Notes under the pieces: model-generated
Database searches by the model: none
Seen by the model: only the letters and a program-made list of their open reading frames with translations
Told to the model about the DNA's origin: nothing
Shown here: one piece after another, positions 1 through 64,000 of the stretch
How positions within the stretch are numbered: position 1 is the stretch's first letter
Layout: each line of letters opens with the position of its first letter
Assembly: GCA_014281115.1 (NCBI GenBank)
Contig: JACONQ010000002.1
Location: forward strand, 1,612,001 to 1,676,000
Origin: Laburnicola sp. R22_1
Lineage: Eukaryota; Ascomycota; Dothideomycetes; Pleosporales; Didymosphaeriaceae
DNA length: 64,000 bases
Reading direction: 5' to 3'
Position numbers and translations under genes: made by a program

Positions 1-642
1 CGCTAGCCCAGAAGAAGCGCCCTACGCAAGGAAAGCCTCTACTGCTTGAACCACCTACAAATTACGCTGGTGGCGCCATATTTTGGTCCCCCACAAAGGT
101 CAAGGAAGCTCGCCAACGCCAGGCACAAAAAGATCAGGAGGCAAAGGCTAAGGAGCAAGAGAAGGAGCAGAGGAAGGCTATCCAGGAGGAGCGGAGGCGT
201 ACAAAGGCTATACAAAAGGAGGAGCGCGCCCAGGGCCCTGGCGTCAACCCAGGCGCTTCGGGCACCAAAAGCAAGGCCCCCAAAGGCATCCAAGAAGCTC
301 CTCTCCTACTCCAAAACACCTCCAAGGTGACGCGTAAGGGCAAGGAGAAGGCTATTACACCTCCTTTAATTGATGAGGAGGATGTAGAGTACAACTTTTC
401 ATCTGTTGTAGATGTGGCGCCTACGCCAGCGCGTACACGCCGGGGTCGCTCTTTACGGCTCCCTGAGCGTTATCGCACCTAATAAAGTATCGCGATTGTC
501 TCCTATGCCCCTCAAAAGCTCTCCACCAAAAAATCTAGCCTGTATACAATTTGTATTGCGTTGTACAGCTTCAAAAGTTGTACGCACGGGCCCTGCCAAA
601 TCGATCGTCAGGTGGGGCCGATCGTCGGGTGATGAAACATGG
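1..642 (+). mobile_element. Right end of a pogo/Fot1-type DNA transposon, cut by the window edge
   Basis: The window opens inside a Tc1/mariner-superfamily element: the transposase C-terminus runs to 482 and is followed by about 160 bp of terminal sequence. Two direct repeats, CGATCGTCAGGTG (602-614) and CGATCGTCGGGTG (619-631), lie 17 bp apart, the same arrangement as in the inverted repeats of the three complete elements in this window. The second repeat is followed by 11 bases and then TA at 643-644, so I place the element end at 642. The left half, and so the inverted-repeat partner, is outside the window. Confidence 0.65.
3..482 (+). pseudogene. Fot1/pogo transposase, C-terminal fragment
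   Basis: Frame 3 is open from the window edge to TAA at 480-482. It reads GGAIFWSPTKVKEARQR near the start, then a long Lys/Glu/Arg-rich coiled segment, and ends with RRGRSLRLPERYRT. The transposases at 34.9 kb and 49 kb have the same layout: an FWSxxKVxEAR block, a charged coil, and a final RRGRx motif. The catalytic DDE core lies upstream of the window, so it cannot be judged whether the complete gene is intact. No stop interrupts the visible part. Confidence 0.75.
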
Positions 643-897
643 TATGCCCGTCGGGTGCACATGTTCATAGGTAACACCTGCAAGCACCTGCTGTTCGCCA
701 TTTTGGTAGCGAGGACTCACCACCACCACCGGCACAGCTCCGCAAGTCTGCACGATGTACTAAAATACTCCTCGGCTGCCACGGGAGAACCAAAACTAGC
801 CCTTCCATACCACGCAAAGCTGTCATCTCACTAGATACGACCGTGCACAGTAATTGAAGTTTGCATTGGATGTCCTGGAGTAACTACCAGCTTCAAC

Positions 898-1491
898 ATG
901 TCCAGCAACACCTCAAACCTATTCGCGCAGATCGCTGCCCAACAGCAAGCTGCTGCCGCAGCCGCCAATCCAATTTCATATGTTCCTTCTGCGAAGAGAG
1001 ATGAAATGCGAGCGCAAACTGTTACCAAGATCGTTGCAGTATGCCATCCAGTCACTGCTGCCTCTAGAAACGGAGAAACAAATCACTGGACGTTGTTCTT
1101 CGACGTCGGCCACGGGCGAGGCGTCGGTTTGGACATCCAGCCTAACCCCCAACAACCGTATACGAACGGCGGCAGCAAAGCTCTTACCATTATATCCTTG
1201 CTTGGTTGTGTACCATCAGATGCCGATGACGCTGTGAGGCACGATAAAGTCTCGGTCATAAACCAGCGAACCGTTGGTGGGTACATCGATTACTTGATGT
1301 CCGAGGGACGTTTCAGATATGCGTTCACATCCGAAGGTGTAGGATGCCGGAACTGGATTATCGATACTCGGACGCTTCTGGCTGATGCCGGTGAGGTCAA
1401 CGGTACTGAATCTGAAATAGTGAGACGCGCTCTCGTCTATACCTGGCCTGAGAACAGGCCTTGTGACCCTGCAGTTGGAATCTATTTTTGA
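898..1491 (+). CDS. DUF7770-like conserved fungal protein
   Basis: A single-exon reading frame of 197 residues. After an Ala/Gln-rich N-terminus (residues 10-25) it shows a block running from VTKIVAVCHPV through NHWTLFFDV to a region ending EGVGCRNWIIDT, and closes with LVYTWPENRP. This order (a CHPV strand, NHWT strand, EGxGCRxW motif, C-terminal WPE) is what I recall of the fungal DUF7770 family, whose members are about 150-200 residues long and of unknown function. No signal peptide or membrane segment is seen. A short open stretch follows to 1648 in another frame, so an extra 3' exon is possible, but the C-terminus already looks complete. Family assignment is from memory, without a profile search. 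Confidence 0.6.
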   Translation: MSSNTSNLFAQIAAQQQAAAAAANPISYVPSAKRDEMRAQTVTKIVAVCHPVTAASRNGETNHWTLFFDVGHGRGVGLDIQPNPQQPYTNGGSKALTIISLLGCVPSDADDAVRHDKVSVINQRTVGGYIDYLMSEGRFRYAFTSEGVGCRNWIIDTRTLLADAGEVNGTESEIVRRALVYTWPENRPCDPAVGIYF

Positions 1492-1848
1492 TGCACACAT
1501 ATTCGGGACTAAGATCATCGAGAGTATACCGCTACTTCAACGTCGACTCCATCTTCTCCCAGTGACTACGAGGCAGGACTATTCGGACATGAAGAACTGG
1601 ACGGATGAGATGGCCGCGGCGAAAACGAAAGATATCACCAAGGCCTAGGACAGCTGTTACTGGGGAAGAGAGGGTTCGACAACTGGCCTAGGTAACGAAT
1701 GCCCTGTTTGCTTTCATTGTATATCCGTAGGGTACTTGTCTAATGGACAACATTTGTGCTGAGTTACGCTTTTGAAATCTTACTCTACTCCTTTACATGT
1801 TTCTATCATCACCATCCGTAGTTGGAATGTAGACCCATTGCCTTTCTC

Positions 1849-1866
1849 TTCGTACCTAGGTACGAA
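1849..1866. repeat. 18-bp perfect palindrome with TACCTAGGTA core
   Basis: The sequence TTCGTACCTAGGTACGAA equals its own reverse complement. A second palindrome with the same ten-base core lies 222 bp downstream. Confidence 0.6.
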
Positions 1867-2072
1867 TACCGGGTGGTCGCCCGTAAAAGCAATCCAGCCC
1901 CACTTTCGCCTTACAGCTCAGGCACCCTAGCCGCTGGCCCGCTCGGGCGAGCTTCCCATCACGGTCTCACGAGCTCGCGAGACTCGATGCGACCCAAGAA
2001 TTATTACATCTCCATCGGAAAAGCCCGGGCCGAGCTTCCAGAAATACCCACGCCACCGTCGTGGGGGCTTAC

Positions 2073-2088
2073 TGCTACCTAGGTAGCA
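2073..2088. repeat. 16-bp perfect palindrome with TACCTAGGTA core
   Basis: TGCTACCTAGGTAGCA equals its own reverse complement. It shares its core with the palindrome at 1849 and lies about 205 bp upstream of the TANGO2-like start codon. Confidence 0.6.
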
Positions 2089-2293
2089 TGTGCAGTGCTC
2101 CTGCCAACGCTCGCAGCATAAAACCACCTTAGCGCATGCGCTTTTCCTTCCGCAAGTCATCCGTCCACGTCAACACCTGGGCAGTTCACTTCATCAGCCT
2201 CAATGCTTGGCTAGACCGCACTCTCATCACTATTAAGCGTTAATATTGCGCTTTGTTAACAGCGACATACCGCGCGAAGCGTAGGTCTTCAAA

Positions 2294-3301
2294 ATGTGTA
2301 TCGCTATTGTAACGACTGAGCACCCTCAGTATCCGCTGATCATCCTGAACAACCGAGATGTAACGACTCACCAACAATATTCCCAATCACGTACTAACGG
2401 GCGTTAGGAATATCTTCACCGTCCGACACAAGAAGCAACATGGTGGCCATCGCCGGACGAGCAGGTGCTGGGGGGCTACGATTTGCACCGACCAGTGCAT
2501 GGGACTTGGCTTGGGATAACGCGGCAGGGTCGTCTCGCAGTACTAACGAACTATCGTGAAGAGGAGGAAGAGTTCGTCATAGGCGCCCGAAGTCGCGGCC
2601 TTATCCCCAATGCATGGTTGAAGTCGGACCCCAAAGTGAATGAGTCCTCGGAACAGTTCGCGAAGCGCATGATCGAAGAAGATGGCGTAAAAGGAGTCGG
2701 CGGCTTCAGTCTGCTATATGGTCTCGCCCAAGATGCGGTCAAGGGCAGTGGTCGAGGTCTCGCTATCGTGTCGAATCGTACGCCCGATGTCGAAGGGGTG
2801 ATCCATATTGCGAGGCAGCCTGGAGAAACGCATGCGCTCAGCAACGCAGCGTACGGCGATCGGACCTGGCCAAAAGTCGTAAATGGAGAAAAGTGGACGA
2901 AAGAAGCCATCACTGAGAGCGTAAAAGTGGGAGAGACGCGCGAGCAACTGGTTCAGCGATTATTAGGCATTCTGAGCATCGACACGATGCCAAAGCAGAA
3001 AGAGAACGAAGAGTGGGACATGTACCTGAATCAGCTTCGACATAGCGTCTTCATTCCGTCGATCGGAAGAGATGACCTGGAAGAACTCAAGATGCCCGCC
3101 CATGAGATTGGAGATGTAGTCAAGCAGAAAGCTGCTCATGCTACGGATGGGGTGTACGGAACGCAGAAGAATATCATTATTCTGGTGGATAAGCAAGGAA
3201 AGGTGTTCTACTTTGAGCGGACGCTGTACGACAGGGACGCGAAGCCTATAGAGAAGGGAAAGGCTGATCGAACGTTTGAGTTTGAGATTGAGGGATGGTA
3301 A
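2294..3301 (+). CDS. TANGO2/NRDE-family protein
   Basis: Two exons, 2294-2359 and 2408-3301, with a 48-bp phase-0 intron (GTAACG donor, ACTAAC branch site, TTAG acceptor). The product is 319 residues. The family signature NRDE is split by the intron: exon 1 ends LILNNRD (in the form IILNNRD) and exon 2 begins EYLHRPT. HGTWLGITRQGRLAVLTNYRE follows in two adjacent blocks, as in the TANGO2/Ser-Thr-rich T10 family. Members of that family act in the cytoplasm, Golgi or mitochondria, and their biochemical role is debated (Golgi organisation, haem or lipid handling). The Cys after the initiator Met (MCIAIV) is conserved in the family and supports this start. An ATG at 2465 region would lose the NRDE motif. 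Confidence 0.88.
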
Positions 3302-3710
3302 TAAGCACTGCGCTGTAGTCATCCCGAATGCCCATGTACCCCGGTAGACCCTTTGAACATGGTTTACAGAGAGGCATACCTCGTGCGTAGCCGCCTCACC
3401 TGCATTTGTATCATGCATCTTGAAGCATAGTATGATGCTAGTATAATATAAAACCATATTCGTCTCAGTATCGCAGAGAACCAGTGTTGGGTTTTTCTGG
3501 AAGTGTTCAATTATCTAGCTTACGCTTTTGAGTGCGTGGACTCGGCCTTGGCGTGAATGACGTGACGTCTTGCGCGCTGTTTCGGCAAACCGTCAACACC
3601 TCCGAGCGCACCTCTAATCTCCTGCCTTCGCCACCATGTCGATATAACATTCCTAGGACCTACTCCACTCGCGACTCCCTACATCGTGCCGTGTCGACCC
3701 TCAGCCTGCC
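3302..3710. other. Intergenic between TANGO2-like and RING-CH genes
   Basis: 3' region of the upstream gene and 5' leader of the next. A TATA-like AT stretch occurs near 3440-3455. No supported gene. Confidence 0.4.
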
Positions 3711-5339
3711 ATGGCCTCGCTCCCGCCGCAGCGACCAGCGTCGCAACGAAGAGCATCGCCGCCTACCGAACCGGCCAGCCCAGAACAGAGCCATGCACCC
3801 CGAGCGAATAGCTGCTCCGCTGCGTCAGTAGAAGACTCACAGACGCTCCTCCTAAACTCTCCGCACACCGAGACGACGAAACCTGCCGAAGCTGCGCAGC
3901 AAGAGGCGACGGCGTCACAGCCCGCGGAGGAAGACAACGAGCCGCGTCGATGCTGGATATGCTTCAACGACGAGACCGAAGACGACGAGACAACATCCGA
4001 GTGGCGATCGCCCTGCCCCTGTGTCCTAGTAGCGCATGAAACATGTCTCCTCGACTGGATAGCGGATATGGAGGCACCGAGCTCGAGTCGGCGCGCTGGT
4101 AGAACGTCAGGGAAGATATTATGTCCGCAGTGCAAGTCTGAGATACGGCTGCAGCGACCACGCAGCTTGGCTGTAGATGCAGTGCGTGTGCTGGAGAAAA
4201 CTACGAGCTTGCTGGTGCTTCCTGGCGTCGTCTTCTTCATAGGCACGGCGGCATACACAACGCTGCGGTTTGCGGGAACGTATACTGTGTATGAGATCTT
4301 TGGCCCCGAGGACGCTTCACAGATTCTTGCACCGCTGTACCAACCGCCTGATGCCCACGTAACGTCGATTACAATGCGCTTCTTTCATCACCTGCGCCAC
4401 CACTGGAGATTGGACTTCGGTCTACCTGCTATACCAACCATGCTTATTGCGAGTAGGACGACTATTGCGGACTCCTTCTTGCCATTCTTGCCCCTCATAT
4501 TCTTCGCCAGTGGAGGAGTACAACAAGACAGCTTGTTGCAAGTTTCCTGGCCGCCAAGCGCAGCCTTTACGGTCGCTGCCCTGCCATACATGCGGAGCAT
4601 TTACAACACATATTACGAGCGCGTTTGGCTACCGCACGAGCGACGATGGTTGAAAGAGATCCAGCCGCGAGCGGATACACAAGAACAGGCAAACGTGGGA
4701 GCAGAGGGCGTACCGAACCAGGAGGAGCTCCTCGACGCTATCGCGGACAATGGCGACGAAGACGAGGAAGAAGATGTCGTAGAGATTGAGGTCGACTTGG
4801 ACCTTCCGTTGTTCGCAGACTGGAATAACGGCGGTGATGCGGATAATAATAATGCACCAGAGAATCCGCCGGTACCCATCGCACGTGGCCCAGCACCCCC
4901 TCTCAACGCACCACCTATGGATGACAACGCCGGAGCTGCCGCTGAAGCGAACAATCAAGACGCTGCACCCGCACCGAACGTACCGCTACAGCCCGCACAG
5001 CCCCGCCGTCAGCGCATCCGTCGGGAACGCAACATTGGCTTCAGCACAACGAGTCTCGCGGACACGATTCTAGGCGCTCTTATATTTCCTTCCATCGCCG
5101 CCGCAGTGGGCGAGGCACTCAAACACGTTCTGCCCACCTCATGGGTTACAGCGCCTGCATCGGGTAAACAGACAGGCTTCCTACAAGCCAGGTGGGGCAG
5201 AAGCATACTGGGAGGCTGCTTGTTCGTCGGTATCAAGGATGCTGTGCTACTGTATGTGCGGTGGAGGATGGCGCAGAATCATCGCCAGCGCAAAGTGTTG
5301 GACTACGACCGGAGCAAGGGCAAGAAGAACGTTAAATAG
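3711..5339 (+). CDS. RING-CH (RINGv, MARCH-type) membrane E3 ubiquitin ligase
   Basis: A single exon of 542 residues. The N-terminal 80 residues are Pro/Ser-rich and probably disordered. A RING-CH domain follows: Cys81, Cys84, Cys102, Cys104, His109, Cys112, Cys138 and Cys141 give the C4-H-C3 order that distinguishes RINGv from ordinary RING. The core motif HETCLLDWI contains His109 and Cys112. A hydrophobic segment at about 165-190 and more hydrophobic stretches near 235-300 and 465-520 point to a multi-pass membrane protein. An acidic, Asn/Pro-rich linker (about 340-440) separates the membrane regions. MARCH-type ligases transfer ubiquitin to membrane substrates, often in the ER or endosomes; the substrate here is unknown. 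The 27-residue insertion between Cys112 and Cys138 is at the long end for the family. Confidence 0.88.
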   Translation: MASLPPQRPASQRRASPPTEPASPEQSHAPRANSCSAASVEDSQTLLLNSPHTETTKPAEAAQQEATASQPAEEDNEPRRCWICFNDETEDDETTSEWRSPCPCVLVAHETCLLDWIADMEAPSSSRRAGRTSGKILCPQCKSEIRLQRPRSLAVDAVRVLEKTTSLLVLPGVVFFIGTAAYTTLRFAGTYTVYEIFGPEDASQILAPLYQPPDAHVTSITMRFFHHLRHHWRLDFGLPAIPTMLIASRTTIADSFLPFLPLIFFASGGVQQDSLLQVSWPPSAAFTVAALPYMRSIYNTYYERVWLPHERRWLKEIQPRADTQEQANVGAEGVPNQEELLDAIADNGDEDEEEDVVEIEVDLDLPLFADWNNGGDADNNNAPENPPVPIARGPAPPLNAPPMDDNAGAAAEANNQDAAPAPNVPLQPAQPRRQRIRRERNIGFSTTSLADTILGALIFPSIAAAVGEALKHVLPTSWVTAPASGKQTGFLQARWGRSILGGCLFVGIKDAVLLYVRWRMAQNHRQRKVLDYDRSKGKKNVK

Positions 5340-5733
5340 GGCATGCCTGTATACGAAATTTGTCAAATAGACATAGTGTCGGTTGGGACAGTGGCATAAT
5401 GGAGCGTTCTCGCATGCCGTTGGTCTCGGCGACGGGGACATGAAGCGGTTAAATAGGAGTGAATATCACCACAGTACTCGATGGATTCTTTAGCGATGCA
5501 GTTCGGTGAAATTGATGATTCCAGATCTTAACCTGCGCATATAGCGCTGAGTATGATATATCTCATTATGTCTTATTACCCTTAGGTTCTCTATATCCTT
5601 TATGCTTGCTACCACTAGCACCCGCAGAACCAAAAAAAAAGGACCTAATCTTCAAGCCCCGCCCCCGCTTCGGCTAAGCCACGAACCATCCCCAACCAAG
5701 CCTTCCTTCCCTTGAGGAACCCAAAAATTTGGC
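5340..5733. other. Intergenic, no gene seen
   Basis: Contains the 3' region of the RING-CH gene and a run of nine A at about 5632-5640. No coding or RNA feature is supported before the tRNA terminator. Confidence 0.4.
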
Positions 5734-5740
5734 AAAAAAA
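5734..5740 (-). terminator. RNA polymerase III terminator of the tRNA-His gene
   Basis: On the minus strand seven consecutive T begin 13 bases after the tRNA 3' end, and a second T5 run follows at 5723-5727. T runs of this length are normal Pol III stop signals, so the neighbouring tRNA gene has a complete 3' signal. Confidence 0.75.
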
Positions 5741-5752
5741 TGACCAGATAAT

Positions 5753-5892
5753 TGGCGGTACTGGGAATCGAACTGTTCATACAGTCAGTACACATTGCCT
5801 CATCGTGACTATAAATCCTCTCAGGAGAGGGTTAACCTTACCCCAGGCTAACGCGGCCACAACGCGACGTCATACCACTAGACCATACCACC
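5753..5892 (-). tRNA. tRNA-His (GUG) interrupted in the T-arm by an intron-like 69-bp segment
   Basis: Read on the minus strand, bases 5892-5842 and 5772-5753 together give a 71-nt cloverleaf. The acceptor stem GGTGGTA pairs with TACCGCC (one G-U). The D-arm starts GTCT with loop AGTGGTAT. The anticodon loop is TTGTGGC with anticodon GTG, and the surrounding GTTGTGGCC is the same as in yeast tRNA-His. The T-stem CTGGG pairs perfectly with CCCAG around loop TTCGATT, and the discriminator is A. Box A is TGGTCTAGTGG. The anticodon stem has one T-T mismatch at its base. The 69 bases 5841-5773 sit between T-stem position 53 and T-loop position 54. That is not the 37/38 site where eukaryotic nuclear tRNA introns occur. 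The last G of the insert restores the box B core GTTCGATTC. The gene could be a functional tRNA with a new intron type, or a recently disrupted copy. Confidence 0.82.
5773..5841 (-). other. Spliceosomal-intron-like segment inside the tRNA-His gene
   Basis: On the minus strand the 69-bp segment begins GTAAGG and ends GAACAG. TACTGAC lies with its branch adenosine about 12 nt before the acceptor. Length, donor, branch and acceptor all match the mRNA introns of neighbouring genes. It contains a perfect inverted repeat CCTCTC/GAGAGG and a palindrome GGTTAACC, so it can fold tightly, as described for introner-like elements of Dothideomycetes. Whether it is spliced, and by what machinery, cannot be seen from sequence. 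Confidence 0.7.
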
Positions 5893-6289
5893 GTGTGATC
5901 TCTGATTGATGGTGTTTTCCACCATCAAAAAATACATAATCGGGGTAGGCTTCAAGGAGAGGCAACGGGGCTGCCAGAAATGCTGAGCTGAAGAGGGGTG
6001 AGGGAATTTTGAACTTGCGCGATGAAAAAGTGGTCTGTGCGGCGGGGCCGGAGGGGCAAATAGCTTTGTAGACCTGATGCCTTTTTGGGAGACCCGCTTT
6101 TCTTTTGCTGCACTCAACTACCTTGTACTGCGCAACCACATTCGATCCAGTAAAGGAGCTACGTTCTACTGCAAATTCGGATTACGCAGTCTGTCTTTAC
6201 AATTCACAGTCTCGATCCAGCGCTATTTTGACATGCCGGAGCCTTCTATTCATCGCAGTTTACTCGCACGTTAACCAGAATCGATAAAA
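5893..6289. other. Intergenic between divergent tRNA-His and TFIIIC-subunit genes
   Basis: The 397-bp stretch serves as the tRNA upstream flank and the Pol II promoter of the gene at 6290. Small open frames on both strands show no recognisable protein features. Confidence 0.4.
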
Positions 6290-8650
6290 ATGGCTGAAGG
6301 TGCGTACCTTTCGGAGTTATTAGCAACTGATATTGGGAATATATGTTGACTATGTACAGGACGGCCGCGCCGCAGCAGCGGTCGACGCGTCTCATACAGT
6401 TACAAAGAAGCTTTCAAAGACATCGACCTCTCGGAGTCAGAGGCAGAAGATGACGAGATGGAAGAGGAAGTCGAGGTCGAAGATAAAGAACCGGACGAGT
6501 TCGTTCTGCCAGATGAGGAAGAGGAAGACGAAGCAGATGAAGAGATGGACGATGCCCACGAGGAAGAGAATTACGACGTTTTCGCAGCAGAAGAAGACGA
6601 CAACGTTGCTCGTGGCGAGTCCGTCGTCGACGTCGCGTCCGACCGCGAAATAGATACTAGCATTCTTTCTAAGCCTATGGGCAATCTGGGGGCAGCGCCG
6701 CGCAGGACGGCTACACCGAATATAGGTGGCTCTCGGTATATTCCTCTGGCTAATAAGGGTCACGGGGCTGAGGTGCGCCAAAGGGCGATTGAAGATTGGA
6801 ACTTTGGAGGACAGGAGATGCGTCTTAAGAATCTTTTTGGTCCCAATGCGGATCTACAGCCTGTCCTTGAGACGAGGAAGAAGTGGGGTCAGCAAGAGAC
6901 GTTGCCGAGTCGCTCTCGAAATGACCTAGCGAGGTCGCCGTACCTTGCGGAAGACGCGAAAGAGAAAGAGACGAAAGCTTTGCAGAAGTGGTACGCGGAT
7001 GTCGGACAGGAAGCTTTCGCCCAAGGGCAACAGACGCGTCAGTTGAGCGGAGAGGAGGCACAAGCGTACTTGGTCAACCCGGGACCGGATTCGATGAACC
7101 TCCTCATGGGCGGGATTCAGAACCAACGCGTGTTCACACTCAAGAAACGAGAGTACATGAGCGCCTCAAAACCGTTCGGGTCGAAAGACAAACGCAGGGG
7201 CTGGACATTGTACCTAGGTTCTCGCATCCAGGACGCGCAATGGGCTCCGAATGAGCAGGGGTCTACACAATACCTCGCTGTCGCTGTCGAGCAAAAGCAT
7301 ACTGCGGGAAAAAAGTACAAGCTCTTGGAGAACCCGAAAGCTCCAGCATTTACAGCGACGAAACCATATCCGGGATCAATACAGATCTGGGCTTTCGACG
7401 CAAACACCGACGGTACTCTCGACCCGACGAAAGAGCCTCGCCTCGAGCAGGTCATATGCACGGATTGGGGTGCCCCGAAAGCCCTCAGGTGGTGGTTCGT
7501 TGGGGCTCAAGACTCGGCAGATCAGACAGAAGACGGCATGGTTCGCCTTGGACTACTTGCTGGCATCTGGTCGGACGGCAAAGTAAGAATACTAGACGTG
7601 TCCCATCGAAAGCCCGAAGCGGGCTCGCACCAGACACAGTATGTGCACTATACAAAAGCAGCTTTCGAGGTTGCATTCCCAGACACGATCCCAAGCTACC
7701 TATGCTGGCTCTCACCAACCACGCTTGCCGTAGGAACCGCCTCAGGCATCCTCGCGGTATGGACTATATCTGCGGTTCGAACATCTCCATCTCCAAATAC
7801 GCAGGGCAACGACAAGCTCTGCACTCGCCCATGGTTCTACAAACAAGTATCCGACACATATATCATTACCGTAGCTTCCGGCTACCCATCCCGCCCGAAC
7901 TTCCTTTCCATCACCACAGCCGACGGCTTCGCGCGCCTCGTCGATCTACGCACTCCCCTCCCGGACGCCTGTTCTGCTCCGCGCAGCCGCATGCTCATCC
8001 ACGCCCAAGCATGGCACGAGCACACGCAGTCTTTCATCATGCCAGACGAGTACTATTTGCTCCGGCACGGCTCGATCCGCCGTTTCTACCAATCCATCTA
8101 CTCTTTTAGGATAGAGAGTTCGATCACCGCCTGCGCCACAAGCTTGTGGCACCCGTGTGTATTGGTTGGGACCGCGGATGGCAGCGTCGTGGCTTCGAAT
8201 GGGACGTGTAAAGTGTTGAATAGTAAGGAAGTACCTTGGTCGCAGATATGGTTCATGCATGAATGGAGGCGAGCGATGAAGGACGGCAAGCCGAATGGCG
8301 AAACCTCATCTTCGCACGAGAACACGAATGGAACTGACGGCACTGCAACTTCGGATGCCACCACCACCGGAGACCAGAGCGAAACCGTCACGTTGCAGTT
8401 GCATAATTTCGATGAAACTGCCTTCTCACAACCTCTCACGCGCATCACCGAGGGCTATGAACCGCAGCAGACGAATCTCAACTATCCGGACCCTACGAAG
8501 CGGTACAAGGAGGGCGCAAAGTTTATTACTATATATGAGGAGAATTCTGCGGTTACGAGGGTGGCGTGGAATCCGAACTTTAAGTTTGGGACTTGGGCTG
8601 TTGCGGGGATGCATAGTGGGTTTCTCAGGGTGGAGGATCTGGGTATTTAG
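6290..8650 (+). CDS. tfc6: TFIIIC complex subunit, Tfc6-like WD40 protein
   Basis: A 10-nt first exon (6290-6299) joins by a 60-bp intron (GTGCGT donor, GTTGAC branch-like, CAG acceptor) to exon 2 at 6360-8650. The product has 766 residues and begins MAEGRPRRSSGRR. Residues 30-90 are very acidic. The middle and C-terminal parts carry weak WD-type repeats, for example around LLAGIWSDGKVRILDV, LAVGTASGILAVWTI and HPCVLVGTADGSVV. The blocks SIRRFYQSIYSFRIESSITA and KVLNSKEVPW resemble, as I recall them, fungal Tfc6, a subunit of TFIIIC that binds box B of tRNA genes. The order of blocks supports this more than any single motif. It lies about 400 bp from, and divergent to, the tRNA-His gene; that may be chance. 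The tiny first exon fixes the start, because no other in-frame Met precedes the conserved Arg-rich segment. Confidence 0.72.
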
Positions 8651-9001
8651 GGTTCGTGGATGGGGTTCGTGGGTTCGGTGATGGATGGTTTGGGTGGTGC
8701 TTCAAGTCTCAGGGTTACCTGCCTGGCAGCTTGCTCTTGCTGTATAGTAGTAGTCAGACTCATTAACAAGCATGTTACATGTGCACGCAAATGGACTATC
8801 GAACCTCGTGGTATCCAGCATGAATGGTGCAAGAATCAAAAGCAGGGAAGCGTTGACTGAGTACCTCACGGATTTTAATCAGGCTACCCGGTCATGCATG
8901 ATTTTCTAGGTGGCATAGGCAGCTCACAGCCCAACAGAAACACAACCATCAATCAAGCTTACCATCCCCCACAAAACCCCATTCAAAGCACTACCAACAC
9001 C
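8651..9001. other. Convergent 3' intergenic region
   Basis: Lies between the 3' ends of the Tfc6-like gene (plus) and the SDR gene (minus). No gene is supported. Confidence 0.4.
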
Positions 9002-10255
9002 TCACAACTCCCCACCAGCAAACTGCCCCGCCATCTCCACCACCTTACCCTCCAACCCATCCCACCCCCTTCCCCCCTTCACCCACCCCAATATCTCCCC
9101 CGCCCTCTCCATCGGCGCCTCCACCCCATCCTCCACCAACCCCGGCACATCCTCAGGAAACTTCCGCTCTGGGAACTGCTTGCGGTACACAGCGAGGAGT
9201 TTATTATAGTCCCAGCGTTCGACGAAGCCGAAGATGCGTTCGGAAGAGACGTCTGCGTAGAGGAGGGCAGCAATGTGTAGGAGTGCGCAGTCTTCGGTTG
9301 AGATGTAGAACTCTGCATGAAGAAGGTGGGGCGTTAGCGATCGATTTTGTTGTGGAGGTTAGTTGGATAGATAGAGCGTGTTAACATACGCGGCATCACC
9401 ATCTTACTAAAGAGATCAAAATTCTCCCCCGTGAAGGCGGCTTTAGCCCAGTGTATTGTCGACGGCGCGCCTTGTTTCTCGGGGACGAGGACGCGGCTGA
9501 AATTGCAATTGGGCAGCTGTATCAAATATTCTGTTAGCGTTTCTGTTCCATCCAATCCACTCTCCAAATCGTCGCAAGAGCTTGCTTACAATACTATTAA
9601 ACACGAAGTGCGGCTTCGTCTCCTCCACCCACTTCCAACACGTCTTTTCCGACTCGGCTTTCAGCGCGGCATATGAGTACTTGCCCTGCATGAGTGGCGG
9701 CTCGTCGGCGGGGAAGTCCCAGCACTTGCGGATGCCCTCTTCGTTGAAGCTGTATTGGTCGAGCACCTTTTCGACGCCAGGGCTGGGGAAGGTCGCCGCG
9801 ACGGAAGAGGAAGTGTAGACGACGCGTTTGACGGTGGGGGTTTTGGCGCAGGCGTTGAGCGCGTTGAGCGCGGATTTAATGCCGATGGGGACGGTGACGT
9901 GCGGGTCTTCGCCGTAGAGGGGGGACGCGACGTGGATGAAGCCGGAGGTGTCTGTGTAGTGGGGGTTTCTTGTAAGTCAAGGGTGGGGGAGGTAGATGGT
10001 AGGCAGTGAAGTACCTTTGACAACGTCGTCGTAGCATCCTTCGACGGTCATGTCCGGGACTGAAACTAGGTCAAGGTTCGCATCGTATTTCCCGTCGAAG
10101 TAGTCCGAGAGCCATTTGCTTTTCTCGACGTCGCGCACTGCGCCGCGGACGTGGTATCCTTTCTTCAGCAGCTGGTCCACTATGTGGCTGCCAATCAGTC
10201 CATTGACGCCTGTGACGAATATGGTGGCACCTGGGTGAATGGCGAGAGTTGGCAT
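9002..10255 (-). CDS. Extended SDR: NAD(P)-dependent aldehyde/ketone reductase (dihydroflavonol/cinnamoyl-CoA reductase-like)
   Basis: Four exons on the minus strand: 10255-10015, 9951-9590, 9516-9390, 9312-9002; introns of 63, 73 and 77 bp. The spliced product has 346 residues. The N-terminal Rossmann motif IFVTGVNGLIGSHI has the GxxGxxG pattern of extended SDRs. The catalytic YxxxK is present as YAALK, and TSSS lies upstream as the active-site Ser strand. A C-terminal helix runs GFVERWDYNKLLAVYRKQF. Such enzymes reduce aldehydes or ketones with NADPH (yeast Gre2 is a member); substrate cannot be predicted. The start chosen (10255) gives the usual short N-terminus; an in-frame Met at 10276 would add seven residues. 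Splice phases all match. Confidence 0.85.
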
Positions 10256-10769
10256 TTTGGAGGTGGTAGGGGGCATCGACAGAGGGGAAGTTGCTGAAGT
10301 AAGCAAGAAAGGGGTAGATAGCCAACAGTGCTGCAAATTTGCGGAAAACTGGCAAAAGACGTAAAGAGTTAATATACTCCGATTGAAGGATGAGTGAGAG
10401 CGGTAGAAGATGAGGCGGGGCGGGCAAGGCGTTTAAATAAGTGTGGAGGGATGGGCTGCGGGACAGTCGGTAAATGAGTCAGACCCAGAGGGATGCAGGA
10501 TAAGCGAACTTTGGATGGATAACTAACGCATGTGGGAATGGTGAGCGCACAAGTCGGCGAACAAGATGATTGAGCCTGATTCTAGCTACGAGTGCGGAAG
10601 TGTTATGCTGACAAATATCCATTTCCAGAGACGCTTAATGTCAGCAGGTATTTGGGCTGCGCAACATGGAGGCCTCGAGTCATTCTCATATCCTTTGTGG
10701 ATGTCGTAGCCGCCGTCCGAACTTCTGCTCAACCAAGCGTATGACTTCCTTTACTTACAGCCATGACTC
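10256..10769. other. Intergenic between SDR promoter and BTB-like gene 3' end
   Basis: 5' flank of the SDR gene and 3' flank of the gene at 10770. No supported gene. Confidence 0.35.
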
Positions 10770-11475
10770 CTAATCCTTGATGAACACGGAGCACTGTGTC
10801 CAAATGTGATTCCATAGCATGTAACAGCCTCTATCAACAGAAATAATGGGAGTTTGAGTCGAATCCCGGACTAGAACAACGCGAAGGAGCCGGGAAAGGA
10901 CTGAGTACGTCGTCGAGTTTTGAGAGATGTACAGTATTATCTCAGGACCAACACCATCGTCGGGATACGTGAAGAAACCAGTTGGCGGATACAGATGGTG
11001 CAGTCTCTTCATGGTGAATTCCTTGAACCCGGCCGCATCCAAATAATCTCCGAGGATCCAAGCCTTCACGCTGTCGCGAACCTGGATATGAAAATCGTTA
11101 TTAGGGAAGTGATATTGTAGTCGGTAATCATGGACGAATGCGACGAAAAATACGAAGGTTTCCGGCTCCATGTCTGAAATATCAACCCTGTAGGTCCTTG
11201 TACCAATAACAGTCCGGAAATAGCCCGAGTTGAAACGAAGCTGCTCCTTGGACATTCTCCAGGAGCGAGAATTTCTGGACTCCGAGATGACCGTGACTGT
11301 CACATAATTGGCGGCGGACCTTTGGGTGACATTAGCATGCATTGTGACGCCTTGATCCGGAGATGAAGGTGACTTACATTAAGGCCCTCTCCCAATCCTC
11401 CCAGGATTCTGTAGGAACATGTACCTCCTGATGAACTAACTTGGAGTTCCCACTAAAGAGAAAGGGGAAAGCCAT
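10770..11475 (-). CDS. BTB/POZ-like fungal protein
   Basis: Two exons, 11475-11378 and 11319-10770, joined by a 58-bp phase-2 intron (GTAAGT donor, GCTAATG branch-like, AAAG acceptor). The product has 215 residues. The block SKEQLRFNSGYFRTVIG, followed by VDISDMEPETFVFFVAFVHD and AWILGDYLDAAGFKEFTM, is the fungal BTB-like pattern: substrate strand, helix pair, then the ILGDxLxAxxF helix. These proteins mediate protein-protein contacts, often as Cullin-3 adaptors; the partner is unknown. The gene at 38044-39078 is a paralogue with the same block order and an intron at the same place and phase. That is why I chose the start MAFPF at 11475 rather than an upstream Met at 11631: both proteins then have about 30 residues before the intron. 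Confidence 0.68.
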
Positions 11476-12130
11476 GCTCAGGGCGTATGTTTTGTGTTTC
11501 AATCCCGTCCTCGTGGTGGAAGAATATTGGCAAGTAACAGGAGCGGTACAAGGGCGCCTAAAAGGGCCACACGCGAAGTGGAAGGCAACAGTGTGCCCTG
11601 GAAGTGCCTGGCAAAAAGCACTTGAGGCCATCGCAGGTTCGCCGCTCGACAGAAGCTCTTGCCAGCCTACTCCTCCTCCGCACTAGCAATCACTGCCCAT
11701 CTTCTTTTTTCTATCCGCCAAATGCGTAGCCCCTGCCCTCGCCCACCCTCGGTACAGCCCGTTCATTCGTACTTTCCTCACGCCTGTCTCCCGGACAATA
11801 TAAACAATAGACAGGCCGACCCTCAACTTCGAGATGTTGAGTTGTGATGATGCTATAGCTTCATAGACAGAAGCTAACTCTCCGGTACAAAGCTGGTTCG
11901 AATATCCGAGGGAGAAGTACGGAGGTGAAGAACGATTCAATTAAGAAGTTTGTGGAACAAAAAGACCAAAGAAAGGTTGGAAGTCGGCAAGTAGAGGAGA
12001 GTAGAATAAAGCAAAAGCAAAAGTACCTGATACCTCTACTACTACCCCCCAATTTGGATATCTCTTTGCAGCAATCCAGCCCCAGATGCCCCGTATATCC
12101 AACCAACGCCAACGCCAAGCAAGCCCCCTC
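11476..12130. other. Intergenic, no gene seen
   Basis: 5' flank of the BTB-like gene and 3' flank of DPM1. Short open frames lack any recognisable feature. Confidence 0.35.
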
Positions 12131-12971
<841 letters not shown>

Positions 12972-13129
12972 CGTGTCGGTTGTGTTGTGTCGTCTCCTCC
13001 TGCAGCTGTTTACGTTCACGTTGAGGTGTCCCTACCCCAATAATTCTCGAGCTCGGACCGCCCTAGCCCCGTTCGGCACCTCATCCTCATCCACAACCTT
13101 GCCGACCTCACCTCACCTAACCACAGAAC

Positions 13130-14512
13130 ATGCAGTCGTCGAGGCCATTAGCGCGAAAGAAGAATCTGCTGCTGGCATTCGATGCATTCGAAACACTGTA
13201 TAGACCAAACATACAAATACCCCAAGCATACGGCCAGGCAGCGCTACGTCACGGGATAAACTGCGTTGGAGACACGTACAACGAGCATCTACCGTATCGG
13301 GTACTAAAGGAAGAATTCCGACCCGTCCGAGATGCCTTCCGAAAAGCCTACAAGCAAGAAGCAGCCCAAAACCCAAACTACGGCAAAGTCACCGGCCTGG
13401 GCGCAGAACAATGGTGGACAAACGTACATGCACCCACCCCCTCCCATCCCAAATCCAGCACTAACACTCCCCCAAAGGTCATAAAAGGCACCTTCCAGCC
13501 CTTCCTAAAGCCTCAGCAAGAAGTCCCCGAAGCACTCGTAAAAGAACTCTGGACCCGCTACTCCAGCGGCGAAGGCTACGTCCTCTACCCCGACGTCCTC
13601 CCCTTCTTTCGGATGATCAAATCGCCCAAACTGCAGCATAACTTCCAAACCCCCTGGAGATGGGACAAAACCGTCGTCGGAATCATCACAAACTCGGACG
13701 ACCGCGTGCCTTCCATCCTTACCTCTCTGGGCCTGAAAGTCTCAGACAGACGCGTCGGCGTCCCCGCTCAACGCACTTACGAGTCCGCGGTGCAAGAGGA
13801 CATCAGCTTCGTCGTCCTCTCTTACGACGTTGGTCATGAGAAACCCCACCATCGCGTGTACGACGCCGCGACGCAGTTGCTGGAAGAGACGCTGGCGGAA
13901 GACGCCGATGCTTCCTCGCAGTCCATCGACGACTGGGAAAAGCTCTACGTCGGTGATTCGCTCGAGGAAGACTATTTCGGTGCCGTGAGAGCGGGCTGGA
14001 ATGCCGTATATATCGACCGACGCCAGTGGAGGAAGGAGGGCCAGTTGGCGAAAGCTCGCTTCGATGTGCTGCGTGATGTACCGCTTCATAGCTGTTCGTC
14101 GTCTCTGCTTGAGAAGAAGAAGAAGAAGTCTCGGGCTGAGGAACCTACTGGTATTGAGGACTTCGTGGACATCAACTTGATTCAAGGGCTGAGTGGGTTA
14201 GCGCGGTGGCCGAGAGAGGCGAAGACTATGAAAACATTCAAGGAAGCGAACAGGAGGCTCAACAGAGCGTTCCAGGCAAAAGAGGAGGAAAAGAGGAAAG
14301 AGCCGGAAAGAAAAAGGAAAGAGGAGGAAAGGAAGAGGAAAGAGGAGGAAAGAAAGAGGGAAGAGGAGGAAAGAGAGAGGAAAGAGGAGGAAAGAAAGAG
14401 GAAAGAAAGAGGAAAGAAGAGGAAAGAGAAGGAAAGAAAGAGGAATGAGGCGAGAAAGAAGCAAAGAATAATTGAGGGAGAGAAGGAGAACAAGATAGAT
14501 AAAGAAGAGTAG
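13130..14512 (+). CDS. HAD-superfamily hydrolase with a Lys/Glu-rich tail
   Basis: The reading frame is open throughout, but 13424-13477 has all the marks of a 54-bp intron (GTACATG donor, CACTAAC branch, AAAG acceptor). It is a multiple of three and has no stop; removal gives 442 residues. The HAD fold is shown by FDAFETLY (motif I, nucleophile Asp in the dehalogenase-like DAF form), GIITNSDDR (motif II), HEKPHHRVY (motif III Lys) and YVGDSLEEDYFGAVRAGWNAVYID (motif IV, given here as one block of the domain end). Gly is replaced by Glu in motif I (FET for the usual FGT). After about residue 330 the protein is a repetitive KEEERKRKEEE tail encoded by a purine-only tract; it may have grown by slippage. 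Substrate unknown. Confidence 0.8.
   Translation: MQSSRPLARKKNLLLAFDAFETLYRPNIQIPQAYGQAALRHGINCVGDTYNEHLPYRVLKEEFRPVRDAFRKAYKQEAAQNPNYGKVTGLGAEQWWTNVHAPTPSHPKSSTNTPPKVIKGTFQPFLKPQQEVPEALVKELWTRYSSGEGYVLYPDVLPFFRMIKSPKLQHNFQTPWRWDKTVVGIITNSDDRVPSILTSLGLKVSDRRVGVPAQRTYESAVQEDISFVVLSYDVGHEKPHHRVYDAATQLLEETLAEDADASSQSIDDWEKLYVGDSLEEDYFGAVRAGWNAVYIDRRQWRKEGQLAKARFDVLRDVPLHSCSSSLLEKKKKKSRAEEPTGIEDFVDINLIQGLSGLARWPREAKTMKTFKEANRRLNRAFQAKEEEKRKEPERKRKEEERKRKEEERKREEEERERKEEERKRKERGKKRKEKERKRNEARKKQRIIEGEKENKIDKEE
14277..14470 (+). repeat. Purine-only minisatellite within the HAD gene
   Basis: Almost 200 bases of G and A built on units like GGAAAGAGGAGGAAAGAAAG. It encodes charged repeats KEEERKR and is open in more than one frame on both strands. 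Such tracts slip easily and may form triplex DNA. Confidence 0.75.
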
Positions 14513-16364
14513 TGGAGAAGAAAGCGCTCTATATATTATATTTCAATGTACCTTCTTATAAAGTATCTATAGTTCTGTTCTATAGTTATGTGTTGTTAAA
14601 TTATCTACCTAGGGGTAGAACGACAAAGGCTTTCATCTCAAATAACATGACAAAAAAAGCAGAGCCCCCTGCTTAGTAATCAAAAAGATCGTCTATAGTT
14701 ATATAGCCAGCTTATATTTATAGAGTGGGAGTTACTCTCCTATACAAAAGGCACACTCTAATTATTCATATTTTATTTTGTAGAAAACCTCTCCCATACT
14801 AGATAATTACTAGCACTCTTAATACCCCTAACTTATCCTACTATTAAATTCTATTCACTAGCAAAACACCCTCCTATACATTCTAACAAACCTCTATACA
14901 CCTACGAAACACTGCCCTAGCCCTTCCACCATACCCTACACGTAACCCTAACCCCTACTGTAGTGGCGTCACACATCCCCACCCAACAAAACCTACCCTC
15001 AGTCCTTTACCCAATCATACGTGTATCCGACCCCAACATCTCACCCACACACCCCTCCAACAAACCTCCTACGCCTTCTTGCCTCATCCCATCATCCAAC
15101 CAAGTGTAAAAAGTCACCCCATATTGGATGATGCTTCTAGCCATGCTATCAACCAACAACATATCTTCAGCAAATTTATCCGCTTCGAAAAAGAAAAGAA
15201 AATCCGCGAAATGATCGTGCGAAATGTAACTGTAACCGCAAATCGAACTCGGAGGTTATCTATTTCCAAGAAATCCACCCGCAAGAAGAAAAGAACCACG
15301 AACGACAAAGATATACGTTCAACAACGGAACGGTAGCGGCAACATACAAGAGCATGATACACGCACGACAAGCCGCGAGAACAACCTCCACAGCCCACCT
15401 CAAACAACACACGAGCACCCATATTAATCTCCGTCTCCGCACACCGCTCATCATCTTTACATGTGAACAAAGCTGCATCCCACAACTATACATATATGGT
15501 AATCGTTATTTCGTGTATATTTTGTTACTACCACTATGTGCTAGGTACTAGGTTTTAGTGCCTCCTGTTTTACTCCTCTCTGTGTATAGTGCGGACTCGA
15601 CCTTGGTTAGAATCTCCACACGACGAAGATCTTCAATACATACATGGTAAAAGAAAATAACTAGCTATAACCCTTCTTTTCTGTGTACCAGCCCTGGAAA
15701 GTATCATGCATACATGTCATGTGAAAGCGAACAGTTTATGACGCGCTTCGCTCATCGTCCGGCACCCCGCGATCCCGCTCATCACTTATAGTCTTATACC
15801 AAACAAAAGCCAGCAACACAGCGTCTCCACATCACAAAAGCAGGAAAGAAAAGGAATAACGCAAAATACGAGGGTAGGCACCATAACATGAGCTAGCTAG
15901 CTACCCAAAATTCATGTTCCGCCTCTTCCGAGACTGGCACATAAGACACGTACCGCTCATGCATTTCCATGACTTCAGTCGTCTTCTACTCTTCCACGGT
16001 ATCATATGCATCCTCCCACCATAGGAAGATGAACGAAATGGAAAACAAGAAGTTCCTGGCCATGCATGGGCCGTCAAATATGGAACAAATGCACATGGGG
16101 GTCTGGCAAGTCAAAGTTCGCATATCCAAGCCCAACCCTCCAATCCCTTGTTTTCTTGTCGGGGGAAAATTGACTGTCATGCGCCGAACAAATACCATAG
16201 CTTCGAGGTCGTTGCGCTACAAGCGGTTGATAAGGAGAAAAGCTACTGGGCGGCATGCGGGCGGCAAATCGCTCGGTCCTAACATTATGCGTATAGCTCT
16301 TTCTTGAGGTGCAAGGTACCTAAGTAGCGACTGGTCACCCTAGAGCGCGTTGCAGGTGCCAAAG
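14513..16364. other. Long intergenic region with an AT-rich part
   Basis: About 1.85 kb without a supported gene. The part 14515-14900 is AT-rich and rich in TA and TATAG words, as in an old RIP-mutated repeat. The rest is of average composition. A short TAACCCTAACCCC word occurs near 14944, too short to be called telomeric. Confidence 0.4.
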
Positions 16365-18272
16365 TCACAACTCGTCATCCTCCTCCATCTTGGCTTCTAC
16401 TATGCTGGGAGCAGGAACATTGCCCTCAGAATTGCCTCGCTCTTTCTGGGCGTCTGCAAGCGTAGCACCCAAGCTCTTGCGCACGCCTTCGTCGAAACCA
16501 GGCAATGAGGCCCGATGCTTCTTGAATGGCGACGCTACCATGCCTGTGTCTAGGTCCGGAATTGCAGATTTGGCTGTCGAGCTTTCCGTGGTCATTTCGC
16601 TACCGGAGATGGGTGTACCAGAGATAGGGGAGCCTGAAAGGCCACGGTTCACAGCCTCTGGTGTCCGGTTGAGGGGCTCAGCGGAATGTTGGCGTTTGAG
16701 CTAAAAGCTGTCAGTATTGCAACAGTGCACACCGAATCGAACTGACCTTGATTTTTCGGACGCCTTCCTCGAGTTCACCCTCACGTAGAGCGTCCTCCGG
16801 AGACAACATTCCTTTGCCGCTCGGATCTTTGTCATCCTCCAAGTCTTCCACTTTGCTCTCGTCCTCATCATCAGCGTCACTATCCATCTCATTGCCGCCT
16901 CGCTTGATTTTAGGGTTGGCGTCTTTCTGCGAACCATCTCGGTAACCGGCAAAGTTTTTAGTGCCTGTTGCAGCGTTCAGTGGCTTCAGCGCACTCAGGT
17001 CTAGACCTCCGGACTTCCTCCTCGGAGCTGTAGCAGGCGACGCTTTCTCTTTCTCCGAGCCAAGAATCCCCATCTTGCGAAGTTGACCTAACAGACGTTA
17101 GCTAAGGTGCAGGTATGATAGAGACATGTGCATGCTTACGCTCTCCGCGGTACAGGAACGTGAAGACCGCATAAGGCTTATCCGGAGGATCTATGCCGGT
17201 CACTGTCTGGGTGCTGATCGATTTGGGGTCTAGCGTCTTCGGCTTTGCGAAACTCGTCGTGTGATCGACATCCTCGCCGTCGCCGCTACCATTCTGTGCC
17301 GAATTGTCGTCATCGTCATGCGCGTCAAATTGAGGAGAGTATTCACCACGCTTGACCTCGCCACTAGCAAGGACGCGGAATAGCGCCACCTTAATCTGAC
17401 CGGCGGCTTCGGGTTGCGGCGGCTCATCGTCCGAGTCTGAATCCGATGTGAAGAAGTCGTCGTTTCCTGAGAGCGATTCCACAGGCACGTCCTGGCTCTC
17501 GCCGTACCTCAGCACACCGTTGCTCCGTGACTCTTCGTCGTTGGCCTGCACCTCTCTCCGCTTCCTCCGCTTCTTCTCGAGACGCTGCTTCCTCCGCTCA
17601 ATTGTGGCCGCGACGTCCTTGCCTTCAAGATCTAGGCCATTCAGCCAGCGCTCCAGCCCGACTTCGCGGAAGAGAAACTCCCGCTCCGCCAGACCTCCGC
17701 CTTCCGATGCCGGGATGCTGACCCATCGCGAGTTCACCCACGTCTCCTCTCCGCGCCGCAGAAGAGTCGCCACTTCCTCTTTGACCCTTCCGTCAAAGTA
17801 GATGTATGCGGCAATGGTTTCGTTCGGCGACTCGGTCATGGGTTTGTAAGGTGCGACCAGTGGGCCGCTCTTGTTTCGCTCGCCGCCGAAGCCGGGCGCC
17901 CCACCAACAAGCTTCGGTCGCGGATATGGGTCGTCTTCGGTAGCCTTTGGCGTCGAGTACGGGACATGGAGACCTGGTGTGAGGAGCGTAATCGAGATGG
18001 CAAAGGTTGACTGCTCCGGTTTGTTCGCACCTACGGGGACCTTGGCGGGCGGGACGGGTATATACGCAGTGATGCGCTGGGACCTGCTTTGCTTCTGTAT
18101 TGAGTACTCAGGCAGAGGACCATTCGGCGTGTCTAGATTCTCGTTAGGGAGATAGGCGCAATAAAGGCTGAGGAAACCTACGTATCGACACCGCCTATTG
18201 CAAGCGTACCGTCAGTAATTGCGACCACCTTCATGCTTAGGAGGTACTTACCAGGCCCAAGAAGCAAGGCAT
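16365..18272 (-). CDS. DUF7918-like conserved fungal protein
   Basis: Five exons on the minus strand: 18272-18252, 18194-18182 (only 13 nt), 18132-17140, 17087-16747 and 16700-16365; introns of 57, 49, 52 and 46 bp. The product has 567 residues and all phases agree. It begins MPCFLGLAVSIHTPNGPLPEY. Visible features: an N-terminal beta-rich region, FDGRVKEEV, a basic segment RRKQRLEKKRRKRREV, acidic runs (SDSDSDDE), then GIDPPDKPYAVFTFLYRGE joined by the splice to RQLRKMGIL. The order, a beta domain then KPxAxFxFxYR and a following LxxxGIL, is what I recall of the fungal DUF7918 family. Basic and acidic low-complexity parts suggest a nuclear or chromatin protein; function unknown. The first two exons are inferred from splice signals and frame only. 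Confidence 0.62.
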
Positions 18273-19654
18273 TGCTGCGGTGGGTGTGCTTGTGCGTATA
18301 AGGAGCGATCGCCGGGACGATAGAGTGGCGGGGACTTCCCTAGAATATTAGATATGTCGACTCGACACAGCTCGGGCCCGAAGCGCCAAAGCTATGCTTT
18401 CTACGACAGAAGTTGTGGTAAGACAGGCGTGGGGGCTGGGGCGGGTGCGGCTATCAGGTGTACCTACGCTGAAATGTTGTGACGACGAGGGGACGGTGAG
18501 CCGCGCAGTCGCACCCGCGGGGTTGAATCACGAGCCAAAGGTTTGGCGCGTCGTGATGGTCGAGGGCGGCAGCAGCGGATTCAGGGCATCTCCGGGTGGT
18601 CGCAAACACGGTTCGGACCGGGTTGGAACAGTGTTGAGGTCGTGTTGTCGAGAGGCCCAGAGCTCTGCAGGTGTCGTAGGCGTGGCCCGGCCAATCACAC
18701 GGGCCGTCGCTAGTCGCTAACCCCGCATCGCCAGAAGCTGCTTTTGGCCCTTTCACCTCCACGTTCCATTTCATACACTAGTCCATTCACCGCCTTTGCC
18801 TGAAGCTAGATACCTAACCCGACGAACAGCACCACAGGTCAGATAGCATTCTGTACAACACTGGAATTGTCTTTTGCTACCCAAATACCGAAAAATACAA
18901 CCAATCCCGCACACAATCATCGAAAAGCCAGCACCGTCTTCTCTCGACCTGAGTGGATCAGGATCCAAACTGCTCCTGCACCTTACAACAGCTATATACG
19001 TGCCACATGTGAAATACTGCCCTACAGCTGTCAAAGCTGGCATGTACCAGAAAGCGGGCATTGCCCCACAGACAGGGCTAACTGCTAGCTTCTCGTACTA
19101 GAGGGATAATCCTGTTATGGCCTAGAACCATGGAGAATGTACAATATATAGTAAAGCAAGACATGCATACTCGAGGCTCTTGGAGGTCCTATGTCCGAGC
19201 GGTAACACTCATACATGATCCTGTACACTGCGCGTTGTGATCTTCGCCCTCCAGGACTACCAAGCTCACACCGGACAGCAGTTTCCCTAACGGAAGTAAG
19301 CACGTATGATGAACTCGCTCCACTACACAAAACGCGCACCTCGTACAAGTCATAACGTGCTTTTCCTATATTGTCTTTCACCAATTCTTACCCTCCAGCT
19401 TGAGGGCAACCATGGCTACTCGACATTTACACAATCCTACCTAGAACCCTCGTTCGAGATGATATATGATGTGCACCCACTCTATGACAGCCAATGAAAA
19501 TGCAAAACATCCATAACACATTACGAAAAGTCGCCAAAACGCTCAAAGATGCAGTAGCTCCAGACACGGAAAAGGAAACTCATTAACATGCACCATGTCG
19601 CTAAATAATACAAGCCTCACGCAAAGGCCATTTCAACCCATTCTCCCATCTCAT
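18273..19654. other. Intergenic, no gene seen
   Basis: 5' flank of the DUF7918-like gene and 3' flank of the channel gene. Small open frames on both strands show no recognisable protein. Confidence 0.35.
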
Positions 19655-22574
19655 TTACGGTCTGTATGGTTGCTGGAGCTCGGGAGATGTAGGAGATGAT
19701 GCCCGATAGGGGTTGTTAGATGCGCTTGAGGGAGACGGCTGTAATGTTCCCGATGCCTGGGGTGAACGTTGCTGCTGGGGCGGAATATAGGGTGTACTCT
19801 GACCCTGAGTGCGTGGTGGCGGTGCCAATGTCTGGTACTGATACTCTTCGATGTGTCCGGTCGAAATCGAGCTCGGTGATGCTGGTGTACGCGGTACTGA
19901 TTGAGGTGGAGGGGCATATGTGTTGCCGAAATTCTGGTGTTGCGGGGATGGGTTCACAGCGAGAGGTAGCGGAGGCATGCCCTGCCGAGGCTCCGTGTTG
20001 TAGGCACTGACGGTCGGGGAAAGAGTGGCACCTCCCTTTCTGCGGCCAGCGTTACTAGCCTTGTGAAGCAGACCGCGGACTTCGTCGAGATCGGGGCGGC
20101 CACTCATACTGGGGCGACCGTCTATGCTTGGGCGACCGATGGTGTTAGCATCGTCGCGTGTAGTCCAGGTATCGTCGCGGACGGCGTCTACACCAGGCTT
20201 GCGGTTGTTGATTTGACTGATGGCGGCCCCCTCGGATCCAACACCGAGGTAATCAGTTCCAGTCGATTTGCCCTGATCGTCGTCCTCGTTCTTCTTGTTC
20301 GTGGGATTCATGCGACTGGCATCCTTGTCATCGAGGTATTTCTGTCGCACGGCCTGCGCTTGCTCGGGCGAGATCGCAACCGACCACGAAGGCTTATTGG
20401 CATCCCCAAGGGCAGCGTCGCTGCCACCAGGGCCAGCAATCGGGACTTTTCGAAGGGCCACAACCAAGGCACACATGAACTTTGACCTTCGCGAGGCACG
20501 GAGACTTTCGTTAGCCCAGTTACTCTTATGCCGAATTTCAACACGTAGCTCAAGCTTGTTCATTTCGGCAATACCAACGACCTCAACCTCAATGTCGGAA
20601 TGGAAATCGCGGCTGTTGAGAGGGTCGCTGACAAAGGTGGCCATTTCTTGTTTCAACGCGTTGATATCTTCGAACGAGGTGTCGAAAGCGCAGAAAATGG
20701 AAACCTGCTCCCTCATGGCCTTGCTACGGGTGATGTTCTCAACCCATAGATTATTAAGGACGATGTTGGGCGTTTGCACAATTTTGCCGTTGTTGATTCG
20801 CTTGAACACGGTGTAGAGGAGGGAAATATGCTCGACTGTAAACTGATCCGCAGCAATGTCGACCCTGTCGCCAATGTCGTAAGGATGCTTGACGAAAAGG
20901 AAAATGCAAGAACCAAGAACTTCCTGAGAGGTTGCGGCGAACATGAAAGACAGGGAGAGCAAGGCGGTGGCAGAAGTCGCAAGAGTCGTCGTGAAGCTAG
21001 GGCTGAGGAAGCAGACTGTGCACGAATTAGTATTTATGTGCTCTCAATGATCCTATCTTGAACGATCATTCAACTTACCGATGACGAAGATGCATACAAC
21101 AAATACAATCGTGAACAACAGAGCGTCGAGCGCATTGATGGCTTGGTCGACATCGTGCATGCTGGACGCAATTGACTTTCGCTCTCGCCCGAATTCAGCT
21201 ACAGTCATGATCATTTCTTCGAGAGAAATATCGCCGTTGCAATCCTTGTCAAGGGCACTGAAGCACTCCTCCGCCTCTGATTGGCGACCAGCACCCATAA
21301 CCTCAGCGAGATCCTCCTGGTAAAGATTGTCTTTGCCTTCGCAGACGAAAGAGAGCCAAATGCGTCTTGCCAGAGCCTCCGAGGAGCGGTTGTTCTCCAA
21401 CGCCCCAAGAACAATATTGTGCGACGAATTAGGATCAAAGACTTTCTTTCCAGTGATCTCCTGTGCAACGGCGCCAAACGCACCAGTCACCTTATCTCCC
21501 ACACGTCCTACGTTTTGAAGTAAACGCATTGGAGTCTTGGAGCCTGCGCGGTTGTGTCCTATAGTTGCCTTCTTACTTCCCACGACGAAGGGCATGTTGT
21601 CTTGGATGACGTAGTCCTCTTCAGCGAATTCGTTGCAGTATTCCGGAAACAGGGCGCGCGATGCGTTATACATCTGGCCCAGAAGGTAGATGTTACGCTT
21701 TGAGTCTTTGATCTTGGCATCAAACTGCTTCCTGTGGTAGCTGATGCTGATCAACTGGATCAACACTCGTTCAGCGAGGATTATGCAGGTGCACACGAGC
21801 AGAGCAAGCAATATTGATCCCACTTTGTTCATCCAATCCGGCTCATCACCAGAGGTATTGGTTCGTACGATGAGAACTTGGTAGGTAACCTGATTGACAA
21901 TCATCCAGAAGACGAAAGACAAAGGCTTCTCGAGGGCTGCAAGCAGCAGCACATATTTTTTGATACCGGGGCTAACGACGCCGACGAGGAATTCAAAGAT
22001 GCGGGGAAGAAAGTGGGCTACGATCTTGCATGCCCAGAAACTAAGCCAGACTGGAATCGGAGTTAGTGTCAACAGTGTATGTGGGTCGGATATGCGTACT
22101 AATCTCGATCCAAATAAAGAACAGTTTCGGGCTCGCGCCATCCTTTTTGCCGTTGGTATTTCCAATCTTACCCGTGATGGTGCCAGTGGTAGCGAGTATG
22201 ATGGGTATAGCCAGGATAAGCGCCAGCGGTGCCACGTAGATCAAGTACCGAGTGACAATACTGAAATTGAGGATCTTCATGTAGAGTTTGCCCATACGGT
22301 TGAGAGCCGTCTTTTCCTCATCGTCACCGCCATCGCCAGTGGGGTTGTATGCATTTCCATTGGAATCTTGCTTCACGCGCCGCCTGCCGTGGAAGAGACG
22401 TATCTTTTCCGAACCGCCCTTCTCGTCTTGGGCCGCGTGCGAGGCCGTGTGGCTGACCACAGTCTGCAAAGGTATGTCGGTCGTGGTGTTCATGTTTTCG
22501 TTGCTGTCGTGCAGCGGCTGGAAGCCCTGGCGGGAAAGGCGACTAGACGATCTCTTGGAGATGTTCGCCGACAT
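19655..22574 (-). CDS. EF-hand mechanosensitive channel of the MscS family (Msy1/Msy2-like)
   Basis: Three exons: 22574-22100, 22050-21079, 21015-19655, with introns of 49 and 63 bp in matching phases. The product has 935 residues. Membrane segments occur near residues 115-140 (VAPLALILAIPIILATTG), across the WLSFWACKIVAHFLP region, and near SILLALLVCTCIILAE. An EF-hand with DKDCNGDISLEEM lies before the last membrane block IVFVVCIFVIG. Then comes the pore helix and MscS beta domain: QEVLGSCIFLFVKHPYDIGDRV followed by QTPNIVLNN. In fission yeast the homologues Msy1 and Msy2 sit in the ER or plasma membrane and release Ca2+ under hypo-osmotic stress. The EF-hand suggests Ca2+ control. The C-terminal 200 residues are Pro/Gln/Ser-rich, probably disordered. 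Confidence 0.93.
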
Positions 22575-23847
22575 TGAAGGGCAGTGCCGGGTGTGTGGAG
22601 GGCGTCACCGCAGCCAAACAGGCAGGCGATGGAAGCAGCGAGGGTGGGCAGCGGTCGCAGACAGCTGGGAGAATGAAAGAGTGGAGGTGGGCGCGGAATG
22701 TGCGTCGAGCACAAGGCGTGGTGTAGCACAGAGGCCGACGGGGAATTGAGCGAAGACCAGCGTTCAACTGGACCGTAATTACAAGACGAGGAGAGAAAAA
22801 GCGAGCGAGCGTGGGTGCCTGGGTGCCTGGGGACAGCACAGCGTGAGGCCGGTCGCGTTGAGGCGGAGTGAATGAAGAATGCGGGCAGCGAGGGAATGAA
22901 GTCTTTGTTTCCCTTGTCTCAGGTCTGAGGTTGAATAATGACTATCCGCTGCAGGTACGCGCCACAGCTCGACTCTGAAACGGCGCTAAAGTACGCTAAT
23001 CGCGTCTACACCATCCCACTCTCCGTTTGCTGCCAATAATCCGACCGTCACGGCGCTGCTGCAGAGCTCGCTCTTGCTTATGTCGACAGAAACGCAGAAG
23101 TGTCTCGCAGCCCATCGTTGCCCACCGCCGTTGCGTACTGTTCGCTGCAGGAGCCGACGCCGCGAGATGAACAACGCCGCCTGCACCCCTGAGCTGATCC
23201 GATCTCGACGCCGACGCTTTATCGATACCGTAACGTGGCCGTTCCTCCCGGGACCCGAGCCGAGTTTTAGGTCCTCGGTCTCTAGAACGTTGCGTACGCC
23301 CTGGCCCTGTACCATTCCAGAAGTCCGACGGCACCGGCGAGGCGCAGTACTTTGCGAGCCTGAAATATCAACATCCCCGAACTGTGAATACGAATATTCA
23401 ATGTTCCTGTGGGCTGTCGCTCGTGTGATTATTGCAAGCCGACCGTCGAGGAGTCGTCGAGCACATGATGGACAGTCATCCCAGTCGGCGGTCGGGATCC
23501 GCAAAAGGCCCTGTTTTCTCCACACGCATACGCAACTTCTCCATCTGCCGGTGACAAGACCCAGAATGATCTCAGCTCGATGTAACGGTTCGTGCGAAAT
23601 TTTTTGAGAGTGTAATTGACCCCCACAAGCTAACCCAACGATTGGCGGGGAACTACTACCGCCGCCGCCGCTCTAGTGCAGAGGCATACGCGTGGGCCTT
23701 TTGGGACATCTAGAACAGAGCCGCGCAATGGCACTACCTACCAGGTAAGAACAGCAACGGAAGCAGTCATCATGTGAACGAGGTCTGGAGAGTGCTCTTC
23801 GAACGCTCTATCGGGAGCCTTGTGCTATCGCTTTGTGCTTGCCATCA
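22575..23847. other. Intergenic, no gene seen
   Basis: Long 5' flank of the channel gene and 3' flank of the alpha/beta hydrolase. A 179-codon minus-strand frame at 22986-23525 has an Arg-rich composition without domain features and is probably chance. Confidence 0.35.
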
Positions 23848-25217
23848 CTACTTCGCTTGTGCGGAGACGCCATCAGTTCTCCTAACAGTATCATCACCTT
23901 CTTCACCCAAGGCCGAAAACGATGCCCGCACCCTCTCCAACCAGATGTCTGTGGCTTCAAATTCAGGATCCATCAGGCGGTCGTGGTCCGATCCCTTCAT
24001 GATCTCACTCCTATAATCGTAGCCTTTCTGTCTAGAAATCTCAATCACCGAGTTTCTCCTGTTGCTAACATCCGCCGAGGAAGGCTGTACGGGCGCCCAA
24101 CAGTCGTCGAAATATTGCCTGCCTCTTTTCCCCACCATATGGTCGTCTTGCGCGTGGAAAGCATCTATCGTCCACCTCCTTCTGCCGCCACTTTGCTGGC
24201 TTTCTTCGTTGATGGCCTCCGAAAACAATGGCACAAAAGAGTCAATGTCGGACCAGGACACGTTTGACGAACACCATGAAACTGTACGAGGGTTCTTCAA
24301 GAAGAGCTGGGCATCGGCTGACTGACCGTCGGTCGTTTCCGCGAAGAGGTACGTAACGATCAATTTCCGTAACTCCTCGACTACTTCGGGATCATCCAGA
24401 GCCAGATCTGAGAGACTTCCATCTGATGTCGTCGATGTGGGCCCAGAAGCGGCGTTGGAAGTACCTGGCGTGGTCGGTATAGGCGTTGCTCGGGGCGTAG
24501 ACCGAGGCAAGGAACTTTTCATGACTTGGACAAGACCGCTGCTCACACCACCCAATGGTACAATGTTGTTGTTGATGAAGCGTGCTAGTGAGGAAAATTT
24601 ACCGATTGCGGCTGACGGTAGGAGTTCGGTGGCCCTCATTTGGTTGACCTTGGTATGGGAATGATGCACCCATGGAGCCTAATCGATAAGCGTATGTCTC
24701 CTCGCTCGAGTTGTTAATTATGGATTCCATACAAAGAAGCAAGCATACGGGTTATCAGGATGCAACAAGTTTGGATGCGTAAGTATCGTATTCAGTGCGT
24801 AGATGGCGCCTCCGCTATGACTAGCAATAGACACATGTGGGATGTTCAGATGAGAGAGAAGTTGCGGTACCATTTCTGAGGACAACTCACGTTAGATCAG
24901 GAAACTTGATGCCAGGCTGACTCACCAAGCCACACAGGTATGCGTTCTTCCAACGCGACAGGATCGCTGCCGCCAATCCCAGGCCTGTCTGGATGGATGA
25001 TACGAACGCTGTGTTTCCTGGCTACCTGGTCCAACGGCGAGTAAGCAAGACGTCCTCCCATCAGAGCGCCGCACATAAGGACGACGGCATCGCTGTCCCG
25101 GTCGCCGTAGTCGGAATAGGAGATCCGACAAGACTTCGTGCGGCAGGTGCCAGGATTCGGTAGCAGTGTGAAAGTTTGGTGAAATCGCCGGTCGCATAGA
25201 AATTCGATGACGCCCAT
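23848..25217 (-). CDS. Alpha/beta hydrolase-fold protein
   Basis: Three exons: 25217-24926, 24875-24733 and 24678-23848, with introns of 50 and 54 bp; 421 residues. Domain order: YSDYGDRDSDAVVLMCGALMGGR (oxyanion strand, given as the block start), IIHPDRPGIGGSD, then VSIASHSGGAIYALN with the nucleophile elbow S-H-S-G-G, and APWVHHSH. The second intron donor is GTATGG at 24732; this choice gives HPDNPYACFFAPWVHHS, which matches the usual spacing. An earlier GTATGC would break the frame. The C-terminal half carries a Ser/Thr/Pro-rich insertion (about residues 205-245) before the region with the likely acid and His (HAQDDHMVG). Substrate cannot be told. Confidence 0.82.
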
Positions 25218-25913
25218 GATGCGGACGTTGAGTCTGCCGTCGGGTCAGCTTAGCGCATGAGGATTTTCGCAGGTAGAAACGTGTTCAGAGATGCAGGAAG
25301 CTTAGTATACAGGTTCGGTTGAGTCGAGTGAATATAGATGTAGCAAAATGAAGGAAGGTGAGCTCTCGGTTGTTAGGCAGCAGCAACCCGACAAGTAAAC
25401 GGACTTTTTGTTTACGTGCTGTTGCAGCGGCGCTAACCAGTGTCACTTAGTTTAGGATATTCTCGCGTGTCTACGGTTTCTCTCGATGTAAGCGGAAGCA
25501 TACTACGCGCTCGTTTGTTTGTACACATCTGAGTCTGCCTGTCACTTTTTTCGCGAGCTCTTCGTGGCCACCTACACTAGTGTAAGGTAGCTGCTCTACA
25601 GAAGCCGTTCACGCAGTACTGTAGTTTCCTGCATACACACACTCACTTACCTGTCCCTCAACTCGCCACATCTACTTATCCCCCGCCCAGCCCCGGGGTC
25701 GACACAGTAGTCATGTGCACGATTCAGGCCGCGGGCCCGGGCCGCAGTTAAGCCGGCCCAGCAAGTTACGCTAGGGCAAGTGTCACACCTACTGTCCTCA
25801 CCATCTTCTAACTTCCTGAGCTCATAGACCGTGACGATCCTATCGATACAAGCATTGCCTGCAATAGTTCAATACAACGTACCCAGAGTGTTGGTCGCCA
25901 ACCGACTACGCGG
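25218..25913. other. Divergent promoter region between hydrolase and Gcn5
   Basis: About 700 bp between two genes reading apart. It includes GC-rich stretches around 25680-25760. No gene is supported. Confidence 0.4.
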
Positions 25914-27203
25914 ATGGATAAAGCAGACTCGCACCTGTTGCCGGCCGACGGCAGGCAGAATGTCCCCGCCGCAAAGCGTCCGGCTTCCGAAGAAGTGAAT
26001 GCCGCCTCCGATACCAAAAAAATCAAGGGCTCGGACAGCGGAATGACAGAAGCGGTTGCTCAAGGTCCAACTGCAGACCGGCGAGTTCCTATCTTTGAGA
26101 GGGTACGTCTAGACCTTTACAAGCCAAGAACGATACTAACTATCAAAAAGCCTGCAGTTATAGAAGAACGAAACGGCGAGATCCAATTTCGGGTTGCTAA
26201 CAATGATGGCAGCAGACAGAGTACGATCATTCTCACAGGTCTCAAAAACCTGTTTCAAAAGCAACTTCCGAAAATGCCTAAGGATTATATCGCACGGCTC
26301 GTCTACGACCGCAACCACACGTCTCTCGCCCTCGTAAAACTGCCCTTAGAGGTTGTTGGAGGAATTGCAATTCGAGAGTTCCGAGACCGGAAATTCGCCG
26401 AAATCGTTTTTTGCGCTGTCTCATCGGATCAACAGGTCAAAGGATACGGGGCCCATCTCATGGCGCATTTAAAGGATTATGTTAGAGCTGCATCCCCAGC
26501 GATGCATTTCCTAACTTACGCCGATAACTTTGCCACTGGGTACTTTCAAAAACAAGGGTTTACTAAAGAGATTACACTCCCTAAGTCTGCATGGATGGGG
26601 TATATCAAGGATTACGAGGGAGGAACACTTATGCAATGCAGTATGCTTCCCCGAATACGTTACCTAGAAGCTAGTCGCATGCTTCTAAAGCAGAAGGAAA
26701 CCGTACAAGCGAAGATCCGCAGCTTGAGTAAAAGTCATGTCATCCACGCTCCGCCTCAGAAATGGGCCAACGGCGACCTCACTCCAATTGATCCAAACTC
26801 TATTCCAGCCATTCGGGCAACTGGCTGGTCTCCGTCCATGGATACACTAGCACGGGAACCACGTCGCGGCCCTAACTTCAACGCCTTCCTAATGTTTTTG
26901 TATCAAATTCAGAACCATAAACAAGCATGGCCTTTCCTTAAGCCAGTCGATAAAGACGAAGTCCCTGATTATTACAATGTCATTACGTCACCAATGGATC
27001 TGACGACCACGGAAGAACGACTGGAAAAAGGGGATTACGACACACCGAGAGACCTTATCAATGATCTGAAGTTGATATTTACCAATTGCCGGAAATACAA
27101 TGACGCAGCGACGGTATACGCCAAGTGTGCGGTCAAACTGGAGAAGTACATGTGGACTCTTGTCGAGGATATTCCTGAGTGGTATGAACTACTTGAGAAA
27201 TGA
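25914..27203 (+). CDS. gcn5: Gcn5-type histone acetyltransferase with bromodomain
   Basis: The frame is continuous for 429 codons, but 26103-26150 is a 48-bp in-frame intron (GTACGT donor, TACTAAC branch, AAAAG acceptor). Its removal gives 413 residues, the usual length. The GNAT domain includes [34 protein letters not shown] with the catalytic Glu and the acetyl-CoA loop QVKGYG, and the block [17 protein letters not shown]. The bromodomain has [13 protein letters not shown] and NCRKYND with the acetyl-lysine-binding Asn. As part of SAGA/ADA it acetylates histone H3 in the nucleus. Compared with the very conserved Gcn5 of other fungi as I remember it, this copy differs at many positions (for example [15 protein letters not shown]), so it may be a fast-evolving orthologue or a second, divergent paralogue. 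Confidence 0.93.
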
Positions 27204-28438
27204 CTGATGTTGACGCATTCTTCTCTTTCACATAATCTGACGGCTAGCGGGTACTTACGGTTCGGACAGAATAGCCCTCCCGAGCTTTCGGGCGTAGCAT
27301 GATTCTGACACCCGGTAATCTTGCACGTAGCAGTAGCGGCTAACTATCATACATCGACCTGTTGCAATGCGGCATATCGGTACCATCATTCTCCCAACCA
27401 ACATCGAAGCCACGACAACAGTGGTGAATACTGTTCGTGTTGGGAATCTACTACCGAGGGGAGAAATTCGTCTTAAACGTACGCATGGTGATCGCGTAAG
27501 CGTGGGGCTTTTGAGCGATTCGAACATGTAGATGCGGTGATATATGGAGGAAGAGGAATTGGATATGATGGCGATGTATGCTACGCCAGGAACTTTCGAG
27601 TCATGCCAGAGAGATAGATATTCAGGGACGAGAAAACTTGGACACAATTGCACTTGCGGCTAGTTGTCTAGCCTGCGTTGGTGTTTGATAATCTGGGAAA
27701 ATCACACTGTGACTATGCAATGTGTCCGGTTCATTTCCACTCCAGTCTACCACTACCCATGGAGTGTGTCGTCCTCGTTCTGGGGTCATGCTGACCTCAG
27801 CTTGAAATAGACCGAAAACGTGGATTGTAAGCTGTAAGCGCGAGAGCAACTTCTGCTAATAAGCTGCACTAGTGTTGCGAGGGATCCAATATAAGGCCAA
27901 TCCGACCAAATCCGCCCAGCGTTGATTCTTATGTAGAGGCTGACGCCATGCGAGTGTTGGCTTTCGAGGAGCTGGTGAAGAAAAGGGAAGGAGCGATGAT
28001 ACAAGCGGGAAGGTGGTGCGCTAGTCCAAGGCCTAACCACGTGCTCCTTACGGGCTAAAGGGAACAACATCCGGCTTTCGCAAGGAACCGTTCCTCCACA
28101 CCTCCACATCATCTCCAATTGAGCCTGTTCACTCGCTTCCAGAATATGGGTTTCTGCATTGCGGATCGCGGTAGTCCAATCAGGCACTTCTCTCATCAGC
28201 TAGTGACTGCAAGTACTGGGGTACATCTCGCACATATTAAAAAAACATATTGTGCCGGCTGGACCGACAGCGCAGTTTTCCCAGCTTATAGAGCGGTTCA
28301 AATTATAAGGCGCTTTCTGGACCTGTAAGCAGCAGACCTGCAGCCCTTGAAGCGCGTATAAGTAGTCAACAGAGCTGGTTCTTGAGGGACGCTGCTCCAC
28401 TCTTTTCGTGCATCCAGGAGACTCGATTCAGCTTCACG
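27204..28438. other. Intergenic, no gene seen
   Basis: About 1.2 kb with short unconvincing frames. The last 100 bases contain a TATA-like element for the epimerase. Confidence 0.35.
28357..28364 (+). promoter_or_regulatory. TATA-like element of the epimerase gene
   Basis: TATAAGTA lies about 75 bp before the ATG at 28439, a plausible Pol II core promoter position. Confidence 0.4.
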
Positions 28439-29874
28439 ATGAAGTATACGTGCGCCTTGCTCGCAGTCGCAGCTTCTGCAGCCGCACTTCCAGGGAGTCA
28501 CAAACCCAGTCCGAAACCCGATGCGGACGGCAAATATACGCTCACAGCTCCAGGAATAAAAGCCCAGGTATGAAGCTTTGCCCCTGAATCATTTTTCAAT
28601 CTACATTTATGCGTTGACTTTGTGTTCCATACTGGGTGTGTCGTATCTCAATGATGATTATCGCGAGCAGCTGCTTACAGCAGACTTACTGTTCCATAGT
28701 TCATTCCATACGCTGCTACCCTTACGAATCTCTTCGTGAAAGGTAAGCTGACCAAAGTCAAAACGTGGCGTCCAACTAACATGGGGTAGACAAGAATGGC
28801 GTCGAGCGAGATATCGTTCTAGGATACGACAACACATCTTACTATGGTACGTCTCCAGCTCTGATAAAAGGTCTCGTGCTGACTGGCAGGCAGCTGTCGA
28901 CCCTGGACACCCTGTCTACAATGCCATACCTGGACGTTATGTCAACCGTATTGGGAAGGGCACCTTCACCATTGACGGAGTTACATACCACACCGAACTC
29001 AATGACGGACCGAACACTCTCCACAGCGGAACGAACAACTGGTCTTACCGCACATGGAACGTCACCGAAGTGACTAACCAATCTATAACATTTTCGATTT
29101 GCGACCCGGCGAATTCGACCGGCATGCCCGGCCGTGTCGAAGCCAGTGTGACCTACTCGGTCTCGAAGAACAAATGGAGCATAGTCATGGATGCAGTCTC
29201 GCCGGATACTAAGACGCCAATCATGCTCACCCAGCACACATATTTTCAGCTGGATGCTTTCGGAAACCCAGCCACCAGGACCATCTGGAACCATACTCTC
29301 TACGCACCTAATGCTAAGCGCGTGTTAAAGGCTGACAAAAACGCCTTGCCGACTGGAGAAATTGCCAAGGTCGCAAAGAAGAGCACTGATGATTTCTGGA
29401 CGGCTCCTCACCAGCTCGGATTCGCGTCTGGCAACCCCGACTTCGAAGACCACTGCGGTAGCGGCTGCCACGGATACAATGGCGCTTGGGCTTTCGACGA
29501 CAAGAGGAACAAGAAGGATGTTGCGCTCACTCTGAGCAGCAAGTGGAGCGGAATCACGGCGGACCTCCGGACCAACCAGGATGCGGTGGTTCTGTACACG
29601 TGCAACTGGAACGATGGAAAGACCGAGTTCAAGAGCACGCAAGGCGTCCAGGGCCAGGACAAGTTCATTCCGCGCGACGGCTGCATTGCTATCGAAGCCC
29701 AGGACTACGTGGATGGAATCAACCAGTGAGTTTTCCTTCTCTCCTAGAAGGTAGGTAGAGAGCGGTTCGTTGCTAATGCTGCGCAGTCCCGAGTGGGGTC
29801 GTCTCGGCGAGCAAATCTTCGGGCCGGGACAGAAGTATCACTGGTCGTCTTCCTGGGAGTTTGGCACCATGTAG
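28439..29874 (+). CDS. Secreted aldose 1-epimerase (galactose mutarotase-like)
   Basis: Five exons: 28439-28567, 28700-28742, 28790-28846, 28894-29725, 29787-29874; introns 132, 47, 47 and 61 bp. The product has 382 residues. The N-terminus MKYTCALLAVAASAAALPG is a clear signal peptide, so the enzyme is exported. The mutarotase fold shows IPYAATLTNLFV, VLGYDN, PGRYVNRIGKG (substrate Arg), LNDGPNTLHSG with the conserved His, THYF-type block HTYFQLDAFG (catalytic His), and the final Glu in GCIAIEAQDY. These enzymes interconvert alpha and beta anomers of galactose or glucose. Third-intron acceptor choice: two AGs lie four bases apart; the second (28893) keeps the frame and yields AVDPGHPVYNA. 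Several NxT/S sites fit a secreted glycoprotein. Confidence 0.93.
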
Positions 29875-30690
29875 GCCGAGGCAAGGGAATTGTCGAGCAT
29901 GATGGCGCTGTAGCAACATATGATAATGACCTGGCGTTTGATATAAATTCCGCCAAGGATGCCTACTGTTTGAATGCAACATGTTCCCATCCAGTGTGTG
30001 TTGGCGGGAACACGTCAATGCAGCTTGAGTGGGGCTTAGTGTACTTCGTCATCGTTGTCGATGCAGGTGTCTAAAGGCTGTTGCGGGCGACATTTGTGGG
30101 TCAATGTCTACGGTCGGTGCCATTACGAAGGCATGACTGTCGAGAGGGGTGACTCAGCTGGCGGCGCGACTGGGACAACACGGCTGTGAATTGTCTGTGA
30201 GCTGGCCCTGACCTTGGGCCTTTCCCCCGCCTACCGACTGCCCTTGCTGCCGTCGCCAAGACCTACATCATCCATCACGGCATCGCCCGTCACCGTCCAG
30301 GCCTCGTCGCCCTCTTGCCTGCTGCCCGTCCCCAGCATCCCACCCCTCCGCGCTGCATCCCGTTCTCTCCCCACGCCTGGCCCAGTGCATGCACGCCCGT
30401 ACTTAGCGTGCGACGGGCCGGCTCCACCGAAAGCACCATTGACCGCGTGCGCAGGCCAGGGCAGTCGTGCATGCACGCCATTCTATCATGTCCTTGTGAC
30501 ACCCGCTATCTCTCGCACCTCGGACGACTTGACGCTCGCTCCCGCCAACCGATAAGGGAGAATAGCGCGTGCTCGCACTGCTCATCTACCTTCGCTCCGG
30601 GCCATCTACGCCGTTGCTCCCTCGGCCTCCTCGGCACATCCGCCTTCTGCCCCCAGCCCTCCACCGAACCGCAGCCATACCGCCATCGCC
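29875..30690. other. Intergenic, 5' region of Sip5
   Basis: 3' flank of the epimerase and a C-rich pyrimidine leader before Sip5. Overlapping long frames on both strands at 30200-30690 are composition artefacts. Confidence 0.4.
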
Positions 30691-33405
30691 ATGGGAAACA
30701 GCCAGGCAAAGGAGACGCGCCCAGGGTCGTCTCGGGGCCAACGTCGGCCGTCCAACAGCCGCCAGCCGAGCTCCCCCAGCGCATCCGCTCCCGAACAACC
30801 ATCACGTCACGGCAGGTCCGGCAGCGGCGTGTACCGCTCACGGGATGCACGGGGAAGCAGGCCTGACCTCTCGTTCCTTGGAATTGGGGGCAGCTCGGAG
30901 CGGGACCCTGCGTTGGAGCCCCGGCGCGAAACGAAAGCGGAGCGAGAAGCGCGCAAGCTAGAGAAGGACCGGCAGCAACGCGCACAAGAGCGCGAACGCA
31001 GCATCCGTGGGGAGGGTGTCGATGGCGGCTTTCTGGTCACACTGGGCACCTATACTGGCCCAGAAGACTACAGCAAGCCGGTGGTCAGGCAATTGCAGGT
31101 ATGCGCCATGGGAGTTACGTAACCATTCCATCTCACATGCATTTAGATCGAGCGTCGGCTGGCTCCCTTCTGGAAGGGGCTCAACGACCACGAAGACACA
31201 TGGACCGAAAATCAGATCGTTGCCGTAGTCAACGACAAGCCCCTCCCCGCGCCTGACGAGATCCCAGAAGAGGAGCCGCCTCGTCCAAACAATCTCAGCA
31301 GCGAATGGAATCCGCGCAGCTCCAACCAGAACATAAACAGCCTCACAGTTCCCATCAGCGGCCGTTCTCCGTCTCAGAATTCCGATCGCTCGGCGAACCT
31401 GTCAGCGTCACATCCAGCTTTCTCGCTCCCGTCACCAACCTCGCCCATCTCCTCTCCCTCCTCAACCACGTTCTTCCGTGGTCGGGCGAAGACCCTTGCC
31501 GCCCTTACAGGCTCGCGTAGTAGCTCACAGACGGAGATGGTACCGCAAGAAGTCCAACTCCCCAAAGACCCTTATGTCAATGGTCAGCGTATCGAGGTTT
31601 TCCTGTACAAAGATGCCTCAGAATGCCCCATTTGCTTTCTTTACTATCCCCCGTATCTTAACAAGACCCGCTGTTGTGATCAACCAATCTGCTCGGAGTG
31701 CTTCGTGCAGATCAAAAGACCAGATCCTCACCCACCTGAGCATCACGAGTCGAATGATGCAGGCGGTCCCCCACCCGAGCCGCAAGAGGATGGGGCGTTA
31801 GTGTCAGAACCGGCTTGTTGTCCGTTCTGCGTGCAGCCGGAATTTGGTATTACTTACGAGCCTCCCCCGTTCAGGCGGGGGCTAGTGTATGCTAATTCGG
31901 GTCAACATCCACTAGCAAATGCAGCTTCCGCAATGTCGTCTACCTCTTCTCTCAATACGCAAGGTTTGACTTCGCCTGGGCGGAGAAGAGCCTTGTCTCT
32001 TGCAGCCACGGACACATCGGTCATTACCACGGATCGCGTTCGACCCGACTGGTCGAAGAAATTAGCTGATGCGAGGGCGCATGCGCTACGAAGGGCTGCG
32101 GCAGCTACGGCACTACACAATGCTGCTTATATGATGGGCAACCTCCCCTCGGACAGCCGCGGTTTTAGTCTTGGACGGCGAAGACGAACAATTTTCGGCA
32201 GTGATAACGCTAGCAGTAGCGGCAACGGCAACGGAGCGCCTCGAGGCGACATCAACACCCTGCTCACAGCAGCGGCAGCGCAAGGACCTTCAAGTGGCAA
32301 CGATGCCCAAAATGATTTGACTTCTGGCCGACACAGCTCCAGGCGGGGTAACAGGCTCGAGGACTTGGAAGAGCTTATGATGATGGAGGCTATCAGGCTC
32401 AGTCTCGCTGCTGAAGAAGACCGCAAGAAAAAGGAAGAGAAAGAGGCCGCTAAGGAAGCAAAGAAGGAAGAGAAAAAGAAGGCCAAGGAAGCAAAGAAGG
32501 CGGAGAAAGCGGCCCGTAAAAGCGGATATCTTATGGGTCCGACTCAAGATGGTGCTGAAGATGACTTTGCGGTTGCTGGGTCGTCGTCCGGCGGAGGCAA
32601 GGGAAAGGCTGCTGATCGATCCGGTGAATATGCAGGTTTCAACCCGTTGACCGAGCCGACATCGACCGTAAATGCCTCATCTTCGAAAGACGACCCGCAA
32701 AAGCATTTGGAACAAAGTCGTGCGCAGATACAGAGGGGAGTTTCCAGTTCGGAGAGTACGGCACCTCTCGACTCCGCTGCTGAGCAGCCATCGCACCGCG
32801 CAGCTCTGCGTAACCTTTCGGGTGCCTCGTCGTCGGCATCCTCATTTTCTGAATCGCTTCAAGGTTCGCTTCAGAACGATAGCCCCGGAGCCTTTAGAGC
32901 TTCAACCTCGTCCTTCGGCCCAAGCCCCAACGCTTCAGGGCTAAGTCTAGGCGTGGATGACTCACCACCTCAGGGGACGCCTAGTACTGAACCCATGTTC
33001 AATTTCCGGAGCCTGGCAGAGGTTATCACAAAAGAGGAAGGAAAAGATAGTAACGAAGCACAGCACATTGAAAGTGTTGCAGAAAGCAAAACGGCCGCTG
33101 GCGATTCACATGGTGCTCAAGCTCCAGTTCCCACAGGCGTGAACGGAGAGAGCACTAGAACACCACCCAAAATCGCAATAGAGTCAACCGGGGCTCCCAA
33201 AATACCTGAGATGGACCCAATGTCACCTTTGGATGCGAGCGTCGCGACGCTGAAACCGAGCGATTCTTCTGTGGAGGGCGAGGACTACATCGAGCCTGCT
33301 CCTCGTATAGATGCTGTTCCGGAAGAAGGCAACCACCTCGACCACAAACATATTGGAAATGTGAGCGTGGTAGATCGTATAGGGCAGCATCAACCAACTC
33401 AGTAA
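30691..33405 (+). CDS. sip5: Sip5-like RING-type zinc-finger protein
   Basis: Two exons, 30691-31098 and 31147-33405, with a 48-bp phase-0 intron; 888 residues. The N-terminus MGNSQAKE has Gly2 in a possible N-myristoylation context. [12 protein letters not shown] follows the splice. The zinc domain runs from [20 protein letters not shown] to [15 protein letters not shown], then a further pair in [12 protein letters not shown]: the modified RING of the Sip5 family. Residues near [19 protein letters not shown] fit a ubiquitin-interacting motif, followed by a long Lys/Glu/Ala helix. The C-terminal third is Ser/Pro-rich. In budding yeast Sip5 binds Snf1 kinase and the Reg1-Glc7 phosphatase in glucose signalling; its role in filamentous fungi is not established. 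The UIM next to a RING suggests a ubiquitin function (inference). Confidence 0.88.
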
Positions 33406-34775
33406 CTTTCCTTTGTCCAGTTTTCCTTGTCTTGCATTCTGGCGTTGACCCGACATAGTGGTACCTCGGCGCAGTCGCTTTCGGTGTTGGTACTGGTAGC
33501 AGCCCTTGTCTTGGTTCTCTGGCTCTCTCCACCTCATGGATGTTCGTGTTTTGAATCTTTTTTTTTAAATCGGTCATTTCAGGCGTGGGGCTTGGTGGGA
33601 TTTGCATAGGGGATATATTATGATGTTTGTGTGTGTTTTCCTTTGGCTATTCGCACCGAGAGGGACGTCAGCCGGCCATAGTATATTATGATGTTTGGGT
33701 GGTTCTTTTGTTGCGGGTTTGATTGGGGCGGGCGTATTGTGGGATTGAGTGATTGAGGGAGGGCTATGCCTGGTGCGGTGTGTGGCCTGGGTTATTATGG
33801 GTTGAGATTGCTGTTTGCCCAGGGCACATAGAGAGAAGTGCGCACATTATGAAAGTTATAGTTTATTGGAGGGGTTTGAACTGTGTGTGTGTGTGTGTGT
33901 GTGATGAGGTGGTTCTTTGCGGATTGGTATTCGTAACAGGTATGATGCTGCAGCCTGTCTTTCAAAAGACGTATCTACCTACCTTTGAGCAAGACTTCGT
34001 TATCTAAACGGCTGACTTGTTGTCTGTCTGTATCTACTATTCGGCTCCCTGGGTGCAGACTCCGATTCGCTTGCGTGAGATCGAGTGTTGAATCGCCTGC
34101 TAGCTTCCTTCGTGTTTCCAGAAATGATCGGCAGATGGAAGAATCAAAGTAAAGCCGCGCTTTTGGCTCCTTTGCTTTTGATGATGCATGAGCTTGTTGT
34201 CTACCCTCCAAATCGTGAGTATCCGCTACAGGCATCGTGTCTTTTGAGCGCCGATTTCCAGCGGATTACACCGGGCCGCCATGAGCAAGAGATTCACCGG
34301 AGCCTAGCCATAGTCCCATCCGGGCCATCCCAATAGAAGATACACGAGTAATCATGGTGATATGACGGGTGAAAAGCAGCCGCTGTAGCTCCGTTTCCGC
34401 GCCATAGTCGCCGTTGTGAACTTGGCTTCCGGCGACTGGTGTTGACTTCACGTTCGAAGAAGACTTGTAATCGGGTCGTCATCCATATTTTCTCCCAGGG
34501 CAGCGACGTTGATCTCTATTTGGAGACGGCTGTGGTAACGAACTTGGAGGCGTGTAGTTGAGATGTTGAAGCTGAGCGTGGGGTGAAAGCATGTGTGGTA
34601 AAGTAGGTACGACGTAATGGTTTATCAGAAATGTAAGATAAGTGATGAGCGCGTGCACAGTGGTTACCCAGATGTAGTGTACGTCTGTACTAGCAGCATA
34701 AGTCAAGTTTGTTGTTACTCCACGCTTCACTTGATCTTCGCCCAGGCCTCTGAGGGACTTGTCGCGCGACCACTA
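33406..34775. other. Intergenic, with microsatellite
   Basis: About 1.37 kb between Sip5 and the pogo element. Contains a (TG)11 repeat and no convincing gene. Confidence 0.4.
33882..33903 (+). repeat. (TG)11 microsatellite
   Basis: Eleven uninterrupted TG units. Confidence 0.9.
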
Positions 34776-36900
34776 CCATGGGTGCGGGGTCAATGCGCGC
34801 CGAGCCTCAATGCGCGCTCAACACGAAAACACCTCAAGCTTCAACACCACCTATCGCTACCAATATGGGGTCAATTGAGGCTGCGCTTGAAGCGATACAA
34901 TCGCAAGAACCTGGAGACTCTATCAACTATACAAAAATCGCGAAGGAGCATAGCGTTGTACGCTCTACGCTCACCCGGAGACACCAGGCTGTAACGCAGT
35001 CGCGTACAGCTGAGGGAATCAACCGACGAAAACTTCGCCCTCAACAGGAGCAGGAGCTTATACGCTATATCAAAAAACTCACTTAGCGAGGCCTACCACC
35101 TACACGGCAAATGATCTAGAACTTTGCAGCCTGTATAGCCAAAACGAGCGTTAGCATGTACTGGGTTGATCAGTTCGTCAAGCGACACAGCATTGATCTA
35201 GTTTCAAGATGGACAGCTGGAATGGACAGCAATCGCCACAAAGCCGACTCAGAGACAAAGTACAGCCTATATTTCGACCTACTACAGCAGAAAATTAGCC
35301 AATACGATATCGAGCCTCAGCACACGTACAATATGGACGAAAAAGGCATCCTACTAGGCATTACTACTCGCTCAAAGCGGATCTTTAGTAGGCAGCTGTA
35401 CGAGAGCAAGGAGGTGAGGCAGGCTATTCAGGATGGTAGCCGTGAGTGGATTTCGCTCCTAGCCTGCATATGCGCCGACGGATCGGCTCTAGATCCAGCC
35501 CTCATCTATCAGGCTGCCTCAGGTAGCCTACAATCAAGCTGGGTTGAAGAAATTAACCCTCAGGAACACTCAGCCTTTATCACCTCATCGCCTTCTGGCT
35601 GGACAAATAACAAGATAGGCCTCGCGTGGCTTAAGCAGGTGTTCAATCGCTGTACTAAGGAGAAAGCTAGACGCTCCTACCGACTACTTATCCTTAACGG
35701 CCATGGATCCCACCTTACTATGGATTTTATCAATTACTGTGACCGGAATAGGATACTCCTAGTTATATTTCCGCCTCATTCGACGCATACGCTACAGCCG
35801 CTTGACGTTGTTATATTTAAGCCTCTCTCCACTGCCTACTCAGCTAAGCTCTCAGCCTTCCTACACAGGTGCCAGGGACTATCGTCAATCGCAAAAAGAG
35901 ACTTCTTTAGCCTATTCTGGAGGGCTTGGGGTAGCTCGTTCAGGAAGCCATTGATTATTAAGGCCTTTGAGGCTACTAGCATATCACCACTCAACCCAGA
36001 GGTTATACTCAAGAGATTCACTAAGACCAGCCTACCCAAGCGGGAATCAAGAGAAAGCTCAACCTCAGTACTCAGCGCGTCTAACTGGAGGAAAATCAAC
36101 CGGCTCCTAAAGGCTGCAGTAGATATAGGGAATAGTAATAAGGCAAAGAAGCTAAGCCGAACAGTGCACTCAATTGCCGTACAAAAACAGCTACTACAGC
36201 ATGAAAATAAGGGACTAAGAGCAGCACTAGGCAATAAGAAGAGGCGTAGGAAGCGTGGCAAGCCTTTGCTGGATAACCAGCCTACTAAGTACTCAGGGGG
36301 TGCTGTTTTCTGGTCCCTAAGGAAGGTGCAGGAGGCACGTGATCGTCTACAGCAAAAAGAGGCCAAGGCAGAGCAGCTAGTACTCCAAAAAACTGAGGCA
36401 GCTGAGGCTTGGAGGGCTAGCTAGCAGCTGAAGGCTAGACTACTCTAAGAGAAGCGCGTTGCGAGGGCTGAGGCTTAGGCAGCTCGAGCGAAGGCAAAGG
36501 CGGATTAGGCAGCTAAGCGAGCCCAGAAGCAGCAGGCTTGTAGGGCTCAGCAACACTATAAGAATTGTATAAAAATAGCTAAGAAAGGTAGCAAAAAGGC
36601 ATTAAGGCTACCTAAGCAGGGCATAAGGGAAAAAAAGCTTATTAATAAGGCTATAGATGCTGCTGAGGCCTCAGGTGCTGCATCACAGCCTCTACAGCCT
36701 CAGTTGCGCCGGGGCCGGAATATTAGAACTCCGAGTAGATTTTTATAGCTATAATTAATTATTAAGATTCATAGACCTCATCACCAGAAATTCTTATAAT
36801 AATAGCAATTGTAGGGAGCTCTGCAGCTTCAAGTTTAGCTGAGCTGGTTTGGTGTTGAGCGCGCATTGAGGCTCGGCGCGCATTGACCCCGCACCCATGG
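34776..36900 (+). mobile_element. Complete pogo/Fot1-type element with 49-bp inverted repeats
   Basis: The 2125-bp element is bounded by perfect 49-bp terminal inverted repeats (34776-34824 and 36852-36900) that begin CCATGGGTGCGGGG, flanked on both sides by TA (34774-34775 and 36901-36902), the target duplication of Tc1/mariner elements. Each inverted repeat contains two copies of TCAATGCGCGC with a 17-bp period. It carries one transposase frame, now broken (next entry). Perfect ends with a broken gene mean either a fairly recent insertion that was then mutated, or mobilisation in trans. Confidence 0.93.
34865..36748 (+). pseudogene. Pogo/Fot1 transposase with six premature stops and a lost catalytic Asp
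   Basis: One frame of 628 codons from MGSIEAALEAI to RTPSRFL, aligned over its length with the copy at 49044. Order: N-terminal helix-turn-helix, HTH_CENPB-type DNA-binding region, DDE core with YNMDEKG (first Asp) and LQPLDVVIF (third Asp), charged coil, final RRGRN. Premature stops: TAG 35084, TAG 35117, TAG 36422, TAA 36446, TAG 36476, TAG 36506; each is one C-to-T change from CAG or CAA. The second catalytic Asp in LILDGHGSH is Asn here (LILNGHGSH), explained by TpG to TpA. The longest surviving open piece is 35156-36424. The protein cannot be active. Confidence 0.9.
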
Positions 36901-36902
36901 TA

Positions 36903-38043
36903 GTTGCACAGTCCGCTCAAAATACCCCTCGTCTCTCCACAGGCCCAAGAGCGTGCGGCTGGATCCCGCTATGTGTATCATCTGTCATTGAGCTGAAAAA
37001 CTGTTGGACGATTCTAGTTGGAGAATAAGGGGTCTTCCAGTCTCTTATCGCGAATTAATTCAGCGTGTTGGGGACGGGAAACCGGTGTTAGGACCCAGGC
37101 TTGATCCCATTGCAAAATGCATGTGGCTAAGTGCCCGTGTCACCGCAGACGCGCACCAACGCGGGTTGCGAGAAAGATATCAATCTGACATCTCTCTCTT
37201 AGGAGAACGACAAAGCACTCTTGGGATATCGCATATGGATTGCTAGCTTAGGAATGGCTTTCGAAACTCGTAATAGTGTAGTCCAACAGGCTTCAGGGCC
37301 TAGGCATGCGTTCCTCTAGATACAACAACTGTAGTATTCTGTAGTCGTATCAAAAGCGCTTAGAGCGTCCTCCGGTCAGTATAGGAGAAGAAAAATGTCC
37401 GTTCATTTGGGCCTTGTGGTCGCGGGTAAGGCGGGGCTGGTGAAACATCTGCCTCGATGAGGTAGGCTGGCCGAGGCGTACGCTCTATATAGGCCGTATT
37501 TGTGTCGTCGCAACAAATTGCTTCAGAGCCTATGGGTTGGATTAGGGATGATATCAGGAGCTTGAGCCCGTTGATATTGGTGGGTAGGTGTAAGGATGGC
37601 TGTCTTCCAGGTTTTTGTTGGGGGAAACATGGTGCCGAGTTTAGGGTTAAATCCGTGGCTTCAACGACGACGTTGGAACATCCAAGACTCTTTTTACACC
37701 ACTTGCTGCTACATCGGTGCGTATGCATCTACTCTCGTTACTTTTCATCGATTGAATTGGGTTGTTCTATCTGCGCATCGTGCATCCTGCATCGATGCTC
37801 TGCTATACCCTTTGGTAGACAATGGCCGTCGCATTGCCAACATAACTCTGCATGTACTTTACACAAGTCTCTTCGCCGCAGACAACACCATGAAAACTCT
37901 TTGCTCATGAATGCGTAGCTTCTCCGCCGATGATGTACTCCAAAGAGTCATCGTCGAGCCGCAACCACCGAGTTTTCAGAAACCACATCATTGTTCCATC
38001 CGCTTTGCTGTTACCAGCAACCTCTTCTTCTCTTCCCAGCGCC
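36903..38043. other. Intergenic, no gene recognised
   Basis: An open stretch at about 36960-37246 and overlapping frames at 37360-37918 show no domain I recognise. The region lies between a transposon and the BTB-like gene. Confidence 0.35.
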
Positions 38044-39078
38044 CTAGGCCTGCTCAGCTGTCATCCACTCATCCTCTTCAACGTCCCCATCTTCCTGACC
38101 TGTACGCTGCACACCTTCCATATCCGTACTACTTGTGCTGCTCGTCCGCCCGCTATTCGGGTCCCTCAAGCTTCCACCGCTTTCAGCCCTCCTCCTCACC
38201 GGCCACCTCGATCCCCTCCGAAAGGCCATACCCGCCTCAGCATAACCAGGCTCTTCCTCCTTGTAAATTTTCTTGCCGGCCATGTAGTCCGCGATCGGGT
38301 GGAGAAGGTCGATCCGGTGACTGTCAGCCAACTTGAGGCTGTTAGTCATGCGCGCGCGGAAGTCGAGATGCGTATTGTAGATGTTAGCCCAAGCGGCGTT
38401 GACGGTGGGATCCTCAGACGTGGGGGCAAGGCTGTTCGTGAAGACGGTCATGCCGATGCCTAGAACGTCTGAGCAGTTCCAGTGGCTCGCGACCGCGTCG
38501 AACATGACGGCGCGCAGGACGCAGCCCATATCCGTGTTCTCGCACACGTACTCGACGTCTTCGGCGCGAATCGGACTCGTCGTCGCAGAGCTGTTCACCG
38601 CGCGGGCGAGCGGTTCGAGCGTCTTGTACAGTGCTTGCAGGGCCGCTGTCTGGTATGTATCAGCTTTGAGCTTGTCACCGAGCACCCATGCTTGGAGGTG
38701 AGAATGAATCAAGTGGTAGTCAGGCGCAAACTTGTTCACGCTGTAGATGCTGCTGTAAGTAAAGTCGACGAAGTTCTGGAACGCGTGCGGCGGAGTGTCT
38801 GTCAGGGTTAGAGACTTGGTCGACGCGTACTGGCATCCTGCGCGGAAGTAGTCGGAGTGCTGGCGTAGTTTTGTCTTCGGGATGAACCAGGTGCGCTTGT
38901 CAGTGGGCGATGCTTCGACGTTGACCTCCATTATGGAGCTGTGGCATGCGTGAGTTGAGCGCATATCGTTTTTTATGGGAATGACTTACATGGGGTGCGG
39001 TATTTGACGATTGTTCTGCAGAGCCGGATCAACGAGGCTCGACTGGAAGAAACGGTACGTGGGAAACGGGTTGGCCAT
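38044..39078 (-). CDS. BTB/POZ-like fungal protein, paralogue of the gene at 10770
   Basis: Two exons, 39078-38990 and 38938-38044, joined by a 51-bp phase-2 intron; 327 residues. It begins MANPFPTYRFFQ. After the splice come MEVNVEAS, FIPKTKLRQHSDYFRAGC, LTDTPPHAFQNFVDFTYSS and AWVLGDKLKADTYQTAALQALY, the same order as in the 10770 gene, whose intron is at the same position and phase. The tail (about 265-327) is Arg/Ser-rich then acidic, with SGRTSSTSSTD. BTB-like proteins serve as interaction platforms; partner unknown. The shared intron shows common ancestry of the two genes; the tail is not shared. Confidence 0.75.
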
Positions 39079-39359
39079 GGTGATTAGGCTTGTTAGGTTG
39101 ATTGTGTATGGGGGAGAGAGCAGGATATGTATACGACGTGTCTCGCGCATGTTTACAATTTTTCACGAGCAGGAGGCCTTCTTACACCTTACACTCAATG
39201 GAAAGCTGCGTTGCCAGGGGCAGACTAACGCGAAATGATGTAGATATATTACAGTGAATGAACACAAAATGACCTTTGAAACGAAATATACATACAAACA
39301 TAAAACACACACAAACAGAACCGAAAAAAACATGGAGCGACGTCCTTCGTGACTGACGC

Positions 39360-39908
39360 TCAAGCGAACTGCTTCGTCAGTCGCCGACGAGAGATGGCAC
39401 TCTCCAGATCCCCCGCAACAACCCTCTCAAATCCCCCACCGACACCACAGACGAAGATGACGCTCTCATCCCCGCCGAGCGTCATGTACCTGGTGTCGCG
39501 TTTTGGCTGCGACGGTGGTGGCGACGGTGGCGAGCTCATTCGCCATGGTGGGCATGCGCCATTGTGCTCTGTCATGTAGCAGATTGCATCGTAAAGCTCT
39601 CTGCTTTCCTTGTTGTCGATTTGGTGCAGATGGTAGCCGATTATGATGGTGAGAAGTGCGATGGTCGAGAGTGAAACCAATGCTATGGTTTTGAAGATGG
39701 AATGGATGGTGTCGGCGATGAGCTCCCAGTTGTTGTCGAGGAAAAGTGTGAAGCCGGAACCCGGCACGGAAGTGTTGTCGGGGTCGCGTGCGAAGATGAT
39801 GTCGAACATTCGTCCGACGAAGAAGGCGTACCAATCGTCGTCGATGGCCGCCATGGTCAGGATGACCAGGAGTGGGAAGAAGTTGATCAAGGTGCGGATC
39901 GAAGGCAT
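39360..39908 (-). CDS. Hypothetical small membrane protein
   Basis: A 182-residue frame starting MPSIRTLINF. Two hydrophobic segments are visible: LINFFPLLVILTMAA at the N-terminus, which may be a signal anchor, and IALVSLSTIALLTIIIGYHL near residues 85-105. A Cys-containing segment CYMTEHNGACPPW and Pro-rich SPPSPPPSQP follow. I do not recognise a family. A Met at 40001 would add 31 residues of low quality (His/Thr-rich), so the shorter start is preferred. No intron is needed. Confidence 0.5.
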   Translation of the reverse strand: MPSIRTLINFFPLLVILTMAAIDDDWYAFFVGRMFDIIFARDPDNTSVPGSGFTLFLDNNWELIADTIHSIFKTIALVSLSTIALLTIIIGYHLHQIDNKESRELYDAICYMTEHNGACPPWRMSSPPSPPPSQPKRDTRYMTLGGDESVIFVCGVGGGFERVVAGDLESAISRRRLTKQFA

Positions 39909-40205
39909 CTTGAGAATGATGATGGTATGTGGTGAAGTTGTAGTTGTGAGTGGTGAGTGATGGGAATGTTGTTGCTTTCTTTGATAGAGGAGATTGAGCA
40001 TACAAGAAACCTAAGAAGAGAAGAGGGAGGAGAGAACGTGGATCGTTCTGTTTTATAGCCAACATCTAGACGGCGTTGTTATTGTCGTGAATAGTCTACA
40101 ATAACGACAATAGTAGCGGTGCACGGCGCTTATTGAGACTCTTGGCACAATAGCATGCAGTGGTAGTGAGGCAGCCAGCAAGTGACCAGTGGCGAACGTC
40201 GTCAC

Positions 40206-40339
40206 TGGCTGTTGTGTTACCCCAGGATATACAATACTAACGCAAGCTTCACGGTAGGTAAGACTGAACTAGGCACTTTCTAAGGCCAAATTCTCACAGA
40301 ACCTGCGTTGGTATTATATATCCTAGGGTAACACAGCCA
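40206..40339. repeat. 134-bp inverted-repeat element, MITE candidate
   Basis: The left arm begins TGGCTGTTGTGTTACCCCAG (40206) and the right arm, read on the minus strand from 40339, begins TGGCTGTGTTACCCTAGG. The two arms match over about 35 bp with one 3-base gap and several C/T differences. The central 60 bp hold no reading frame. Target duplication is not clear. Confidence 0.55.
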
Positions 40340-40404
40340 TACTATCGTCCCAACGTTATTAGCAAGCTAAGCATGTAGTTAAAAAATTAATCAATACTGC
40401 TCTA

Positions 40405-42018
40405 TCAGGCCTCTATCGGTGCTCTTCTCAGCATATACACAATACATGGTACAGGACTCAAAGCCAATGTAATGGCTCCCAGTAAATAAAAGGCCAACCG
40501 AATACCAAGCTTCTCTAACAGCATGTTCGAAAAAAGCGGGACTATGCCAGCGAGTAAGAATTGAAAAAGCATGCTTGCGAAGATGCCATGGGTGGACTTG
40601 GCAGGATACGCATCTGCGATGAACAGGCCGCAGAAAAGCTGTTCGGTGTTAGTGAATACACAAACAATAGGAAGGCCACGTACAATGGCGGACATCACGC
40701 CGGCACCCAACAGACCTGTGCTGAGCAACGGGTAAATCCAATGTGTCCCATGAGCTACCGTGTAGCCATACAAAAATAGCCCTACGCTTGTCATTGGCCA
40801 ATAGCAGAGTAGGGGAATGAGTCGATGTTCCGGCTTCGCGTCGTTCATTTTTGCTCGCATCTTCACGTAACTGTCGCTTGCTGCACCTCCACTTAGAAGG
40901 ACAATCAAAATCCCGACTGCGATACCTAGATATGCAAGAGCGACGTTCCTCGGCTGCAAGCGGTAAGCAGACAGGACTGTCTGCGGCAAGGTCGTGTATG
41001 TGATGTACAAAAACGAGTATCCGACGGCCGGTAAAGAAGAGATGAGTAGCACGGGGGGCAAGAGAAGCATGCGCAGAGGCATAAGCACTGAAGTCCAGAA
41101 ACGGTCGCTCATCTTCTGTCCTGTACTGACCTCGACCCGTGACCGCAGATTTAGATTGTGGGTCATCATTCTTAGCTTGTGAGCTTTTCGCCATAAAAGT
41201 ACTGGCTCGTATGTTTCAAATAGGAAAGGAAGACCCGCAACGGTGCAAAGGCCTCCCGTCATTGCTGTAATCCAGAAGATCCATCTCCAGCCCCATATAG
41301 CGTTGACATGGCTGCCAGCAATTGGGCTGATGGCCGGGGTGAGGTACATGGCCATTCCCAGCATCATCAATACAGCAAGTGGTCCCGATGAAGATGATAT
41401 TGCAGAATTGGTACACTGGGACGCGGCCGAAGACCTCACAAAAAGGTAGAATTAGCAGAGGGCCGCCTGTGAAGCCGAGGACGTAGATAGACACAATGAA
41501 TATGGATAGGTACGCGTTCTGCGAGTCGAAATCGACTTGTATGTCCGGAATCGCGGGTATGAAGACAGTGGATGCAAAAGCGCTTTCAATTATCAGTATA
41601 ACCGCACATGAAATCGGACAGAGCTTCAATGTACTTACTGCACCACAGACATCGTAAGTATGACGACAATGTTGAGCGCCTTCTTCCATCTTGGCCAGTT
41701 CAATGGGTTCGCACGATCGCTACGGCCGTCCCAGTCCACGGCATCTGGATTCGAGTCTTCAGCGTCGCTGAAGGAAACGTCGACAAACGGTGCTTCTGCT
41801 TCTGCCGCGGAAGCCTCGACGGACCTATCGTTGCGCGGGGTGGTGGTGCCCAGTTCCTTGTAGTCGTAACTGCTCGCTGCTGCCCGGTCGTAGAGTTTGA
41901 GGACTTCTTTGCGGATTCTTGTGCCCTCACTATCTCTGCTGTGGATGGAGTACAACGATGTCCGTGCTGGTTGTACGGAATCCGCAGACGGCTCTGATTC
42001 GAGATAATGAGTGTTCAT
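40405..42018 (-). pseudogene. MFS transporter with an internal deletion and frame break
   Basis: Exon 1 is 42018-41639 and exon 2 starts at 41582 after a 56-bp intron. The N-terminal cytoplasmic part ends LNWPRWKKALNIVVILTMSV, then FIPAIPDIQVDF and the MFS loop motif region LPFCEVFGRVPVYQFCNIIF, all as in DHA1-type drug/proton antiporters. At about 41385-41398 the sequence jumps from NIIF to GPLAVLMMLGMAMYLTPAI in another frame. About 50 residues normally present here (TM3-TM5 with the RxxxG segment) are missing. The remainder to 40405 reads as normal transporter (GWRWIFWI, large loop, last six helices). I see no splice signal that could explain the jump, so I call a deletion of roughly 150 bp plus frame change. 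Confidence 0.72.
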
Positions 42019-42394
42019 GGCCATGGGCCGTAGTAACGAGTGTGTGGATGCCTCTTTGGGTGAGTAACAAAAGTGGGTATTGCAAGAGGAAAGACGGACC
42101 GGGCGTCGACGGAAGGAGCTGTTTGTGGGCTTTGAAGTAATCGCACCTTCCATGGCCACGGAGACATCTCCCTCGATCACAAGTTGGGTGAATGCACACA
42201 ACACGTCTTTCTAAGCTGGACGCCGTTTGTTTCGCGGGCATACCTGGACAACCGCAGAATCGAGAAAGGAATGATGAATTTGACATGTGCGATTCAGTTG
42301 AGTATACGAAGTAGGGAGAGCGCGAAACGTGCAACTCTTTACGTGACGGCGCGACTTTTACTCTCCATCAGTGCGGGTTTTGTAGGTTACACAT

Positions 42395-43683
42395 CTACTC
42401 TGCTCGATCTTTGTCACCCTCATCCTCCGTCATTCTCCTTTTCCTCGCCGATTTTTTCACATGCACTGGGTATTTCTCCAAACTTTCATACCACTGTAGT
42501 ACGCTCCCAACCAAAAACGCCCAGCTAGCCCAAAACGTACTCAGGCTACTTTGGTACTGTGCCCAACTGCTCTTATCGTAACCAAAAGCAGGACAAAGTC
42601 GATACCGCCAACGGTGTTCCAAGCACCGACCCACCAGCCGAGCGTCTTGAATGCAGGTTTGTACCAACGCGACTGTGTTTCTAACATGAAGAGCGAGCCG
42701 GAGATTATGAAGCCGGTGCCACCAACCACTTGCGGAGTCCAGTACAGCACTATAGTAGCAACGCGAGACATGTTGTTGTAAATTCCAGGTAGGGCTGTAA
42801 GACCCGCAATCCAAAAGATGGACGCAGCAAGCAGCTGCACAAAAGAGGCCAAGAAACCTAGTTCGCGGATGTAGTGCGTACGGAGCTCTGCCTTGGAGGG
42901 AAACCAGAGCCAAGACTTATTGTTCGGTGCCAACCGAGAGCCCGGTAAAGCTACAGCGTCCCCGGCGTCTGTTCTGCCCACAAGGTGTCTTCTGTTGATG
43001 TGATGATGCGTACAAGGCGCTGTGGGTCGCAGATGCAATGTATCTGTAGATGCTTTCTCGCTATCGCGGGAGAGAGTTTGCTCGAGAGCCCAACCAAAGC
43101 AAGCTGTCCTATTTATGTTCACAGCTTCAGCCACAAGCAGGAACGATCCAACTTCAAAGATGGTCACTCCAATGAAAGCTGTTATTCCTCCACCATACAG
43201 CTCCTCGGTCTCAAACTGTGTATCTGGTCGGACCAACGGTAGCCAGATGAAGAAGGCGTTGATGACCCATACTACGCTGCCCAGAGTAAATGCCGTAGCG
43301 ACGCAATACGAGATGTCCCAGACGGGAAAGGCAGTAAACATCCGCCATACGCCACCGGCTATCTTCCACCACGACGTTGTAGAAGGGGGAATTTGGTGAT
43401 CTGTGCCTGGCAGTATGCGACTCGTATCAATAGATACGGCATGGCGGCCTTTCCGATTGTTTCGCGACGTCCATCTATATGTGACCGCAGGATGCGACGT
43501 CTTCGTGGTGTGATCGGCGCGAGCGGGAGCGGAAGAGTTAGGGGGCAGGTTTGCTGAAGCCGAATGCGCGTGTTCGGACGCAAATCTCGCACTCGTGGGA
43601 TTCAAGAAGGGCACCGCCGTTGCAGCGCTGTGGTAATTCGTGCTCGACCCGTGCCTCTGAGGACTGCCCGTCTGCGTATTCAT
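42395..43683 (-). pseudogene. Multi-pass membrane protein, probably frameshifted near the C-terminus
   Basis: The frame from 43683 encodes 380 residues ending at 42541. After a Ser/Ala-rich N-terminus it has several hydrophobic segments: ISYCVATAFTLGSVVWVINAF, ITAFIGVTIFEVGSFLLVAEA, and, toward the end, a helix series starting ELGFLASFVQLLAASIFW. It resembles a widespread uncharacterised Pezizomycotina integral membrane protein. At about 42600 the frame turns to an unlikely tail, while the next frame gives CPAFGYDKSSWAQYQSS and FLVGSVLQWYESLEKYPV, which is the expected C-terminus, to a stop at 42395. A single deleted base (for example G in ATCGGA) would explain this. If the break is a sequencing error the gene is intact. 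Confidence 0.65.
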
Positions 43684-44037
43684 TGCGAGCGCTATGATTC
43701 ATCAGCTAGGACCACGGAACGGCCGCCCATCTTGTCGTTATTGCCTGTGGCTCTTGGTGCGACTGGAGGTTGTAATGGGAGATCAGTGACTGCCAAACAT
43801 CCATGGATTTGAAGGTGTCAAGTGGAGATTAGTAAGCGCCCGCTGACGCAAAACTCCAGTGACTCTACCATACAAAACGCGTCTTCCCATCAGATCTCAT
43901 TAGTAGAACCAGTTGTCTTCATGCCGTTAAGCTGCGCGAGCTTCTCAGGAAGGGAATCTTCAATATTGCCTCGGGGACTGAGTGTGCCACGCTCGCGACC
44001 TTCTGCCTGCCAGACCATCGAGCTACCTACCTCTGAC

Positions 44038-47000
44038 CAGACTTGTCAATAAACAAAACAAACAAAATTTGTGGCTCTGAATTTGTTTGTTTGACGACTT
44101 TCTTGGTGTTGTAGTTTGTTTGTTTGATTTGATGGAGCTATAGAGGCGCTTTTTATTTGATTGTTTGTTTGATTTTGAGTACTTTAAGAGGACTGTGAAA
44201 GAGACTCTGGTGGTGTTATAGGCGGCGGCTCCTCCCACTCATGTATGCTAAACTGTTCGTTGAGCTTATTGTCATCGTACGTTGCCACCACCTTTGCGCT
44301 TGGAGGTTTAAAACCTGCTCGAATCCATCGTTGAGTACAAATTAAAGCAGCCAATAGTTGGCTGCCCATTTTGCGTCTCTGTGGCTCAAGTACGTCGCCA
44401 GTACCCGAGAAGACTCGCTCACAGTCAGCGCTGGAGGCAGGGATAGTTAACACGTCCAGCGCCAATCGTGACAAATTGGGATACCTCGGCTTGAGCTGGT
44501 ACCAGTATTGGACAGCTGTACAGCCAGTTTTGTACTGTTCTGATGTCCATATTGGCTCTCTAAGCCAGCTCTTGTACTCATCCGCCACCCCTATTATCTC
44601 GTCGCTGTTGTCAAGTACCGAATCGATCGCGTCGTCAAAGCTGCTTATCGCGTGTTTAGGCGCAGTTGTTATTGTTATTGCTGTCGCTAGGGCGGGCTTG
44701 TAACGAGCCTAAAGCTGCTCGAAGCTCGCGTGCGTAGCTTGTAACTGTGTGGGCTTCTCACGCCAGAAGCGTTTAAAGTAGTTCTTGAAGCGTGGGTGGA
44801 GTGCCGTGGCAGTGTAGTAGACGGGGATTTTGAGGAGTTTATTAAGGTACTTGCTCGCCTTCTTGAGCGCAGCACGTACGTTGATAGCGACGTGATCTTC
44901 TGGCGCCTCGTCTGGCAGGTAATTGACGCTTTCAAACAGTCTAAGGCGGGCATCTAGGTCAGCAATAAGAGACTCAAACACAGGGATAACCTCGTATAAC
45001 GCGCCGTGAGTGCCAGCTTTGCCGCGACCTTGCAAGCGATTAGTTGCGGACTTCAGCGGCTCAAGCACCTCAATGTACTTGGTAATCACCGCCCAGTCTG
45101 CAGCTGCAAGCCCGCCTGATCGCATCTACTGCGGCACAATAGGCGGCTTAGTGTTGTTGCTTTTGGCAAGCTTGTTAGCGTGCTTAGTCTCTTGTATGTG
45201 GTAGGAGGAGTAGCTGTTAATGGCGTGTTGTAGCTCAACACCGCGCTTAAAGCAGTCATGATAGCTGTTCTAACGCGTAACTCCAGGCTTGAAAGGCTCA
45301 CGGCGTCTTGCTGTAGCGCCAGCAGGCATCTCAACTGCTTCGCTGTTCTGACAATCCTTAAATATACCCCATTGTTTTGGCGTGTTAATGTAGTTAACAA
45401 TATCAAGAAACACGCCAAGCGGACTATCTTTCTGCTATTGCTTTATATAAAACTCCTCTTTGTTGTAGTGTTCAGGCTCGTTATTAAAGGCGTCGGAGTT
45501 AGTGCCAAACATAATAGTTTGCCCAACGAGGTTGAGTATGTGGCAAGCGCAGCGGAGGCGTCGATTGTTGGCGATAAAGCCGTACATTGTGCCGAGTTTA
45601 TTAACTGCAGTATCGTTGTTGTAGGCGTTGTCAAGCACGAAATAGCCCAAATTGCTGCTAGAAATCTCAAAGTAGCGTAGGATTCGTACGACAGCTTCCG
45701 CGATCGCTGAGCCTGTGTGCGCACCAACCAGCTGCGGCAAGGCGATGGGAAGGTCAACTATATTGCCTTGAGAGTCAGCGTAGTGCGCACAAATTGCAAA
45801 GAAGCCGCGCTTCCCCCTTGGTAGTCCAGCCGTCAAAGCTTATGTGTATTTTGCTAGAGGCCTTAGATAAGGCGCGCTTAACTTGAGGTTGTAGCCAGCT
45901 GTAAAGCCTTATCACGAACCTCGAAACGCTGTTGTGAGACCTCCATAGCGCCGCCTCTGCCTCTGGGTTGGCGAACCTGATCATCGCGCGGAAGGACTCA
46001 GTCTCAAACTCGCGTAATGGCCTGTTGTTGTTGACGAGCCATAACACTGCAGCTTGCCTGAAGCCTTGTACGTCGAAGTTACCCAGCTCCTGCGTTGCAT
46101 CTTGGCTTAATGTGACCCCGTTTTCTTCCGCCCATCGCAGCGACTTCTGGCCAGGTTCGAGCGGCCTCTTGTGTACGATAGTGCCTTGTTTAGTGAGCCG
46201 ATGGCCGGGAAGGTCTTGCTTCAAATAGTTGTTGGCGGCTGTAGTTGACAGAGTGGTCTGGTGTAGGCCGCCCTTCTTTCTATTAATGTGACAGTGCTTG
46301 CATTGGAAGTAGATCTTCTTAGGGTTAGTACTAAGCTTTCGAAGGCAATAGCTGTGCCTAAAGACCTAGCTAATGTTGCCTATAGGTGTGGATAGAGGCA
46401 CATTAAAGCCCAGTAGGCGCTTTAAGTTAAGGCCTTCGTAGTTGGTGAAGTCAACACTAGGCGCAGCGTCCTCCTCTACTAAAGCCTCTGTGGCAGCATT
46501 ACTAAACGCGCGCGGCGGCTTAGTAGCTATAGGCGGCTTATTAGCCACTAACAGCAACTCCCAAGCTGGCTCATCGGCCTGTAAGGCTTGTAGTATAGGC
46601 CGTAGTAATAGCCTCCGGGCGCGCTCCTCTAGCTCGGTTAGTGGCTCTATTAAGCGCGGCTCTAGAGTACTTTCAAGCACCTTAATAGGCGGCTCCGGCT
46701 CGTCAACTACCTTAATAGACGGCTGGGTTGGCGGAGGAGTAAGCGGCCGCTGGCTATCTATAAGGCGCTGGCTGGGTTTTGGCGCACGTTAGGAACGTTT
46801 GGGCATAGGTTCGGATGCCTTAGTAGGCTCGCGGCTTCGTTTTGGGGGCATGGTAAGCGTGAAGGTAAGCAAAGGCGCGAAAAAGTAAGCTGTAGGCGTA
46901 GGCAAGTAAGCCAAAGTATAGTGGGTGTGTAAGCGTTAACGCGCAAGGTACGCGGAAAGTACGCGGTCGGCTAGCCAACATTACCACTTTGCCAAGGCGT

Positions 47001-47705
47001 ACTGCGCGACGCTCTGCAGCCCGCAACAATAGAGATATAGTAAAACAGGCGACAGGAATTAATTTAGCAACATTGATTTAATAGTTTAACTTATAGAAGA
47101 CAAGATTTATTGCGTGGTTATAGCAAACAATTTTTTAAGAGTAGTAACTAGGTTCAGAATATATAAACATAACTTAGGCTTCGCTGCAACAGCGCAAACT
47201 CACTTTGCTACAATACCTCAACACTATAATATTAGCTTATTTAGATTATTATATATATATTTATTGTTTTAACAGCTTATTACCTACGTAAAGAAAGAGG
47301 AGGAACAGAGGATAGGAGGTGCTAAAGCCGAATAGCAATTCATGTATATCAGTTGCTGGCGGCCAGTGGAAGCACACATCCGTTATGCGGGCTTTTTTAC
47401 GCAGGTACAATCCACTTAAGAAGCTCCGTTTTTTGCTCTGTTTACTATAGGAATACCTATATAATTGCAGCGTTAGGAAAGTTATTGTTACATCAACACT
47501 AAGAATATATCACTAACTCTAGGGTACCTTATTATTACAGTATGCTAAGCGATTCAAACAAACTTCAAATTTTTTAACTGCAATTGCCTCTTTTGTTTGT
47601 TTGACCTATCAAAATTGCAGCAGCAGCTTTTTGTTTGGTTGACGTTGTCAATTCAAACAAAATTCAAACAAAATATTGAGGCATGTTTGGTTGTTGACAA
47701 CCCTG
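44038..47705 (-). mobile_element. Complete hAT-superfamily DNA transposon
   Basis: The 3668-bp element is flanked by an exact 8-bp duplication CCTCTGAC (44030-44037 and 47706-47713), the hallmark of hAT insertion. Its ends are imperfect inverted repeats: left CAGACTTGTCAATAAACAAA, right (minus strand) CAGGGTTGTCAACAACCAAA. Both subterminal regions are rich in copies of TTTGTTTG/CAAACAAA, probable transposase-binding repeats. A degenerate transposase occupies 44184-46851; about 850 bp of AT-rich sequence lies between its start and the right end. Confidence 0.92.
44184..46851 (-). pseudogene. hAT transposase, disabled by nonsense mutations and one frameshift
   Basis: Reading starts MPPKRSREPTKASEPMPKRS and ends at 44184. 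A BED-type zinc finger is visible (CKHCHINRKKGG, about 46290), then IHISFDGWTT, the catalytic-core region with YFVLDNAYNND, CACHILNLV, and the C-terminal dimerisation domain (LALDVLTIPASSADCERVFS). One extra G in a G5 run near 45817-45821 shifts the frame between GWTTK and KRGFFAICAHY. Several in-frame stops interrupt it, nearly all TAG where CAG is expected. The domain order is complete, so the copy was once full length. Confidence 0.88.
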
Positions 47706-47713
47706 CCTCTGAC

Positions 47714-48005
47714 TCCCTACAACTAACTTGAAGTGTGCACGCAGCGCCGGACCCATTTAAAAAGTCCCCATTGAATGAGCATCGGTTCAATGGATATGAA
47801 GCCAAGCCTGCTGGTAGCCCAACCAACCCCAACTTCGAGTACACTACTAGGCATGACTGCGGCGTAGTGGGATTAAGTCGGGGACTTTTTGCACCTCTCA
47901 CCACATTACATGTGCCTTGCAAATCCAGGACGTGTTAGCTATTACCTTAACACCTGAACCTGTTTCGTTCTATCTATTGACATCTAAGCTGCATAGCCGC
48001 TTGCG
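47714..48005. other. Gap between hAT element and reductase pseudogene
   Basis: Holds an 11-bp inverted repeat, AAAAAGTCCCC at 47759 and its complement ending 47890, and no gene. The missing 5' exon of the reductase would be expected here. Confidence 0.35.
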
Positions 48006-48944
48006 GAGATCAAGGAGCTGGCTATGCGACCAGACTACTTCAAAGTCAAAACAGTAGCCTTAGGTGTTAACCCGACCGATCTTCATCACACAGCATGCGC
48101 TGGTCGTGTAGGTGGAATCCTTGGATGCGACCTCTCCGGTATCGTTGAAGATGTCGGCGAGGATTGCGCGTCAGACTTGAAGAAAGTCGACCATGTGTAT
48201 GGCGTGTGCCACGGAGCCAATCTCGTAAGTGCATATCATTGCTGTCTTTGAACCAGCCAGACCTCACATTCGGATAGAGCTCAGAGGAAGACGGAGCTTT
48301 TGCTGAGTATGCCATGGTTTGAGACGGCCATATCGCTAAAATCCCGGAGACATTGACGTTCGAAGAAACGGCTGCGCTGGGAGTTGGTCTTACTACTATC
48401 GGCCAGACTCTTTACATGTCCATGAAGCTTCCTCTCCCAGGCGAGAAACCTCTCGAGGGCGCTCCTTTCATTCTGATATACGGGGGAAGTTCGGCGGCTG
48501 GTACTCCCGCCATACAATTTGCCAAGCTGTAAGGACGTACTCGTAACCTTTGTATAGACTTGCTGACTCTTAATAGCTCTGGACTTACCGTCGTGACGAC
48601 CGCGAGCCCCGAAAATTTCGACTTGGTCAAGGATAGGGGCGCCGACGTCGTCTTCGATTACCACGACCCAGACTGTGCACGTACCTAACATCAAAGAATA
48701 CACGAAAGGGTCGCTGCATTATGTGTTGGACTGCGTCTCAACCGGGTCCAGTTACAAGCTCATTGCAGAGGCGCTTCCCGTCGATTTTCCGCCGCTTGCT
48801 GCGCATTTCGAATTTGGGGTCATGTTTTGGAAGCTCAGCCATGAGCTTCTTGAAGCTGGGAAGATCAAACCCCACCTGGTCGCGCTGCGCAAGGGCGGAC
48901 TGAGCGCAATTCCAGATGGGTGAGGTTTTCTCGGCAGACATATA

Positions 48945-51056
48945 ACGTGTCTGTGCGCGTGCCGAGCCACTTCGCGTGCCGAGCCACCCAACACCAAAAC
49001 GCTAAATAATCGCCTGAATTTGACGCGTCATAACTCCACCAATATGGGGGCAATCGAGGATGCGATTGCAGCTATTGAATCTTTAAATCCAGGGGAATCA
49101 TTTTCGTACAGAAATATTGCTGCCACCTACGGTGTAGATCGAACTACGTTATCCCGAAGACACAAGCGCGTTCAGGCACCAAATGAAGCCAAGAACATCA
49201 ACCAGCAGAAACTCAACCCACAGCAAGAGCAGGAGCTTGTAAAATATATCAAAGGACTCACAGAGAGACATATACCACCTACTAGGGAGATGGTACGAAA
49301 TTTCGCCTCTACAGTAGCCAAGGAGGCAGTCAGCGAGAGCTGGGTTACCCGCTTTATCAACCGACACAGCATTCATCTTATCTCGCAATGGACAGTCGGC
49401 ATGGACAGCAATCGCCACAAAGCTGATTCAGGGGATAAATATCGCCTCTACTTTCAGCTCCTACATGACAAGATCAATCAATATCAAATAGATCCTCGTC
49501 ATACCTACAATATGGATGAGAAAGGCTTTATGATCGGTGTTGTTGGCAGATCAAAGAGAATATTCAGCCGACGAATGTGGGAGAAGAAGGAGGTTAGGGC
49601 ATCACTCCAGGATGGAAACCGCGCGTGGATCACGCTCCTAGCATGTATATGCGCCGATGGATCTGCTCTGCCTCCTAGCCTGATCTATGAGGCTGCCAAC
49701 AAAGGCATCCAATCAGCCTGGGTAGAAGACATCAAGGCAGGAGAACATGAAGTCTTTATCACCTCATCACCCTCTGGCTGGACGAACAACGATATTGGTC
49801 TTGCCTGGCTTGAACAGGTATTCGATCGCTGTACAAAAGAGAAGACTCGACGAGCATATCGGCTCCTAATCCTAGACGGCCATGGATCCCACATTACAAT
49901 GGATTTCATCGACTACTGTGATAAGCATAGGATCCTGCTTGCTATCCTGCCTCCTCATTCAACTCATACGCTTCAGCCACTTGACGTTGCAATGTTCAAG
50001 CCTCTATCAACTGCCTACTCAGCCGAGCTCTCGAAATACCTCAACGCAGGCCAAGGCCTAGTTTCTATTAAGAAGGGCAATTTCTTCCCACTATTCTGGA
50101 AGGCATGGCAGGCCTCCTTCAAGGAATCAACAATCCTTAGCTCTTTTAGAGCAACAGGCATATCACCACCTGATCCTGATCCAATCCTCGATAGATTCAC
50201 TAGATCTCAAGAATCAAGAGAAAGCTCCTCATCCCTACTGAGCGATCATGATTGGAGAAAGGTGGATAGGCTCGTACGCTCTGCAGTTAAGGATCAGAGT
50301 AGTAAGGATACGCAGAAGCTTCGTCAATCGCTCCACCATCTATCTGTTCAAAATGAGCTACTCTACCACGATATTGATAGGCTTAGGGAGGCACTGTCTA
50401 CAAAGCAGAAGCGTAAGAAGAAGGGCAAAGCTCTAGATCTCCAACAGCGCAAGGAGTATCACAGTGGGTCAGTGTTCTGGTCACCTAGGAAGGTGAGAGA
50501 GGCACGTGTCCGTCAATCTATCAAGGAGCAGGAGGATAGGGAGCAGCAGCTTTAAAAAGCAGAGACAGCAGAGCTAAAGAAGGCAGCTAGACTATACAAG
50601 GAGAAAATCCAGCAGGAAAAGCGTGCTGCGCGAGAGGCAGCGAAGGAGGCAAGAGAGAAGGAGAGAGCTAAAAAGGCAGCTTAGCGCGCTGCCCAGAAGT
50701 CTGCCCGCGACGCAAAAAAAGCTCTACAGTCATCTAAAAAGGGTAAGAGGAAGGCCTCTCAGCCATCTCTACAGAGCAGAAAACGTCAGAAACGTGTTGT
50801 TGATACTTCAGATGTTGAGGAGTCCTTAGAGGGCGCATCTGCTGCCCCAACCGTCTCTACACGTCGCGGCCGCAACGTCAAGCTTCCAGACAGATATAAA
50901 TAGTGCAAATTAATCGCAAGGATCTATTTAGTGCCCCTCTAGAAAATCCTGTAATAATATTAATTGTGGGTGGCTCTATAGCTTCATTTTTGCATAAGCT
51001 GTTATGGTGTTGGGTGGCTCGTCACGCGAAGTGGCTCGGCACGCGCACAGACACGT
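48945..51056 (+). mobile_element. Complete pogo/Fot1-type element inside an intron
   Basis: The 2112-bp element has about 50-bp terminal inverted repeats starting ACGTGTCTGTGCGCG, with one mismatch, and TA on both sides (48943-48944, 51057-51058). Each inverted repeat holds two copies of a GTGCCGAGCCAC-like word with a 17-bp period. It encodes the best preserved transposase of the window and lies in the last intron of the reductase pseudogene in the same orientation. Confidence 0.93.
49044..50903 (+). pseudogene. Pogo/Fot1 transposase, catalytic core intact, tail with two stops
   Basis: The frame begins MGAIEDAIAAIESLNPG and runs without a stop to TAA 50553-50555; a TAG at 50682 also interrupts the tail, and the original end is RRGRNVKLPDRYK followed by TAG at 50903. 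The first 503 residues hold a helix-turn-helix, a CENP-B-type DNA-binding segment, and the full DDD core: YNMDEKGFMIG, LILDGHGSH and LQPLDVAMF. Only the Lys-rich coil and the final RRGR motif are lost by the TAA. Both stops are single C-to-T changes from CAA and CAG. The truncated protein might still cut DNA; this cannot be decided here. Confidence 0.88.
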
Positions 51057-51210
51057 TAGTAGTAAAGGCTTACACAGAGTCAGGATCGCGGAGCACGCCA
51101 GCGGTCAAGTCAGAGCCGTGAATCTAGTGTACAAGGTGGCTGACACCGACAAGACTGAATCTGGCCAGGGTGCGACTATCAAGGCGCGCGAGCTCGGCTC
51201 AAACTGGTGA

Positions 51211-51573
51211 TGGAAGGGCCATGGATGGGTCTCCTATGGTAGTGGAGGCTTTACAGCTGTTCTAAGATTCTGCAGCTATAAGCTCTAATGTGCTACAATT
51301 GCTTTTCCATGGCACTGATGATGAAGACTTCTCAGTCGTGATCTTCGGCAGCGCTTATCGAAGGCTTTGGGCTCAAACATCGAGTTTTCAAAGTTGATGT
51401 GCATTTCACAATTCGATAACGTTATCGTGGACGGTCTGGGAAGGGACGCATCATTACTATCTCAAACAGAACCGCCATTAGACAACAACATTGTCCCAGA
51501 TCATTTCCGCATTTTCCCCTGGGTATCATACGCTAGAACCAAAGCCCACGCCGTCGCCGTAAAAGCCAAGATA
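51211..51573. other. Intergenic between reductase pseudogene and SPLK-repeat gene
   Basis: No supported gene. A 74-codon plus-strand frame at 51367-51591 overlaps the 3' exon of the minus-strand gene and has no features. Confidence 0.35.
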
Positions 51574-53447
51574 TTACTCAGAAAACAGTAGAGCGACCAT
51601 TGTCTTGATCGCTGCAAACGCGCCTTTGCTCTGCAGTATAGAATCAAAAGTCTCTGGGATCTTCTTCAAACTGCCGTTACTGTCTGCTTCGAGCCCTGCC
51701 AGTTTTCGTTAGCGACGTTCCGTATCTTCACCATGTGATTCGAAAACTTACAAACTTCCGGCACGGCAGGCACGACGCTGACGGCAGATTCAGCTTCTCC
51801 TGTCCAGTCGAATCCAATCTTCCATCTTATCTTCAGAAGAACATGTTTGTCCTCCAGCACCAGCGTGTCACGGCCGAGATGCCGATTTAATTCTCTTCGA
51901 GAAAGTTGCTGTGCTTTCCCATTACTGCTTTGATTAAGATTTTCCCTGTCTTCGTTTGTCCGTCCGGGTACTAGATGTGCAAACGTGACCTCACATCGAT
52001 GCCAGTACTCCGCTCTCTTCTTCGCGATATCCCAGAATGAGCCAATGGCCCAACACGCATTACCCAGATTGCTTTCCTCTGCTCTTGCGCGTATGAACGA
52101 GCCCAGTTCCCGTTCCGCCCAATGTGATAGACGTAAAATTTTAAGATCGATTATCGTGTTGGTTAGAGCGTCGATGATAATAGAGATTGTGGCTGTGAGG
52201 AGATTTTGCGGTCCGGTGATATCGATGATGTGTTTTTGCTGCACTTTGTTCGACGACGGGAAGACGCGTCCTCGTGGTAACGTTAGGTGTGTGGTGAATT
52301 TGAAGGATGTGAACATTTCGAGGTAGGGAAGCGGATTGTCAAGCTCGATAGGTCTATGGGAAGCGATAGGCTTCTCTTGTTCTGGTTTTGGCGGCGCGAC
52401 CATCCGTGTTGAGAAAGGTAAGAAAGAGCATAACAGGCTGGAAATGGGCTGAGGCTTGTCTTGTTCCCTTTGTTCCCCAGCTTTGCTGAGCTTGTTGATG
52501 AAAGCTATCAGTTCCTCTCTTTCTTCGGGCGGAGGCACATGCGTGGCGGACTGTCCTTGGATCTTTGCAATCTCTTCTGTACATCTCGAGACCTGCTTTT
52601 CTAGGTCTTTCAACTCTCGCGCAAGTCGCGCCTTTTCGCGGTTTCTTTTCTCGACCTCAGGATCTGGAGGTTGGACCTTGCCCTGCTGCGGCTTAGGGGC
52701 TTCTGTCTCGACTTGTTTTATGGGCTCATCCACCAGCACGTCTGATCCGTCTTGTTGCACAGCTAGGGTTCCTTTCTGGAGTGGTGATTGCTTAACAGGA
52801 TCTTTGAGACGCGGTGGTCTCTTGCTCGGCGAGGAGAACAGGCCAGGACGTGGAGTGTATTGGTCGTCTAATGCTCTCTGGGACGGTGTTGTAGGCAATT
52901 CAACCTCTTCCTCCGGCCCAATGTCTGCCATAGGAACTCTCGTTTTAGGCTTGCGTGGAGTAACATCACGCTGAGTTTGCAAGGCCCCCAATCGTTCGGC
53001 ACCAGCGGCTGTTTCGCTGCCGTTCTCAGTGACGGCTGCTAGTGCAGTTCGCGATCCAGCGTCCCTGTCACCCATCACAAATGCGCGTGCCTCTTTCCCT
53101 CGCGCAAATATATCCGCGTGTCCGTTCGCTGCTGCTAGCCCTGAGGAAGAAGGGCGCGGGAGGAGATTGGGATATCCGCGGGAGAGGCTGGCCTTGGTTG
53201 GAGATGCAAACGACGGCCTTCGCGGCGGCTGTTTCAACGGACTCGACGACCTGTCACGCGCGACTTTGGTGGGCGACATGGAGAAGCGCCGCGGAGGCTC
53301 TTTCAGCGGACTCGATTGTCTGCCAGCGCCAACACTTCTGCGAGACGCGAGAGACAGTCGTCGGGGCGGCTGTTTGAGCGGACTCGACCGTCTGTCGCCT
53401 CCGTCGGGCGATGCAGTCTTGTGCCTTTTCCTTGCTGGCTCGTCCAT
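51574..53447 (-). CDS. Conserved fungal protein with N-terminal SPLKxPPRR repeats
   Basis: Two exons, 53447-51752 and 51695-51574, with a 56-bp phase-1 intron (GTAAGT donor, GCTAACG branch, CAG acceptor); 605 residues. Three tandem repeats of the form SSPLKQPPRRxS occur within residues 15-80, each with basic and Ser/Pro sites like CDK targets or AT-hook-like DNA contacts. A coiled coil follows (EKRNREKARLARELKDLEKQV, about 260-290; shown in part). The C-terminal domain contains HIIDITGPQNLLTATISII, HWAERELGSFIRARA and, after the intron, IPETFDSILQSKGAF. I do not recognise the family. Repeats plus coiled coil suggest a nuclear or chromosomal role (inference only). Without the intron the C-terminus would be a poor frame; the spliced one reads VWLEADSNGSLKK. 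Confidence 0.78.
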
Positions 53448-53846
53448 GGCTATGGTTGTTTGGGTTGAGCCGGCGGTTCGTACGCGGAAAAAAGACGCGA
53501 TCGAGGGCTGCGCACGCGTCGCCGTGTAGCAATTGATTTAGGAATACATAGACGGCCGAGAACGACGCGCCCTCGGTGCGGTTGTTGGCGAAGGAAGGTC
53601 GCTCGACGCGTGTCGCGTGGTGGTGGTGATGCGGGCGCCAGAGGTTTGCGGGCAGCAATAGCCGAGCGGCGGAAAGCGGGCGCAGAATGACTGCATGGCC
53701 GAGCTCCCTTCACACTCGTCGCGAAACCTCTGTTGCGCTTCCGGACTCTCACCATACTTCAATTCTTGGCTGTGTTACTGTTGCATGCATGAGGCTATAC
53801 ACGCAATACTCTTCCCGGCCAGGTTGCGTACCGTTCCATACAAAAG
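53448..53846. promoter_or_regulatory. Shared divergent promoter region
   Basis: About 400 bp between genes transcribed apart (SPLK-repeat protein on minus, OXLD1-like on plus). Open frames here are GC-rich shadows. Confidence 0.4.
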
Positions 53847-54649
53847 ATGATGGGGCAGTTTACCGATTCCGCTCGACAACTGCCATCATGCTACCGCGCA
53901 TGGACTAGAACCTGCGAAGTGCCAGCTGCACAAAGAATAGGTCTCCAGAATAACGATCGGACACAGCGACGCTTCAAAGGCTACATTGCCCGGGCTGGGG
54001 GGCAAGCGAGGCCTTTGGAAGGCTTCTATCAGGGTATGTCACCTGGCAGAAACTTCCGAGGCTCATTGAAGCTTATATTGTACCTACAGAGCTTCTCTCC
54101 AAGCCCAAGCCCCAGACAGCACCCGCCACACGCACTACGCCGACACCACCCCCGCCCGAATCGCTCCCCAAGACAGACAAGGAAGAAACGCTGGCAAAAG
54201 CGCGCATTGTCTTTGGATCGAAACTGGCTGGACCAGCGGAGAGGAAGAAGGACATGGACGCTGCGTCGCACGAAGTCGCCGGGGTCTTAGTCCCGCCCAA
54301 GCCCACAGAGCCAGACAACTGCTGCATGTCTGGATGTGTGAATTGCGTATGGGACATGTACCGTGATGATATGGAAGAATGGGCGGCAAAGAGCGCGGAA
54401 GCTCGTGCTAGGTTGCAGGCTCGACGAGAAAGCGGACATGGTACCGGAAGCAGGTTGGCAGGAAAAGGTACACCCGCCCATGTCGCTACAAGCATGGACG
54501 ACGACGGAGGGGATAGCGAGACGAACTGGGTCGCGAGTGCAAACGAGGATAGCTTATTCGACGATATACCCGTCGGAATAAGAGAGTTCATGAAGACGGA
54601 AAAGAAGCTGAAGGAGAGACACAAAGCGGAGCGTGCCGCAACAGCATAA
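53847..54649 (+). CDS. Oxidoreductase-like domain (OXLD1-type) protein
   Basis: Two exons, 53847-54033 and 54090-54649, with a 56-bp phase-1 intron; 248 residues. The signature is VPPKPTEPDNCCMSGCVNCVWDMYRDD (shown here only as a region): a Pro-rich lead, a CCxSGCxxC cluster and WDxYxxDxxEW, as in the oxidoreductase-like, N-terminal domain family. Before it, LEGFYQ is joined by the splice to ELLSKPKPQ, also typical. The N-terminus is basic and may be a mitochondrial targeting sequence, in line with metazoan OXLD1. The C-terminal part is acidic then Lys/Glu-rich. The start could also be the second Met (residue 2); nothing better is seen upstream. Biochemical role unknown. Confidence 0.82.
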
Positions 54650-54759
54650 CATAATGTATCCAATGCCCGTGATATCAAGCGTTTCCAGCAGACCTCCCGT
54701 AGCTCCCTCCCTAAACGCCGTTTGTTATGCTCCCCACTGAAAGACGGGCGATGTCAAGT

Positions 54760-55148
54760 CTAATCGGAGCCCACATCCACACCCTTGGCACGCAGCTCGG
54801 TACGCGCCTGCTGTATCTGCCCCATCAACTCCTTGTGCGCGTCCGGGACGTCGTTGAAGGTGAAGACTCCCCAGCCGAGCTTGAAGAGCAGGTATGCACC
54901 AAATGATACCAGGGCCCAGAACGGGAGCTGGAACACGATCAGCGGGATGGTAGCCATTGTAGTATGTTGAAGCCTACCACAGGAACGATCTCCCTTTGGA
55001 TCTTCTCGGGGAAAGAGACCACCTCCATGAAGACGGCCAGGTAAAGCTGTTGATGTTAGAAGCGGGTTTCAAGAAGTAAAGTGTTCGGGGGGCTGCATAC
55101 GGAGGTCAGGAGCATGGCAATCGATATCGTCTGCTGAGCGCGCGTCAT
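54760..55148 (-). CDS. dpm3: Dolichol-phosphate mannosyltransferase subunit 3
   Basis: Three exons: 55148-55101, 55046-54978, 54927-54760, with introns of 54 and 50 bp, all phase 0; 94 residues. The spliced product starts MTRAQQTISIAMLLTSLYLA, has PEKIQREIVPVLPFWALVSF across the second splice, and KLGWGVFTFNDVPDAHKEL, then a soluble C-terminal coil. Two N-terminal membrane helices and this FNDVPxAxxEL block define DPM3, which tethers catalytic DPM1 in the ER membrane. It fits the anchor-less DPM1 at 12131. The last exon alone looks like a gene (MATIPLIVFQL is the intron read through), an easy annotation mistake. Confidence 0.93.
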
Positions 55149-55708
55149 GTCGGCGGTAGGTCAATCGATCAGTTGGCCAGGGTGTTGCGGGAAGCCGAGC
55201 TATCCTGGTATGCAAACAGCACCGAGAGCTTTGCTGTACTGTACTTTGAAGTCTGCACCGTCGTCGCTGCCACATTTCATCAGAAGATCCGCCAAGCAGA
55301 TATCCCTGCCGATGGCCCGTGCATTACGCGATGCGGCCCGACTCCTGTGATCGGCGAGGCCTCTCTCCAAGACGAGTAATATGTCACTTGCCTTTGTACA
55401 GCTGTCGCATCCGTGTTTATACTTTGTATCCTGTTTTTCGGGAAGCAGGATCGACAAAGTTTGAGCTAGGGGGAGCATACATACACAAGAGCCAATACCT
55501 GCCTCCAAATCTGCAAGACTATCAGCAAGAAGCAACAAACGCAAATCTGCCGGAGGCACTCATGCATCAGTACTCGTTCTAGGCCATTAACAGTCTCAGT
55601 TTGCTGCCTCCCGAATCCGTTGTGGCCTGGGTGCAATATGTGTCCATAAACAATCAACCTTCATCGAATTTTTTCGACTGTCCACTGGACTTTGGTTGCA
55701 CTACCGCT
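55149..55708. other. Divergent region, possible 5' exons of the armadillo gene
   Basis: 560 bp between DPM3 and the first sure exon of the armadillo gene. Open stretches on both strands (plus 55173-55379, minus 55200-55559) are ambiguous. Missing N-terminal exons of the armadillo protein may be here, but I cannot place splice sites. Confidence 0.35.
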
Positions 55709-57814
55709 ATGTTTACATTCAACGAGCCTGCGCAGTTTCTGGTTGACCTAGAACGGTTTCTGGGTCGAGGACCGCAAGATGACCCACAGGAGCTGTCCGA
55801 AATCGCTCTTTGGATGAAGCAGCTTTCTCCCACACTTGGGACTGAGACCAGTGTGAAGGCTATTCAACTATTAGGCACGGCCGTGGGAAAGCAGTGGAAT
55901 CAACAGTGTGAGGCCTTTCATAGGTGAGAAGCTATCAACTCACGCTGACATGTGTAGATGCATGGCAGGACCCGTTTCGACGTTTTGGAATCCTCGCCCA
56001 AGTTTTACAGAATCTTGACCCCTCGATAACTTCCCCTGCACTGGCTAATCAGTATCTGCGAGTCATCGGCAATGCCGTTGCATACAATGGTAAGCCGCTT
56101 TCATATGGATATGGCTGTGCCTGACATGATTCGAGATACGAATCGTGAACTGGTCTCGGAATACTTCGATAAGCTTGTCGACTGTCTTGACAAACAAGAA
56201 CTAATGAAGACTGCGTTGGCGGTTCTGTACAATCTCGGTCAAGACTTTGGTATGTGTCGACCAAGTGTGCTATAAAGTTTTCCTAACGCTTTTAGAACCT
56301 GCAAATGTCAAGGCAGCCAATTCCAGGCTAGACAGCGCTATCGCGCTACACCTTGCGACTGGAAGAATACCAGAAGAAGCCATCGATTTCGCCATGACCG
56401 TCCTGAACAGGACAACGCAGAAGCTCACACCAGCACAACTTGATGATGATGCCTCTGTAGTGGTCTTTAAGAACATCTTGAAGATTTCGGCGCAATACGA
56501 AGAAGACCACTTCTTAGACTATCTTACCATTCTCGTACACTACCTGCAAGACCCAGCGTTCCAGCAGAAGGTTGCTACATCGGACACTATCCAGAGACTA
56601 CTCGATCTTCTACTTGATTTTGAAGTCAATGAATTGACCAAAGAGGAGGTGCATACTGTCATGCAAGAACTAAGCACGCAGAACAATCCAAACGAGACGA
56701 CATCAGACGAGACAAATATTGTTCTCATGGTTCGCCTTGTCAACTCTATATCTGCGCTTTCTGCATCAGATGCCTTCGTCCAGAACTTTACGCTACAGAG
56801 CAGCATCGTACACAAGCTCAAGGCGAAGCTTTTGACGTCGGAAGCCGCCCCATCGACCGTATGCACTTGTGTAATGCTCGGAAATCTTGCAACCTCGGAC
56901 CAAGTTTGCATTAATATGGTTCAGGACATGGGCATACACAAAGCGCTGAACCAGCTCCTAGCAAAATGCGACGACCAGGCGCTCTTGTATGCCGCCGCTG
57001 GATTCTCGCGCCACCTCGCTTTTCCGGAGTCCAACCGACCAATATTAGCAAACGTGGGATTGATCGAAACCTGCTGCCATCTCCTCACCAAACAGGACCC
57101 CTCTGTGCGTGGCGAAGCAGCGGCAATTCTCTGCAAATTGGTCACAAATTGCTACCCCAACATCAAGAAAGTTGTCTACGATGTTCTGCCCGAATCTGTT
57201 ACATACGCTCACTTACCGGAAATCGAAACTTCCCCCCAGCCGACGATCCTTCACCACATCGTAACCCAAGCTCTAGCGCCATCAGCGCCACTGCCCAGTA
57301 CCACGATGAAGAACCCCATGATCGAGCTCGGCCGCACACTTATCACCATGCTAAGGTATACTCGCCGACCCAACTCGGAGAACACGGACGAGATAGTGCA
57401 TCAAATTTTCAGCGCTCCGGCAGTGGCTCGACCCATCGCTAGGCTCGTTCGTCAACGATTTTATGCCGATGCGCGATCCGAAGGACTTCTCGGTCTAGGA
57501 CTCATGACTCAGACCGAGGAAGGTGCTCTCTGCGTGATCAACGAATTGAAGGCAGACGAGGGATTACTTGACGCGATCAAAGAATTTGCGGGCGAGCAAA
57601 AAGGGGATGCGCAGAAGAGTAACGAGAGCGCGAGAAGGGATTATCAGAACGCGGTGGTGCTTCTGCACGGTCTGGCGAGCAACGGAGTAAGTGACGTACC
57701 GAATATCGATATCAAGATACAGCTATTGACGTGTCACAGGGACATGCGATGGACACGGCGATGAAAAGTGACGTCGACGCATTGCAGGTTGAATTGAGTA
57801 AGCTCATGGTTTGA
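55709..57814 (+). CDS. Armadillo-repeat protein, Rap1GDS1/SmgGDS-like
   Basis: Five exons: 55709-55907, 55958-56089, 56136-56249, 56296-57686, 57740-57814; introns of 50, 46, 46 and 53 bp. All phases agree (636 residues from this start). Helical repeats of armadillo type are visible throughout, for example CTCVMLGNLATSDQVCINMV followed by HKALNQLLAKCDDQALLYAAA and VGLIETCCHLL. The arrangement resembles fungal SmgGDS-like proteins, which bind small GTPases and act as chaperones or exchange factors. The first donor is T|GTGAGG at 55908; a second GTGAGA 24 bases later would break the frame. The last intron removes an unlikely tail and gives GGHAMDTAMKSDVDALQ. The start codon is uncertain: upstream exons may be missing. 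Confidence 0.7.
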
Positions 57815-58351
57815 GATGACAGCTCAAGTCAGTGGCGTTGGGCGGATTGGAATCAAAATGGTCAAGAAACTGCGTACATATCCTACCGGGCCATCGAGCA
57901 GACAAATTTGTTAGACTGCATACCGAGGATTTCGATAGTACGTAGACCGTTCTCGCAGTAATGTGAAATGCCACCAGCATCACTCTATTCGCGTCTGTCC
58001 ATGCATGCGCCACACTCGCGTCCACTTTCCAGAAGTCCAGTGCCATTTCAATGCTCGATTCCGTCAATGGGAGTTTTTGTATTTGCAGTGCATCAGAACG
58101 TGGCGATTCCAGGGTCACTCGGATCGTGGTTGTCACGAGGGAGCGTAATCACAAGCACTCTGATTGGTCGAGAGTGGGATTATGTAATGTGAGACACACG
58201 GAAAGAGCAGCTTGTTGTAGAAGAGCCTACGAGTATATAAATCTGTTTCCCGCTTTGCTTTCTTTCTCATACCCAAGCTCTCTCCGATTCAACTCCTCTA
58301 CGACATCGATTCATTACTCCATCAAACACCTTCCCACACCATCAATTCAAG
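57815..58351. other. Intergenic, promoter of the Cys-rich gene
   Basis: Contains the 3' flank of the armadillo gene, an ATTGG (CCAAT box complement) at 58162-58166, a TATA box and a pyrimidine-rich leader. No separate gene is supported. Confidence 0.5.
58234..58240 (+). promoter_or_regulatory. TATA box of the Cys-rich gene
   Basis: TATATAA lies about 112 bp before the ATG and is followed by a C/T-rich leader, the layout of strongly expressed, inducible fungal genes. Confidence 0.6.
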
Positions 58352-58694
58352 ATGACCTGCTGTTCACGCAACCAGGGCGAGTGCGTCTGTGCCAAAGAAG
58401 CAACTTGCTCCTGCGGAAAGCAGCCCGCTCTCCAATGCAGTATGTTTTACGACATGTAGGCTATGACGTATGCTAATGCTGTTGCAGCTTGCGAAAAGGC
58501 AGCTATCGAGAACAAGCTCCCGACCAACACCTGCCAGTGCGGGAAGCGCGCCCAAGGTACGCAGTCTCGTATTATCGCTCAAGTATCTATAGGGATGATT
58601 GCTGATGCTGAACGTTGAAATAGACAGCTGCACGTGCGGACGCTCTGGCAACGGCACCTCTTCGCTCGAGACCGACTTTACGTCCAAGAAATAG
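58352..58694 (+). CDS. Small Cys-rich, metallothionein-like protein
   Basis: Three exons: 58352-58439, 58488-58556, 58624-58694, with introns of 48 and 67 bp; 75 residues. Twelve cysteines: MTCC, CVC, CSC, C before a splice-made CTC, CQC and a last CTC. Five CxC motifs plus one CC suggest a metal-thiolate cluster (Cu or Zn), although members of this small fungal family (DUF7871 as I recall) have no proven role. No signal peptide, so probably cytosolic. The three exons carry six, four and two or so cysteines, one module each. Size is too small for ordinary gene finders unless splicing is modelled. Confidence 0.82.
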
Positions 58695-59056
58695 GCGGTC
58701 GATGAGACGTAGGAACTAGGATGGGTTGACGATGATGAGGGCGTTAAGGTGTTCGGCCGGGTCTGGAGCCCCTCGGTGGTTTTGCTGAGAGCTTGCACTA
58801 GTGTTGGGAGGGTATCGTGGGGGCATATGGATGAGTGCACCCGGTATCTGTACATTACATAGCTGGCAATCAAGTCATGTGAATCGTGTTTTGCGCTTTC
58901 TCTTTGGCGATTTGAGGGGTTTTATACAATCTGTTTTGGATTACAATATCCTAGGTTAACTCACTACTAGTATACACTATTAAGTTATAGAGATAGTTTA
59001 CGCATATAGTCAAGCTAACTACACTAAATATTAAAGTAACTAGAATTTTTTTAATA
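58695..59056. other. Intergenic, AT-rich part next to the transposon
   Basis: From about 58920 the sequence turns AT- and TA-rich, probably an old mutated repeat that was the landing site of the pogo element. The same type of sequence continues beyond the element's right end (60849-60950). Confidence 0.45.
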
Positions 59057-60846
59057 AGCTAGCCGATACGTAAGCTGGCCACCCGGGTAAGCTGGCCACC
59101 CCACCAAAACGCGACACCTGCACAAAACACGCCACATCTCTCCACAACGCTCATTAATATGGACACCCGTGAGCATGCTATACAATCAGCTATTAGGGAT
59201 TTCAATGCAGGCATTTATTCTAGTCATCGCGCTGCGGCTACCGCGTACGGTGTTCCTCGATCGACCCTATCGACGCGCATCAATGGCGTACAAAACCGAC
59301 GCGTCAGTCACCAACACCGGCAGCGTCTGACTCCTCTACAGGAGGACTTCCTAGTAGACTGGATCCTCGAAGAAGACGCACGCGCCTGCCCTCCCTCGCA
59401 CGCTCGCGCTTGAGAAATGGCGAATCGAATTCTGCGTATGAATGGCGACAACCAGCCTGTTGGCAAGCTCTGGCTCTCACACTTCCTCCGGCGCCAGCTA
59501 CGCGTTGCCTCTGTAGTCGGCAGAAAGCTAGAGGCTTAGAGAGCTGATGCAGCAACACCAGAGCAGCTACGCGCGTTCCTAGAGCTCTATAAGCAGACTC
59601 GACGGCGGCTTAACATACAGGCGGAGAATACATACAATATAGATAAGACTGGCGTTGCTCTAGGGGTATGTACTAACACTAGAGTACTCTCTAGTAGTCA
59701 GAAAAAGAAGGCTTATATACAATCTCTAGAGAATCGCGAGTGGGTCTCTATAATTGAGTGTGTATCTGCGATAGGACAGAAGCTACGCTGCGCGGTCATC
59801 TTCAAGGGCCAGAGCCTACAGACAACATAGTTCTCCTCGTCCTACGTACCTGACTGGATCTATACAACCTCTAAGAACGGATAGACGTTGAAAGCGATAG
59901 GTGTAGAGTGGCTGCAGCGTATATTTATACCTGAGACAGCTGTATCTAATGGCCAGCACAGGCTCCTGATACTCGACGGTCACGGCAGCCATATTGATAT
60001 AGACTTTCTATAGCTCTGCAGGCTGCATTGTATACAGCTCCTATATCTACCTGCGCACACCTCACACGTCCTACAGCCTCTAGATCTCGCTCCTTTCTCT
60101 GTGATCAAGTCTAGTTACAGACGTCAGATCCAGGAGCTCGCATCACTTGACGACGCTGCGCCTGTTAAGAAGGAGCGCTTTATCACCTGCTATTATTAAG
60201 CTAGGGAGGAAGGCTTTATAGAGCGTGTGATTCGAGCTGGCTGGCAGGCATCTGGTATCTGCCTATTCAACATCAATCACGTGCTCAGCTCGTCGCAGGT
60301 CTCTTAGAGGCCTACTACGCCTACACGTCAGCAGCAGCCTCAACAGCAGCTCCAGAGCTTCCTCTCTACTCCTCAGGGTCCTCGCGATCTCTATATAGCG
60401 CAGCGCAGCGTCCAGAGCGTCGAGAATCTAGGTCGTACAACCCGGCTACTCCTACAGAAAGCAGGTAAGGCTCTAGCAGCTGCAAATACTAGAGCTGCAG
60501 GCCTAGAAGCAGAGAAAAGACGACTTGAGCAGCAGCTAGAGATATCTACCTCTCAGCGTCAGCGTAAGCGCGTTCGAGTAGACCCAAATCAACGCTTTGC
60601 AGAGGTAGAGAGTATTAGGGAGGCTATGCGCGCAGCTGAGGCTTTAGCAGCTCAACCACGTAGATCTACTGTATTAAGCACCTCAGAAACAGCTAATATA
60701 GCTACAGCAGCTGCAGCGCTTGAATCTATGTGTAGTCAATGGCAATTGTAAGTAGCGTTGCTGAGAAATTGTATGTTTTGTGCAGGTGTCGCGTTTTGGT
60801 GGGGTGGCCAGCTTACCCGGGTGGCCAGCTTACGTATCGGCTAGCT
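59057..60846 (+). mobile_element. Complete pogo-type element with perfect 73-bp inverted repeats
   Basis: The 1790-bp element is bounded by identical 73-bp inverted repeats (59057-59129 and 60774-60846), starting AGCTAGCCGATACG, with TA on both sides (59055-59056, 60847-60848). Each inverted repeat holds two copies of GTAAGCTGGCCACCC with a 17-bp period. It contains one transposase frame, in a single frame from end to end but with seven stops. Confidence 0.94.
59159..60751 (+). pseudogene. Pogo-type transposase with seven premature stops
   Basis: 531 codons in one frame from MDTREHAIQSAIRDF to MCSQWQL. Helix-turn-helix: RAAATAYGVPRSTLSTRI. The DDE core is recognisable: YNIDKTGVALG, LILDGHGSHI, and LQPLDLAPF. 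Premature stops: TGA 59411, TAG 59537, TAG 59828, TAG 59882, TAG 60011, TAA 60197, TAG 60305. Each is one C-to-T step from CGA, CAG or CAA, and no insertion or deletion is needed. All three catalytic Asp residues remain. The family differs from the two other full-length copies in lacking the RRGRx end. Confidence 0.9.
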
Positions 60847-61144
60847 TACTAATTTTTTTCTACTAATAAATCTAACCAGCGTGCTAAACTAGAGGGAGAA
60901 CTAAATATGCCCTTAAATACTAGGACCTCTCTACTAGTACTAGAAGACGGTAGCGTTGTAAGGCCGACGGCCGTTCCCTGGCAAAGGAGTCCCTAAAATT
61001 CTCCGCCATCCCCGCCTTCGGCTAGGCGGAGCCCGTCCTCGGCCGCCAACACGAACACACCATCTCGGCGACTCCTGCACGCGACGCAGGGGTTGACAAA
61101 CCTACAGTAATTCAATGACAGATGGAGAAGCCAGTCTCGTGTTG

Positions 61145-61487
61145 AGGAAAAACACTTCGTGCACGTTGGGTGTTCGATCATGCCACATCCAAGCCAGACT
61201 CAGACGGCGACCACTCACCATGCTCGCCGAAGTGTGCGCAGCAACGCCGAATCAGGCCAGGTCTCGATGATGTTCGCCAAACGTCATGCTTAAGAAGCAC
61301 GAATCGTCGGTACTATCATGAAGAATACTTCGCGCACGTTGGGTGTTCGATCATGCCACATCCAAGCCAGACTCAGACGGCGATCACTCACCGTGCTCAC
61401 CGAAGTGTGCGCAGCAACGCCGAATCAGGCCAGGTCTCCATCATGGTCGCCAAACATCATGCTTAACAAGCACCAAATCGCCGGTAC
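61145..61487 (+). repeat. Tandem duplication, period 173 bp, upstream of the CoADR gene
   Basis: Copy 1 covers 61145-61317 and copy 2 61318 to about 61487. GCACGTTGGGTGTTCGATCA occurs at 61161 and again at 61334. The copies differ at scattered bases, mostly transitions. They lie 190-530 bp before the ATG. Confidence 0.88.
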
Positions 61488-61548
61488 TGCTCTCTAATTT
61501 CCAATTACTGATCCCATTTTACCCATCCGTTCTGGATTTTCCAAATCG

Positions 61549-61555
61549 TATAAAA
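61549..61555 (+). promoter_or_regulatory. TATA box of the CoADR-rhodanese gene
   Basis: TATAAAA about 124 bp before the ATG at 61679 shows a eukaryotic-style promoter for this bacterial-looking gene. Confidence 0.6.
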
Positions 61556-61678
61556 TAGCGTCCACCAGCCCAGGGCTTCGTGCTATCATCAGTTGCTACA
61601 GAAGACCTCCCTCCTAAGAGGCACGCATACATCATTCCACTCCGCGCTTACATACGAAATCCTTTGCGACACTACACT

Positions 61679-63370
61679 ATGGGGGACATGGACCCTCAGC
61701 CAACCGCTCTCAAGCTCGTGGTTGTGGGCGGTGTTGCTGGCGGCATGTCCTTTGCCGCGCGAGCACGTCGCCTGTCCGAAACCGCCAACATCACCGTCTT
61801 CGAGAAAGGGCCGTTCGTCGGCTACGCCAATTGCGGTATCCCGTACGCGCTTGGCGGCATCATCCAGTCCGACGAAGCACTCGTTCTGCAGACTCCAGAA
61901 TCAGTCAACGCACGGTACAATGTCAATATCCGGCACAACACCGAGGTCGTGGGTATCAACCGCGAGAAGAAGACTATAGATTTCCAGACTGGAGACCACC
62001 CGGTCCAGAGCATGGCCTATGACAAGTTGATCCTGGCGCAGGGTGCTGAAGCGTTCCGACCGCCGATGAAGGGCTCCGATGCCCCGAATGTCTTCACTCT
62101 GCAGACGATTCCGGATATGACTGCCGTCAAGAAGTACATGTTCTCCCACGGCAGAAAGTCCGCCGCAATCATCGGCGGAGGCTTTATTGGTCTTGAAGCG
62201 GTCGAGGCGCTGCACGCACTCGGCATGCAAGTCTCAATCGTCGAATACATGCCTCACGTCTTCCCACCGGTCGACCAGGACGTCGCAGAACCACTTCACA
62301 CCGAGATACGCCGGAACAACGTATCCGTTCACCTGAACGCGCGCATCCAGGAGATTGTACCCCCGGCGGAGGATGGCGCGACAAGTCACATCCTTCTGGA
62401 GTCTGGGGAAAAGATACCGGGAGATGTCATTCTGCTCGTTGTCGGTGTACGTCCGAGAGTGCAACTTGCAGAGAAGGTTGGTCTCGAGACGAACCGCTTT
62501 GGTATCGTTACGAACGCCCAAATGCAGACATCGGACCCAGACATCTACGCCGTCGGCGACATGGCCTGCACTACCAACATGATCACTCACAACCAGCAAA
62601 ATCTCGCACTCGCGGGTCCGGCGAACCGGCAAGGACGTCTGGTGGCTGACCACATTTTCGGCCGGGACGTTGCGTACAGGGGCAACGTCGGCACCTCTGC
62701 GTGCAAAGTCTTCGACATCAACGTTGGACTCGTCGGGCCCTCGATGTCGAATCTGAGGGCGCAAGGAATTCAAGCCGAGTATGTGACGGTGCATCCACCG
62801 AACCATGCTGGGTACTACCCAGGCGCCACGCCGCTGTCTCTCAAGCTCGCCTTTTCGCCCACTGACGGGAAGGTCCTAGGCGCGCAGATCGTCGGAAAGG
62901 AAGGCGTCGACAAGCGGATCGATGTCCTCGCGACGTGCATCACGGCGGGCATGACGGTGTACGATCTGGAACATTTGGAGCTCGCGTACGCCCCGCCCTT
63001 CGGCTCAGCCAAAGACCCGGTCAACATGGCGGGCTTTGTCGCGGCGAATGTCCTGCGCAAGGACACGGAGATTGTCCACAGCGAGAACTTGACTGCCGAC
63101 GCGCTGAGCGAGTACCAGGTCATCGATGTGCGCAGCCCGAGCGAGTACGTCAAGGGGCATATGAAGGAAGCCAAGTTGCTGCCGTTGAACGAGCTGAGGA
63201 AGAACGTTGGGGAGATTGATAAGAGCAAGAAAGTGCTCGTGTACTGCCAGGTTGGCTATCGGGGTTACTTGGGTTATAGAATCCTGAAGCAGGCGGGATA
63301 CAATGTCGTTAATCTGGACGGAGGATTCAAGGCGGTGAGCCAGGGCGCATTCAACGCGTTGATTGCGTGA
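61679..63370 (+). CDS. CoA-disulfide reductase fused to a rhodanese domain (CoADR-Rhd)
   Basis: A single exon of 563 residues. FAD motif VVVGGVAGGMSFAARARRL (13-31), the active-site motif YANCGIPYALGG with Cys52 in place of the two-Cys centre of glutathione reductases, the NAD(P)H motif AAIIGGGFIGLEAVEAL, and the second FAD motif DIYAVGDMA. A dimerisation domain follows, with AYAPPFGSAKDPVNMAG, then a C-terminal rhodanese domain (about 465-563) with VIDVRSPSEYVKGH and the active loop VYCQVGYRG (Cys523). In bacteria such fusions reduce CoA disulfides, CoA persulfides or polysulfide. The order and lack of introns are bacterial in style, so transfer from bacteria is likely (inference). The ATG at 61679 is the first in the frame; MGDMDPQPTALK precedes the FAD motif closely. 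The gene lies in a transposon-rich end of the window. Confidence 0.93.
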   Translation: MGDMDPQPTALKLVVVGGVAGGMSFAARARRLSETANITVFEKGPFVGYANCGIPYALGGIIQSDEALVLQTPESVNARYNVNIRHNTEVVGINREKKTIDFQTGDHPVQSMAYDKLILAQGAEAFRPPMKGSDAPNVFTLQTIPDMTAVKKYMFSHGRKSAAIIGGGFIGLEAVEALHALGMQVSIVEYMPHVFPPVDQDVAEPLHTEIRRNNVSVHLNARIQEIVPPAEDGATSHILLESGEKIPGDVILLVVGVRPRVQLAEKVGLETNRFGIVTNAQMQTSDPDIYAVGDMACTTNMITHNQQNLALAGPANRQGRLVADHIFGRDVAYRGNVGTSACKVFDINVGLVGPSMSNLRAQGIQAEYVTVHPPNHAGYYPGATPLSLKLAFSPTDGKVLGAQIVGKEGVDKRIDVLATCITAGMTVYDLEHLELAYAPPFGSAKDPVNMAGFVAANVLRKDTEIVHSENLTADALSEYQVIDVRSPSEYVKGHMKEAKLLPLNELRKNVGEIDKSKKVLVYCQVGYRGYLGYRILKQAGYNVVNLDGGFKAVSQGAFNALIA

Positions 63371-64000
63371 GAGGGATACGATGAGGGGTTTTTCTTTTTC
63401 CATGGCATGGTTTGGGCGGATATCATGCATCGCAGCGGGATTCGGAAGCAGGCGTTTTAATGGAGAAGTCGGAAACTTGAAATAATCAGCTAAATCCATC
63501 TCCGCCATTATCATCAGAGTACAGATGATGCAGTCACCGGCAGCTCCCAATCGAAATATTACAGCTTTCATGACACCCCATCGTACAAGCGCCGCGCCTT
63601 GACACTGTCAGTATCGCCCAGACACCAGAAGTTAACGCGTCCCGCATCAGAGGAAAGGGGACGGTCCGTCGATGCAGAGAGACTGCCACAGATAGATAGA
63701 GAAGAGCTGGGCGTCTTGATGCTGCGACCGTGCCCACAGGCCGACGGGCGCTCGCACGAGGGTTAAGGCCCTATTTAGTTCTCCCTCTAAAATTAGTTTT
63801 TAACTTAAGTTAACGTTATACTATATTAGCACTAAAAAATTACTACATATATTAGCTTTCTTTTTCTAAAAGTAATTAATAGATTAATTTAATAACAATA
63901 AAGCTTAGTTTTACTAAAATAAAATTATTAAAACTAACTCTTATGTTTTTAGGTATTAGGAAGAGAAACATCGCAGCCCTTTTGGTATCATGATACTACG
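63371..64000. other. Intergenic; AT-rich repeat relic at the window edge
   Basis: To about 63765 ordinary sequence without a gene. From 63768 (CCCTATTTAGTTCTCCCTC) to 63950 it is extremely AT-rich with TTAATT and TAAAAT words, probably a RIP-mutated repeat or a MITE reaching beyond the window. Confidence 0.4.

Follow-up and report, generated by a model that had tools for sequence, protein, structure and literature searches.

Introns of nuclear tRNA genes are known as a separate class, situated mostly at positions 37/38 and removed by a dedicated endonuclease, and insertions in the T-arm are usually dismissed as marks of pseudogenes. Among fungi, introner-like elements are known for the gain of spliceosomal introns. 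U6 snRNA is a product of Pol III, and spliceosomal introns in the U6 snRNA of S. pombe and other fungi were reportedly described by Tani and Ohshima in 1989 and by Canzler in 2016. Passages of one paper name U3 and U6 as so far the sole small structured RNAs known to contain introns often, and cite intron-bearing U6 genes from fission yeast and further fungi (PMC5832005). The locus described here shares with the fungal U6 genes a short GT-AG intron with a fungal branch site inside a structured RNA of a kind made by Pol III, but its host RNA is a tRNA, whose introns otherwise go to the tRNA endonuclease.

Ectopic spliceosomal introns in the rDNA of ascomycetes, lichens included, are likewise of mRNA type and likewise lie in a non-mRNA gene with a non-Pol II transcript, but they interrupt the rRNA of Pol I whereas the intron described here interrupts a tRNA of Pol III (passages of PMC8527467). 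According to the same passages, rRNA transcripts of Pol I were freed of lichen spliceosomal introns in yeast, and Pol II is thus not strictly required for spliceosomal removal (PMC8527467). Within the Pleosporales, 18S introns of one position class occur across families including the Lentitheciaceae, and reverse splicing is thought to be their likely route of spread, in passages that are ambiguous on the spliceosomal nature of these introns (PMC11889510). Ectopic tRNA introns outside the anticodon loop, T-arm included, are described for nucleomorphs, Cyanidioschyzon and archaea; these are BHB-type or short (3-24 nt for the non-canonical introns of the Guillardia nucleomorph), whereas the intron described here lacks a strict BHB and has clear GT, branch and AG signals (passages of PMC4090602 and PMC3978253). 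Kept exons and a drifting intron are shared with canonical nuclear tRNA introns at 37/38, but position (53/54), length (69-77 nt) and mRNA splice signals set this intron apart. Among the papers listed from the open-licence PMC literature, as judged by titles and abstract openings, none describes a nuclear tRNA gene that is interrupted by a spliceosomal intron.

Anatomy of two split tRNA-His genes

On the minus strand of the window (the whole 64,000-nt stretch of DNA that was analysed), positions 5892-5753 match the Rfam tRNA model RF00005 at 37.1 bits against a cut-off of 29, with a large insertion inside the T-arm (cmscan). Exon 1 of this tRNA-His(GUG) gene (5842..5892, minus strand; 51 nt) comprises the 5' acceptor strand, D-arm, anticodon arm, V-region and the 5' T-stem strand CTGGG, with which it closes. 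An insert of 69 nt (5773..5841, minus strand) follows between tRNA positions 53 and 54, not at the canonical 37/38, and exon 2 (5753..5772, minus strand; 20 nt) opens with the T-loop TTCGATT and supplies the 3' T-stem, the 3' acceptor strand and A73. Comparison of these 140 bp with the whole assembly (63.9 Mb, 26 contigs) by BLAST returned two places, the window itself and C22:85895-86042, where both exons recur unchanged and a homologous insert of 77 nt occupies the same position.

ARAGORN calls the joined exons as tRNA-His(gtg) and the unspliced forms not at all; the acceptor stem of the joined product has 7 bp, its T-stem has 5 bp, and it carries A73, a His feature of eukaryotic tRNAs. Position 27-43 is a U.U and one of the D-stem pairs is weak, two blemishes of the joined exons that speak against a working tRNA. 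Removal of a 69-nt block at each of 70 offsets yielded a tRNA-His call at 20 of them (39-58), and the program alone therefore leaves the junction unfixed. Among those 20 offsets, however, a 5-bp T-stem and a consensus T-loop occur together at 50 and 51 only; these two equivalent cuts give an identical product, and offset 51 is the GT-AG cut. ARAGORN found no tRNA in the window and, with anticodon-loop introns allowed, none in the 5.1-kb stretches round either split gene (L078, L079). This program seeks introns in the anticodon loop only, and the 22 introns that it called in this genome sit there by construction. If the split genes are a maintained tRNA family, its failure to call either of them would suggest that tRNA annotation can overlook real genes.

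Both inserts carry the signals of an mRNA intron. The 5' splice site is GTAAGG (5836..5841, minus strand; GTAGGT at C22), which is GTRNG-like, as for U2-type introns; the branch-point motif TACTGAC (5784..5790, minus strand), which fits CTRAC, places the branch A at -13 (TACTGAC and -14 at C22); and the 3' splice site is the YAG trinucleotide CAG in both copies (5773..5775, minus strand), both inserts ending in ACAG. A strict motif set, defined after the sequence was seen, asked for GT[AG]NG at the start, YAG at the end and CTRAC within the final 45 nt. It arose in 2 of 200,000 mononucleotide shuffles for the window insert (C12) and 0 of 200,000 for C22, and a less strict version arose in 73 and 50 of 200,000, respectively; on these counts a chance motif was rejected. 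Lengths of 69 and 77 nt suit fungal introns, given 65 and 51 nt for the introns in U6 of this genome (see below) and 112 and 63 nt for the mRNA-intron candidates of the window, the latter being the two judged convincing among 12 candidates from an intron survey by ORF joining. An initial annotation, made from the letters of the window alone, had described a tRNA-His gene split in the T-arm by a spliceosomal-type intron whose excision rebuilds the T-stem and T-loop; its coordinates, anatomy and splice motifs hold, and the covariance-model score upholds the tRNA call itself.

Sequences resembling Pol III signals accompany both genes. By box consensus, we take TGGTCTAGTGG (5875..5885, minus strand) to be the A box of the internal promoter and AGTTCGATTCC (5764..5774, minus strand) to be the B box, which spans the 3' junction and is completed by the AG that closes the intron. 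A terminator-like T7 run (5734..5740, minus strand) starts 12 nt past the tRNA end, and a T6 run lies 19 nt downstream of the C22 gene; within the two introns the longest T-runs are 3 and 2. Runs of T4 or longer occur within 60 nt of 35 of the 36 ARAGORN-called tRNAs, a set that includes two of mitochondrial type (L051 and L077).

Exon identity, intron divergence and the tRNA-His complement

All 71 exon bases are identical between the window gene and the C22 gene. The inserts, by comparison, agree at 59 positions of their alignment and differ by 8 mismatches and by 12 gap columns (~8 indels), and for the gene as a whole a second aligner counted 11 mismatches with 6 gap openings. Changes number ~16 in the 69 nt of the insert and 0 in the 71 nt of the exons (Fisher p 4.5e-6; p 0.0025 for mismatches alone), the pattern of purifying selection on the exons, as seen from two loci in one genome. 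Flanking sequences are unrelated, since stretches of 5.1 kb (~2.5 kb per side) match over the gene only, other matches having E values of 0.9 or worse (blastn). Duplication may have copied the gene alone, so the flanks provide no clock. Identical exons with a diverged intron at a second locus are most simply explained if the intron predates the separation of the loci and the exons have been kept since.

A similar pattern is present in tRNA families of this genome that have introns. Copies of Lys-CTT differ by 0-1 exon and 1-4 intron mismatches, the Leu-AAG pair by 0 and 2 and the Gly-GCC pair by 0 and 1, so that exons are kept and introns drift in three of four control families, as in the split tRNA-His pair; the exception is the Gly-TCC pair, with 9 exon mismatches. 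Two tRNA-Asn genes (L047, L073) have the same exons, one being intronless and the other having a 17-nt anticodon-loop intron; the Thr label that ARAGORN gave to the second of these is taken for an error.

The initial annotation had read the window gene either as a recent gain of an intron or as a copy that had just died, and the second locus, the identical exons and the diverged intron oppose both readings; nor is the degeneration that it associated with a dead copy seen between the window and C22 loci. A fresh insertion or a dead copy was rejected as the favoured reading in view of the second locus, the exon identity and the unrelated flanks. Outside the two split loci the insert was not found in the assembly (2 of 2 BLAST matches were these loci, in a search that skips very common words). 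An introner-like element was also rejected; such an element would be expected in many near-identical copies, and this search matched the insert at the two split tRNA genes only.

Whether other genes could supply the same tRNA bears on how the pair is read. In the Rfam search for tRNAs across the genome, 63 of 2627 candidates were scored and even the split gene of the window was missed; this tRNA set is incomplete, and tRNA-His was therefore sought by patterns instead. One pattern search gave 31 matches, 30 of which were scanned at Rfam cut-offs, and the tRNAs among them were the two split genes only; a second gave 16 matches, among them the 6 of a third search, all scanned (cmscan), the sole tRNA being an intact tRNA-His at C2:625797-625868 (63.1 bits). 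The resulting total of three refers to genes found by these patterns, outside of which a tRNA-His could have been missed. The C2 gene differs in sequence from the split genes and has no other match in the assembly (BLAST). A mitochondrial nature of this gene was ruled out because the mitochondrial tRNA-His (L080) differs, and is also opposed by a GC content of 46-56% in 11 of 12 surrounding 500-bp blocks, the block of the tRNA itself having 35%.

No uninterrupted copy of the split gene was found in the assembly, and a pattern for the spliced junction, with up to 3 mismatches allowed, had no match there. The initial annotation had raised the prospect of such a copy and had reasoned that several intact tRNA-His genes elsewhere would mark a dead one; an intact gene does exist, but it is a single gene of different sequence, so that the count is one intact and two split. 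Further tRNAs split at 53/54 were not detected: patterns with CTGAC and CTAAC gave 9 and 4 matches, of which two were the known genes and one pair overlaps, and the 10 other loci contained no tRNA at E 0.5. Pattern scans of viral contigs and genome contigs gave 0 matches, this genome being the sole fungal one covered by the searches.

Given the intact C2 gene, tRNA-His does not have to come from the split genes alone, and these may be dispensable; its existence is also compatible with both loci being dead tRNA copies that carry an inserted intron or mobile piece. We give this account a small chance, given that 71 of 71 exon bases are identical at two loci against ~16 changes in the insert, that T-runs follow both genes and that the insert was not found elsewhere in the assembly. 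As judged from these comparisons, the two split genes seem to have been maintained, and neither a fresh nor a dead state fits them as well.

Selection might alternatively have retained the unspliced RNA, or the DNA as a TFIIIC site, in a role other than that of a tRNA. Two stretches of the intron, GGTTAACCCTCTC and AGTCAC, are conserved beyond what splice signals alone explain, and in both pre-tRNAs exon 1 and the start of the intron can fold into a hairpin whose loop contains the 5' splice site. The predicted overall fold differs from the cloverleaf, and 0 of its 39 consensus pairs show covariation, in a comparison of two sequences, from which little can be told; no pair is changed on both sides in favour of this role. 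A TFIIIC site or a hairpin would moreover have no need of all 71 exon bases, the anticodon loop and both acceptor strands included, and we regard a non-tRNA role as very unlikely. The extra intron conservation may reflect another constraint or a fairly recent duplication, and to that extent weighs against working genes with a spliceosomal intron.

Routes of intron removal

Introns of the same type interrupt U6 snRNA in this genome. The U6 gene near C9:1677728-1677945 (L087) contains two spliceosomal-type introns, the first of 65 nt (GTACGT, TGCTAAC, CAG) and the second of 51 nt (GTTCGT, TACTAAC, CAG), each with its branch A at -12. Exon 1 (GTACTTCGG...TTTGAAA) is followed by the 65-nt intron, a core exon with ACAGAGA, the second intron (51 nt) and a terminal exon that closes with T6, and TATATATA lies upstream of the gene. 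The outer ends and exon joints of this gene are those we read from known U6 sequence, rather than from a model match; Rfam matched U6 twice on C9, among 47 of 4321 candidates that were scored, and the 5' part was absent beside the core. The initial annotation stated that the spliceosome does not normally act on transcripts of Pol III; this needs a qualifier, U6 here having two introns of spliceosomal type. On the opposite strand, ~0.2 kb away, lies a second U6-like core without a recognisable exon 1, which looks like a truncated copy.

We judge it probable, from the sequence comparisons, that both loci are working tRNA-His(GUG) genes with an ectopic U2-type spliceosomal intron in the T-arm, which the spliceosome would excise from a transcript of Pol III. 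Pol III would transcribe the split genes from the A box and from the B box that the 3' AG of the intron helps to complete, and would stop at the nearby T-run. The spliceosome would then recognise GTAAGG or GTAGGT, ACTGAC and CAG in the pre-tRNA, remove the intron and join positions 53 and 54, with ordinary end maturation, and presumably charging of the product, to follow. As for its origin, the intron most likely entered a tRNA before the loci separated, through reverse splicing or a comparable kind of insertion.

Alternatively, the genes could be working tRNA genes from which the T-arm intron is cut by the tRNA splicing endonuclease, or by some other pairing of nuclease and ligase, in the manner of ectopic introns in red algal and nucleomorph tRNAs, with GT-AG being coincidental. 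In the Guillardia nucleomorph, tRNA introns at ectopic D- and T-arm positions undergo splicing, many of the Guillardia introns having no defined BHB motif, and ectopic tRNA introns are also present in Cyanidioschyzon (passages of PMC4090602 and PMC3978253). Insertions in the D- and T-arm are supposed to be pseudogenes; eukaryotic endonucleases are able to cut BHB motifs, and the eukaryotic enzyme is considered to find the canonical site by measuring the distance from the tRNA body (passages of PMC4090602). In both copies the T-stem and a mostly wobble extension (GGTT/GATT) form a partial helix at the junction. A strict BHB is nevertheless absent, the central helix having 2-3 of 4 pairs and the outer helix 1 pair, and a relaxed BHB occurs at chance level, with 331 of 500 and 288 of 500 shuffled introns equal or better in flanking-helix number, in a test that is weak because two flanking helices are present in just 2 of the 22 canonical introns of this genome. 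This route also leaves the retention of GT, ACTGAC and CAG in both copies unexplained. The signals and the position therefore disfavour endonucleolytic removal, which we consider unlikely.

If spliceosomal removal is correct, an mRNA-type intron in a tRNA family that is maintained would shift the border between two splicing systems, and tRNA would join U6, U3 and rRNA as a target of ectopic spliceosomal introns. Intron gain by reverse splicing into structured RNAs would become testable in one species with two loci. We see as evenly balanced the further proposition that, in a fungal lineage, one tRNA isoacceptor cannot mature without the spliceosome: two of the three nuclear tRNA-His genes found would need mRNA-type splicing of a Pol III transcript to give a usable tRNA, and spliceosome activity could limit histidine decoding.

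Genome surroundings

The protein encoded at 61559-63370 of the window is 93% identical to a protein of Lentithecium fluviatile (Lentitheciaceae, Pleosporales), which places the host near Lentithecium within the Pleosporales, in a comparison based on one protein only. A plus-strand reading frame at 6350-8650, ~0.45 kb from the split tRNA gene and divergent from it, resembles the TFIIIC subunit tau91, a Pol III factor (PDB 8ffz_E, E 3.8e-8; 2j04_B, E 9.3e-10), and Pfam returned no family for this frame. A DDE_1 transposase is encoded at 35120-36424 (plus strand), and a similar-looking reading frame is present at 48924-50555.

Mitochondrial-type tRNAs are located in AT-rich DNA at C24:1268904-1289032 (L051, L071, L077), within a contig of 3.3 Mb, and the tRNA-Met of L051 is identical to one on the mitochondrial contig C19; this region is either a large nuclear mitochondrial insert or a misassembly. 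A dispersed repeat with TAGCGGTATTCGCGAATTGTTGTGGC occupies ~20 of 31 places (L009-L038). Of nine copies compared with L010, eight are alike over 800 bp (at least 41 matches per 50) and L009 over ~700 bp. Scans at Rfam cut-offs ruled out that this repeat is a tRNA, and it is perhaps a transposable element. The SRP and RNase P RNAs were also located in the genome.
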